Below are positions 1 through 64,000 of a DNA stretch of 64,000 nt, piece by piece. The position numbers and the translations under genes were made by a program. This DNA comes from Micractinium sp. NFX-FRZ (taxonomy: Eukaryota > Chlorophyta > Trebouxiophyceae > Chlorellales > Chlorellaceae), in assembly GCA_029339195.1 (NCBI GenBank), contig JAPTJF010000050.1:62001-126000 (forward strand), written 5' to 3'. Within the stretch, counting starts at the first letter, position 1. Each line of letters begins with the position of its first letter. A model generated the notes under the pieces. That model had not been told where the DNA came from. It saw nothing but the letters and a program-made list of their open reading frames with translations, and searched no databases.

Positions 1-2913
1 CGGCAGCTTGCCTATCGCGCCCTCCACGTCGGCGGGCACCAGGTCCTGGATCTTGCGCAGCCTGGGGGGGGCAGAGCAGAAAAGGAGCGACAGGTTTAAA
101 GAGGGCACAGTGCAGGGTGGGGGAGAGCTGGGGGCACCAGGTCCTGCATCTTGCGCAGCCTGGGGGGGGCCAGGGGGGGTGGGGGGCAGCAGCGGTGGCA
201 GCGAGACGGGGCGGTGGGTGGGGAGGGGGCAGGGGGGCTGAGTCCACCAAGCCACCTCACCCCGCACCCACATGCACCTCCCATTCAACCATACACCCAA
301 CTTTGCTGGTCCACATCCACAGCCTCTCATCACTTCACCTCTGCACACAGCCTTCCCCACTGCCCTGTTGCCTCCCCCAACCCTCCTCCACCAGCCCTGC
401 CCCCACCTGACTTGCTGGTCCACATCCATGAACGGGTACCGACCCGCCAGCATGCAGTACAGCGTCACCCCGCAGCTCCACACATCCGCCTTCTCCGTGT
501 CGTACGCCTCGTCGCCCCGGCAGCGGGCCACCTCGGGTGAGATGTAGGCGGCGGTGCCCACGCGCGTCTTGGGTATGCTGCCCCACCCCACGTTCTTGGA
601 GTAGCTGCGGTGGATGGGCAGGGGGCAGGCGGGGGGCAGGCAAGCCAAGGTGAGGCGGGGACAGTGGGGTGTGGCTTGTGAAGGCGCGGCAGTGCATGGG
701 CAGGCAGTTGATGAGAGGAGGCGCGAGGATGCGAGCCTGCCCACACACGCGCGCATGCACACTCCAGCCAAACACACCGCAACGCAAGGGGGTGTGCAGG
801 CAGGTCAAGGTGGGGCCAGTGGGTTGTGAGTATGCCATAGGGGGTGTGGCTTGTGGATGCGGGGCAGCAGATGGGTGGGCAGATGATGGGACCGCCGCGA
901 GGGAGGCGCATGCCCACGCACACGCGCATGCACGCCCCAGCCATGCACGCCCCAGCCATGCACGCCCCAGCCATGCACACCGTGGGTGCCGCACTTCACC
1001 CCGCCCCACCCCGCCGCCCGCCTCACCCAAAGTCGCACAGCTTGAGGATGGGTATCTGGTACTTGGTGTTGAGCAGCACGTTGCCCAGCTTGATGTCGCG
1101 GTGGGCGATGCGCAGGTTGGCGTGGCAGTACTGCGGCAGGGGGCAAGGGGGCGGCGCGGGAGCAACAGGGGTGAGGCAGCCGCTGTGGGGCATGGGTGGG
1201 GTGGTGACGAGGAGGGAAGCCCGGCGGGAACACAAAGGAGGTGAAGCTTGGGGCCAGGCAGCGAGACACGAACAAAGCTTCCTGCCTGCCCACCCCCACC
1301 AATCCCACCTACCCCACCCTACCCTCTGCCCACTGCGCCCATGCTTACCGCCCCTCCCCCCCCACCTGCAGCGCCAGGATGAGCTGCTGGAAGAAGCAGC
1401 GCGCCTGCCACTCGGGCAGCCTGCCCGCCGCCTCCACATATTGCTGCAGGTTGCCGCCCCCAACATACTCCATCACAATGGCCAGGTGCTGCGCAGGGGG
1501 AGGCAGGGGAAGCGGGGCAGGCAGCTGCTAAGCAACAGGAGCAGTGGCGGTGGCACGAGTCACCAAAGTCGGGTGCTGCACAGCCAAGGACGGTTGTTGT
1601 GGCACGGCAAGTAGCTGCAGAGGGCCGCAGAGCATGCTGTCACCCTGATGGCAGGCGGTGGAGGAGGAACAGGAGGGGAGGCTTGGCTGGACGGGAGGGA
1701 GTGAGCAGACAGTGCGCTTGGGCAGCCGTGTTGTGTTCACACCCACCCACCCACCCACCTCACCTGCTCCTGCCCAACCTTCTCCACCCTGCCCCGCCCA
1801 CCACCGCCCCATCCCACCCAGCCCCGCCACCAACGGCCCCACCTTTGTAGTGACAAAGACCTCCTTGAAGCCCACAATGTGCGGGTGGGCCAGCATGCGG
1901 TGGTTGATGATCTCACGCTCGACATACTTTTGGTAGAAGCTGCCGGGCACAAGGGTAGGCAGGGTGTCAGTGGTCAGAGCTCCAGACTGCGTGCGCACCT
2001 GCCACCGTTCCGGCAGTGCTGCCCTCCTCCGCAAGCTCCGCCAAGCCCAGATCCCAGATGCCGGCTCCTTTGTGTTCCTGCCCCCTAGGCACCTCCCGCC
2101 CACTGGCCCAGTTCAGCTCAGCTCTGCACAGCTGAGCTAGGCACATCTTGAAATGAAACGCAGAAAGTCAAGTTCTAGCGCCACGGCCACAGCTTAATGG
2201 GCTGGGCCGCACATCCTCCCCAAAGTCAACCACCTCATATACCCATAGCTTACACGACACATTATTAGTGCAGCACAGCAGGCACCTCACCGTGCGCCCA
2301 GCTCGATGAACTTCACCGCCACCTCCTCCCCCGTCAGCCGGTTGCGCGCGTGCTGCACCCACCCAAAGGCGCCTGCATGGGCAACGCCAGCGAGTATGCA
2401 GCAGTACTGTAAGTGAACAGCAGTGAATGTGCAGCCCAGCCGAAGGCCCTGCACACCGGCAGCAGCGGCAGTATGTGCTCTGATGTGGATCCATCAGCAA
2501 TAGAAGCAGCACAGACCTGGCTGTGTGCCACGGTGGTGGCGGCAGCGCTGGCACAGGCAGGCAGGGCAACGAGGCGGGTGCGGGCGGGTGCGTACGGGCC
2601 GCGCCGCCTGAAACTCATAGCGGGACCCCAGCGGCGCCCCTCCCCCGGGTACACCTACCTTTGTCCAGATCCCTGATCTTCTCATACCTGCACCCATCAC
2701 CCAGCACACAATTTGTGAGCAAGACAGGGCCGGCAGATTGCTGCCAAAGCCTGCGCCGTGGGCCTCCCGCTCTGCCGCCGGTGGCGGTGCCAGCCGCCAA
2801 CTGGGGGGGAACCAGTGCTGCCTCGGAACCCCACCGCTACCCAGGGCCTGCAGTTCGCTGCATCCCGCTCGGGCTCACTTGGGATGATTTGCGAGGGGCT
2901 CTATCTGCGCCAT
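1..2913 (-). CDS. SnRK2-like serine/threonine protein kinase (3' end beyond window)
   Basis: Cytosolic or nuclear stress kinase of the plant SnRK2/SnRK family. Exons read on the minus strand: 2913-2879, 2687-2659, 2372-2291, 1939-1843, 1488-1366, 1130-1027, 604-407 and 61-1. The joined protein starts [18 protein letters not shown], continues into the glycine loop (DKGAFGWV), the VAIK-type lysine (VAVKFIE), [15 protein letters not shown], the hinge [10 protein letters not shown], the catalytic loop [12 protein letters not shown], an SPE in place of APE, and [19 protein letters not shown]. All catalytic residues are present. The start is the ATG at 2911-2913, because its exon ends in phase 2 and joins in frame with KYEKIRD; the first exon codes for only 11 full codons. 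The C-terminal regulatory tail lies outside the window. REIINHR and the short N-terminus fit SnRK2 better than SnRK1 or SnRK3; the subfamily is inferred. Confidence 0.87.
640..956. repeat. Tandem-type duplication inside a kinase intron
   Basis: Segments about 640-776 and 805-956 resemble each other over much of their length (for example GTGTGGCTTGTG at about 668 and 847, and GCGCATGCAC at about 752 and 924). The second copy ends in a three-fold 15-bp repeat CGCCCCAGCCATGCA (about 936-977). It lies wholly in the intron between the CDFG and YSKNVG exons. Confidence 0.7.
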
Positions 2914-3426
2914 CTTGGTCCTACTGGCGACAACTTGGGCTTGCTGGCACCAGTCCCCCGCCCCTGCGCGGCTGCCCTGTTGGATGCCCGCTGTGCCGTC
3001 AGAAAGGTGCGAGCTTGAACGAGCGGCAGTGGGAGCAGCAGCAGGTCGGATGGTCCCACCAAGCTGCCACAGGTGCCGGAGGGCGCTCAGCTGCTTGAAC
3101 AAGAGATACAACGTGCGGACGAGAGCACAGAACGGCGTCGGGATGCAATGCCAAACGGGCTTGGCGGCAACCTTCCTGCTGAGCTAGCGCCGCCACCTGA
3201 TTACGTGCTGAAAGGGTGCACAAGCACTTGTCGCCACCCCTGTTCCTCTGCAGGCCTGCCCTACCATGCTGACCGGCAGCTGCACCAGTGCTGTTGCAAG
3301 CCAAAAAGTACCAAATGAAAGGAGCGAGGGAAAGGGAGCAGGGAATCAACAGGGAGAAGGGGGACTGGTCACCCATGCACGCGCCACACCGGCGGCCGGG
3401 GCCGGAGCGAAGCGCGCCAAGCACCC
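2914..3426. other. Spacer: SnRK2-like 5' region and DXR 3' region
   Basis: 513 bp between two minus-strand genes. It must hold the 3' UTR of DXR and the promoter and 5' UTR of the kinase. I see no conserved coding stretch and no clear TGTAA on the minus strand. Confidence 0.5.
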
Positions 3427-6400
3427 TCACGCTGCCATGGCCAGGCCTGCCTTGCCGCCGGCGACGCGCTCAGCCACGTGGCGCCTCGCCCACTGGTCGT
3501 AGTGCACAATCTCCTCCAGTGTTGGCGCCTCCACCAGCTCTGCCTGGTGCGCCTCGCAGCACTCCTCCACCACCCGCATGATGTCCAGGTACCCAATCTT
3601 CTCATCTAGGAACAGCTCCACCGCCTGCAGCGGAGGGGCAGGCAGGGGAGGAACGAGGATACAGGTAAGAGATGGCGCGGTGCCTGTTCTTCTCCTCCAA
3701 GTGCAGCCGCACAGCCTGCACGGTCACCGAGGTGGAGGGGGTGACGTGGCAGGCGGGCGGCGGGTGGAGAAGGGGTGATGGGCACATCAGCAACTTCAGT
3801 GGTTGTGTTGTGAGGAGGTAAAGGCAGGGGAGGGCATGGGGACGGGGCAAGGTGAGGGCCAGGCCAGCAGCGGGGTTGGGGGCGTTGAGGTCCCTTCTCG
3901 CCGCGTCTTTGCTGCCCAATGTACTAGGGCAGCCAGCAGGTCGCTCCACCCCCCACCCCAACCACTCAACCGCCCTCTCGCCTGCTCGTTGGCCGCGCTC
4001 ATGACGCCGGTCATGGTGCCTCCCGCGCGCCCGGATGCATAGGCAAGCTTCATGCTGGGGTACTTGGCGTGGTCGGGCTGCCTGCAAAAGTGATGAGGTG
4101 ATGGCGATGGCAGTGATGGAGATGGCTGTCAGTGAGGCTGACACCAGGTGTGGTTGCTTCAAGCACTGGGGATTGCCTCATGCTGACGAAGTCAATGCCC
4201 CCAGTCCAGCCCATCCCACCCCAATCAGCCAGCACACAGCAGGCGCAGCGCCCGCCCGCCCCACCGGAAGGTGAGGTCCCCCATTTTGATGAAGTCGAGG
4301 CGCGGCCAGGTGACCTCGCTGCACTGCACCCGCTCCGGCCAGGACATGGTGTACAGGATGGGCAGCCGCATGTCGGGCCAGCCCAGCTGCGCCAGCACGC
4401 TGCTGTCCGACGTCTCAATCATGGAGTGGATGATGGACTGCGGGTGCAGGGAGAGGGGTGGGTGGATGGGGGCAGTTGGTGGCAGTACAGGGTGGGCAGG
4501 TACAGGTGAGGTGGCCCATTGCACACCCAGCTTTCGTGGGCCCGATCAACTGAAACACAGCCAGCCGTCACAGCGCTGGTACAGCCGAGGCCGTGCACAC
4601 GGGACCTGTGCAGGGTGCAGCCGAGGCTGTCACCGCTGCTTTAGCCATGAGTGCTGGGACCAGGCGCCGGGCCTGAGGGGTGCTCACACCGGGTGCCACT
4701 CCCCCCACACACTCTTAACACGTGCCCGCACCGCACCTGCGGGTGGATGACGATGTCGATGTTGTCGTAGTCGGCGCCAAACAGGTAGTGCGCCTCAATC
4801 ACCTCCAGCCCCTTGTTCATCAGCGTGGCTGCAGGCGGGAGGAGACAAGGGGGAGGGCAGGGCAGTGGGGAAGGGGCAGGGAGGGGTGGTGCGGGCGGGC
4901 AGGCGGCGCAGCATGTGGCACAAGGCCATCCCACCGCCCCTGAGAGTGCGAACAGCCGGCCATCCAGCCCCTCGTTCCATCACTGCCCCAACCCCACTCA
5001 TAACTTCGAGCACACCCACGCGCCGCAGTCGGCCATTCTGACAGGAGGCAGCCCAACATGTACCCCCCCACCCCACCCCACCCTTGCCCCCACCCCACCC
5101 ACCCGAGTCCACCGTGATCTTCTTGCCCATGCTCCAGTTGGGGTGCTTGAGCGCGTCGGCCACCGTCACGCTGGCCAGCTTCTCGACGGGCAGGTCGCGG
5201 AAGGCGCCGCCGCTGGCGGTGAGGATGATGCGCCGCATGCCGCCCTCGGGGATGCCCTGGTGGGGTGGGGCAGGCACACAGAGGGGCGAGGGGTGGGAGG
5301 CGGCGGGGGCGGGTGGGTGGGGAGCAGGGAGCGGGTGGGGTGCAGTGCGCAAGGGTAGGCCAGGGTGCAGCAGGCGTGCGGAAGAGGTGGGTACCCAAGC
5401 AGAGTGGCAGCGCACCGCCGGCCTCGGCCCCCGCTCCAGCTGCCACCCCACCCCACCCCTCATCGCGACCTGCTATGCCCCCAATCCTGAAAGGAACTCC
5501 CCCGCCCTCCGTGCCCCGCCCGCCCTCGCCCCCGCCCCACCTGCAGGCACTGGAAGATGGCCGAGTGCTCCGAGTCGGCGGGCAGGATGTTGACGCCGTG
5601 CTTCTTGGCCAGCGGCAGCACAAAGGGCCCCCCCGCAATCAGGGTCTCCTTGTTGGCCAGGCAGATGTCCTTGCCCGCCTCGATGGCGGCCACCGTGGGC
5701 TTGAGCCCCGCGCAGCCCACGATGCCGGTGACACACGAGTCGGCCTCGGCGTGCGCGGCCACCGCGCAGATGCCCTCGTCGCCGGCCACAAACTCGGGCA
5801 TGCGGGGGGCCCCCTTGAGCAGCTCCTTGAGCTCTGCAATCTTGGAGCCGTCGCGCACCGACACCAGGGAAGGCTGGAACTTGCGGATCTGCGGGCAGGG
5901 GGGGGCAGTGAGGCGAGGTGAGGTGAAGTGAGCATGCGCAGGTGGGTGTCGTCAAATGTGTGACCGCACGAGTGCACCGAGGGTGGGTGATCGGGGGAGG
6001 GAGCGGGCTGGGGCTGGCAGATGTGGGTTGGTGGGGAGAACGAGGTCATGGCAGGTCCTGCTCCCCCGGCCGCTCAGAGGCCTCCAGCTCAGGAAACAAA
6101 GGAACACATGCAGCCGCTCCCACACCTCCACCCTCCTCATCACCTGCTCCGCCAGCAGCTCCAGGTTGAGAGCGAGGGCATGAGGTCTCCAACACATCCA
6201 TCTCCAGTAAGCCGCACATACACTCCCCTCCCATCTCCCCCCCTTCTCACCTGCTCCGCCAGCAAGTCCAGGTTGCCGCCCGCCGCCAGCGCGGTCACCT
6301 CAAACTTGTCGGGGTGCTCCCCCACAATGTCCAGCGTCTGGGTGCCAATGGAGCCGGTGGAGCCCAGCAGGGAGAACTTCTGCGGGGAGACAAGGGGCAG

Positions 6401-6767
6401 GAGGGGCGTGAGAGGGCGGAAGGTAAGGGGGCAGAAGCGGTGGAGAGGGGTGGAGAGGGGAGGCGAAGCACCAGGGCGGAATGCAAGGCGGGCGGCTGTG
6501 TGGCCGCCTGCATAAGCGGTGCTTGCACCCAACCCATGCATTCCCCTGCTGTGCAATATAGCGGTCAACACACCAAACCATAAAAACACGCGCCTTGGGT
6601 CCATCGCGCTGCGGCAGCGTCTCCGGCACGGGCACGCGGCCGGGCCACGCCGGCGGCGGCACAAAACCGGCCTGCACCAGCACCGACTGGCGGGCAGCGG
6701 CCTTGCTGCGGGCTGCCTGCTGGCGCAGCGGGTTGGCCGCCACCGAGGAGGAGAGGGCTGCCTGCAT
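3427..6767 (-). CDS. DXR: 1-deoxy-D-xylulose 5-phosphate reductoisomerase, plastid
   Basis: Second step of the plastid MEP isoprenoid pathway: NADPH- and metal-dependent conversion of DXP to MEP. The N-terminal exon (start 6767) is Ala/Ser/Arg-rich like a transit peptide and reaches the plant-type [13 protein letters not shown] stretch before the NADPH-binding [14 protein letters not shown]. Later exons carry [25 protein letters not shown] (metal/substrate acidic residues), [69 protein letters not shown] and a C-terminal helix ending GLAMAA. No active-site residue is missing. The first intron appears to open with a GTTTTT donor, giving PKAR joined to KFSLLG in frame. The intron after NLDLLAEQ holds a decayed copy of that exon end (6141-6168). 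It shares the 6768-7345 divergent spacer with the F-box glycosylase gene. Confidence 0.96.
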
Positions 6768-7345
6768 GGTGCTGCCGGTCCGTGCTGCCGCTGGGGGATG
6801 GGCCGAAGGCGGCGGAGTCGGCGTTGTAAAAAATGCGCTCGTAGCTCAGATGTTACGAAAGGGACAATGGCGGGCACCCGCATTGCCCTGTGCAGCGCGC
6901 CGCAGCTGGATGGGGAACCTCAGCACACAGCACGACCCCACTTCAAAGTCCTTCAGAGAGGCTCCAAGGCCTTGCTTTGTTATCAAGCGAAACTGCTCAC
7001 AGCGTGGCGGGAAGGCTTGACTTGGCACTCCTGTCCCAAGCGATCAGACACCCTTCTGCAGCCAAACGTTTTGGGCACTCCAAGGCGTTTGTCAAAGTGC
7101 CAGGTGATTACCGGCCGGTCAAAAATGAGTTCTGAGCGCCAGAGCCGCCAGGCAACCGCCTCGGCCCTGCTGCTGCCAGCGGGAGAGCGGCACTGGACCA
7201 CGCCTCACAGACCAGCCTGAGACCTGATTCTCAACTCTGCAGCCTGAAGCCCCCCTCCTGCACTTGTCCAATCCCCTGCAGTGAAAGAAGGCAGCCTAGC
7301 TCCTGTTTAAGAGGCAGCTGAGCGCCCAGCAGGCAGCCCGCAGGC
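6768..7345. promoter_or_regulatory. Divergent promoter region, DXR and F-box glycosylase
   Basis: 578 bp between two divergent start codons. It is less GC-rich than its surroundings (for example 6820-7140), as expected for promoters and 5' UTRs. No coding potential or clear TATA element was recognised. Confidence 0.5.
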
Positions 7346-9016
7346 ATGGACCGCCTGGACCGCGATGTGCTGCTGCGGGTGCTGGCCCTCTGCTCCTGCC
7401 GCGACGTCCTGGCCCTCGCCTGCACCTGCAAGGAGCTGAGCACAACGCTGCAGGTCGATGATCTGTGGCGCCAGCTCGCCGAGCAAAAGTGGGGCCCGGC
7501 GGTGCGCCGCCTGGCGACGGTGCAGCCCGGCGGCTGGGCGGCCTGGGTGAAGCACCGCCTCAGCGCCAGCAGCCACCCACGCTCGCCGCTGGATCTTGTC
7601 CAGGTCAGCAGGCGCCCCGCCAGCCTGGCAGGGTGGTGGGTGCGGACGGGGGGGGGGGCTGGAATCTGGTGGTTTCCCGCATGCACATCTGGTAGCAGGC
7701 AGGGTGGCGGGTGGGGACAGGGGTGCTGGAACCTGGTGGTCGCCCACATGAACGTCTGGACTGCTTGGCCAGGGGTCTGCAGCACATGGTGGTGGCAGGC
7801 GCCATTGCACCGCCGCCTCTGCTGTGTGTCCAAGAGGGGCACAGCCCCCCGTGTACTGCCGGCGTGCCTGCTCTTGACCCTTCTCTCTCCATTGCCGTCC
7901 TGGAAACCCGCCCCTCCTTCACCCGCACCCCCCCACAACTCACACCGCCCCCCCTGCAGGAGCACTACACCGGCTGCCCTTTCCAGCACATCACGGCGTG
8001 CCTGCTGTGCAGCCGCACCACCGGCGGCCCCGCGGTGCAAGGCGCCGTCCAGCTCTTCCTGGCCCTCTACCCCACACCATCAGACGTGCTGGCTGCGCCC
8101 GAGAGCAGGTGGGCACATGCAAGCTTGTTGGCAAGCAGGCCAGCGCCCATGCAGCCACCTGTTGTGAAACCAGCCAGCTGCCAACCATGCTTGGCCTCAA
8201 CTGCGCCTCAGCTCCCCATGCTTGATGGAACACCTTGCTCCCCGCCCTGCTCCCCGCCCCCTCTCCTGCCCCCACCTGCCGCCGCAGCATGCGCGAGGTG
8301 CTGCACCCGCTGGGCCTGCAGGACACGCGGCTGGCGGGGGTGAGGGGCTTAGCGCACGACTTCCTAGCCACTGATTGGCAGGACCCGTCAGAGTTCAAGC
8401 ACTGCGGCAAGTTTGTGTCAGGTGTGTGGGTCCGCTGCAGGGAGGTGGCCCAAGTGGCGAGGCAAGGCAAGCCTGTGACCGACCCTGCTGTGCTGCGCTG
8501 TGCTGTGCTGTGCTGTGCTGTGATTCAAGGGAGCCAGCGGGCCCCAGGCTCCACCTCACACTGCAGCCTCTTGCCTGCCTGCCTGCCTGCCTGCTTGTTT
8601 ATGGCACACCCCGCCCTCCCGGCCCTCTCCTTACACCCTCTCCGACCTCCCCTGCCCTCCCTCCCGGCATCCCACCCCTGTACCCAGCAGACTCCTGGCT
8701 CATCTTCTGCCGCGGCCACCGCAGCCTGGCCGGCATCGAGGACAAGAACCTGCGGCGCTACCTGAGCTGGGTGCTGTCGGGGAGCGTGGAGGACAAGGAA
8801 GCGGCAGAGAAGAAGCGGCAGCGTGCGGCTGCCAGCCGGAAGCGGAATGAGGAGAGGGAGGCAGAGGCGGGCACGCTGCGGTCTGGGCGGCGGCGTGGCG
8901 ACTCGGCAGCAGGCACTGGTGGCAGGCGGCCGGCCGGGCGTGCGCCGCGGGCAGAAGCAGCAGGGGAGCGCCGGCTGACGCGGGCAGCGGCGGCTGGTGC
9001 AGAGGCCAAACCATGA
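7346..9016 (+). CDS. F-box protein fused to MBD4-type HhH-GPD DNA glycosylase
   Basis: Exons 7346-7603, 7960-8108, 8288-8421 and 8691-9016 give about 288 residues. Residues 1-50 are a good F-box (MDRLDRDVLLRVLAL, CKEL, DDLWRQLAEQKWG), a Skp1-binding module of SCF ubiquitin ligases. From about residue 78 the protein follows the C-terminal glycosylase domain of MBD4: SPLDLVQEHYTGCPFQHITA, LCSRTTGG, FLALYPTPSDVL, HPLGLQDTRLAGV, then FKHCGKFVSDSWLIFC with the catalytic aspartate at about 181. MBD4-family enzymes remove T or U from G mismatches. The LVQ|E junction lies inside the conserved glycosylase start, so the F-box and the glycosylase share exon 1 and the fusion is not a mis-joined neighbour. 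The tail is rich in Lys/Arg/Glu and looks nuclear. No methyl-CpG-binding domain is present. The last acceptor is a CAGCAG pair (8685-8690), so an extra Ala may appear before the catalytic Asp. Confidence 0.85.
7627..7763. repeat. Tandem duplication (about 70 bp) in intron 1 of the F-box glycosylase gene
   Basis: Copies at about 7627-7694 and 7699-7763 share GGCAGGGTGG, GCTGGAA-CTGGTGGT and CACATCTGG/AACGTCTGG blocks in the same order. Intronic; no coding role seen. Confidence 0.7.
8484..8604. repeat. TGTGC and TGCC simple repeats in glycosylase intron 3
   Basis: A TGTGC pentanucleotide run (about 8488-8522) and a GCCT tetranucleotide run (about 8575-8600). Confidence 0.8.
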
Positions 9017-9541
9017 GGTTGTACAAGCGCCAGGCAGCGGCGCGGATGAGCCCCAGTTGTTGGGAGCCCCGCTTCTCACCGCCTGCTTTGGCATGCACGA
9101 TTCATGTCAACACACACATTTGCAAGAGCTGCTCCCATGACGACGCAAAGGCAGCTTCAGTAGCCGCAATCGTTGCCAGGGGAGGCGGCTAGCGCGCTGC
9201 CCGGCGTTCCTGGCTGTTTCAGCGGGAGACTTGTGCCTTTTTCAACTGCTAGGTACTCCAATGAACCGGCAAGCTGCCTGCGGCATGCCGACTGTTGGGC
9301 TGCAACCAGCACTCCTCTCTGTTCAGTATCTTGTTACATGCGGGGTGCTGCACATCTTTCAGACGGGTTCACTGGCCGGCTTCCAGTGCTTTGCATGCAG
9401 GGTGGTGTACAGGTGCAGTACGGTGCTCTACGGCGGGTGCTATATGGTACAGGTTTGCTGTTGCTGCTGTTTCCCCTTGCCCCCCATTCATTCATTCGCT
9501 ACTGGGCTTCCCTGGTAACCTGCGCCGAGCCAGGCGAGCCG
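9017..9541. other. Convergent 3' region
   Basis: 525 bp between the stop codons of the F-box glycosylase (plus) and the F-box/LRR gene (minus). A TGTAA on the minus strand (TTACA at 9334-9338) may end the LRR transcript. No gene seen. Confidence 0.5.
9334..9338 (-). terminator. Possible poly(A) signal TGTAA
   Basis: The green-algal poly(A) signal TGTAA on the minus strand, about 205 nt after the stop of the 9542-11625 gene. A pentamer alone is weak evidence; the position is what supports it. Confidence 0.35.
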
Positions 9542-11625
9542 TCAGACCAGCTTCCCCCCTCCCGCTGCCCTTTGGAGCACCCTGCCTCCCAGGTCCACAT
9601 GCGTGAGGGATGGCATCTGCTGCAGGACGCCGCCCATGTCGGCGCGAGTCAGCCTCAGCTGGGCGCACGCGTTGCCACCCAGGGAGAGAGATTGCAGGGA
9701 CGTGGCAGCCGTCAGGGCGGCGGGCAGGTGGGCCAGCTTGTTGTTCGATAGATCCAGCTCCACCAGGCCTGCAGGCCGGCAATAAACAGATTGTTTACTT
9801 GTTATTGGCATTGAAGGCGAAGTGACATGTGGGATCTAGGGGGATGGTGTGTGGGCAAAACAGAATGTCTGGTTGGGCACCCCTCCCGTCACCCCATGGC
9901 ATGCCTGCCCCTCCTGCATGCACGCCCGCCCGCCCAACACGCTCTCGTGGCGCCCCACCTTTGAGGTAAGGGCCGGGCGGCAGGTCGGTCAGTGCGTTGT
10001 TGCTGAGGTCCAGAGACGTAAGCCTGAGGCCCTCCATGACGGCGATGGCGGGAGGCAGCTCCGGCAGCTTCCATTGGAGCGCGGTGGAGGAGAAGGCCAG
10101 GGCTGCCAGGTGCGGCGCCTGCGGCACAAGCGCCTCCAGCACCGCCCCGCCCTGTGACGCCTCGCCCAAGCTTCGGAAGTTGCAGCTGCGCAGGCGCAGG
10201 CGGCGCAGCTGTGCCAGCTGGGTGCAGCCCTGCAGCCTGGAGGGCAGCAGCTCACAGCCTTCCAGGGTGAGGGACGTCAGCTGCTGCCGGGCGCCAGCGG
10301 GCACCACACCGTCCAGCAGCTGTCGCAGATGGCTCAGGGTGTGGGCTCCCGCCACCTCCAGCTCGTACCCAGAGCCTGGGCCGCTGCCTGCTGGGGAGCA
10401 GGAGCAGCTCACCAGCACCGCCTCCGGGGCAATCCGGCCAGGCACCTGCAAACACACAGGGTGAGGTGTGTTTGCATACAACAGTGCCGTGGCAACGGTG
10501 AAGCGTTGCACCACTGACCCTTGGGAAAGCAGGGGCCTGGCACAGGCACTTGCACAGATGCACCGGCAAGCTGCAGGCGCGCGAAGGCTGCACAAAGGCA
10601 GCGCGCATGCCGGCAGGGAGCCGCAAACCCTCGCCAGCCACACACCCGATCGGGATGATGTACTCGTGCGCTCCGGCCAGCGTGCCCACCTGGAAGGCGC
10701 ACTCCAGAGCGCTGACCTTGTAGGTTGTGAGGTGCGGGAACATGGGAGGTGGCGGGGCCTGCATGAACACCTCGTGAATGAACGCCGCGTCCCCCCGCTC
10801 CTCGCACAACACCAGGCTGCGCAGCGCCTGCAGCCGCGTCAGCTGCGCCAGCGGCTTCCACAGGTTGCCGCCCAGCTCAAGGGAGGTCAGCTGGGTGAGC
10901 TGGCAGATGCTGGCGGTGAGGGTGTCGGGGAGGCGACCAGGCACGCTGCGCTGAGTCGACGCGTTCCCCTCTGCAGAGCCTGCCGAGCAGCGCAGGTGCT
11001 GCAGCTGGATCATCCGGGGCAGCATGCTGGCTGTGGCGGCCGTCACCTCACTGCACACCACCTCTAGCCTGGTCAGGCTGCTGCTGAAGCGCACCAGCTC
11101 CTGTGCAGTGGCGGGGCTCAGGGCCTCCTCCCCAGCACCCACAACCAGGGAGCGCAGCGCGGCCGGGGACAGCAGGCGGAGGGCATCGGCGGGCTGCCAC
11201 CCAGCGCCGGCGGCGGCGCCCGGCTCCTCAAAGCCGCCGTGCCTGCCGCACACAGCCAGCTCCTGCACCCAGCTGCCCACGCGCTGCAGCAGGCGCTGCT
11301 GGCTGGCTAGGAAGCCCTGCCGCCGTGCGGGGGAGAGGCGGAGGGCCTCGGGGTTGGCAGCCTGGAGGGAGTAGCTGTGCCACACGGCCGCCTCCTCAAA
11401 GAACACGCGCTGCCAGCGCTTGCTCACGAGGAGGGCGGCGGGCCTGCAGGGGGCGCACGTGCAGCGTGTAAGTGTGTGGGGGGGCCCTGCAAGCCTGGTG
11501 GGTGCTGGCCACTTCTTTGAGGCCGATCCCCGCCCTCCTCACCCCAGCTCGTGCGCGGGGCCGACCAGCACCATCACACGGCCTAATAGCGCGTCAGGCA
11601 GCACGTCCAGGCTGGGCCTGGCCAT
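9542..11625 (-). CDS. F-box / leucine-rich repeat protein (516 aa)
   Basis: Exons 11625-11543, 11443-10690, 10445-9959 and 9768-9542, all in phase, 516 residues. The N-terminus is an F-box (MARPSLDVLPDALLGRVMV, LLVSKRWQRVFFEEAAVWHS). The remainder is an irregular leucine-rich repeat solenoid: LTSLELGGNLWKPLAQL, LTSLTLEGCELLPSRL, LRRLRLRSCNFRSLG, LTSLDLSNNALTDLPPGPYL, LVELDLSNNKLAHLPAAL, LQSLSLGGNACAQL. Expected role: substrate receptor of an SCF ubiquitin ligase; the substrate is unknown. Start chosen at the ATG at 11623-11625, just before the F-box; the upstream in-frame stretch is low-complexity and has no support. It is convergent with the F-box glycosylase gene and has a possible TGTAA signal at 9334-9338 on its strand. 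Confidence 0.85.
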
Positions 11626-12531
11626 GGCTCTCGGTAGCGACGTTGCAGGCGGGGGAGTAGCAGCGGGGCGGTGGCGGGCGGGCACCCAGCGGCGGTGGCC
11701 GAGCAGATGTCGCTGGCAGCGGGCAGGCAGCCACACTGAGCCTGTTGAGTGACGCAAACCGCGCTAGAGCGGCGGCAGGGCCGGTAGAGTGCGAGGCCGC
11801 GATCGCTTGGCGGAGGGTGTTCACTCTCTGAGCCCCTTGTGCCTTTCCCAGGCTTCTAGTAAAGCCCAAGTAACTGTGGATCGATGGAGAACGCAGACAG
11901 CCCGATGCAGCTCGTCGCCACCAGCGTGTCCTGCCTGGATGTACTGCTTGCAGCCTGTGCCGTCAGCCTGCCGTCCCGCTGGGGCTGTTGCCGAGCAGGC
12001 AGAGGCATTGCTGTTCTTCAGCAGAAACTAAACAAGTCCTCGGCAAATCCTGCTGCCGCTCGCCATGCCGCACCCGCATGCACTGCAAGCGAGCTCCACC
12101 GCTCACCGCCCCGCCCCACTGCGCACCGCCACGGACCCGCACCACTTCCCGCCGAATTGCCTTGCGCTCGCCCGGACCCCAGGCAGTCTTTCGCCCCTTT
12201 TTGCCACCTCCACTGAGCAGGGAGATCAAGCAGCCCAATATTTCCTGACAACCACCATCACAGCACAGCGGCGCTAGGTTGCACATTTGGGCGGCAGCAC
12301 AAGCGCCCGGCAGCAGTGCATGCACGTGGAATGAGCAATTAACGAGACAGGACATGCAGGAAGAAGGTATTGGGACTTGCAACATTCGGGAAGCCAAGAA
12401 TTGATTATAGAAACCGTGCGTGTCGAGTTGTCAGCTGTCCAGCTGCCCAGGCTGCAGCAGCAAGGCGGGGCTCTCCACGTGTGCATGAGGAGCACGTGGG
12501 AGTAATGTGCAGCATCCAGGTTCAGCTCAGC
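11626..12531. other. Intergenic region between two minus-strand F-box/LRR genes
   Basis: 906 bp that should contain the promoter of the 9542-11625 gene and the 3' UTR of the 12532-14453 gene. Low-complexity frames on both strands show no family signature. Nothing else seen. Confidence 0.5.
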
Positions 12532-14453
12532 TTAGCTGAGCCCAGCATCCTCAGCGAATGTGACCTTCACATCGGGGCGCAGGGCAGCCAGCTCCCCCCT
12601 CCATGCCTCCAGCTCAGCAGAAAAGTGATGGGGGCTCGCGCCCATGTCACAGCCGCGAGTGAAGTGCACCTCCGCCAGAGCTGTGGCGCTCGCAAGAAGA
12701 TCAAGCCCTGCAGCAGCTTGCAGGTCGCTTTGTATTAGCCTGCCATGGCAATTTCATCGCCAGGAACAGTGGAAGACGAGGTTGCGAAGCACCCCGATTC
12801 TGCCCACCTGGCAGCACTGCGTTGCACGAGAGCTCAAGGCGCGACAGCGAGGTCAGCCCCGTCAGCGGCTCGAGGCCCCATGCAAAGAAGGCCTCCTCCT
12901 GGGAGGCGCTGGCGGCATCTGCATCAGCCGACATCTGTGTCATGTTTATCCACTCGGAACTGTTGCTAATCCGCAGGCGCTGCAGGCTGCTGAGCTGGCG
13001 CAGGTCCGGCGGCAGGCTCACACAGCCAACCAGGTGCAGCTCTGACAGGCCCCCCACGCCCGCCAGGCCGTTTGGCAGGTCGGCCCAGGCCTCCCACCCT
13101 TCGGTATCTGCCCAATCAGGGTCTGCCTCTGTCCCGCGGTAGCAGTGAAGGGCCAGCGCTACACTGGAGAGGTGGGGCAGCTGGCGCAGCATGGAGATGG
13201 CTGCAGCTGCATGGGGGCCCTCACAGTAGTACAGGGACAGCCTGCAGGGGGGCAGCGGGGGCTTGGCAATGAAGGTCAGTACCAAGGACTTTCTTTTAAA
13301 CTTCTGAACCCAAGAGACAACATCAGCCACATGAGCAGGCTGTGCGAGGCGATTCAGAAAGGGGGAAGCCGTTCCCCAAGGCATGCACCTGAGGCAGCAC
13401 AGTGCGGGAAGGGCAGCACACAGCGCTGGGATGGCATGCGACCAGGTGGTCAGAAGCTCCAGGCTGTGCAGGTGTGTGGCCGTCGCCAGGGAGGCTGCAA
13501 GGCTGTGGGGCAGCGGCGTCATCTCCGCATTCTGCCAAGCACCATCACTGTTGTAGAGAGGCCCCTTTCTGTAGTCCATGCGCAGTCGCCGCAGCTTGGG
13601 CAGCACCGCGCCGGTTGCGGCGGCAGTGCCGGACCAGTTGATGTGGGCACCGTTGCCTGTGATGTGCACCTCTTGCAGGCGGGGGAAGCGCTGCAGGGCT
13701 GCAACCATGTGGCCGGCGCAGGGGAGAGCCAGCTCCAGCACACGCACCCCGGGGGGCAGCGCCAGCAGCAGCGCCAGCGCAGTGGTGGGCTGAGGCAGCA
13801 GATGAAAATCACGGCGGGAGTGAGTTGGTTTTTGATTGTATTAACAGCGAGGAAACCGAGAGGCGCAGCAGCCCAGCAGATGTTACGCGTGTGCACTTGC
13901 CTGAACCTTGCTGCCCCGCAGCTGCACGCGCCAGGTGAGCGGGCTCAGCTGGCCAGCGCTGTCCAGGAGGCGCAGAATTTCATCGCCATCTTCAGCCTGT
14001 GCCCACAGAAACTCGCCCTCCTGACCCCCCATGTGAACTGTGAGCACTGCTGTGGGAATTATCTCCGGGGCTGCCAGCAGAGCACGCTGCCAGCCGGGGC
14101 ATGTGTGCAGGACTGCCAGCCTGCAGGCAGCACACAGGAAGGGGTCAGCATGGTGCTGCCTGGGCATAACTGCTCTGCAGCCGAAGGCGGTTGGCTGTAT
14201 GCAAGCGGCAGAGGGGCCGCCGCAAGCTTGCAGCTGCGGCGGGTGCCAGCGCTGGTTGCCTGGCACGGCGGCAGCAGCGGGGCAGCCGCAGCGAGGCTGG
14301 TGGCAGGCAACCTTGGGCAGTGGAGGTGCGCCCAAGGCTCGGTGCATGGCCAAGCCCCCCCCACCTGTCCTGGGCCTCCAGCCGAGCTGCGATGGCCTGC
14401 ACGAGCTCGTGGGGCAGACCAGCCCAGGGGCGCCCACCGTTGCCAGCCACCAT
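12532..14453 (-). CDS. F-box-like / leucine-rich protein (439 aa), paralogue of the next gene
   Basis: Exons 14453-14365, 14120-13901, 13789-13389, 13241-12808 and 12707-12532 join in phase to 439 residues. It begins MVAGNGGRPWAGLPHELVQA, a short F-box start, then an amphipathic region (GWQRALLAAPEII) and leucine-rich repeats (LPPGVRVLELALPCAGHMV, FPRLQEVHITGNGAHINWSG, LPKLRRLRMDYRKGPLY, LSELHLVGCVSLPPDLRQL, LQRLRISNSSEW, LTSLSRLELSCNAVLPG). The first intron boundary, the HITGNGAHINWSG block and the layout match the head-to-head neighbour at 14665, whose protein has SISGNGAGISWGG in the same place. The intron after exon 2 has a GC donor (CAG|GCAAGT at 13900). Function is probably an SCF substrate receptor; the target is unknown. 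Confidence 0.8.
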
Positions 14454-14664
14454 GCCGTCTGACGGTGTGAGTGGTGGAGGGGCAAGGGGGCAAGCAGGTA
14501 ACTCAGGGGGGCAACGAGCCACGGTGCTGAGGTTTGGCCCTGGACGAAGAAAGTAACTTACAACTGTTAGCTCACAACTGTTGTGAGCGTGTGTTTGAGG
14601 CTCCTCATCAGGCTGCCCTCCAGTCATCCCCAGCTCAAGCAGAGCTGCATCTGATCAGAGCACC
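14454..14664. promoter_or_regulatory. Short divergent promoter of the paralogous F-box/LRR pair
   Basis: 211 bp separate the two ATGs. It contains CAACTGTTA (14561-14569) followed at once by a perfect inverted repeat gctcacaactgttgtgagc (14570-14588, 9-bp arms, 1-nt centre). Both copies include AACTGTT, the core recognised by R2R3-MYB factors in plants. Being symmetrical, the element could serve both genes. Confidence 0.55.
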
Positions 14665-16756
14665 ATGCTCCCTGGAGCCACGTCCCACGGCCCTCCTCGC
14701 AAATGGGCGTCGTTGGAGCCAGGGCTGCTGCAGCACGCCTTCTCCTGCCTGGGCGACGAGGACAGGTGCCCCCCTGACCCACTAAGGGCTGCAGCACGAG
14801 CACGGGTGCCCCCAGCAGCCGTCGCCGGTGTCCCACCCGCTTGGACAGCGGTGGCCCTTGGATGGCAGTCGCCGCCGCTTTGGAGGTCCCTTGCCTGCAC
14901 ATGCATGCCTCATCTGTCTTCCTCTGCACCCACCCCACATGCCACAGGCGGCCCGTGCTGCATGTGTGCACGGAGTGGCTGGCCGCCATGACAGCCCATG
15001 CGCACCTGTTGCCGGCGGTCACCTTCACAGGCCCTGCCTCGGTGGCAGCAGAATGGGCCAGGGGTTACCGCCCTGTTTATTTGGACATGGCCCCCGCTGA
15101 CCGGGTGCACCCGGGCACTGTGCTGCTGCGTGAGCAGGAGGCCAATGCTCGAGCACTTGCGCGGCTGGCGGGGCTGAGCCCCCGCTCCCGCCGCTGGCGC
15201 CTGGCCGGCTGCAAGGGGCAGGTGCGCATGCACATGTCGTGTGTGCGCGTGTGTGTGCAGCCCGCTCTTGGCTACGAGCTGCACGCACCCTTTGTTCAGG
15301 CCACATGCGCGTGTACAATTCCCTGCATTTTCCCGCGCCACAACCCGCTGGCCTCCGTCCCCCCCGGGGCCAGCCTGTCTCTCCACCAAACCAACCTGGC
15401 CGCACCCACCAATCAAGTTGCCCCACCCACCCACCCACCCACCCTCCCCACACAGCCTGGCCTGGTGCTGGCCCTGATGGCGGTGCTGCCTGCCGACCTG
15501 GTTGGCCTGGAGTTGGCCGCAGAGTGCAGCGGGCCAGTGCTGGCAGCGGCGGCACGCTTCCCGCACCTGCAGCTGCTGAGCATCAGCGGCAACGGGGCTG
15601 GCATCAGCTGGGGCGGGCGTGGCGCTGCCCAGGTGCTGCCCAAGCTGCGCCACCTCAGGCTCTCCCTCACACAGCCCTTCTACACTTTCCAGGGCAACCG
15701 GGCCTGGCAGGACTATGGGTGCCGCCCGCTGTCTGCCGCGTCAGCGGCACTGCTGGCGGCTGGCCTGGCGCCAGCCAGCAGCTTGACCAGCCTGGCACTG
15801 GCTGTCAAGTGGTCGGATGGGGTGCCAGCACTGCTGACCGCGCTGCCTGCTGTTCACAACCTGAGGTGCGGCCGCGCGTCAGCAGGCCAGGAGCATTCGT
15901 GGGATGGTGTGCGGCGCTCTTGTCAGTTGCAAGCACGTGGCCTGAGAATGGCACAGCCCGGCTCAGTCCCATTGCTCTCCCCCTTCACCGTGGCCCCTGC
16001 CGCCCCCTCCCCTGCCAATCCTGCAGCCTGCAGCTGCGTGCCTGCACGGAGGCAGACATTGGCGCGGCCCTGCAAGGGCTGGCACCGCTGACCCGGCTGC
16101 AAGGTATCAGCCTGGGCGTCAGCGACAGCGATGAAGGGGAGGAGGAGGGGGAGGCAGTGGCCGATATAGAAGTAGGCGACGACCGTGCTGCCCCGCCGCT
16201 GGCAGAGGCTGGCCCCGTCATGTCGGGCCGCCTCACAGAGCTGCGCATCCATGGGGCTTTCAGGCTGCCCCCGGACTGGCGCGAGCTCCTCTCCCTGGAA
16301 GCTCTTGTAGTGGACAGCAAGGTGGAGGACCAGTGGGGGCCTGCTGAGCTGGCGCCAGCTGTGCCGCTGGGCAGCCTGACTCGCCTGGAGGTGCACAAGA
16401 GGGAGTTCAGCGACATGCCCGGTGATCCCCACACTGCCCAGAGTCTCGCTCATGAGTTTGCCTCTAGTCCAGGACAGCCTTCACTGCTTCCCTCAGCGAG
16501 TGCCTTGAGGGCAGCACGCCTGCAGGATGGGGGCCATGAGCACTCCTTGCTGCCGCCCTACCCCCGTACTGCTGGCCAGCTTCATGCAGCTAGCTTGCGT
16601 AACACATTGACCTGCCACACATGTCATGCAGGCCAGGAGCTGGTGGCCTCCCTGCCACGCCTGGCCGTGCTGCGCATCAGCGACGCAGCCTACTGGGAGG
16701 CCCAACAGGTGCAGTCCCGCCTGCGCCCAGGCATCAAGATTGCGCAGTGGCAGTAG
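14665..16756 (+). CDS. F-box-like / leucine-rich protein (434 aa), paralogue of the previous gene
   Basis: Exons 14665-14765, 14948-15221, 15456-15865, 16027-16421 and 16632-16756 join in phase to 434 residues. The N-terminus holds a weak F-box (WASLEPGLLQHAFSCLGDED, then RRPVLHVCTEWLAAMTAH). Leucine-rich segments follow: LPADLVGLELAAECSGPVL, FPHLQLLSISGNGAGISWGG, LPKLRHLRLSLTQPFYTF, SLTSLALAVKWSDGVPALL, LTELRIHGAFRLPPDWREL, LTRLEVHKREFSDMP, LPRLAVLRISDAAYWEAQQ. The order of blocks and the intron after the F-box match the divergent neighbour, so the two arose by an inverted duplication. An acidic insert (DSDEGEEEGEAVADIEVGDD) is unique to this copy. It is probably an SCF substrate receptor with unknown target. 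Confidence 0.82.
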
Positions 16757-17435
16757 GCCCGGGGAAGAGGCATGCTGAATCGGCAGGTCTGGCTGGCCCT
16801 GCACCACCAAATATGCACCCTTCTAACCCCCGGATGTGTGCCGTAAGCTAGTGTGCCGGCCAGATTGGAGTGCTTGCCCGCCATTCTGTGCCAACCTTTG
16901 CGTAAAGCAGCAGCAGCAGACCAAAGGTTTCAGTTTCCCCTGCCTGACCGCCAGTGCTGCCACCTAATGCACCCCACCTCGCTTGCAATGAAGCGCTCAC
17001 ACCTCGGCCACTGTCACCTTTGCCTCCCTCGCTTTGCACAACACCCCAGCTCCCCTCACTAGGTCCGCACAGCCACAAGTGTATCGCCACATGATGCTTG
17101 AACAGTCTCTACCTCGCAACAGCGCTTGGCTGACCCTGCTCTGCACAGCCACCTCCGCTTGCTCCGTGCCTGCCCATTTCCTGCCGAGCCATGCCAATGG
17201 TCACCTGGTCACCCCTTTCGACCCTGCTATTCTTCTGCCAGCGGCTTTGTGATTTGGACCTCTGCTGCACAGTGCAAGGCTTATTTGCACCACGGGGTGT
17301 TGTTGCAGTACGTTGGTACAAGTCAAGTTGGGGTTGTGCGGGGCCTCATCCTCACCAGAGTGCCAAATCACAGGCACGGAGATTGGCGGGCAGGCGGGGG
17401 CAATATGCAACTCACAGAATCTCACGCTCAGCATT
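16757..17435. other. Convergent 3' region
   Basis: 679 bp between the stop codons of the 14665-16756 gene and the small coiled-coil gene. No coding signature, RNA gene or clear poly(A) signal was recognised. Confidence 0.45.
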
Positions 17436-18338
17436 TCACATCCACGCGCCCCCTTCTCCAGCTGCCGCCTCCTCCTGCCCAGCTTCTCCCATGGCAGTGT
17501 CGCCCCCCTGCGCCGCCCCCGCTGCCCCGCTGCTGCTGCCCCCTTGCTGCTGCGCTCCCTGCTGGCTGGCCTGCTGGGCTGCTACCTGCGCTGGGGCTGC
17601 TGCTGCCTGGGGCTCCTGTGTGGGCACCGCCTGCACAGTGTCCAGGCGCTGCCGCCCACCCCGCAGCTCTGCCAGCTCAGCTTCCAGCCGCTCCACCTGG
17701 GCCCGGTACTTGGCCACCACAACGATGTTCTCCTGCGGAGGGAGAAGAAAGTCGGCAGGTGGGGGGACCCAAAATTTCAGTGACAGGGGTACCAGGAGAA
17801 GGTGGCTGGCTGGGGGACCAGGGTGTAGGGCAGGGGCGGTGCATGGCAGGGGCGGTGGTGGGCAGAGGCAGCGTGGCGAGAGCCGCAGACGACAAGCCGC
17901 TGTCACGGCTGGCCAGGCAAGTGGTCTGTGCAAGCGGTGGTAGCACTTGGGAGGCAGCGCCCGCTGCCCTTGAAGACGTACAAGTCGTGCACAGCAGGCG
18001 GCTGCGGATCAAGGCAGGCCCCGCAGGCAGCAGCACTAGCGCCTCTTGACGCCCGGCACGTGTCCCCGCCCCTGCCGGCTTCCCATCACGCCCACCCGCC
18101 CTCCCGCCCCTTACAGCCTCTCTGCCTCATACCATCACCCATCGCTCGCTCTGCCCCACCACCCAGCCCAGCCGACCTCAATTGCCGTCTTGAATGTGCG
18201 GTCCTCATCGTCCCCCTCCTCCTCAATCGCCGCCCGCAGCTCTGCGTTTGATGCCACCAGCTTGCTGACTGCGTTCTGCAGGCGCTCCACCTCGGCTCCC
18301 AGCACACGGATGTGACCCTCCTCCTGCGCCGGTGCCAT
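17436..18338 (-). CDS. Small coiled-coil protein of unknown function (152 aa)
   Basis: Two exons, 18338-18177 and 17732-17436, give 152 residues starting MAPAQEEGHIRVLGAEVERL. A heptad-like coiled coil runs over residues 10-80 (VERLQNAVSKLVASNAELRA, then ENIVVVAKYRAQVERLEAEL), interrupted by the acidic EEEGDDEDR, and is followed by an Ala/Gln-rich disordered tail ending EGGAWM. The intron (donor after ATTGAG, acceptor CCGCAG) joins TAIE to ENIV in frame. I do not recognise the family; the conserved-looking stretch is KYRAQVERLEAELAELRGG. It is divergent from the plastid transporter gene across about 1.07 kb. Confidence 0.65.
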
Positions 18339-19407
18339 GCCTGCTGCGTGATTGGATACGGGGTTGACTCTCTGGGCGACCTACAGTTGATGTGTGAAGG
18401 CGAATGGGGCGCGGCTACAGGAGCGGCAGCGGCGGCAGCGGACGGCGACAGCAACAGCGTCAGTGGCGGCCGCTGCAATAGCGATGAACTGGTCATATTA
18501 GACAGCAGGCGTGCCTGCCTGACACGGCCGGTCGCTGCTTGAACAGGCGGTGCTGAAAGGCAGCGATGCGATCACCTCGATGCGATCACCTCTCGCAGTT
18601 GCCGACTGGAGTCACGAGTACGTTCGCAGGAGTGTAAGTAGCGGACGGAGAACACGAAATTATAGCCCCAGTCGCTCCACAACACACCCTGCCTTCCAGG
18701 CGGCGGCTCCTGCCTGGCGCCAGCGGTTGGCCGGGCGCATTGCCTGCCCCAGCGCCTTGTATGATTTAGCGAGCAGCTTGGTCACCTGCTGCTCCGATGA
18801 GATGACTTACGCACCCCTTGTCGACGGACAGCGACAGCAAGGACAGCGCAAGAGCGGCAGCAGAAGGTGATGACGAGCAAAGCGCGGCAGGGCAACCGGG
18901 CGGCTGCCGAGCGGCAGCCCTGCGCTGAAGCTGGCATGGACCCTTGAGGTCAGGGCTTCAACCGATGGAGGTACCTGGTGGCGCTGTTATACTCACTCAA
19001 CATTGGCACTAATCACGAACGGCTTAGGATTGTTGCCGCCACTCTTGCCAGGACTTAGGACCGACATGCTGGGTGCCAGCTGGCGCTGTGTGGTGCTTGA
19101 GGCATGACAGTCATCAGCAGTGCAACATTCATAGATTGGATCACACCAGGGTGCCGAGAAGGTAGGCTACGACCGCCGCCAGCAGATGCAGGCGCCGCCG
19201 CATTCTGCCCCGCCCGCTGCCGGTGCCCCGCCAAGCGGGACTGCCACAAAGCAGGTCGATGCAATCGCGATGCGTGCACCTCGACAGATCCATCGAGGCT
19301 GCACCCGCGACTATTTCATCGGCTTCTGGCCGCAAAGGCGGCTGCCGTTCCCCGCAAAACCCTGGCCGCAACCTTCTCTCCGCTAGCGCCTCCTTGAGGG
19401 CACGTCG
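18339..19407. promoter_or_regulatory. Divergent region, coiled-coil gene and plastid transporter
   Basis: 1069 bp between divergent starts. It contains a perfect 14-bp direct repeat gatgcgatcacctc at 18565-18578 and 18579-18592. Reading frames here lack ATG starts or known domains. An unrecognised 5' UTR exon of either gene could lie here. Confidence 0.45.
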
Positions 19408-22400
19408 ATGACCTCATCCGCCATGAGTTCGTGTGGGCACGCGCCTGCACAGCGGCCTCGCCTCCAGACTGTGCGCCGGGCAGCTCCGCCGCCACTCCGT
19501 GTGCAGTCGGCCGGCGTCCCGTCGGCAGCAGCACTTCGAAGCAAACAGCCAGCACCCACCACTGTGCTGAGATCACCTGGCTTTCCCAGGAGATTCCGGG
19601 TCACAGCAGCAGCGGCAGTGGTAGCAGCTGGAGCAGCGGACGGCGGCAGCAGCAGCTCTGGCAGCTCGTTCCTGGACGACAGCATTCAGGCACGCCCGCC
19701 CCATGCGCCCTCGCCCCATCTGTACAGTGCTGACCTGGCGCCGGTGGCGCCATCAGACCGCACCTTTTCAGCCTGGGATATGGCTGGTGAGAAGAGAAGG
19801 GGTAGGGGTCAAGGAAGGTTGCAACTGCCCGGGAATGCTGCATGGCATCGTTTCATGCTCGTCTGCCAAGGCGGTGCCTGCGAAGCCTTGAGCCTGCTGT
19901 GCCTTCCTGCCTGCCTGCTTGCAGCGCCGTGGATCGGGCTGCTGGCGTCTGTGTCCCCATGCCTGCCCTCTCAATTCCTTTCCACCCTGGCCTCTGCCCG
20001 CAGCGCTGTGGATTGGTCTGGTGGTGTCTGTCTCCAGCTGGTACCTGGCTGGTGGGCTGGTGGAGCTGGGCATGAGCTGGTCCCAGGGCATCTCATGCAT
20101 ACTGCTGGCCAACCTCATCGTGCTGCTGCCCATGGTGCTGATTGGGCACGCGGGCGTCAAGTACGGGGTGAGGCGGGGCGGGGGCAGGGGCTGTGTCATG
20201 TCTAGCTTGGGCCAACCCCTTCGTGCTGCTGCTCTTGGTGCTGGTTGGGCATGCGGGTTTGGTGGAATGTTTGAGGCAGGGGAATGCAAGGGTGGGGTTG
20301 GGGACAGGTGGAGTGAGGGGTGCATTCGGCTGCAAAGGTGGGGTGTATGGCAGCGCTCGCATGGCTCGCCAGGCCTGAGGTCCTCCCCTCTTCTCCCCGC
20401 CGCCCCACAACGTGCCCCCTTCCCCCCCCTGCCCACAGGTGCCGTTCCCAGTCCTGGCGCGCAGTTCTTTTGGCGTGCGCGGCGCGGTGCTGCCCGCCGT
20501 GTTGCGCGGCCTCGTGGCGGCAGGCTGGTTTGGCCTCAACACATGGTGCGCCTGCCCGCATGTGGCGCCTGCCATGCCCTGTGCCTGCTTGCCTTGCCGG
20601 GTGTGCCTGGCTACACAGTGGACTTGGCTGCTGCTGCTGCTGCTGCTGCTGCATCGCCCAGCAACACCAGTGGCCAAGTCGGCTGCCCCACGCGCACCCC
20701 TCCGCACACTGCACCTCCATACCCACTCCTCACCCCGGCAAACATGGCATGCTTGCTCTGGGCAGGCTGGGCGGGGCGGCCATCCACCAGATGCTGCAGA
20801 CGCTGGTGGGCGGCACGCTGGGTGGGGGCGGCGTCATCTCCTGGCTGGGCATCACCGCCTCCCAGGCGGCCTGCTTCCTGGCCTTCTGGGCGATGCAGGC
20901 ACGTGGGGCGGGGTTGGGGGTCGGGTTGCATAGCCTGTGTTGCTTGTGGGCGGGGGCAGGAGGCAGTTGTGCCTGCGAGTGGCGCTGTGGGCACAGGCGC
21001 TGTTCCGAATGAGTGGGCGAGCCGTCTTGTGGAACCCCCGTTGTGTACTGCCCCACACGCTTGGTGCCCGCACTCCCGCCAGGTCAGCCCCCCACCAGCC
21101 CAACCTCGCCTCCACTCTTCACCTGCTCACTGTCCGCCCCCCATGTCCTCCCCCTCCCCAACCCCACTCTGTGCCACGCTGGCGCCAGGTGGGCATCCTG
21201 ATGCGGGGCATGGAGGGCATCCGCCTGCTGGAGAAGTACTCTGCCCCCGTGCTCATCGCCCTCACCGCTGCCCTGCTGGGCTGGGCGGTGCGTGCAGCCG
21301 GCGGGTTTGGGCCCATGCTGGCGGCGCCCAGCCGCCTGGTGGGGCCCCAGCTCTGGCCCGTCTTCATCAGCTGCCTCAGCCCGCAGATCGGGTACTGGGC
21401 AACCCTCACCCTGAACATCCCCGACTTCACAAGGTAAGCGAGCTTGCAAGGCAACTGAGGGTCTGGGGTGTTGTTGTGGGCATGTCTGTGCTGTGCAGGC
21501 TGTTCTGGCTGTTCTGTGGCTGGCCTATGTTGACTCTGAAGGGAAAAGGGGGCCCGCTGTGCTGTGCTGTGATGCGTTGTGCTGTGCTGTGGTAGTTGGC
21601 ACGTGATGCGCAGCGCTGGGCTGTGGCCTGCTATGTTTTGCTCTGGTGCTGTGGCAGACGGGGGTGGGCAGGGAGAAGTCCAATGTGGCAGTCCAATCCG
21701 TGTGCACGCCATGCCGCTCTGCTGCTGCAGGTACGCCAAGAGCCAGCGTGCGCAGGTGGTGGGGCAGGCCATCGGCTTGCCGCTCTTCCAGGCCGCCTTC
21801 TGCTTCTGTGGCTTGGCCGTCACCTCGGGTAAGCAGGGGTTGGGGGAGGGCAGTGCGCAGTGCAACCGCTGCAGCAGCGGTGTGCCATGGACCAGAGTCA
21901 TGGATCCGGGCAGAGCGCGGCGCTGCACATGTGGCATGGCATGCACCGCCGCCTGTGCTGTGGCACCCTCGTGTCGTCCCCCTGCCTTCGTCCCCAAGCA
22001 GCCCTCTCTCTTTGGCCCCCTCCTCCCCTCCCAACCCCACGCGCAGCCACCATTGTGCTGTTTGGCCAGCCCATCTCCGACCCCATTGCGCTCCTGAGCC
22101 GGGTGGAGGGCCCAGCGGCCATCGCGGCTGCCCTGGTGGGCCTCATCCTGGCCACCCTTACCACCAACATTGCCGCCAATGTGGTGGCGCCCGCCAATGC
22201 TGTGGTGGCCCTGGCGCCGGGGCGCTTCTCCTTTGCTGGCGGGGCGCTGGTGACCAGCCTGCTGGGCCTGCTGTGCAAGCCGTGGCTCCTCATCTCCTCC
22301 ACCTCTTCCTTCTTCGCCTGGCTGACGGGCTACTCTGTTGTGCTGGGCCCCATTGCCGGAGTGCTGACCTTCGACTACCACCTGCTCCGTCAGCGCCAGC

Positions 22401-22684
22401 TGGACCTTGACGCACTTTATTCCGACAGCCCCTCGGGCGCCTACTTTTACAAGAGTGGCTGGAACCCGGCGGCACTTGTCGCCCTCTTTGCGGGCGCGCT
22501 CCCCACCCTGCCCGGCCTGCTGCACACGCTGTGCGGCCTCCCCATGCCGCCCGCATGCGTGGTGCTGTACCAGCAGGCCGCCTGGCCCGTGGGCTTCTTT
22601 GTGGCGGGAGTCACGTATTGGCTGCTGATGCGGCGCTTCTACTGGCTGCAAGGGCAGGAGGCCCTGGTGGGCACGGTGGCATGA
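19408..22684 (+). CDS. PLUTO: Plastid NCS1-family nucleobase transporter (PLUTO-type)
   Basis: Nucleobase:cation symporter-1 family. The first exon (19408-19786) codes for about 120 Ala/Ser/Arg-rich residues like a chloroplast transit peptide, ending [12 protein letters not shown]. Transmembrane exons follow: [155 protein letters not shown], and a C-terminal pair of helices. These are signature NCS1 segments. The Arabidopsis plastid member PLUTO moves uracil, adenine and guanine; the same substrates are inferred here. The second exon (20004-20167) is flanked on both sides by decayed copies of its own edges (19921-19956 and 20211-20257). Confidence 0.9.
20627..20654. repeat. CTG trinucleotide run in an NCS1 intron
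   Basis: About eight consecutive CTG units within the intron after GWFGLNTW. Confidence 0.85.
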
Positions 22685-23290
22685 CGCCGCCCGACCTGGA
22701 GGCACCCGCCTGTGGATCTGTGTTTTGCCCTCGGTGTACCTGCCCTGCCAGCAGTCCGATTTCGTTCCCAGTGCTGAAATGCTGCATTGCGACTCTCTGT
22801 ACGTCTGGGTTACGTGGAGTGCTCAAGTAACGGGTGTGCATGCGCACGACCATACCCTGCGGCCTACGCACCTCGCAGCATACTTGCTCCCCTACCTGTT
22901 ACACTTTTTGTGGCTGCAATGCGAACTTTCGAAAGGCAGGAGCGCTTAAGGCTGGCTTTTGAAGGGAGGCAAGGAGAGAGGCATGGTGGTCCCAAGTCAC
23001 GCCAGCTGGGGGGTGCCCCGCTGGCGAAGCGGCGCTGTGCCTGCCTGTGCATGTGGTGCTCCCTGCCAAGCACCCCTGGTATTCAAAGCTTAAGCACGCG
23101 CAATTCGCATAACATCATCCAGTTCGAACAGTTGAGCCCAAATTTTGCGACTTATATAATTGACATGTTGCAAAGTATAAACGCCCTTGCCAGGCAATGA
23201 TGAGCTGAAGAGCCTGCCTGCTTCCACACAAAGTCAACATCAAGGCCAGGGCAGTGAGGCATGGCACGGGGCACCCATCTTACAGCTGGC
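22685..23290. other. Convergent 3' region
   Basis: 606 bp between the stops of the NCS1 transporter and the RING gene. TTACA at 22899-22903 (TGTAA on minus) could end the RING transcript, which would then have a 3' UTR of about 390 nt. AT content rises near 23100-23180. No gene seen. Confidence 0.45.
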
Positions 23291-25225
23291 TCACTGCAGC
23301 CGCCTGCCCCTCCCGCCGCGATTGCCTCGCCGCCTGTTGCCGCGGCCACCGCCGCTGCCGCCGCTGCTGTGCGCAGGCGTGCGTGCCGCGCTGCTGCTGG
23401 TGCCGCCCGAGGGGCCGCCCTCCTGCTCTTCCTCCTCTCCATCCTCCTCCTCAAGTTGCCGCATCATGCCCTGGAAAGCTTCTGAGACGCGGCGAATTCG
23501 CTCCAGCTGCTGCAGCTCGTCTTCACTCGCCGGTCGTGGCGCCGCGTCCGGCACGGGCGTGCGGCACAGCGGGCAGGTGGACTTGCGCTGCAGCCAGGAG
23601 CGGATGCAAGCTGCAGGGGGCAACAGCCGGGATGGAAACGGGGGGGCAGTGTGTCTGTTGAGTGGAATGCTCCTCAGCTTTAGGCATGTCTGGCTTTGAG
23701 GAGGGCACACTGTGGCAGGCAGGATGTGGGAAGGTGGGGTGGACCCGCAGGGCACATGCAGGCGAGCAAGCAGGATTGCAGGGAGGTCGGCATGCACGCA
23801 AGCAGGCCAGCAGGTGGACGGGCAGAGGCAGGCATGCCAGCAGTTGTTCCCATCTCAACACAACCAACACATCCGCACAGCACATGCTCGCCTGGGTGGT
23901 ACACGTGGCTGCACCCCGGCAGAGCTTGCACAGGGCTGGTCAGCGGGGCAGCGCAGATGGAGCAGTCGCCCGCTGCCTCTCCGCTACGCCCACCCCTGCT
24001 GCTCGCGTCGCGACCAGTGCCCAGCGGGCGCTGCCAGCGTGGCAGTGCCTCTAGTACTGCAGGCGGTGCGGGGCGGTCTGGATCTGCAGGCTCAGGGCCG
24101 CGCAGGCCCATCATGTGCGCTGGGGAGCCCTGGGGCGGTGCCATGAGCACATACATGCGTGCCTGCCTGCGCACATCGTCCACCGCGTCTGCCCTGCCAA
24201 AAAGAAGCGCCAGGTTGTCTGGAGTGTCCAGCCCTGCCCGCACCTGCAGTGCTGGGGAGGGCGAGGTGGTGTGTCAGCCCCAACGGCTGTTCACATTCCC
24301 TACGCAGCCTCGGCTTCAGCGCCTGGATGAGCCGGATGCACGGGGTGGGGGGTGGGGGGTGAGGAGGTGTGGCTGGGCTGGGCTTGTTCTGGGGCAACAG
24401 GGGGCGGGGTTTCAGGCAGAGGAAGGTGCAGGTACCAGGGAGATGCGGGCGCTAGTGCGCGTCTGAAAGAAGATGCAGACGCATGCCGGCAATGTAGCTA
24501 GCCAGGCAGCAATGGCCTGTCGCCCTAACTCCCTCAAACAGGCGTCGGTTAACCCACTGCAAACGCTCACAAATAACTTTATTCTTGGTGCTCCCTTCTA
24601 TGCAGTACAGGTGCCACCTGTCCACCCTTACCAGAGGCGCCACGACGGCCATCAGGCCGGGGAAGCGGTGTGGGCCGTGGGGCTCGAGGGGCCAGTTGAA
24701 GCCGTCTAGCGCTGCCAGGAAGCCTGCCCGGTGTGCCAGGTCTTGCACCTCTGGCTGGTGCTTGGCCCGGGCCAGGTGGCGCATGGGAGCCATGAAGTCG
24801 TCCCACCCCTCATCTCCGCTGCCACTGCCTGGGCTGCCGCTCCCGCTGGCGTCGCTCCTGCGCTCGGCAATACTACTGCCGCCATTGCCGCCACTGCCGC
24901 CTCTGCTGCCTCTGCCGCCATGGCTGCTGCTGCCTCTTCCGCCCTGGCCGCTGCTCCCCCTGCCGCCTCTCCCCTCGCCGACGCTGCCGTTCCCGCCGCC
25001 CCCAGTGCCCCCAATCCTTCCACTGTCCCCGCTTCCAGGATTGCCGCTGCGGCTCCCGCTGCTGCCTGTACCACTGCTGTCGCCTGTTCCGGCGCTCCTG
25101 CTGCCACGGCTCCCGCTGCCAAGCCTGGACCTACCACCTCTGCGGCTGCCGCTTTTTCCAACACTGCCACCGCCGCTGCCACTGCTGGAAGGGACGTCGT
25201 TTCGAGTCCCTGATGTGGACGGCAT
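23291..25225 (-). CDS. RING-finger protein with Gly/Ser-rich N-terminus (about 421 aa)
   Basis: Exons 25225-24632, 24243-23892 and 23610-23291 sum to 422 codons including stop. Residues 1-130 are Ser/Gly/Arg low complexity starting MPSTSGTRNDVPSSSGSGGG. A globular block follows (DDFMAPMRHLARAKHQPEV, AALDGFNWPLEPHGPHRFPG, VRAGLDTPDNLALLFGRADA), then a RING: CSICAAPL, GCSHVYH, ACIRSWLQRKSTCPLC, i.e. C2-C, C-H-H-C, C2-C spacing. The tail is acidic, then GGRGNRRRGNRGGRGRR, which is RGG-like. The RING is split by an intron whose only fitting donor is GC (CCCAG|GCGAGC at 23891), restoring HVYHPACIRS. It is probably an E3 ubiquitin ligase with RNA-binding character. The ATG at 25223-25225 is the first that gives a sensible N-terminus; upstream exons cannot be excluded. 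Confidence 0.72.
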
Positions 25226-26021
25226 GGCTTGCCTGCATGAATATGACGTGTGGCATGTGCAAGTATGCATTGACAGGAAGCTGAGGCGAGGCAAGCAATG
25301 TGAAGCACGTGCTGCAGGCTGCCAGCCACTGCCTTGCCACTGCCGCACCGCCACAGTCTTGCGGCACAGTCTGTGGGAGACCGCTGTCGAGGGGTCCAGC
25401 TGCTGGTGCAATCGCATCTCGCACACGTCCAGCTTACTTTAGCTGCCGCCTTTCCCTCCAAGGGGGGCCAGCGGCGCAGGTTCACAGCGCCGCGCAAAAG
25501 AAGAGCTTGCAGAGCACCAATTCTCTGCTTTAATTCATGGACGGAGGCTCACGAACGTCGGTGACCAGCGAGCTTAAGGAGAGACTGTCCGAGAGAGTGG
25601 CAGCCAGCTGGCTGCTGAGCTGGCTCCTTCCGCTCCTTCCGCTGGCTGCTGAGCAGCTCTTTCAACATCCTTCATCTACGGAAACTGCGGACCGTGCGCA
25701 AGCTTGTCTGAATTTGAGGGGTGCGCGGCTGTCTGTGCCTGCAGCTTGCTGGCGGGGGTTGCTGCCGCTGCCGCCGCTGCTGCTGCTGCCAGCAGCTCTG
25801 GCCTGACAGCCCTGCACACGACATGGCTGTGTGAGAGCATTCCTGTAAACCGGTAACCTTACCAGAGTGCACAGGCAGCTACAGTGAGGCAGCGGCAGTC
25901 TAAGGCGTTGCCCTGTGACTGATCGCCTCCCGGCCCTCTTCGTTTGATCTTTGTTATTAGTACAGCACAATACACCTCTTTGAAGCACCTGCACCTGCAC
26001 AGCATAACGTCTGTCCCCGCA
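25226..26021. other. RING gene promoter and CFAP73 3' region
   Basis: 796 bp between two minus-strand genes. A plus-strand frame of 89 codons (25537-25806) starts with ATG but is only Leu/Pro/Ala-rich and is not called. Nothing else seen. Confidence 0.45.
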
Positions 26022-27518
26022 TTAGCCTGCTGCCCCCGCCGCCGCTGCCCCTGCCGTTGCGCCCGCTGTGCCCGCTGTGCCTCCTGCCGCCACCGCCGCC
26101 CTCAGGTCCCCCAAGAAGTTTGCCACCGCCTCCAGCTGCACCGCCGGGTTGGCCTCGTCCGCAGCATGCGCGACGCGGGAGCGCTGCAGCACGCGGCGGT
26201 ACACGTTGCCGGTGGCGCGCACCACCTGGCCCGCCTCCAGCGCGCGCGCCGCCGCCGCCGCTAGGCTGTACTCCTGCGCCGCCTCCAGCGCCGCCTCCTC
26301 TGCCGTCACCCCTTCCAGCTCCTTCTTGAGCGAAGACAGCCGGTTGTTGAGGTCCAGCAGCTGGGCAGCCCGTGCGCGTGCAGCAGCCCCCGCGCGCCGC
26401 CGCACCGCCTCCGCCTCGCTCGCGCACGCCGCCTGCTGCGCCCGCAGGTCGGCATTGGCTGCCAGCAGCGTGGCGTGCCGGGCCAGGATGTCGTCCACCT
26501 CCTGGAATGCGTCCCCAGCCTCCACCACGCCCTGCAGGTAGGACTGGAACCTGCCGATGGGGCAGGGGCGGGGGTAGAAGGGAGGCAGAATGGGGATAGT
26601 GGGGAGGCAGGCACAACAGGTTTGATGGGCAGGTGGAGCTGGAGGCTGGGAGGGGAAGAGGCATGTACGGCATACAACACATGCTGGAAGGGTACCTCAA
26701 CCGAGTGCCTGGGTTTGTGTCATGCCATCTGGGAGCAGAGCCTTCTAGTGTGACCCACGCCCACTGCTGGAATCCCCGCCACCGACCCCAGTCCCACCCA
26801 CGAGCCCCGCACTTCCCTCCAACCCTGCTCACTTGGCGATCTTCTGCAGTGACGCCTGCATCGCCTCACGCTGCGCGCGGCACTCCTCCGCCTCTGCATG
26901 CAGCCGCGCAATCTCAGCCTCCTTCTCCCCCCGCAGCCGCGCCTCCTCCGCCGCCCGCCGGTTGGCCTTGGCCCGCTTGGCGTCGTTCTCCTGCAGGAAC
27001 TTTGTGAAGCGCAGCAGCGACTCCTGCAGCTCCAGGTCGCGACGCTTCAGCGCCTCCTCCCGCTGGCGGAACGTCACCTCCTGCGCGCATGGGAAAGGCA
27101 GGACAGGATGGGCGCTAAGACGGAGCGTGAGGGCGGGGGTGGTGGGCGGTTGCCGTGGGAGCAAGGCAAGGCAGCGGGAGTCGAACGGGAGCACAAGCAT
27201 CTGTTCATTTCAATCAGGCCCTTCAACATGTGTTTGGCTCTTGCCTGGGTGGCATATGCGGTCTTGGCAGCCTCCAGCTGCTCGTCCGCCTCAAACTGCT
27301 GCCGCCGCTTCTCCAGCAGGCGGGTCGCCGGCGTCACCTCCTGCAGCACCAGCTGCGAGGGCGGGATCCTGCGGCGGCGGGCACAGAGAGCAAATGGACT
27401 GCTATCAGCACACGAGGGATGCAGGTGGAGGCCCGGGCGCAGAGAAACGGAGGAGGCAGGGTGCTGCGGCATGGGCGCACTTGGGCAGCGCTCGCGCTGG
27501 CAGCGGCGGGCGCTCCAT
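26022..27518 (-). CDS. CFAP73: CFAP73/CCDC42-family coiled-coil axonemal protein
   Basis: Member of the CCDC42/CFAP73 (DUF4200) family; the Chlamydomonas member FAP73/MIA2 acts with FAP100/MIA1 in the modifier-of-inner-arms complex of motile cilia. Exon 1 (27518-27481, MERPPLPARALPK) joins in phase 2 to IPPSQLVLQEVTPATRLLEK and RRQQFEADEQLEAAKTAYATQ. A GC-AG intron (CAG|GCAAGA near 27255) leads to EVTFRQREEALKRRDLELQE and SLLRFTKFLQENDAKRAKAN, the family hallmark. A further exon has GVVEAGDAFQEVDDILARHA and long coiled coil, then an Ala/Gly-rich tail. The start is the only ATG I find that restores the frame. Presence in an alga with no obvious flagella is notable. Family assignment is firm; CFAP73 versus CCDC42 is less so. 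Confidence 0.82.
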
Positions 27519-28189
27519 AGCGCTGCGATGTCAATTGGAGCTGGTAAATGCAGTCGGCGGGATGCGCCGCTCTATTCAGGGCGCTCCGACACCTCGCTGG
27601 TCAACCAGACTGCGGGAAGACTTTTATCAAGCTGGAGGGGACGGGATGCGTGAGGGTGTTGTAACTGAGGCACAGGGAGAGTTGAAGAGGCGGGGGCATG
27701 GCGGCAGTACATGTGGCGGTGCGCCGCGCGCCGGCTCGGCAGGTCAGCTTTACGAGCGGTGCAACACTCACTGGAAACCTACAAAGTCTGGCCTGGTCCC
27801 TCATGCCCAGCTACTACGATGAAGCTGACCAAGAATTACAGACTTGAGTAACAGGCGAGAAGGCCAGAGGGAAAGGGAGGCTGAAAGCGGCAAGTACAGG
27901 CGCGGCCGGCGCTGCAAAACGCGTCGGCGGCGAAAGAAGCGGGGGAAGACCAGAGCAAGTGCTACACAGGGTGGCGGGCGTTGGGTGGGGTGTATGAGTA
28001 CGCTATCTATTGGGAGGAGGCAGGGCGGCGGGGCACTGCCAGAACTCGTGCGTCGTCATGCGGCTTGCGTTTGTTTCGAGGGGGCCCACGGCCTCACGGT
28101 TCAGTGAAGCCGGTGGCTGGTACACCGCATCATCATGGCCTGGCTGGCTGGGCGGGATTCGTTGGGTGCGAGGCTGGTGACACGCTGCC
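27519..28189. other. CFAP73 promoter and 3' region of the unknown plastid gene
   Basis: 671 bp. TTACA at 27836-27840 (TGTAA on minus) may be the poly(A) signal of the 28190-29971 gene, 350 nt past its stop. No coding signature. Confidence 0.45.
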
Positions 28190-29971
28190 TCACACGCTGA
28201 GCAGCGCATCCATGTCATCCTCCTCCTCCTCTGCAGCCGCAGCCGCCGCAGAGGGCTTCTCAACAGACACCGCCGCCGCCGCATCCTCCTTTGCCGTGCG
28301 ACCATACACATCAATGGAAATGTCCTGCTCGGGGTGTGGGAGGGGAAGGGGGATGGGCAGGCAGGATGGGCAGGCAGGAGGGGCGCAACGGCCCCACACC
28401 CCACCTGGCTGTGTGCGCAGCCGCCAGCTGCCGCCTGTTGCACCGCCTGGCCGCCATCGCCCTGCGCACCCAGCTGCCCATCTGCTGCCCCCTGCTTGGC
28501 CGCAGCATGCAAGCCCCTGCCTGCACCGCCTCCCTACTCGCCCCCTGCCCTGCCCCTCTCTTCTCACCTGCTTGATGTTGTCGTCGTCGTTCACAATGTG
28601 CTCGGCATTCAGCACCCGCTTGTCGGTGGTGCTGTAGTTGAAGCTGCTCTTCATCTGGCCCAGGGGCACAATGTCGCTGCAGGGGCAAGGGGGAGGGGCA
28701 AGTCAGGACAAAGTTTGAAGGAGCAGGGAGGTGCGCACGAACAGTGAAGGGGCCATACATGCAAGCGGGTGACCATTCCCTTGCCGTGCATGAAGACCGC
28801 AGGCAGGCAGATGCCGCGCGGCGGCCCGCCCCGCGCTAAGCCCACCCCCCCGCCCGTCCCCAGGCTCCCCTCCCTGCCCCCTGGCTCCCCCCTCCCCCCG
28901 CCCCCGGCTCACAGCAGGTTGTCCAGCGCGTGTGGGCGCATCCAGGTGCGGGCGCACGAGTCGCAGCGCGTCTCGTACTCCTCGCAGAAGGCGCCGATGG
29001 CAAACTCCTCAGGGAAGGAGGCCTTGTTGCGCTCCAGCGCCTCGCCCAGCCGCAGGCTGAACACGTGCAGGAACGAGGTCTTGGCGCCTGCGGGCAGGGG
29101 AGGGCAGGTTTGTGGACAGGGTGGGGTGGGTGGGTATGGAAAGATGATGCGATGTGATCAGCGGATGGCGGGGGTGGAGGGCAGAGCAGGGTGGGGCCAG
29201 AGCAGCAGGGCCACGAGGAGAGCAGCGGCGGGGCAGAGTGGGGCACAAAGAGGAGCAAATTGCACGTGCTGGGGCTGAGCACGGCTGTTGCCTTGGTGCT
29301 GGCCGGCCATGACGTGCAGGTTGCCTAGTGTACAAAGCAAGCGGGCGAGGCGGTCGAAACATGCGGCTGCTCTGCCCAGCCCATCTTGCACGCTGATCTG
29401 CCCCACCTGCTGATCTGAACGCTCGCCCCGCACCCGCCCACGCACCGACAGACATGCACTCCAGGCTGTTTGCCGTGATGGGCTCAATCACATACTGGTC
29501 CACCAGCTTGCCGTCCTCGTTCTTTGCGTAGCAGTGCGACAGGCCCTGCGGTGGGGGAGGTGCGGGGGCGGGCCGGCGATGCATGAGGAGCCAGAATCTT
29601 GGCGGGCGAGATACCGATGCGGGTTGGCTGGCCTGTGCCGTGGCGGCTGCTGCGCCTCGTCAGCCAGTGATGGCGGGTCACCACGCAGCCCGGCAGCGGC
29701 ATACACACACCACGGTGAGGTAGGCGTCCTTGGGGGTGGTCCACTCTGCGCCGTAAGTGAGCGTGTTGGCGGAGACCGCAAGGCGCCGGCCGCCGCTGCT
29801 GCCGCCGCGCCGCTGCACCTGCCGCTGCGCCGCCAGCTGCCGCGCCTGTTGCCGCTGGCGGCTGGGAGCCCACAGCTGAGCAGTGGGGGCTGCAGGCGCC
29901 CGCCGGCAGCCGCTGGCCTGCGGGCAGAGTGCCGCTGCTGCGGCAGGGCGTGTGGCGGTGGCGGCGTGCAT
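28190..29971 (-). CDS. Conserved-looking plastid-targeted protein of unknown function
   Basis: About five exons on the minus strand (roughly 29971-29718, 29547-29455, 29090-28915, 28678-28567, 28323-28190). The start MHAATATRPAAAAALCPQAS and the Gln/Arg/Ala-rich first 60 residues look like a transit peptide. The mature part reads SANTLTYGAEWTTPKDAYLT, GLSHCYAKNEDGKLVDQYVI, EPITANSLECMS, GAKTSFLHVFSLRLGEALER, FAIGAFCEEYETRCDSCART, DIVPLGQMKSSFNYSTTDKR, HIVNDDDNIKQDISIDVYGR and ends in an acidic Ala-rich tail. A possible metal site is the C-x8-C-x2-C group in FCEEYETRCDSC. The regular exon structure and high information content mark it as real, but I do not recognise the family. It is head-to-head with the uroporphyrinogen decarboxylase gene, which may hint at plastid co-expression. 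Confidence 0.72.
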
Positions 29972-30335
29972 GACGGATTGGGTTTGACTGGCACGAGATG
30001 GTGCAACGGAGTGTCGAAACGGTGCGGGAAGAGCGGTGCTGTGTGCAAGTGCGGAGATTGGCTTGGACACGCTGGCAGGATAGTGTGGTGCGATAGTGTG
30101 AGCTCTTCGCGCTCTCTGGGCTCCTGGAATGATGTACTAGTTGCCCGTGAAGCTTACTAAACTTGTTGGAAGCGCTGCACCCTCCTGAAGCGCTACCCCC
30201 ACTCTCCCCACTTTGTCGCTGCCTGGGTTTCGCATTTCGCGTTACTCTCGGCAATTATTTTAGCTCAGTGCCTCTACAGCAACCAACTCAAACCCACCCA
30301 CCCCCTCTAGGGCACCCCCAACAGCACCTCTGACC
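29972..30335. promoter_or_regulatory. Divergent promoter, unknown plastid gene and HEME
   Basis: 364 bp between divergent ATGs of two plastid-targeted proteins. The central part (30060-30260) is relatively AT-rich and includes GGCAATTATTTTAGC. Shared regulation is inferred from spacing only. Confidence 0.5.
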
Positions 30336-33300
30336 ATGTCGCAGCTGGCAGCAGTGGCCTCCCCAGTGGCGGCCTTCCGGCCCCAGCGCCAGCAGGTGTC
30401 ACGCAGCAACCGGCGCAGCGTGGCTGTGCGCGCTGCGGGGCAGCAGCAGGACCCGCTGCTGCTGCGTGTGGCGCGCGGCGAAGGTGCGGGAAGGGCGATG
30501 GCAGAGTAGGAGGGCTTGCAGGAGTGGGGCATAGTACAAACTTGAGAAAGATGACCACTGTAAATGACAGCGCAAGCAACTGAGAGATGGACAAGTCTCC
30601 CCCCTGAATGCACTCCTGGGTGCAGCTGCCTGCGCATGGGCAGCAGCCCCGCCGTGCCGCCCGCCACGTCTCACCTTGCCTCTCAAAACCTGATGCGGGT
30701 GCAGAGGCGGAGCGCACCCCGGTGTGGCTGATGCGCCAGGCGGGCCGCTACATGGCGGCCTTCCGCGAGTACTCTGACCGCATCCCCTTCCGGGAGCGCT
30801 CCGAGACCGCCTCCATCGCCATTGAGCTGAGCATGCAGGTAGGGCGGATCAATCCTACACGGATCTTCTTCGCTAGACCAGCATGCGGGCGTGTGGTTGT
30901 TGGCACAGAGCCAGAGCGTGCATGCTTGCAGACGGCGGCACGGTTGCAGAGGCAGTCGTGAGCAACGCAGGGGGCGCCGGCTGCAGCACAGGCACCCACT
31001 GCCACGGGGAGAGCAGAGGGCATCCGGCGCCCACTCCCCCTCCGTCGTCACCTGCCTCCCCTTGCCTGCCCCGCCCTGACCCCGCCCCACTGCATCATTG
31101 CAGCCGTGGCGGGCGTTCCAGACGGATGGCGTCATCATGTTCTCCGACATCCTCACGCCGCTGCCCGCGCTGGGCATCGAGTTTGACGTGATCAAGGGCA
31201 AGGGGCCGCGCATCGACAACCCCATCAGCAGGTTTGTGGGAGGCATGCACACACATGTGGCGGGCATGTGTAGGTGCCTGCCACTGAGGGCAAGGGACCG
31301 CTTGGTCTGCACGCGTGCGTGCGGGTGAAGGGCGTGCATGCTGCCGTGTGCCTGCTGGCATCCTCGTGCTTGCAGCCCTGCGCCTGCTCATGTGCTGCTC
31401 ACCTGTGCATGAGAGGCAGCCGCGCCACATCCAGTCCCACCCACCTCTCCACAACACACACCCCACTTCTCCCGCCCCCCTGCAGCATGGAGCAGGTGAA
31501 GGCTCTGGCCCCAATGGACGACCCGCTGTCCAAGCTGCCGTTTGTGCACGAAACGCTGAGCACGCTGCGCGCCGAGCTGGCGGGCACCCCCGCCACGCTG
31601 CTGGGCTTTGTGGGCACCCCCTGGACCCTGGCCGCCTACTCGATTGAGGGCAAGGCGGAGAAGAACTGCCGGCGCACCAAGAGCATGATGTACCAGAACC
31701 CAGAGGTGGGCGGGGGGCGGTACTGCGGGTACCGTGTGCGGTACAGCTGGTTGGTAGCAGGGGTGGGGGTGCCAGGCGGGAAGAGCATGATGTACAACAA
31801 CCCCAAGTTGGGTTGGCAGCACGGCGTGCACTTGATATGGCGGCACAGAAGTCACCTGCCAGGCAGCGGTGGCCTGTTGTGGGTTGCCATTCGCTCCTGT
31901 GTGCCCACCCGCTTGCTGCCTGGCCACTCCTCCCTGGCTGCTGCCCACCTGCTGCCCTGCTGCCCACCTCCACACCCCCCTTGACCCCTCCTCCTCCTCC
32001 TCATTCACCCCCCTCCCCCCATGCCCCCAGATCCTGCACGCCCTGCTGGACCACCTGACCGACTCCCTCATCGCCTACTGCGGCTACCAGATCGAGGCGG
32101 GCGCGCAGGTGGGCTGCTGGTAGCGCTCCTACGACCTTGTTCTGGGCTGAGCCTGGGCAGAGGGCGTGGGGTATGAGGCATGGGGCTTGGGCTGGTAATG
32201 TGATAGGCAGCAAGAGTTGGTGCCTCTATGATTGGTGCTGGGGAGCTGTGGCCACGGGGCAAGTGGGCGGGCGCATCTCTGAGCCCAGGGCGCCCTGTGG
32301 CGGGGGCACACAGCGTGTTGTGGCGCAGTGCGGTGGGAGGCGGTGAGTTGCAAGCTGCAGCCTTCCGTTCCCCGCCTTCTGCTCCCAACCCAATCCTCAG
32401 AACCCCCCTAGTACCCCTTCCACCTTTGTCCATCCCTGCCCCGCAGATCATCCAGCTGTTTGACTCGTGGGCGCACCACCTGAGCCCGGAGCAGTCTGAG
32501 GAGTTCAGCATGCCGTACGCCGAGCGCATCATTGCGGCGGTGCGCGCCAAGTACCCCGCCGTCCCCATCATCTTCCACGCAAACGGCGGCAGCGGCAAGC
32601 ACGCGCAGCTGGCGGCGTGCACGGCGGGTGCGTGCGGGCGTGGCGGGGCAGAGGGGCGGGGTGGAGAAGGGATGTTGGGAGCAGGGAGGGCGCAGGCGAA
32701 TGAGGCCCGCCCTTCGAGGCTGGGGTTGCCTGGCGAGCGAGGCATGGGGCGGTGTGGGGCATGGACAGGTGTGGGGCAAGCACAGCTGCCATGCCCATAG
32801 GAAGCGCCCCTGCTGAAATAGTGCATTCACCTGGCTTACATCTTGCTAGCCCCTCAGCGCTCACCGCCCCACCCATGCCTCTCCCCTCCCCCCCCCGCAG
32901 ACGTGATTGGCCTGGACTGGGAGTGCACCATGGGCGGCGCGCGGCAAGCCATCGGCAGCCACCGCACGCTGCAGGTGCGGGGCGCTGCCTGGGGGCCGCG
33001 CTGGGGCCATGAAGAGAGGTGCCGCCTGCCCCATGCACCCTGCTCGCACCCGCCCCCTCCAGTCCCCTCCTGTCCCCCACCTCCCCTCCTGTCCTGCCCC
33101 AGCCTCCGACCTCCGCAAACACCCTCCTCCCTTCCCCTAACCTTTGCAACCTGTCTCCTCCCCCTGCCCCCCTCTCCCGCAGGGCAACGTGGACCCCATG
33201 ATCCTGTTCAGCGGCAAGGAGGAGGCAATCCGGGCGGCAGTCACCCGCTGCCTGGTGGAGGCTGGCCCCCGCCACCACATCCTCAATGTGGGGCACGGCG

Positions 33301-33425
33301 TGATTGAGGGCACGCCGGAGGAGGCGGTGGGCCTGTTCTGCGACCTGGCGCGGCAGTCGGCAGACATCCTGGCGGCGCACGGCCAGGCGCCCGCTGTGGC
33401 CGCTAAGCAGCCGGTGGCGGCATGA
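30336..33425 (+). CDS. HEME: Uroporphyrinogen decarboxylase, plastid
   Basis: Decarboxylates the four acetate side chains of uroporphyrinogen III to coproporphyrinogen III, in the heme and chlorophyll pathway. The first exon gives a short transit peptide ([29 protein letters not shown]). Signatures seen: [174 protein letters not shown]. Both family signatures are intact, the full protein is present, and the stop at 33423-33425 is followed by TGTAA at 33582. The intron after KSMMYQNPE contains a decayed copy of that exon end (31781-31812). Confidence 0.96.
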
Positions 33426-33985
33426 GCGGCGGCTGGTGCTCGATCTTGGCCTGCACCCCCAGGGCTGCCAGCCTGCCTTGCAGACTGCCGCCCACTCTTG
33501 CTTCGTCTTTTACTGTTTCAAATTTCTCCTGCCCCCCATTGCTTTCCTCTTCTCATACTGCTGTCCCTTTGCTGCTATCAATGTAATGCCCCACGGGCCT
33601 GCTAAGTGCGGCACCGCGAGTCGAGCTTGGGGTGGTCATGCCACCTGCAGGCACAGTCGGGGGGTACGTCACTACAAGATTACATCAACTGAGGGCGCAG
33701 AAGTAAGCTGAGATGTTTATTGAGATGACTGTGGGAGTCCCGTTAGTCAGCAATGGTGGCATGCACTCTGCCTGGCTTAATGATGTGAAGTGCGGCCCAT
33801 GTCCCACATTCCGCAGAAGCTGGCAGGCGACTGTGTGAGCTGACATCAGCAGGATTTGTAGGGCCTCCCGTCAAGCATCTCGCCACGCACCGCACTTGCA
33901 CGCACCTTGGACCGACCCCGAGCCTTACCCCAATCGACACCCTCCGCTTGAGCCCACCCATCCTGTGCCCCCGACACCTCGCGGC
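33426..33985. other. HEME 3' UTR and ABA4-like promoter
   Basis: 560 bp between two plus-strand genes. The first 160 nt are T-rich and end with TGTAA at 33582-33586. The remainder would be the next promoter. No additional gene. Confidence 0.5.
33582..33586 (+). terminator. Poly(A) signal TGTAA of HEME
   Basis: TGTAA lies 157 nt after the HEME stop codon at the end of a T-rich stretch, the usual arrangement in chlorophyte genes. Confidence 0.5.
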
Positions 33986-34897
33986 ATGACCCTCGCTCTT
34001 CCGCCCAACCCGCTGCACCACCAGGCAGCGCTCTTCCCTCTCACTTGGGCCATCTACCCCGCCTGGGCCCTCATGATGGCCGCGCCCCGCTGGCGCCCGA
34101 CGCAGCCGCTGGCCACCGCCACCGCCCTGGGCCTCAGCCTGCTCTACAGCGTGCTGTCCCTCTCCTTTGGGCTGACCGGCCAGTCGCGCTACGGCTTCAG
34201 AAACGTGCTGACATATGGGGGCATCAGCGCCACGCTGCAGCAGCAGGAGGTGTGTGGCTGCATGGGCCGGCAGGCGGGGCTCGAGCCCTGGCAGTCAGGC
34301 TGGCAGGAAGGGAGGCGAGAAGACACAGCAGGGAGGCATGCCCTTCTACTGCCTCTTCTACTGTGCTGCTTCAACCTTTGACCCTCTCCCCTGTCGCCTG
34401 CCCCCTGCGTGTTGCTGTCGCCAGCAGGTGATGCTGCCGGTGTGGAGCCACATGATCACCACTGACCTGTGGATGGGCATCTGGCAGCTGAGGGACGCAC
34501 TCAAGCGGGTGAGCCTCAGCCTTCACACGGCCTGCCCTGCCCTGTTTTCAGCACTGAGAAGTGGACGTCGCGGAGGCAACAACACGAAAAGGGAGCCGGG
34601 CTTGCATGTACGGTGGCGAGCAGCTGCTGACAAGAACCGCCTGCCCGCCCAGGCAGTCCACCCCTCCCGCTCTGCCGCTCAACCGCCCGTGCCCAAGCGT
34701 GGAAGCTGCAAGCCTGCCCACCCCCTTGCTGCTGCTGGGCTGCACTGCAGGGGGTCCCGCGCTGGGCCCTGGCCCCTTGCCTGGGCCTGACCATGTTTGC
34801 CGGCCCGCTGGGCATGCTGAGCTACCTGGGAGTGCGCCATCTGCTGGGCACCCGGAGCGGCGCCACCCGCCGTGGCAGCCACGAGAAGAGCGGCTAG
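33986..34897 (+). CDS. ABA4-like DUF4281 membrane protein (163 aa)
   Basis: Exons 33986-34249, 34428-34508 and 34751-34897 give 163 residues. Four hydrophobic segments are visible: ALFPLTWAIYPAWALMMAAP, ATALGLSLLYSVLSLSFGL, the VWSHMITTDLWMGIWQLRDA region and LAPCLGLTMFAGPLGMLSYL. The WSHMITTDLWMG-type histidine/aspartate segment and the FAGPLGMLSYL end fit DUF4281, the family of Arabidopsis ABA4, which is needed for neoxanthin formation. In land plants it is plastidic; here no transit peptide is visible before MTLALPPNPLHHQAALFP, so either an upstream exon is missed or targeting differs. The start is the only ATG in frame. It lies in tandem downstream of HEME. A carotenoid role is inferred from the family only. 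Confidence 0.78.
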
Positions 34898-35006
34898 GCC
34901 TGGTTGGCGCAGCGCAGCGGCTCGGGGCGCAGCAGGGGGGTGCTTTACAAAGAAGGAGAGGCAAGCAGAACAGGGTGAGCCAGCACAGATGTACATGCAG
35001 CGGGGG

Positions 35007-35011
35007 TTACA
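35007..35011 (-). terminator. Poly(A) signal TGTAA of ATG6
   Basis: TGTAA on the minus strand, 200 nt after the ATG6 stop. Confidence 0.45.
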
Positions 35012-35131
35012 ATGCAGCGGCTGGCAGCAGCTGCAGCAGTGAAGGATGAGCAGGAGGAGCAAGGGTAGCTTGCATGACGTTTGATGGATGTACAGAGATT
35101 TCATGAAACCATTGGATGGATACAGGGGACA

Positions 35132-35141
35132 TGTAATGTAA
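35132..35141 (+). terminator. Tandem poly(A) signals TGTAATGTAA of the ABA4-like gene
   Basis: Two consecutive TGTAA copies 235 nt after the ABA4-like stop. Confidence 0.5.
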
Positions 35142-35210
35142 TGTACAGGACAGGCCTCCCTCCGGCAGCCCGAAAGAAAGCCACCCAGCCAGCCAGAGGG
35201 CGTATGCGCC

Positions 35211-38200
35211 TCAGCCGGACCACACGGGCTCTGGGGCCAGTGCGGCCACGCGGTGCCCGCCCCCGCCCCCGGGGTGCGCCGTCTCCATGGCCGCCAGCCC
35301 AAACTTGAGCACGAATTTCAAGTCGACCAGCATGTGCTTGAGGGCGCGCGTCCAGTTCTTGTCCTTGTTGAACATGAGGCGGATGGTGAGGCCCGCCACC
35401 TGGGGGCACAGCACAGCATGGCACAGCATGGCACAGCAGGGTGAGCCAGGGAGCGGAGGGAGGCGAGGACAGGAGGCGGCACGTGGGAGTGCTTGGGTGG
35501 GCGAGCGGCACGGGCTCGTAACGCGAGGCACGAAAGTGCCGCTGCCTGCTGCGCACCAACCCACCCCTCGTGCACACTTGGCCACCGGCTGGCACCTGGC
35601 CCACGCATGTGCGCCCCTTCCTCACCTTGTCTCCCTCGATGGGGCAGGGCAGCGCAAACCGGTTGCCCTGCCCGTCGCTGGCGCCCCGCTCCAGCAGCCA
35701 GTCGGCAAACTCCCGCAGGCAGGTGAGGTAGCCAACCTGCGTGGCAGGGGGTGGGGGGCGTGAGGGTGGGTGTGCGGGAGGGCTGAGGAGGAAGGGGCAG
35801 ACGAGGGAGGGGACTGAAGGAGGCAGGTGACTAAAGCGTGGTGGGTGGGCTGGCGTGGGGGTGAGGCAGGGTTGCGCTAGGAAGGGGAGGCAGCAGTGGG
35901 GGCGAGAGGAGGGGCGAAGCGAGCAGAGGATTGCGAGGGGTGGGTGGAGGGGTGAAGTGCGCAGAGAGGTGTGAGGTGCGAGGAGGGGTGAAGTGCGCAG
36001 ATGGCCGGAACAAGTCCGCCACAACGGGCTACAAGCGGGCCCTGCCCGCCGCCGCCGCCGGTGTGCCCTGCACCGCCCACCTGCGCCTTGTCGAATGAGT
36101 GGCAGAGGAACTTGGAGACGGGTCCGTACAGGTCGTACACCCCGCCCCCGGGGCGCGCATCCGCCACCTGAGGGAAGCTGCCCTGCGGCAGCAGCCGGTA
36201 GGCCGTGAACCGCACGCCGCAGGCCTGCAGGCCGTGTTTGGGGAGGGGAGCGGGCGGGGGCAGGAGTGTTGGGTGTCGATGTGTGAGGGAGCAGCGCCAG
36301 CTTTTGGGGTTGGAGTGCCGGGCAGCTGGCCGGGCTGGGTGTGCGGGAGGCAGGCCGATAATTGGGAGGGCAGTGGGCTGCAGGCAGCAGGGGCCGCATG
36401 TCCCCCAGGGCAGGGAGGAGGAGGGAAGCGGGCAGTTAGCCTGATGGGCTAATTGGATGGGTTGGGGAGGGTGGACAGGCAGGCGGCCCATGTGAAGGCC
36501 AGGCAAGAGCAGCCGCCTGCAGCGGGAGCACTCCCATCCCATTCATTACTGCTAGCCCTGGCTGAACATGACTGAGGCTAGACACCTTATTGTAAGAGTG
36601 GGAGGTGAATTGGAAATGAGAAGATGAAGGAAGCAGGGGAGGAGAAGAGAGGAGGCTGATGCAAGGATCAGGCAGGAGCCGACGTGGCAGGCCTACGTCA
36701 GCAGCACTCCATGTATTCAGTGTGATGGAGTGCCCTGCTAGGCCTGCTGGGGAAGGCAAGTTGCCTTGAAAGAGGGTCTCCTCCGACAGATCTGGGCCTC
36801 TATCCTGGGCAGCCAGGGCAGGCAGCACCAGCTTCCCTTCCGCCGGTGAGCACCCCCACACCACGCCGGCCGGAGCACAACTGGATGCCACCTGCTCCTC
36901 TTCACCCCGCATGGCCGGGTCACTCGCCGCCACCACTCCCACCGGGCACCCTGCAGCCCCACCCTGCCTTCCCTCCCCTCATAGGCCCCCACCTTGGCCA
37001 GCCTTGCCAGTGGCAGCACTGCCTGCCCCCAAGTCGAGCTTAGTCCCACCCACTCCCACCTGGCCCCTCTCCTTCCCCCCCACCACAGCCAAGCCGCCCA
37101 CCTTGGCCAGCGTTGCCAGCAGCAGCACGGCCTGCCCCCAGGCAGCGTTGATCTCCTCCCACTCCACCGCCTGCGCCGCGGTGCGCCCCAGCCGCAGGCC
37201 GCTGATGGTGCCGCACGAGCCGTCAAACCAGATGCGGAAGACGTCGTGCCACACGCTGGTGCGCTTCAGCACGCCCAGGGCGGTGGCGCTGGCCTCCAGC
37301 CTGCGCGCGGGAGGGGGGCAGGAAGGGGGCAGGTGGGGTGGTAAGGGGAAGGAACAGCAACAGATTCGGGCGGGCAGAGACAGGGGCACACGGCAGAGGC
37401 TGGGCAGGGTCCAGAGAGTAGGGGGCAGAGGACCAGCAGCCTGTCAACACCCCCATTGTTGCTGCCTCAACAACAAACACAACGGCCTACCCATCACCGC
37501 AGCCCCAAGCCCAGCCCGCCTCCACCAGGGCTGCACCCGCATCCCACCCCAAACCTTCCACCCCCCGCCCCCACCCATCCACCCCACCTGTGCGCCAGCG
37601 CGTCCCGCTCGTCCATGTGGTCCGCCAGGCGCAGCTGGAACTCGTTGAAACCCTGCCAGTGCGGGGGCAGGGGTGACGGCCAAATCTTGAGCATCAAGGG
37701 CCAGCTCCCCACAACAGCCAGCGCCTGTTTGATTGACCCGAGGAGAGCGCACTCCCCACTGCAGCAGGGCACGCTGCAACCCTGTGCTCAGATTTTATTG
37801 TGGCAGAGTCAGATGCATCCCAGCGAGAGCTGCAGCCGGCTGTGGCCAGGTGCTGCCCGTACCTGCCAGTACCGCTCCTCCTGCCCGCTCAGCTCCTCCG
37901 ACCGTGCCTCCACCGCCGCCAGCTCAGCCTGGGCGGCCGCCAGGTCACGCTCAGCTGCCGCCAGCCGGTCCCTGTGGGGAGGGGACGGGGGCGGTGGTGG
38001 CAAAAGGTGGGGCGCGGGAGAGAGAGGTGGGAGGGCGTGTGAGTGGGCGAGCGACACGGCTGGCGAGCACAGTGCTGAACGAAAGGCGTGCAAGCAAACA
38101 GGTGCAATGCAGGCACCGGCGGCCCCGGTTCTCGCAGCTTCGCCGCTTCCCAGCCCTCAGCCCGCCACCCACTCCAGCCTGCGCACCGCTCGCGCTGCGC

Positions 38201-39337
38201 CTCGGCTTCGGCGGCCGCCAGCTCTTGCTGGAAGCGCCGCTCCTCCAGCGGTTGCAGGCCCTCCGCCTCCAGCCGCGCCAGCGCCGCCTCGTAGGCCGAC
38301 ACCTCCTGCGCACCAACAGAGTTGCCACCGTCAATGACAGATGTCTGCCATTTGCATTTGAGGTGCTACTCCTGCACCCAGCCTCGCTGAGCTCCCAGCG
38401 CTGGCCTGCACACTGACCTGAAAGGGGTAGAGGGGGGTGGAGTGCGGTGGCTCCAGCCCACTGCCTGGCCTGCCCCACACGCTGCCAGCTGGGCTTGCAA
38501 GCAGGCACCTGGCAGCCAGCGTCCGGCGACGAGCACGCCACCGCGGCCACTCCTCTCCCTGCCGGCCCCTGCCCGTCCCTCCCCCTCCCCTCCCTGCCAC
38601 ACCGCCCCCTCTGCCCCACCCCACCTGCTGCAGCTCCCCCATCTGCGCCTCCAGCTCCTTGTGCACCTCGCCAGCGCACTCCGTGCACAGCGGGAAGTCA
38701 ACCTTGGTGCGCTCGCTGGCCACCTCAAACACGCGGGACAGCGCGCGCAGCTTGGCGTCCAAGTGGATGCGCTGCACCCCGCTGCCCGCGCCGCTGCTGC
38801 TGCCTGCCATGCCGCCCAGGCTGGCACCGCCGGAGCTGGCCCCGGGGCCGTCTAGGAGCGCCGACTGCATGTTGGCTGGGCCGCCGGGGCCGCCGCGGCC
38901 GCCGGCGCCTGAGCCCTGCAGCACCACAAAAGACTCGTCGAGCCGGCGCCCTGCGGCTGCCGGCATGGGGCCTGGGCAAGGGAGAGGGTTGAACACCGTC
39001 AAACCGTGGGATGACAGAAGAGTGTATCATCGCATGTGAGGGCGTGTCGCGTGCTCCAATGAATGCAGGCAGCAGGTGTCTGCACGCCCAGGCCCCGCAC
39101 TTCTCTCCGCCAACCTGCAGCACCTTCCCCTGTGGGCTCACCGCCGCCTGCCGCTCCGCCCGCCGCCCGCCCGCTGCCCTCATCCAGGAGCAGGAAGGAC
39201 TCCTCCAGTGCGGCAGGAAGCTTGCCCGTCAGCCCTGAGCCGCTGCCCGAAAGCCGCAGGCCGCCCTCGTGCTCGCCCGAGAGCACCAGCCTGCACTTGC
39301 AGTGCTGGCAAGTGAAACAGGCTCCCGTTTCCCCCAT
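35211..39337 (-). CDS. ATG6: Beclin 1 / ATG6 autophagy protein
   Basis: Subunit of the class III PI3-kinase complexes in autophagy and endosomal sorting. The start at 39337 gives MGETGACFTCQHCKCRLVLS, the N-terminal CxxC pair region typical of ATG6, then a Gly/Ala/Ser-rich linker. LDESFVVLQGS resembles the BH3-proximal motif. The coiled coil spans ERTKVDFPLCTECAGEVHKE, YEAALARLEAEGLQPLEERR, DRLAAAERDLAAAQAELAAV and QEERYWQGFNEFQLRLADHM. The BARA domain follows: VFRIWFDGSCGTISGLRLGR, VEWEEINAAWGQAVLLLATL, YRLLPQGSFPQV, VYDLYGP, NRFALPCPIEGDK, LTIRLMFNKDKNWTRALKHM, LVDLKFVLKF. The whole gene is present, with about ten exons. An intron after VLLLATLAK carries a copy of that exon end (36989-37031). 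The gene is divergent from USE1 over 181 bp and convergent with the ABA4-like gene. Confidence 0.94.
35945..36003. repeat. Short tandem repeat in an ATG6 intron
   Basis: GGGGTGAAGTGCGCAGA occurs twice about 39 bp apart with GTGAGGTGCGAGG between, and a more decayed unit lies upstream near 35911. Confidence 0.65.
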
Positions 39338-39518
39338 GATTGCGGGATGGTTCTAGAGAGAGGGATTCGACTGTGCAGAGGGCGATGGGAGGGCCTTGGA
39401 GGAAGAACCGGCGGTGCCTAGCTGGCCAGCTGTTCTTGCCGGCCAAATGCTGCCCACCTGCGCGGCTGGCAGCCATCCAAGGGTCTTGATCACTTTCCAC
39501 GACGTGCCGATCGTCAAT
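39338..39518. promoter_or_regulatory. 181-bp divergent promoter, ATG6 and USE1
   Basis: The ATG6 and USE1 start codons are only 181 bp apart (110 bp if USE1 starts at 39447). This must hold both 5' UTRs and both promoters. No TATA element was recognised. Confidence 0.55.
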
Positions 39519-41593
39519 ATGGCGGCCGAGGAGCTCCCCTCCCCCGCCAGCGGCCTCTTCCTTGAAGTCTCGTTTCGGCGGCTGCTGGCAACCTGCGAGG
39601 ACATTGTAGCCGGCACCTCCATTGCCAGGCCCGACCTGGTGGGCACCTGGCGCCGCAGCCCCGTCTTCCACCACGTGAGCTCACTGCTGCCGCCGCCGCC
39701 ACTGCCGCCGCCACTCCTGCTACTGGCACCAGTATAATGTGTCAGCCCCTCTCACGAGTTCTTGCATCCTTTGACCGTCCCGCACCGCCTGCTGTGCTTT
39801 CCTGCAGTACATAGAGACCCTGCAGGAGCAGCTGGCTGACCTTGGCGCCTCAGCCGGCAGCCGCATGCCCAGCCCACTCTTGGACAAGTATGGTGCCCAC
39901 GTAGAAGCGCTGGCAAGCCAGCTGGAGCGCCCCGACCTGCCCGCCTTCTGCAGCAGCGCAAGGGCGCCACAGCCGCAGCTGCCACATGGCGGCGTGGGCC
40001 TAGAGGGCGGCGCAGCCGCAACAGCGGCAAGAGCAGCAGCAGCAGCTACATTGCAGCCACCGGCAGCAGTGGGCGCACCCACGCTGCCACCGCGGGTGCC
40101 GCCAGCAGTGACACCACCCCGGCCAGCAGTGGTGCCACTGCCAGTGCCAGTTGCCCGCAACCCGCAGGCCCCATCGGCAGCAGCTCCAAAAGCAGATTCA
40201 CGGCCAGCAGGGGCAGGGGGAGGCGCGCTGCCGACGCCAGCACAGCGCCCTGGCGCAGCGCCAGGCAGCAGGCTGCACACGCAGCAGCAGTTGCATGTGA
40301 GCTCCTTCTGCCGGTTTGTCTGCTGCTACCAGCGATGCCCACACGTCGTTTGCTGCACCGTGCTCATACAGTGCTGGTTCCTTCTCCCGGCTAACGTCCT
40401 TCCTCCCTGTCCCGCCCCCCGCCTCCACTTCGCCGGGGGCCTGCACTCTACTGAGGAGCAGGTCCTGCCTCCTGCCTCTCTGCTGCCCGCTCATCATCGC
40501 CCTGCTCCCCTGGGTGTGTCACATTTCATTGTTGCAGGAGGACCTGACTGATGAGCTGGCGGGGCTGGCGGCCCAGCTGAAGCGCAACACGCTGGCCATG
40601 GAGGGGAGGGTGAGGGAGCGGGAGGAGCTGCTGGACAGCACGGAGACGGCGCTGGACAAGAGCCTGCGGGTGAGCTCACGCACTGCCCCGCCCGAGTGTA
40701 GGGGAGGGGAGAGGCAGGGGAGAGCTGCGGGGCTGCTCCCCATGGGGAGGGACGGGCTACAATGTGTTGGCCACGAGGCTGCAGGTGGGGTTGCCCGTGG
40801 GGTGACGTGGGTGGCAGTGCACAGTGCTGCCTGCACATCGTCAAGGTCCCGCTGGGCTGTCCTCTCTTGCGCTGCTGCTGCTGCCGCCGCCGTGCTGACG
40901 CTGCTATTGGCGGTGCCAACGCCTCTGCCGTTGCTGCTGCTGCCTGCAGAAAACCAGGGAGAGCAAGGAGCAGGCGGCGCAGATTCACCGCAAGGGGCGC
41001 ACCAACTTCTGCCTCACGTGCCTGGTCATGCTGATTGTGGGCCTCACGTTTGCGGGTGGGCAGGGACGGGCTGGCGGGTGGGTGGGTGGGTGGGTGGTTT
41101 GCAGTGCACCGTGGGAGAGCAGGGCAGGGAGGGGAGTGCCCGTGCGTGCCCGCCATGGGACCGGCTTGGCCGCCTTGTGTCCCACTACGGCTGTTGATTG
41201 CGCAGCGCAGGGGGCGGCGCGCCGCCCCCATGCCCTCTGCTGCCGGGCACTGCCCTCTTGTACTGCTGCCGACCCCTCAAGCCCCGGCCCTGCACCCTGT
41301 TTGCTACATGTTGCCCGGCTGCTGCATCCCCTGTCCTGCCTCTCTGCGCCAAACCCAGACCACACCCAATCTGCCATGCCCACTAAACCTGCCCCCCTCC
41401 CTTCCTCCCTCCCTTCCTCCCCCCTCCCCCAGCCATGTATGTGTTCATCAAGGTCACCCGCTTCGCGGGCTACCGTGCGGCAGCGCCCGTGCCGGTTGGG
41501 GCACCCGTGCCTCCTGTGCCGGCGGCTGGCGTGCCACAGGGACCGCTTGCGCCTGACGACATACCCGTGTATGAGCAGCACTTTGACTTGTAG
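39519..41593 (+). CDS. USE1: USE1-type SNARE (ER-Golgi retrograde transport)
   Basis: Tail-anchored Qc-SNARE of the ER membrane, needed for Golgi-to-ER fusion. Exons 39519-39674, 39808-40296, 40538-40669, 40950-41055 and 41433-41593 sum to 347 residues. The N-terminal USE1 block is FLEVSFRRLLATCEDIVA. A Pro/Ala-rich low-complexity spacer follows. The SNARE helix is EDLTDELAGLAAQLKRNTLA, MEGRVREREELLDSTETALD, SKEQAAQIHRKGRTNF, and the anchor is FCLTCLVMLIVGLTFAAMYV. After the anchor there is an unusual Pro/Val-rich extension of about 40 residues (AAAPVPVGAPVPPVPAAG, ending YEQHFDL) that would face the ER lumen. The start is the ATG at 39519, close to the conserved block; one upstream in-frame ATG (39447) would add 24 residues. 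TGTAA lies at 41673. Confidence 0.88.
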
Positions 41594-42117
41594 CGATCTC
41601 GTCACGCTGCGTGTGCTGCCGTTGTGTGCGGCCGTGGAGGGGAATGGTGTTGCTGGCGAGGCGCTCCAGAAATGTAAGCACCAGTCTGACAAACAGTGGT
41701 TGACACGTCAGGCAGAGCAGCGGTATCTGCACATGTGCCGCCTTCCGCAGCCCACTACCCTCCCATACCCGTCTGTCTGTTCCCTCCTGTACGCGGCTGG
41801 ACCGTGTGTGGCAATGCCACAGTGGCTATGTCGCCCTCCCTCCCTCTGCCAGACATGCCCAGCAGAGTCTTTAGCTCATCACCGGCCCAAACAGCGGCCT
41901 GCGCTTCAAGTGCACTTCCGATGGCGGGAACCCTGCTGACCTGTCAGCCATGTACCAGCCAGGTGAGAGGCTCTGGCACTTCGGGGCAAATCTCCACATT
42001 ATTCCAGGCATCGCCTACACACTCGCACATTCTCCATCACAAACGTGTGCGCGTGTCTTCTGCACCACAGCAGCCCAAAAACCTCGGCCTCACACGCTCG
42101 GGTGCTCGGGACACAGT
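41594..42117. other. USE1 3' UTR and DUF506 gene promoter
   Basis: 524 bp between two plus-strand genes. TGTAA at 41673-41677, 80 nt after the USE1 stop, is the likely poly(A) signal. No other gene seen. Confidence 0.5.
41673..41677 (+). terminator. Poly(A) signal TGTAA of USE1
   Basis: TGTAA 80 nt downstream of the USE1 stop codon. Confidence 0.45.
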
Positions 42118-43820
42118 ATGGACGTGGAAGTGTTTCGGCTCGAGGTGCGTGTGGTACAGAAGCTAGCAACAGCCAAAAGGAGCCGCACTGGGGCCTTGGG
42201 GCCGCCGGAAGCCGACAGCCGCACGCTGCCACCACGCGCTCTGCAGGAAGAGGAGGCGCTCGGAGGCGCTCCCAACGCTGCTCCCGCCGATGAATTGCTG
42301 ATGCAAGCGCACATATCATACCTGCTTCGCGCGCCAAGCGCGCAGACCGCCAAGGTGAGGTGCTGGAAGCGGCCTGGCCGCCGCCCGACTACCACACACG
42401 TCGGAGGCCTCGCACCCTTTCCCGCCTCCTGCCCGCTTCAGTCAACAACTGCATCCCAACCTCTCCTTTGCACACTTGGCATGACATCAACGCCTGGGCA
42501 GCATGGTTTGCCCCCAACCCGCCTTGACATCAAGTATGACCGCACTTCAACCGCCCATTTCAAACGCCGCTGCCCTGCCCATGCCACGCCCCACCCTCCA
42601 GGTGGCGCGCGACGTCCAGCTGTGCTGCCTGCGGCTCAACCTGCTGACAGGGCAGGAGCTGTGCAGCCCCCAAGATCTGGCGGCAGCCCTGAAGGCCCGC
42701 GGCCACGCGGTGTCGGTGCTCAAGTCGGCAGGCGGCGGCGCGGGCGTGGCAGCCTTCCGCAACCTGCGCCACACCTTCCTGAGCATCACGCCGCCGCCGC
42801 CGCAGCAGCAGCGCTCACAGCCTGTGCAGCCGACGGCCAGCAACTGGCACTCGAATTGGGAGGAGGAGGAGGAGGTGGAGGAGGAGCCGGCCAGCGAGCA
42901 GCAGGCAATCATTGTGGATCCACACTTCCGCTGCCAGGTGGGCACGCGCGGCAGGGCCCGCTGTGCATGCATGCGCAAGGGGGCAGGTGCAGTTGGGCAC
43001 ACTGCTGGAGCTCGGGCTGCACGGCATCACAGGCAACACGGGTGCCCCTCAAGGCTGCTGTGCATGCATCATGCTTGATGCCCCCGCCCGCCCCGCCCTG
43101 CCCTGCCCGGTCTGACGTCCTGCTTGCCCTCTTCACCTGCCCCCTCCCTCCCGCCCGCAGTTTGTGCTGGCGGCGCCGTCCCCCCGCTACGCTGCCCTGC
43201 AGCGCCTGCTGCCCCAAACCTTTGTGGGCACCTGCGAGCAGCTGGAGCACGTGGTGGAGTGGGCCTCCCGTGAGATGGCGTGGAGCTTCAAGGAGGCCAG
43301 GCTGGCGCTGCCACCCTGGCGCGAGCAGGGCGCCATGCTGAGCAAGTGGCGGGTCGCGGGCTCCGCCCCCGGCAGCTGCTCTCCTTGCAGCTCGCCACGG
43401 GCCGTCCCCCCCGCCGGCTGCTGCTGCTGCTGCCAGGGCCAGGGCGCGGCGGCGGCGGGTGTGCACATGCACGCACACGACGACGACGCGGCTGCCGCTG
43501 CTGAGCTGGCTGCGGGGCAGCGGTCCCCGTGCAGCGTGGTGGCGGGGGGCACGCCGCCGCCCTACTTTGGCGTCAGCGCCGACCGCCGGGCGGCGGAGTC
43601 GCACGCCAGCAGCACGCCCCTCACGCCCACCCACTGCCGCGCGTCGGCCGCCGTGGGCACCCGCGTGTCGCTGCTGTCGCGCAGCCTGGAGGCCGCGGGC
43701 CTTCCCGCCCGCCTGCACCGCGCCGCCAGCAGCGTGGCAGCGGGCGGCAACTGGTGGGAGCCCCGGGCGGGGCATGAGCAGCCGCGCACAATCATGGTCG
43801 TGCGCCGCAGCGCTCCCTGA
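42118..43820 (+). CDS. DUF506 (PDDEXK-like) family protein (410 aa)
   Basis: Three exons, 42118-42354, 42602-42937 and 43161-43820, give 410 residues. The plant DUF506/PDDEXK_6 core is seen as LAAALKARGHAVSVLKS, then an acidic insert (NWEEEEEVEEEPASEQQ), then AIIVDPHFRCQFVLAAPSPR, YAALQRLLPQTFVGTCEQLE, HVVEWASREMAWSFKEARLA and LPPWREQGAMLSKWR. In land plants the equivalent reads as a divergent restriction-endonuclease-like fold; some members respond to phosphate and affect root hairs. The C-terminal 140 residues are low complexity, with a five-Cys run and HMHAHDDD, not part of the known domain. IIVDPHFRCQF occupies the place of the usual IDIDFRSEFEIAR motif, so catalytic activity is doubtful. 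Confidence 0.82.
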
Positions 43821-44992
43821 TTTCATTGATTGAACGACGTCGCGGCCCAACAGCACCGGCGCTGCCCTGCGCAGCGCCCGAGCCTGCGCTCCGGCTCCTG
43901 TGCCCCATGCCGGGCCGGGGCAAGTCGCATCTTGCACTCTTGTTCTTATCGCCGGCCAGCGCGCCAAGCGCTGCGCCGTGCCCTCCCTCCCTTTCCCCAG
44001 TGATGAGCGTGCAGCACCAGCGCAGCTGCGTGCCCTCCCTGTACTCAACCTCGTGCAATTGGACTGCGTAGCGAGTTGTGAGGCATTGGGCCTCCGCATT
44101 CTGCCTTCATTTCATTCCCCCGCCCCCTCACTTTCTTCCCTTCTTGCAGCAGCACGGCACACCCGGCAAGCCCCCCGCCCGCTTTGCCTTGCCATGCCAA
44201 AGCAAGAGTTTTGACCCCTCACCTGCTCCCCCCCCCCCGCTTCAAGCGGCAGGACAGTTTTGGCATCCTGCCCCCTCGTCCCCTTTTGCTCCTCAGCTCC
44301 TAATAGGCTGCACGCCTGCGCTGCACCACCCAGTGATAAATAGGCACACAACACACACCACTCTTTTGCTCCGAGTCTGGGGCATGTCTCCGCCGGGTGC
44401 CCCCGTGCCAACAGCACCCCACACACCACCAGAGCCGCCAACGGCACCCTCCCACCACCCGGACCCTGCCTGAATCCGCACGCCGCACCCCCAGTACCCC
44501 TCCCTGATTTGATTCTCCTCCTTACCGTGCCCCGGTACCTACCTGCCCTCCACCCGCTTCATCCATGCCCACACTGCGCTGAGCCCCTCCCCACTTCTTA
44601 TACTATACCCCCTCACCCCAGCAGGGTGCCCCACCGCCTGCCACCCATCCATCAACGCTTGCCCTTCATCCTGGATTCCTGTGCTCCCTGTACCCATACT
44701 ACCCTTTTCTGTCTGATCCGCTCTCCCCTCCCGTCCCCCGCATCCTTTTGCGTGCGTCCTAATACACCTGCCTGTGCAGCCCTGCCCTGTCGTCCCCCAA
44801 CACTGACATCCCTTTTCCACTCCTCTGCTCTCCTCCCGCTGCAAGAATGCGCCGCCGGTTTGTAATACGTGCGCATCAATTCATGCAAGTTGGAGGGCAG
44901 CCCCGCACGCGCCGCCTTGCTGCTCCGCCCGCCTGTGCCTACTGCTGCCGCCGCTTGTTTGGCCTCGCGCCTGCCGCCGCTCCTCCCCCGCT
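43821..44992. other. Long convergent, pyrimidine-rich region
   Basis: 1172 bp between the DUF506 stop (plus) and the AIG2-like stop (minus). The plus strand is strongly C/T-rich from 44100 to 44850. The only TGTAA on plus is at 44861, which would make a 3' UTR of about 1 kb. No coding signature was recognised on either strand. Confidence 0.45.
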
Positions 44993-46672
44993 TCAGCCTC
45001 GTGCCTGCTGCTGCTCCTCCTCCTGCCCAGCGCCGCCCGCCTGCTGCTCCTGCTGCTGCTCCTGCCCGGAGGAGGAGGAGGAGGAGGTGGGGAAGTTGCC
45101 CTTCCACCCCCGCTGCTGCTCAATGTCTGCCGCAAACTCTCGGCACATCACGACATACGCATCCAGCCGCTGCTCCCTGCGCAGCGGGATGGGGGTGCGG
45201 GGGAGGGGCAGGGCAGGCAGGGGGGTGGGCGCCTGGGCGGCTTGCCAGCAGGAGTGGGATAAGTAGAGCAGAGGTGCCAGGCGCCGTGTGGCCCAGGTGG
45301 GCCTCCACGACCCAATGCTGCTACCCCCGCCGTGGGTGCTCCACTCCTCTCTCAGCCCACGCACCCCTCCGCCCCCCCACTGCACCCCTCCACCCTCGCA
45401 CCCCTCGGCCCAGCCGCGTGCCGTTTTGCCCCGCTGCCCATCGTGCTCTCCTGCGCACCACCCAACGAACTCGCACCACCCCCACCAGCCCCCCCCCCCA
45501 CACACACCGCACCTGAACTCCTGAGGGTCCCACTCCCCGTAGAGCAGCGGGCGCAGCCTGTCTTGCCACAGGTATACGGTGGTGTCGCAGCTGGCGCCGC
45601 CCCCCAGCTGCGCCGTCACCCCCTCCTTGAAGTACTCATCACCCTCAAACTCGTCCAGCACCTGGCGCAGGGAACAGTTGGGCGGGGGAAGGGAGGGGAG
45701 GGGGTGGCAGCGGAGTAGGCGGTCACACTCCACACGTGTCCAGCATCTGGCTGACAGGCTGAAAGGAATATAGAGCAGGGGGGGAAAGGAAAGTGGTGCA
45801 GGCAATGGCCAGCGGGGAGTGGGTTGGAGTCTCGCCTCTCTGGGGGGAGGAGGGGACGGCGGCAGGTGGGCGCTGGTTCTGCCAGCGCCGGCACGCCTGG
45901 CGCCTCCTCTGCCGGGTGCGCTGGCAGCACACCCGCAGCCTGCCTGCCTGCATGCCTGCCTGCCCCGCCTCCTCCCCTTCCCGCCAGCCCCCTTCCCACT
46001 ACTCTGAAGATCAGCAACCAATTGCCCCAGTTCCCTCCCATCCTCCCCCCACCCCCAGCAGCTCAGCAGGCTGCAGTTCGAACAGCACCAGAGCGAAGAC
46101 AGGCAGCAATACAACAAAAAGGCAGCAGTCCCTGCCACCCCCCACCCCTCCTCACCTCCAGCTCAGCGGGCTGCAGGTCAAACAGCACAAGCCCCTGCAC
46201 CTGCGCCCCGGGGGCCGACGACCGTATGGTGCCTGGCGGGGGGCAGTGGGGGTGTGTTATGGTGATAGGTGGTGGCCAGGGGGGCGGGAAGGCAGGATGT
46301 GTGCAAAACACGCGGGAGGAAGCAGAGGTCAGAGCAGCACATTGGGCAAGCAAGCGAGCCTGGTCTACACCGCCACCCCACCATCCGCTCTCCCCATGCA
46401 TTCACCTGGGAAGACCTGGTCGCGGATGCGATACCGCTGGTACCCCTGGATCACCGCTGGCTCCATGCGAGGCACCCGCTCGATTAGCGCTTTGAGCACC
46501 TGCCGGAACGAAGAAGGGGGGCAGACTCAGGGCAGGCTGGGCAGGGCGGCGGTGGCAGCAGTGGGTGCGGCAGCCAATGGCCCAACCAGACAGAGGCAGT
46601 TGAGGCAGAGGCAGCTGCAGCAGCAGGACCTACCTCTGGGTACATGAGGGTGCCGTACACGAAGCAGCTCAT
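44993..46672 (-). CDS. AIG2-like gamma-glutamyl cyclotransferase-fold protein
   Basis: Member of the AIG2/GGCT fold family. It starts MSCFVYGTLMYPEV, with the YGTL loop that binds the substrate carboxylate. Further exons give LKALIERVPRMEPAVIQGYQ, RYRIRDQVFPG, TIRSSAPGAQVQGLVLFDLQ, PAELEVLDEFEGDEYFKEGV (containing the family's acidic catalytic position), DTTVYLWQDRLRPLLYGEWD, PQEFR and EQRLDAYVVMCREFAADIEQ. The order and spacing match plant AIG2-like proteins closely. The tail after residue 170 is Gln/Glu/Gly/Ser low complexity ending QQQARG. Substrate unknown. It is divergent from VTE1 over a 234-bp spacer. The intron before VLDEFEG contains a weak copy of that exon start (about 45722-45750). 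Confidence 0.86.
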
Positions 46673-46906
46673 CGCGGCCCTCCCTGCTAACGCTGCTTGG
46701 TGAGGTTGGCGGGAGAGGACCTGCCCTAAGAGAGCCCTGGCGCTCGATATGCGCTCAACCGAGTTTCAGTAATGCTAAAGTGATTGCGCGCAAGCTCCCG
46801 CCTTCCTGAAACCTCTGTGAGCGGCTGCGCCTGCTGGGCCTGCTGTGATGTCCGCTCTCCTTACTGCTCGCTTGCCAAATTGCCTCCCAGCAGTCGCATC
46901 GCCGTC
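46673..46906. promoter_or_regulatory. Divergent promoter, AIG2-like and VTE1
   Basis: 234 bp between the divergent ATGs. A relatively AT-rich core (46745-46790) is visible. No specific element recognised. Confidence 0.5.
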
Positions 46907-49898
<2,992 letters not shown>

Positions 49899-50232
49899 GG
49901 CATGAAGCTGCGAGCCGGAGCGCCCGGTATTGTATATATCCTCTGCGCGTGCATTGTAGCTGTGTGTATTCCTTTCCTGTGTCCGATACTTGGCAGCGCA
50001 CGCCTGCTTTCTCCCTTCGTCTGTTCACAACACAGGCGCCTCTGCGCCAGAAGTAACAACAGGGCGGCATGCGCCCTTCTGGCACCACGCCAGCATCGCA
50101 GTAAGTGAAGGCACGGGGAACGCCTTGGGCTGCCGGCGGCGCCAGCGCAGACGGCACTCGTGTAGCGCCCAGTCATGCCTGCACCACACCATGCCCAGGC
50201 TCCCACCCTGACCACCCCACCGCCGCAGCGGC
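49899..50232. other. Convergent 3' region, VTE1 and TBCCD1
   Basis: 334 bp between the two stop codons. TGTATATATCC at about 49930 is AT-rich, but no TGTAA was found. No gene seen. Confidence 0.45.
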
Positions 50233-53200
50233 CTAGGTGCCAATGCTGCCGCCGCTGCCGCTGCCGCTGGCGGTGCCGCCCTCTGCGTCTCGCTCCGCTC
50301 GCGCCAGGTCATACACCTGTTGAGACGGCAGCAGGAGGGGGAGGGGGGTCAGTGCAGGCAGCGAGCACAGGGCAGGGCAGGGGCAGCAGGGGACGAGGGC
50401 GGCAGCGCAGCCAACCGACTCTTGCACGCCCCATTTCAATGCTGAAAGGGTGGAAACCCTCCACCCCAGCCAGCCCCAGCCCAGCCCGCCTGCAGCCCAC
50501 CCAACCAACTCCACCGTTATTGCCTCCCTGCTGTCCACCCCGCCCCACCTGCCGCATGGAGCCCGTTGCCTGCAGCCACTCCTTGAAGTGTGCCTGGATC
50601 GCCCCCATCAGCTCCTTCTTCTTCCCCTCCTCCAGCTCAGCCTGGGAACAAGAGCAGGGAGAGGAAGAGGGGAGCAGGGGTGGCAGCAGGCAGGCAAAAT
50701 CAGGGCGCGCCGCCCGCGTAGTGAGGAGGGCTGGCGCGATGGGGTGTAGGGCGGATGAACAGGTCGCATCAGCTGTGTCATGCAACAGCCGCAGAGATCT
50801 CAGTAGCTGCTCCTGCAAATAAGTGCGCCTGCTTGCGCATGAGCAGGCGCGCCACGCAACCATCGCTCCCGCTGTGCCCCTGCCACCCGCCCACCCACCG
50901 CTTTCACCGCCGCCCGCACTTCTGCCGCCCCCTGCATCTTGGCCTGCCACGCGCTGGCGTAGGTGGGCGGCAGCGTGAAGGGGCTGGCCGGGAAGTTGCC
51001 GCTGGCGCCCTCCCCCGCCGCCATGAAGTTGGACAGGCTGTCGGTGGAGGACCTGAGGAGAGGAGGGGGCAGGGGAAGGGCAAGGAATGCACAAGGTTGG
51101 AGGGGTGGGTGATTGAGTGGGTGAGTGTGGATGTTGGGCTGAGGCCGAAAGGAGGGACACAAAGGGGGGCAGCATGCGTTAATGGGCGGGTTGGGGGCAC
51201 GATGGGGGTCCGGGAGGCCGACGAGGGGGGCGGAAAGTGCAAGTGACACATGTTGGCATGCCTGCCCGCCCCGCCCCTACCCCCCTACCCCCGCGGGTCA
51301 GGTGCCCCCCACCACCCCCCGCACCTGATGCCCAGGCTGATGCTGGCGGGGCCGCCGCACATGGGGCCCGAGCCCCCCTTGAAGGGCACCACAAACGGCA
51401 TCAGCTTGCCAGCTGGCAGCACGGACACGGCGGCGGGGGCGCCCAGCACGGGTGAGGTGGGGATGCCCTCCTCTCCCAGGTGGCCGGGTGCTGCAGCGCT
51501 GACGCCGCCGGTGGGGCCGGGGCTGGCTGGCGTGGTGGGCTGCGCTGCCGTGGAGACAGACATGGCAGAGGGGCTGCTGCCCCCCGCGGCTGCTGCCTGC
51601 TGCTGCGGCTGCTGCGGCTGCCGCTGCGCCTCGCCCGCCGGCCCCGCCTGCTGCCCCTGCTGTGCTGCCTGCTGCGCCTGCTGCGACAGCTCCATTGGCT
51701 CCACCTGCTGGTGCATGTTTGGAGACAGAGGCTGCGCCTGCCCCTGCCCCTGCTGCTGCCCTTGCCCACCCGCATGCCCCTCGTGCCCCCGCTGCGCCGC
51801 GGCTGCCGCCTGCTGCTCCCGCTGCAGCGCCGCCGCCTGCCACTGCTGCATGGGGCTGCCCGGCTGCCCGCCCGCCTCCCCGTGCAGCGGCGCGTGGTGG
51901 TGCTTGGAGTGGTCCGGCAGCAGCGCCAGCGGCACGTCCCACTGGTTGGGTGCTGCCCGCACCCCCGCCAGGCTCATGTGCGCCGCCAGCCGCTCGTAGC
52001 CGCTGTTGTAGGGCGCCAGCTGGACGAAGCGGTTGTCCCCCAGCAGCACGGGCGCCTGGTTGACTCCCAGGTAGAAGATGCAGTCGTGGCAGGTGTTGAT
52101 GGCCACGCTGCGCGCGGCGGCGATGACCTGGCAGGGCAGGCAGGCGGGGGTCCGGGGGGTGGAAGTGGGGTGTGTGGATGATGGGAGAGCAGGGGGAATG
52201 TGTGCAGGGGGGACAGAGGGAGGGGAGGAGGCATAGCGGGGGCAAGGAAGGCAGGGAACAGGCCACCCAAGCTTGCAGGGGAGATCATCCTTGCTGGGGC
52301 AGTGACAGCAGTCCCACCGCCGCCAACAAGGCACAGTCAGAGCCACGCCTGCACAAGGCGGTGGGGCAGCACCCATGAAGCCCCGCGCCCCCCGGCCCTC
52401 ATGCCACCTCGCCCCAGTCTCACCTGCACCCGTTCGCAGCGCTCGATGCGCAGCGCGCGCCCCACCGCGCCCAGCACAATCACGCAGTCGCTGCAGGCGG
52501 TGATGAGCGCGTACTGCAGCGGCGCCAGGCAGTACACCACCGCGTCGTGGCAGTCCAGCACCTGCGGGGGGTGCGGAGTTGTGTTAAGTGAGCACGAGTT
52601 GGGGGCAGGGTGCGCAGGGAGTAGCGGGTATGAGGTGTGATCAAGGAGGTGGCGTGTGGCTGGGAGGCAGCCCGGTGCTTTGCAATGCTGAAAGGGGCCT
52701 CGGGATGGGGGCAGGGGCAAAGCAAGGGCAGCAGAGGTGTGGCGAGGTGAAGCCTGGGCCTGCGGGCCACGACTGCCCCCTCCTCCCCTCCTCCACCGCC
52801 CTCCATCCACCTTGCCACCGCCGCTGCGGCCCTCCTGCACACCCTTGGGACCCGCGGCGGGCTCACCCGCACGCGTGCCGAGGGGAAGTCCTCCTCCCCC
52901 CGAGCCACCGTGGCCTTGTGCACCCCGTGGATGTCCCCCGGCCCCGTCTGCGGCCCCAGCACCCCCAGCTGCGTCGCCAGCTGGTTGAACACGCTCTGCT
53001 GCTGGCGCTGCTGCGGGCTGGAGGAGCGCGGGCTGCCGGGGCCGCCGTTGCTGCTGCCAGGGCCCGCGGGGCCGCCGCCGGATGTGATCATCAGGTCTGT
53101 GCCATGGTTAGGGTGAGGGCAGGGCGGGGCAGGGCGGGGCGAGGCGGTGAGCAATCACACAGAGGGGCAGGCACCTGGTCGGCACAGCACACACAGGAGC

Positions 53201-56160
53201 GGACCCCAGCAGGCGCAGCATGCCATGGTGCTTTGTTTCGGGCTGCATCATGCGGTTACGCTCCCCATGAACATTCTGTCCAGTCACCAATCCACCCCCA
53301 GCGGCAGCCCATTCAAGCTGCCCAGCCCACCCACCGGCTCCCTCCTCCGCCGGGCGCAGCGTGTCTGCCAGCCAGGCCACCACAGCGTTGGTGGGCGCAT
53401 ACGCGGTGGAGGAGTCTGGGGGGAAGAAGGGCATGTGCTCGCTGATGCGCGCGCTGTCCTCTGCAAGCAGGCCAGGGCAGGGCAGGCAAGGTTGGATCGT
53501 TGGTGCAGCAAGCAGCAAGGACCTAGGGGGAGCCACAGCCAGCAACCCCGGTGCGTGCTGCGTGTCGAGCACGAATCGTGACGATGGCGGGTCTGCTGTT
53601 GGCAAGCAGCTGCAACAACTGTTGACAGCAGCCGGAAAGGGTCAGCTGGACAACCGAAGGCCACTGCTGCCTACTACTGCTACTGCTACTGAGCCCAGTC
53701 GACGAGCCTGCCGGGTAGCACAGCCTCCCAGCCGGCTGGCCGGCGCATCCTTGCCTGTGAAGGGCGTGGGGCAGACGTCCATGGGGCTGCCTCCCTCCAC
53801 CGCCAACCGACGCTTGCGCCCGCTGCTGCTGGGCCGCGCGCCGCCGCCCCCGCCGCTGCTGCTGCTGCTGGGCCCGCCTGCTGCCCCCGGCCCCTCTGAC
53901 GCCTCCGCCTCGTCTGGCGTCGGCGGCCTGCAGGAGAGAGGCAGGCAGGGCAGCGCGCAAGCCGGCGGTGGGCACGTTGGCATTGAAGGACCAGCATGCT
54001 CACGCACAGATGGAGGCCTCCTCTCGTCACAGCTTGCTTGCGCCTCAAACCCCAACTACTGCCTTGCTCCCCCACCATTCATATGTGCCCCACACTGGGC
54101 CGCACGCCAGCATTGGAGTCTTCACCGGTGCGCCCTCGCCCAGCACCCCGGGCCCACCCACCCACCTGAGCAGGAATCCGAGCCGGTCAAGCTCCGCTGC
54201 CGAGATCATGCCCTGGGGCTGCATGCTGCCGCCGCTGCCCGCCTTCCCGGGGGACGCCGAGGGCGTGGCCACCAGGGCAACCAGCGCCTCTGCACCCGAC
54301 AGCGGGAGGGGAGGGGACACGGTGATGACGTGGCATGGCGTGGCATGTGATGAGCGGCCAGCAGCACACCCCCAAGTCGTCCTCACTTGCGAGTGGTGCC
54401 CGTCGGCGATACCAGCGCCCAGGCATCTTGCCCTGATTCGCGGTACAGCGACTGCCCATGAAGCGGGCGAGACACTAGCTGGCCACCTGTCGCCCTGCCC
54501 TCACCTGCATTGCGCCCCAGGAAGCCGGAGAAGCCAGACACCAGCGCCTCCTGAAGCGCCAGGTGCTGCTGCAGGTGCTGCCGCATGCTGGGCAGGTAGG
54601 CCTTGTGCGAGTGGCCGCCTGCATGAGGGGGGCGCAGCAGGGCAGGGCAGGGCAGGGCAGGATAGCAAGTAAGCAATTCCGACCCAAACACCTGCAGTAC
54701 CAGACAGCTGGAGAGACCCTGCCATGGCCCCCAGCTGCAGCGTCCACGGCCTCCTGCCCCCTACCCCACCCTGCGCCACATCCTCACCCACTGCTGGCAG
54801 CTGCCCCCTTCCCACCTTGCTGCTCGCGCCCCCATGTGTGCGCGGTCATGCGCATGGGGCTGCTGGGCTCCAGCTGGCTGGAGAACAGCTCGCTGGGCCA
54901 CACATCCGAGCTGTCCGCCTGCACGGAATGGGCAGCGAGATTAGCACACGGGCAGCGTGATAACACAAAATGACACAGCCTGAAGTGCATACAAGCTGCT
55001 ACACATCAAGACAAGAAAGGGGCAAGGCAGTGTGGTGCGGCTTACTTTGTGGGCCTCCCGCAGATAGAAGTGGGCAAAGAGGTAGAGCGCGAGGCTGTAC
55101 ACCTCCACGCCCAGCACGTCGTCGCCGCCTGCTGGCGGGGGCATTTATGGGGTGGGGCAGGACCGCATTTCGGGTGGGGAGAACTGAGCAGGGCAGGCAG
55201 TGGCAGGGTGCGGCAGGCTGGGCTGCGGCATGTGCAGTGTGTAGAGTGCGGCAGCATATGCGGCAATGGGAGCGAGGGTGGGCAGCGGTGATCATCCGCC
55301 GAGCGTCCCCAGCCCCTGCGGTGCGCCCCGCTGCAACCCAGGCGCCGCCCCCTGCAACGCCAGCGCCCCGCGGGCGCTCCTCACCATCGCTGCGCTGCAC
55401 CAGCTCTGCCGGCTCCACCACGGAAGACAGGAGGTCCACCAGGATCTGTGGGGGTGCAGGTGGGTGCAGGTGGGTGCAGGGAGGGTGGAGCAAGGGCAGG
55501 GCGGGGCAGAGCGCACGGGGGTGAGCAAGCGGGCCTTGCTGGAAGTGGCACTGGCCCCCGCTGCCGCAGCTGCCACAGCGGCTGCTGCTGGCGCTGCGGC
55601 TGCTTTAGTAACGTCGCAGCCGCAATGTCTGCTCATCGCCTGATCTGGCACCCGGGCTGGTCTCCCGTCGGCAGGCCAGGTGGTCCACGCAGTGCTGGGG
55701 TTGCTGCAGCAGCGCCCCCGTGCGTCACCTTGGTCTGTACAGGCGTGATGTCAAGCGCGGTGCTGACTGCCTGCGGCGTCACAAAGTCTGCAGGGCCAGC
55801 AACACCAGTGCGCAGGGTTCTGCTTAGCAACGGAGCGGCGGAATGGCGCCAGCGGAGGGCAGGCGGTAACGGCAGAAGCGGCAGAAGCGGCAGCGGCGGC
55901 TGGCGGCGGTGCACGCTTCCCATGGCTCGCAGCGGGCCCGCCTCCCCCCCGAGATTCCCACGATCCACCAAGCTGCTCATGTGCCCTCTCAGGACCCCCG
56001 CCGCCGCCCACGCACTCCTGCCGGCTTCATCATAGCTTGAAACTTGCAGCAGCTCTTGGAGCACCCCTCTTATTGCCGTCACCGTCTCCAGTTGGGCGAG
56101 CCAAGGGGCGGTGGGCACGCTTGCGTACTCCACCACTTCTTCCCGCACCAGTAGCGCCAT
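50233..56160 (-). CDS. TBCCD1: TBCC domain-containing protein 1 (TBCCD1) homologue
   Basis: TBCCD1 positions centrioles; the Chlamydomonas orthologue is ASQ2, needed for mother-daughter centriole linkage and correct flagellar number. The start at 56160 gives MALLVREEVVEYASVPTAPW. Exons continue ILVDLLSSVVEPAELVQRSD, GVEVYSLALYLFAHFYLREA, DVWPSELFSSQL, KAYLPSMRQHLQQHLALQEA, MISAAELDRLGFLLR. The C-CAP/TBCC beta-helix is VLDCHDAVVYCLAPLQYALI, TACSDCVIVLGAVGRALRIE, RCERVQVIAAARSVAINTCH, DCIFYLGVNQAPVLLGDNRF, VQLAPYNSGYERLAAHM. A long Gln/Ala-rich disordered insert interrupts it before LMPFVVPFKGGSGP, and the C-terminus is AELEEGKKKELMGAIQAHFK, EWLQATGS. At least 14 exons. The N-terminal region contains a Pro/Leu-rich stretch (near 55880) that may be mis-assigned intron. 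Confidence 0.85.
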
Positions 56161-56586
56161 GCTAAGCGCGGGGGCACACTCCAAATCCAAGCACCACCAT
56201 CACACAGGTTCCGATGGGCCCGGCAGCCTAGAGAGGGGGCTTTCCCCGGCGCACAGGTGGCGCTCCGACACTGACATTGAGGACCCACCCAAACGGTTGC
56301 GCCAATTGATTGAGCTGCCGCAATTTAGACCCTCGGTGAGCATGAATGAGCACGGGTACAAGGGTGGCTCCCGACTGAGCCCTTTGTCTGTTGCGCCTCC
56401 CCTGCCTTGACTGTCCTTCGCTTGGTTGCTGCGCGCGTGCCGTTGGTGGCCTGCATCGTGCGTTTGGCGCAAGCGAGTTACCTGCGAGCCCTCAATCAAC
56501 CCGTACTCCTGTTGCAGCCTTACCCTGCCGCCCTGCCGCTCGTGGACACCCAGACTGCCTGCTGCGCGCCTCTTCTTATGCGGACT
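56161..56586. promoter_or_regulatory. Divergent promoter, TBCCD1 and SDR42E-like
   Basis: 426 bp between divergent starts. A plus-strand frame continues upstream of the SDR start (56407 onward) but lacks conserved residues and its first in-frame ATG at 56578 is already next to the domain. No regulatory motif recognised. Confidence 0.45.
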
Positions 56587-59274
56587 ATGAAAGCGGTGGT
56601 GACAGGAGGCGGTGGATATGTTGGGCACTGGCTGGGCTTGGCCCTTGTGGCTGCTGGCTACCAGGCCTTGCTCCTGGATGTGCACCCCCCTTCCGTCCCG
56701 CTGGCTGGGGACCTGTCCTTTGCCGCCGCCGACGTCCGCGATGAAACAGGTGCAGTGGGATAGCATTGGGAAGGGCTAGTGGGGGTAGTGCCGCTGCGTG
56801 GGTGCTGGGTAGAGAGGTTTTGGCAGGAGACCCATTGGCATCGTAACCGGAGACCCGTTGGCTGGGATAAAGTGCCTGCTGCCCAGCAAGCCTCCGCCAT
56901 GCCCTGCCAGACCCCACAGCTCACTCACCGCTGCCGCCGCCCCCGCCCTGGGCCCCACGCCACTTGCCCTCCCCGCAGCCCTGGCGGTTCACTTCCAGGG
57001 CGCCGACGCCGTGTTCCACCTCGCCTCCTACGGCATGAGCGGCCCTCAGCAGCTGCAGCACCGGCTGGTGGAAGCCATCAACGTGGGCGGAATGCAGGCA
57101 GTGATTGGTGCTGCACTGACCGCTGGCGTGCCTCGCCTCGTCTACCTCAGCACCTACAACGTTGTGTCAGGCGGCGGGCGGCGTGTGGAGGCTGGAGACG
57201 AGTCGCTGCCCTACCTGCCCCTGCACCTGCACCCGGATGCATACTCCCGCAGCAAGGCAGTGGCGGAACAGGTGCGCAAGCGGTGGGGACTGGGCAGGGT
57301 GGGGTGGGGTGGGGGGAGGACCTGCAGTAGGCAGGGTGCGATGGGGTGCGGGAGCAGGGATGGCGGGTGCTTCAAGTGTGTCCTGCATGTTGTTGGGTGC
57401 ACACATTGCAGCTCTGCGCTGTGAGGCGCAGCAGCGAAAGCTGCAGGAAGCGAAGAGCCGGTGCTGACGTGGCAGTGGCTGCCCCATCCCTTGCCCCCAC
57501 CCATGCATGCAGACGGTGCTGCGTGCCAACATGACGCCGCTGCCTGGGCGCCCAGGCCAGTACCTGCGCACATGCGCGCTGCGGCCGGCTGGCATCTACG
57601 GTGCGCGGGCTGAGGGCAGGGCGCTTTGGCTTGCCCACAATGCTTGGCACGCCCGTCATCAGTGCTCGCCCTCAACTCTTGGACCCCTGCCCCGCTCGCT
57701 TGGTGCAGGCCCTGGCGAGCAGCGGCACCTGCCACGCATGTGAGTCTTTGCCCAGTTGGGGCCTTGCACCCTTCTCCTGCCAGGCAGCTGCGGACGCTTC
57801 TGCCAGGCAGCTTCACACGGCCGAAGCATCCAGCAAGGCAGCTACAGAAAGAAGCGTCCAGCAAGGCAGCACATCCAGTCAGCGCCAGCTCAAGCCCCAA
57901 TAGTGCGTTGCCCCCCCCCTGCCCCCCCATCAGAGTGCGCTACCTGGAGTCGGGCCTCTTCTGCTTTGTCATTGGCCCGCCGGAGGACGGCATCGTGGAC
58001 TGGCTGCATGTGAGCGCTGCCGGGTGCAGCCGCCCAGGACAGCAGCTCAAAGGACACAATTTGCGCCAGCTGGCAGGCCCTGCCCCTCCCCCTCTCACTC
58101 GCCTCGAGCCTTCTCCGACCTTGCAGCGCTTCCTGCCCGCAAAACATCCACACCTGACAGCTCCTGCGCCCTTGTGCTCCCGGCGCTCTCCGCTCAACCT
58201 GCTCCCCTCCCGTCCCCTGCCCTGCCCTGCCCTGCCTGCCCGCCTGCCAGGTGGACAACCTGGTGGCAGCCAACCTGCTGGCAGCAGAAGCGCTCTCAGC
58301 GGAGAGGCAGCACGTGGCAGCGGGGCAGGTGCGTGCGGGCATCAGGGGTGGGGCAGGCAAGTATGCTGCCAGCATGGCGCAGCATGTGCCGTCCTTTGCC
58401 AGGGACACACGCTTGCGCGTTTGCCGCTGCCACCACCCGTGAGCCATCCGTTTTCGACTTAAACTTTACCCGTGCCCCAGGCTTACTTCCTGCATGACGA
58501 CTGGCCGGGCGTCACCTCACGCGTCAACAACTTTGAGTTCCTCCGGCCGCTGGTGGAGGGGCTGGGGCACCCCATGCCGCGCCTGGCGCTGCCTCCCCGC
58601 CTCATGTACTGCCTAGCGGCCTTGATGGAGCTGCTGTACCGCATGCTGCTGCCGGTGGTGGATCTGGGCCGCCTCTTCATGCTCACCCGAGCAGAGGTGC
58701 TGAAGAGCAGCGGGTGAGCGGGGGCAGGGAGGAGTATGGCAGCCGGGTAGTGGGGTTTGTGAGCACCCCGCTGGGCTAACCAGTCACTAGCTCCTACCAC
58801 TGCCCGACACCTCCTTGCCCCTATGCTTGGTGCACCGCCACCCATCGCAAATGAGCTCCACCTCGGCCTGCCACTGCTGCTCGTGCAATCCACTGCGAGT
58901 CCCACCCTGCGCCTGCGCTCTGCTCTTGCGCCCGCATCCAAACACTGCCTGCTCCTGCTGCCCCCTCTGGCCGCAGCACCCACTGGTTCTCAGCGGGCAA
59001 AGCACGCAGGGAGCTGGGCTACAAGCCTGAGCGCCACAGCTTCCAGCCAGTTGTGCACTGGTTCCTGGAGCGTGGGCACGGCCGGCAGGCCAGCAAAGCA
59101 CCACATCGGCAGCAGGGGCAGCAGCGGCGGCGATGCAGTGCGCTTGCGTCGGCCTCGTGGCAGCAGCTCGTGCAGGCGCTGGCAGCGGTGCTGATTGCCT
59201 GCGCCGTGCTGCTGCTGCAGCTTGGCATTGCAGCTGCATGTGGACGGTTGATTAGGCATGCAAGTATGGTGTGA
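56587..59274 (+). CDS. SDR42E / 3-beta-hydroxysteroid dehydrogenase-like membrane enzyme
   Basis: Extended short-chain dehydrogenase. The start ATG at 56587 gives MKAVVTGGGGYVGHWLGLAL, with the GxGxxG NAD(P) loop; an ATG three codons upstream (56578) is possible. Then LLLDVHPPS, FAAADVRDE, GADAVFHLASYGMSG, NVGGMQAVIGAALTAGVPRL, VYLSTYNVVSGG, the catalytic YSRSK, LRPAGIYG, a 31-nt micro-exon GPGEQRHLPR, IVRYLESGLFCFVIG, GIVDWLHVDNLVAANLLAAE, AYFLHDDWPGVTSRVNNFEF, LKSSGTHWFSAGKARRELGY and a C-terminal hydrophobic anchor (LVQALAAVLIACAVLLLQLG). This matches SDR42E1-like and plant 3-beta-HSD/D proteins, which act on sterols; the substrate here is inferred. Divergent from TBCCD1. Confidence 0.87.
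57709..57739 (+). other. 31-nt micro-exon of the SDR42E-like gene
   Basis: Flanked by GGTGCAG and GTGAGT. It supplies GPGEQRHLPR plus two bases of Ile, joining AGIYG to IVRYLESG, a conserved stretch of extended SDRs. Skipping it would shift the frame. Confidence 0.85.
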
Positions 59275-59543
59275 GCATGAGCACTGCAAAGCTGTCAGGG
59301 CACAATGCCGTGCCAGAGCGCCTTGTGCCCAAGGTGGGCCTTTCGGTGGCAGCCACCACCTGGGCGGTGCCAACATGGCCTAGCGTGGAGGGGCACCCGA
59401 AGCCTGGCGTTTCCGCATAGCAGCTGTTCCCGACATCAGCATTGGGTTCATCGGTTCCCACACACGTTTCTGTCTCCCTGCACGTTGCACCCCTCGATGG
59501 AGGGCACCCGCTGCCGCTAGCAGCCGGGAGCGGGGAAAGGGCC

Positions 59544-61817
59544 ATGTTGCGACAGGCAGAGTGCGATCCAGGGGCTGTCTTGTGGATCCAGCGCTACTTT
59601 GGAGACTGCGTTTACAAGTGAGGGCTGGCCGAGCGGCAGTCCCCTCTCTTCACCGTCCAGTTGCCGTTTGCGGGAACAATGCGAGCTCCCATGCAGCCCG
59701 CCACGCCGCCCGCCACACTACACTGCTGCCAGTTCTGTGCCGCCGCCGCCACTGGCTCTGCTCGCCCACGCCTTTTGCTTATTTGCACCCCTCTGCCCCC
59801 CACAGTGCGCGTGACATGGTGGGCTTCTCTGCCGGACTGGCCAGCATCTGCTGTTGGCTGGTGGCACAAATGCCTCAGCTCTACCGCAACTACAAGACCA
59901 AGTCTGCAGAGGCGCTGAGCCCCTGGTTCCTGGCCGAGTGGCTGCTGGTGGGTGGGGTGGGCGGGTGGGTGGCCCAGTTGCCGGTCAGTGGGCGGTGCGC
60001 TGTAGCAGGCACAGCTCGTGCGGCAGGGGTGGCACGCAATCTGTTGTGAAGCATGCAAGCGCGCATCTTCCCGCCTTGCCCCACCCACCTGCGTCCTGCT
60101 CTCCGCTCTACGCCGCATCCACACAACCAGTCCCTGTCAGTATCACTTGCCCGCTTCTCCACACGATTGCAACGCTTTACCTTCTTGGGCGCGCTGCAAT
60201 CACGCACCCTCTCCCCTCATTGCACCCGTTTCATGGCACCCGTGCCTCTGACGTTGTGCCCCCGCAGGGCGACACCTGCAACCTGCTGGGCGCCCTGCTC
60301 AAGGGGGACCAGCTGCCCACAGTGGTGTTCACAGCGCAGTACTTCATCTGCGTGGATGCCGTCATGATGGTGCAGTACCTGTGAGCTGGGCAAGGGGAAG
60401 CTGAGGGGCAGCTGGGGGCCAGTCAGTTGGGCAGTACCCTGTCATTGCGGAGATGCTGGGGACAGCTGCGTGGTACAGGAGAGGCGATGTCTTGGGGCTT
60501 ACAGCTTGCGCCTCAAACAATGGCATTTCATTTGTCATTCGTTTGTCTCTGCAGCTACTACATGAGCCTGCAGCGGCGGCGGGAGCGGGTGGCGGCAGCG
60601 CGGCGCCACCGGCACCAGCACCACCACCGGCGGCACCACCACCAGCACACCAGCGGCGGTGGAGCCAGCGCGGGCCTTGGGCCGCATCCACAGCAGCAAC
60701 ACGAGCAGCCCCGCTCGGGCGAGCGGGATGGGCACGGGTCAGGGGGAGCAGGGGCAGCTCACGAGCATGCTGACCAGGATGCAGAGGGGGAGATTGGGGT
60801 AGGTGCGGTGGGCGGCAGCGCTGGCGCCGGCGCTGATGCCCGTGCCGGCGGCAGCGGCGGCGGCACAGGGGTGCCTGTCGTGGTGGCTGGCGGCGGGCGA
60901 GACGTGTCGTTCCGGCCGCAGCGCACCCTGGCCTGCCTGGGTGCGCTGCTGCTGGTGGCGCACCTGCAACCGGCGGCCCAGCAGCGGCAGCAGTGGCAGC
61001 CAATAGAAGCAGCAGGATCAGGGGTCGGAGCGACAGCGGCATTAGCAGCAGCAGCGGCAGGGGCAGAAGCAGGGCGTGGGGAGCCCGGGGCGCTCAGCAG
61101 GCGACGGCTGCTGCAGACAGCTGTGGCTGCCCTGGGCAGCAGCGGCGGCAGCGGCTGGGGCATGCTCTTCTCCGCCTGGTCTTAGTGAGCCTGCCTGCCC
61201 GCCCGCCTGCCTGCCCGCCCGCCCGCTGCCTGCCCGCCCGCCTGCTTGCAGCCTGCCAGGCTCTTGCTGCCGTGCATGTGCTGTATTGCAACAGTGGCTC
61301 TATGGTGTGAACAGCGCGCTTTGGCGCGTGCATGCCCACCTGTAACTTGCCTTCTCTGCACAATCCCTGAAGCATGCCTGCCCACCGCCTGAGCTCCCCG
61401 CGCCCCAGAGTCCTCATCCCCTCCTCTGCTGCCTCATCACGCCCCCGCACCCCGCCCCACCCCACCCCTGTCCCCTGCAGCACCGCGGGCACCGTGCTGG
61501 GCTACTGCTCCTCCGTGCTCTACCTCACCAGCCGTGTGAGCCAGATTTGGAAGAACCACAAGCGGCGCTCCGCGGAAGGGCTGGCCATCTCCATGTTCCT
61601 GTGCGCCATTGCAGCCAACTCCCTCTACGGCGCCTCCATCCTCATCCGCTCCTACAACTGGGAGGAGCTGCAGTCGTCGCTGCCCTGGCTGATTGGGAGC
61701 CTGGGCACGGTGGCTCTGGACTTGACCATCTATGTGCAGGCACGCGTGCTGGGCACGGGGCGTGGCGGGCAGAAGCACCACCCCAGCGACGAGGATGAGC
61801 CGCTGCTGCAGGCGTGA
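59544..61817 (+). CDS. PQ-loop repeat transporter (YPQ1/PQLC2-like, 431 aa)
   Basis: Exons 59544-59617, 59806-59947, 60268-60380, 60555-61184 and 61481-61817 give 431 residues. PQ-loop 1 is MVGFSAGLASICCWLVAQMP then QLYRNYKTKSAEALSPWFLA; the second is SSVLYLTSRVSQIWKNHKRR then SAEGLAISMFLCAIAANSLY, with SQ in place of PQ. Seven helices are expected, as in lysosomal/vacuolar cationic amino-acid exporters YPQ1 and PQLC2. Between helices 3 and 4 lies a 200-residue insert rich in His, Arg, Gly and Ala (RRHRHQHHHRRHHHQH) followed by PQRTLACLGALLLVAHLQ. The C-terminus EDEPLLQA contains an acidic dileucine-type EPLL signal, consistent with vacuolar sorting. TGTAA at 61952. Substrate not determinable. 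Confidence 0.88.
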
Positions 61818-61951
61818 CTCACTCGGTTGCTTTGAGCAGCGGCGCCCTGACGGCATGCGCTGTTGAGGCGCTCGTTGGTGGCAGCAGCACAGCCCTTGAT
61901 GTGCACCCAGTTTTTTTCTTTTTCTTTTGCTGCCCCGACAAGTCACACCCC

Positions 61952-61956
61952 TGTAA
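61952..61956 (+). terminator. Poly(A) signal TGTAA of the PQ-loop gene
   Basis: TGTAA 135 nt after the stop at 61817, following a T-rich run (61911-61928). Confidence 0.5.
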
Positions 61957-62115
61957 TAGTACCATACTATCAAAACACCCTGCTACATTATCTTCCTAGC
62001 TTCCCTCATCCTGCCCGCTGCGTGCTCCTCAGCACTGCTCCTCAGCACGGTTTGCAATTGCGGTTTCACAGCACACTGCTTGCAAACAAAGGCTCAAGGA
62101 AGGGCAGCAGCAGCA

Positions 62116-64000
62116 TCATGCCAGCAAGCGGCGCAGCGCGTCGCACGCCTGCCGCAGTGCGATTGCCCAGCTGGCGTGCTGCTCACACTCGCAAGCCGCC
62201 ATGCCTGCCTGGATGCTGTCTGCACAGCGGACGCAGCGCCTGAGTGCCACCTTGACTCGCTCACCGCCGCTGCCGTACACGAGCGCCCAGAGGGCGTGCG
62301 CCGCCGCCGCCGCCCGCCCGCCCTGCCCCGCTGCCGCCCCCACCGCATCCAGCATCCCCTGCAGCGCCCCCGCTTTGCCTGCCAGGTGAGCCTTGGCATC
62401 GGGGTGCAACGCCAGCTGGCGCAGCACGAGCATAGCTGCCTCTGCTGCTGCCGCTGGCGTGCTGGGCTGCTGCTGCCCCGCCAGGTCTAGAAGCATGGTC
62501 AGCATGTCACCCGAGGGCGCAGAGCAGCGCAGCAGCGCACGCTGGCCCTCAGGCTGCGCCCCCAGGTCCGCCATAACCTGCAAGGTGGGCAGCAGCCGCC
62601 GCCACTCCTTGCCAGCAGCGCAATCTTGCAGGTGGCGCAGGGCGCGCTGCGGGAGGCCGCTGCTGTGGACCAGGGCTCGCGCGCCGTCGGGCGTGGCGGC
62701 AAAGCTGGAGAGAGCGGAGGCCGCAGCGCCAGCGGTGCTGAGCGTGCTGCTTGACAGCAGCATGGCCAGCAGGCGCTCCAGCAGCGGCGGTTCACCTGCG
62801 GGCAAGGGGCCGGGGGCGGCTGGTGGGTGTGCTTGCTTGAACGCTCCATGCTGGGCGACACAAGATGCATGGTGGTAGCCTGTCTTCCAGTGCCACTCGC
62901 CACCACATGTATACCCCTGTCCAGCACCCCTCACCAGTGGTGCTGCACGCGTGGCGAGCTTGCTGCGAGTTGCCAAACACGCAGCTCAGCAGGCCCAGCA
63001 TGGTGTGCTGCACAGCCACAGCAGTACCAGGCTCCAGCAGCTGGCATGCCAACCCCAGCAGGCCTGCCGCTGCCAGGGCATCACAGCTGGCTGTGCTGTT
63101 CACCGCCAGCTGCTGCAGGAGGCTCAGCCGCGGCAAGAGCGCCTGCTGCTTGCTGCCCGCCGCCTGCCTCGAGCTGCTGCTGTCGCCGCCGCCAGGCGCT
63201 GCCGTCGCAAAGCCAGGGCTTTGCGCTGCAGTCGGCACCTGCTTCTGCTGCTTCTGCTCCCGCTGCTGCTGCTGCTGCTGCTGCTGCTCCCTGCGGGGCT
63301 CGCCGTTCTCCTTGGCTGCAGCGGGCGCCCGCGAGCCAAACGCCAGCTGAGCAGCGGGCCGGGCAAGGCGGCCAGCACCGCGCTGCTTCTTCAGCTGCTG
63401 CAGCTTGCTGGCTCTGCTGGATGCTGCCGCTGTTGCTGCTGCTGCTCCTGACTGTGCTGGCGCCGCTTGTGCTGCTGTGGCAGGTGCAGCGAGGCATTGG
63501 GCAGCAGCACGTGGGGCATCGCCTCCTGCTCCTGCCAGGCCGCGGCACTGGTCCAGCAGCGTGCTGTGAAGCCCCACATCCAATGCCACGCCCTTGGCTG
63601 ACTGGCTGTGCACCAGCAGACCGCCAAGAGCCGCCCTCAGAACGACCTGCTGCTGCTGCTGCTGCTGCGCTGGGTGCTGCATGCTCTGTACTGCACCAGC
63701 TGCTAGCGACGAGGCAAGCAGCACCACCAGATGTGTGCACAAGACTGCCCCTACCGGCTGGCGGTCCGCGTCGACGCTGCCTCCGCTGGAGGACGACAGC
63801 CCCAGCTGGTGCTCAGCGCCGGAGGGCCCCAGCAGGAAGGCGGCCGCCGTCTCCTTGTGCTGCAGCAGCACTGCCAGCAGGCGGCAGCAGGCAGCGACCA
63901 GGCCTGGTGGGCACCCACTGCCCTGCACCGGCCCTGCCATTGCAGCCGCCAATGCTGACGCAAGCGGCAACGGCTGGCAGCTGCATGCAGCCTGTGCCTG
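62116..64000 (-). CDS. ARM-repeat protein, possibly rotatin-like (5' end beyond window)
   Basis: Two exons are visible, 64000 to about 62937 and about 62798-62116, joined as CSTTGEPPLLERLLAM. The reading frame is open to the window edge, so the N-terminus is missing. Helical repeats: LVAACCRLLAVLLQHKETAA, VVLRAALGGLLVHSQSAKGV, LLQQLAVNSTASCDALAAAG, VQHTMLGLLSCVFGNSQQA, LQVMADLGAQPEGQRALLRC, AAMLVLRQLALHPDAKAHL, AAAHALWALVYGSGGERVKV. Between them is a disordered segment with poly-Gln. The final ALWALVYGSGGERVKVALRR resembles the C-terminal end of rotatin, a centriole assembly protein, but the match is from memory of the pattern and short; treat it as a suggestion. ARM-type architecture is the firm part. 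Confidence 0.6.

Follow-up and report, generated by a model that had tools for sequence, protein, structure and literature searches.

An F-box joined to an MBD4-type DNA glycosylase looks like a conserved family of repair proteins in green algae

We analyzed a stretch of 64,000 nucleotides from a contig of the green alga Micractinium sp. NFX-FRZ (the window). At positions 7346-9016 of the forward strand, the window sequence gives a gene model with four exons and three GT-AG introns; the stop codon ends at 9016, and the predicted protein has 288 amino acids (Table 1). The upstream neighbor encodes 1-deoxy-D-xylulose 5-phosphate reductoisomerase (PF02670 matches one open frame at 7.5e-27). The downstream neighbor is a convergent leucine-rich repeat gene (PF13855, 9.8e-7).

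Table 1. Features of the gene and its neighbors (window positions)
Feature	Position	Strand	Description
Reductoisomerase gene	5463..5951	-	upstream neighbor; gene probably extends to about 6770
Exon 1	7346..7603	+	start codon, F-box, linker (KWG ... GGWAAWVKHR), SPLDLVQ glycosylase start
F-box, residues 1-50	7346..7495	+	Pfam PF00646 on N-terminal piece; PDB match of green N-terminal profile
Intron 1	7604..7959	+	GT-AG, 356 bp, interrupts LVQE after LVQ
Exon 2	7960..8108	+	glycosylase helices; intercalating Arg R105 (= human R468), codon 8014-8016
Intron 2	8109..8287	+	GT-AG, 179 bp
Exon 3	8288..8421	+	PLGL with L146 (= human L508); helix-hairpin-helix KHCGKF
F178 codon, place of human Y540	8412-8414	+	exon 3, in KHCGKF; alignment to human MBD4
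Intron 3	8422..8690	+	GT-AG, 269 bp
Exon 4	8691..9016	+	remaining glycosylase, D198 (GIEDKNL), basic low-complexity tail, stop codon
Catalytic Asp D198 codon	8741..8743	+	= human D560; exon 4
C-terminal basic tail	8783-9013	+	LRSGRRR and ERR-x-TRA motifs
Leucine-rich repeat gene	9545-11538	-	downstream neighbor, convergent

The initial annotation placed an F-box and the start of an MBD4-type glycosylase together in one open exon of one gene, and the gene model confirms this. Since the F-box and the first glycosylase motif lie within a single uninterrupted exon, joining them requires no splicing decision. The conserved LVQE does cross the splice junction at 7603/7960, as the annotation had it. 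At the other end of the protein, both motifs of the basic tail recur in relatives from Chlorella and Micractinium; a role for the tail in nuclear localization or DNA contact is only a guess.

When the first 78 residues were compared to Pfam on their own, PF00646 (F-box) matched with E = 4.2e-5 and 23.7 bits (the cut-off is 20.5). On the full protein, the match (E = 0.0008, 19.7 bits) was slightly below that cut-off. F-box, F-box-like, and HhH-GPD were the only domains found in the Pfam scan of the full protein. A profile built from 12 green-algal N-termini had 34 matches in PDB at E ≤ 1, of which the best was FBXW7 (2.8e-5), and 30 of the 34 were named F-box proteins, Skp2, cyclin F, or FBXW24. 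(The other names among the 34 were "Expressed sequence C85627", "cyclin A/CDK2-associated p19", "Ankyrin-repeat protein B", and a ribose-phosphate pyrophosphokinase at 0.29.) The hydrophobic pattern of the F-box is kept in the green algae, with L4 in 20 of 21 rows and W41 in 21 of 21. The match lists from Foldseek and VIA were filled by the glycosylase part, so the case for the F-box rests on sequence profiles. By its domain content, the protein from the window would be classed as an F-box protein and is predicted to bind Skp1. Elsewhere in the same genome (contig C104, L005:1363-1803), there is an open frame that resembles the F-box region of the window protein (43% over residues 18-71); it has a weak F-box-like match (0.029).

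The MBD4-type glycosylase domain occupies residues 77-211 of the window protein. Among solved MBD4 domains, the best phmmer match had E = 1.1e-16 and covered residues 76-209, while Pfam's HhH-GPD scored 24.7 bits, slightly below its cut-off of 26.2. In a structural match of the orthologue from M. conductrix (P0004), residues 75-211 lie on residues 438-573 of human MBD4, and the spacing agrees with D198 being equivalent to human D560. In the alignment to human MBD4, Q86 corresponds to Q449, R105 to R468, L146 to L508, F178 to Y540, and D198 to D560; N200 takes the place of K562. The passages of PMC12073362 on human MBD4 describe D560 as the catalytic aspartate and R468 as the arginine finger. 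They also report that Q449 and Y540 contact the Watson-Crick edge of thymine (with the hydroxyl of Y540 reaching thymine O2), that R468 contacts the orphan guanine, and that K562 contacts the 5'-phosphate. The initial annotation had taken the Asp of DSWLIFC as catalytic, and this was wrong: that residue (D181) aligns with human D543, and the catalytic Asp is D198, within GIEDKNL in exon 4. Overall, the closest sequences and folds and the Asp, Arg, Leu, and Gln residues indicate that the window protein is a putative MBD4-type glycosylase of the HhH-GPD superfamily.

A large protein set was searched three times, with 16, 46, and 42 matches that cover 78 different proteins in total. The same layout is present in 13 named green algae: Micractinium sp. 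CCAP 211/92, M. tetrahymenae, M. conductrix, Chlorella vulgaris, C. sorokiniana, C. ohadii, Myrmecia bisecta, Coccomyxa sp. Obi, C. elongata, Botryococcus (portal label Botrbrau1), Monoraphidium minutum (a MAG), Scenedesmus sp., and Tetradesmus obliquus. So the search for both domains in relatives, which the initial annotation had called for, found them together from Chlorella to Coccomyxa, Botryococcus, and Scenedesmus. No members from Chlamydomonas, land plants, or prasinophytes were found by name, where each search scored about 8000 candidates that shared the most words. Across 23 relatives (including those 13), Pfam at E ≤ 0.01 found F-box-like in 20, F-box in 15, and HhH-GPD in 18. (P0004 is one that has no Pfam F-box match at this threshold.) Database labels for these proteins name just one half, as "DNA glycosylase isoform A" or "F-box domain-containing protein". 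P0010 is filed under the acoel Convolutriloba macropyga and groups with algal rows in the tree; it is probably a sequence from the acoel's algal symbiont.

Two transcript-derived records, P0018 (MMETSP) and P0021 (TSA), have both domains in one open reading frame, and both are marked as complete. Also, P0001 has 299 amino acids, is 91% identical to the window protein, and comes from a contig of 1380 bases. This is probably a spliced transcript, because 1380 bases are too few for the coding length plus introns of the size found in the window. We considered whether the fusion might be an artefact of the gene model, in which a chance F-box-like reading frame or a neighbor's exon was placed ahead of an MBD4 gene. 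We rejected this explanation as extremely improbable: the F-box and the glycosylase start share an exon, and the order recurs in orthologues and in two transcript records. With the same domain order in 13 green algae and F-box-like matches in 20 of the 23 relatives, chance is very unlikely. From these comparisons, the F-box with an MBD4-type glycosylase looks like a conserved family of repair proteins and not a sequencing oddity.

Are there relatives without the F-box? The initial annotation had raised this as a concern. Among the close relatives (P0001-P0008), none lacks it, although P0006 starts within the F-box. Five other records (P0011, P0027, P0028, P0030, and P0032) do begin after it, right before the glycosylase; three more (P0022, P0025, and P0058) start within the F-box region. 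P0030 is close in the tree to P0026, which has the F-box, and P0032 has the same glycosylase sequence as P0021, which also has the F-box (P0032 ends before the catalytic Asp). These two pairings make truncation or alternative transcripts likely, so the records that lack the F-box are likely to be fragments or alternative transcripts. The family may also include genuine forms without an F-box.

Outside of the green algae, proteins from Skeletonema marinoi (P0051) and Mediolabrus comicus (P0055) and 18 other rows form a clade with support of 100/98, in a tree of 55 rows from which six further partial rows had been dropped. We call these 20 rows the diatom clade, after its two named members. P0062, P0039, and P0065 branch beside it, and P0033-P0035 branch with the greens. 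At E ≤ 1, Pfam found F-box in 6 of the 20 rows (best 1.2e-4), F-box-like in 6, and HhH-GPD in just 2, and the assignment of this clade as glycosylases rests on the family profile and a fold match. When we compared profiles of the diatom and green N-termini (18 of the 20 diatom-clade rows and 23 green-side rows, including P0062, which branches beside the diatoms), they matched with a probability of 98.3, E = 1.3e-13, and a score of 73.7. In 30 controls with shuffled columns, the score was at most 13.0. A profile of eight diatom-clade N-termini matched F-box proteins in PDB weakly (best 0.042). The strong match between green and diatom N-termini, along with the weak F-box scores, indicates that the module is shared and that the diatom F-box has drifted.

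This drift raises the possibility that the F-box is a structural or Skp1-only relic, with no ligase function, that holds the N-terminal helices against the glycosylase. In the diatom clade, the linker motifs RWG and W-Y-x-Y do not vary even as the F-box has become hard to recognize, and F-box proteins that act independently of SCF are described (PMC3814724). In contrast, the green-algal F-box keeps its hydrophobic pattern and its profile matches solved F-boxes, so we think that a relic is quite unlikely.

To count residues across the family, we used an alignment with 58 family rows. (Of the 79 sequences, which are the window protein and its matches, 19 were removed before alignment as fragments or intron read-throughs, and the counts exclude the rows for human, Hydra, and Grosmannia.) Q449 is kept in all 56 readable rows, R468 in 58 of 58, L508 in 57 of 58 (the exception has Met), and D560 in all 56 readable rows. 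At the position of D181, the 20 diatom-clade rows have Ser, Ala, or Asn, so this Asp is not a family-wide feature; loss of the catalytic Asp in these proteins is ruled out, as their D560 column is Asp. Where human MBD4 has Y540, all 57 readable rows have Phe. At K562, the family has Asn (39 rows), Thr (8), Lys (5), Met (3), or Ser (1), so the lysine is replaced in 51 of 56. According to the text consulted from PMC6838969, Y540 and D560 are present in every animal species in that study, so the Phe sets the F-box family apart from those animals. By the aligned residues, the pocket is altered relative to human MBD4, with neither Tyr540 nor Lys562 in the window protein.

Using Hydra MBD4 as the query against the assembly that contains the window, we found another MBD4-type gene, on contig C17 (L027:4559-8560). 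Its exon pieces contain LNKTSG, GIGKYAADAY, and PEDKDL, and it has a long N-terminus of low complexity. This N-terminus also contains a cysteine motif, GCAKCRYSRGGCARCR. In the three open frames that we scanned, there was no Pfam match at E ≤ 1, F-box included. The joined domain of the C17 gene is identical to human MBD4 at 59 of 128 positions and to the window protein at 46 of 128. In a tree of 29 chosen rows, the C17 gene joins human and Hydra MBD4, apart from 26 rows of the F-box family (support of 100/99); this tree is unrooted and its C17 row was joined by eye, so it speaks to distinctness and not to relative age. These comparisons show two distinct predicted MBD4-type genes in the assembly. 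By its grouping, and by its lack of a methyl-CpG-binding domain, the window protein does not appear to be MBD4 proper, that is, an orthologue of animal MBD4.

The initial annotation stated that the methyl-CpG-binding domain of animal MBD4 is missing, and indeed PF01429 has no match in the window protein at E ≤ 10. It also suggested that the F-box had taken this domain's place. The F-box is N-terminal, but it cannot be read as a mere replacement for that domain, since a canonical MBD4-type gene exists separately in this assembly. There are weak matches to methyl-CpG-binding domains elsewhere in the assembly, as well as two weak matches to C5-methyltransferases. For UDG, we found nothing in the assembly at E ≤ 0.001, yet C390 has a match that is split into two pieces (best E of 0.005; one piece is above the cut-off with its neighbors). 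Given that match, we do not claim that a uracil glycosylase is absent.

With Phe in place of Tyr540 throughout and Lys562 usually changed, the enzyme may have a substrate other than T:G or U:G. The protein might act on something unlike canonical MBD4's substrates, such as a modified or oxidized pyrimidine, which would be why both paralogues persist, and the F-box would be secondary. Besides the two pocket changes, this idea fits with the canonical GIGKY paralogue, where three upstream open frames have no F-box. On the other hand, the family keeps Q449 and R468, through which human MBD4 touches the thymine and the orphan guanine (PMC12073362). We view this explanation as possible but somewhat unlikely.

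Our preferred reading, to which we give about an even chance based on the sequence comparisons, is that these proteins are a distinct algal subfamily of MBD4-type glycosylases with their own Skp1-docking F-box, which would couple repair to SCF, most likely for self-regulation. The C-terminal domain would flip out a base mispaired with G (U, T, or perhaps a modified pyrimidine) and cleave it off, with D198 activating water for base excision. The F-box would bind Skp1 and, through Skp1, Cul1. Assembly into SCF could then set how abundant the enzyme is, control its nuclear localization, or help to clear it from the abasic product, and self-regulation would be the most likely use. The assembly has matches to the Skp1 family (C6 at 2.1e-21 and C392 at 2.7e-6) and to cullins (C13, C82, and C172), so SCF should be available. 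In the F-box DNA helicase Fbh1, the F-box is required for nuclear localization and for damage foci, according to the excerpts consulted of PMC2294136. Because the F-box of Fbh1 controls the localization of Fbh1 itself, self-regulation is the simplest reading. Counting against the preferred reading are the changed pocket residues, the modest Pfam scores of the window protein, the weak domain matches in the diatom clade, and the five records that begin after the F-box.

Alternatively, the glycosylase might be a targeting arm, so that SCF ubiquitylates chromatin, methylation, or repair proteins at the mispair or abasic site. SCF receptors usually have an F-box followed by a C-terminal binding domain, and the layout in the window, which is common to green algae and the diatom clade, fits this arrangement. 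In the sections of PMC4964934 that we drew on, human MBD4 recruits USP7 and interacts with UHRF1, and both of these regulate the stability of DNMT1. These contacts keep a directed ligase in play. Against it, the kept catalytic residues suggest an active enzyme, more than a reader. We consider a lesion-guided ligase to be a minority possibility. A broader form of the idea, which we offer only tentatively, is that green algae and diatoms share an old family of lesion-triggered SCF ligases, with glycosylases as the receptors and a remodeled pocket, alongside canonical MBD4 (as seen in this assembly). If so, what the family reads would be a distinct lesion or mark on a pyrimidine, and proteins at that site would be ubiquitylated.

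As far as we know, the links so far between ubiquitin and base excision repair run through ligases that reach the glycosylase from outside. A glycosylase that brings its own domain for docking to Skp1, conserved in green algae and the diatom clade, would instead be a built-in coupling of ubiquitin and repair, and this could be tested directly with one recombinant protein and with point mutants of the F-box and catalytic residues in an alga. The assembly of this alga also carries two distinct predicted MBD4-type genes, and the family-wide change from Tyr to Phe in the pocket predicts a different substrate range.

Among known systems, KDM2A/B (FBXL11/10) are F-box histone demethylases: they share the presence of an F-box in a chromatin enzyme, but their catalytic domain is unrelated and they have further domains. 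TDG is a T:G glycosylase with ubiquitin-dependent turnover, so it is a parallel for control by ubiquitin. TDG differs in its fold, its ligase docks from outside, and it has no fused F-box. The initial annotation knew of no described protein with an F-box and an MBD4-type glycosylase, and we found none by titles and the beginnings of abstracts in a literature search whose scope left subscription journals mostly outside. A term search for "F-box" found nothing in the retrieved text of a review of plant base excision repair (PMC10573277) or of a review of the non-catalytic domains of glycosylases (PMC9266487). We also considered a review of chloroviruses (PMC7019647) as a precedent, and rejected it; the portion consulted covers unrelated viral proteins, namely F-box-like ankyrin proteins and a pyrimidine-dimer glycosylase.

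The closest enzymes are MBD4/MED1 of animals and MBD4L of land plants, which have the same helix-hairpin-helix glycosylase with a catalytic Asp, an Arg finger, a Leu wedge, and a Gln in the pocket. (Plant MBD4 has no methyl-CpG-binding domain and keeps the catalytic residues, as described in part of PMC10573277; the plant side of our comparison is from description only.) Unlike these proteins, the window protein has an F-box instead of a methyl-CpG-binding domain or a long plant N-terminus. Its family also differs from MBD4 in having Phe at Y540 and mostly Asn or Thr at K562, and is separate in the tree. Another comparison is Fbh1/FBXO18. Fbh1 is a helicase, whereas the window protein is a putative glycosylase in which Pfam found no UvrD-like helicase domain. 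Both combine an F-box with a catalytic domain for DNA processing in one repair protein, which makes Fbh1, as characterized in the excerpted PMC2294136, a possible functional model.
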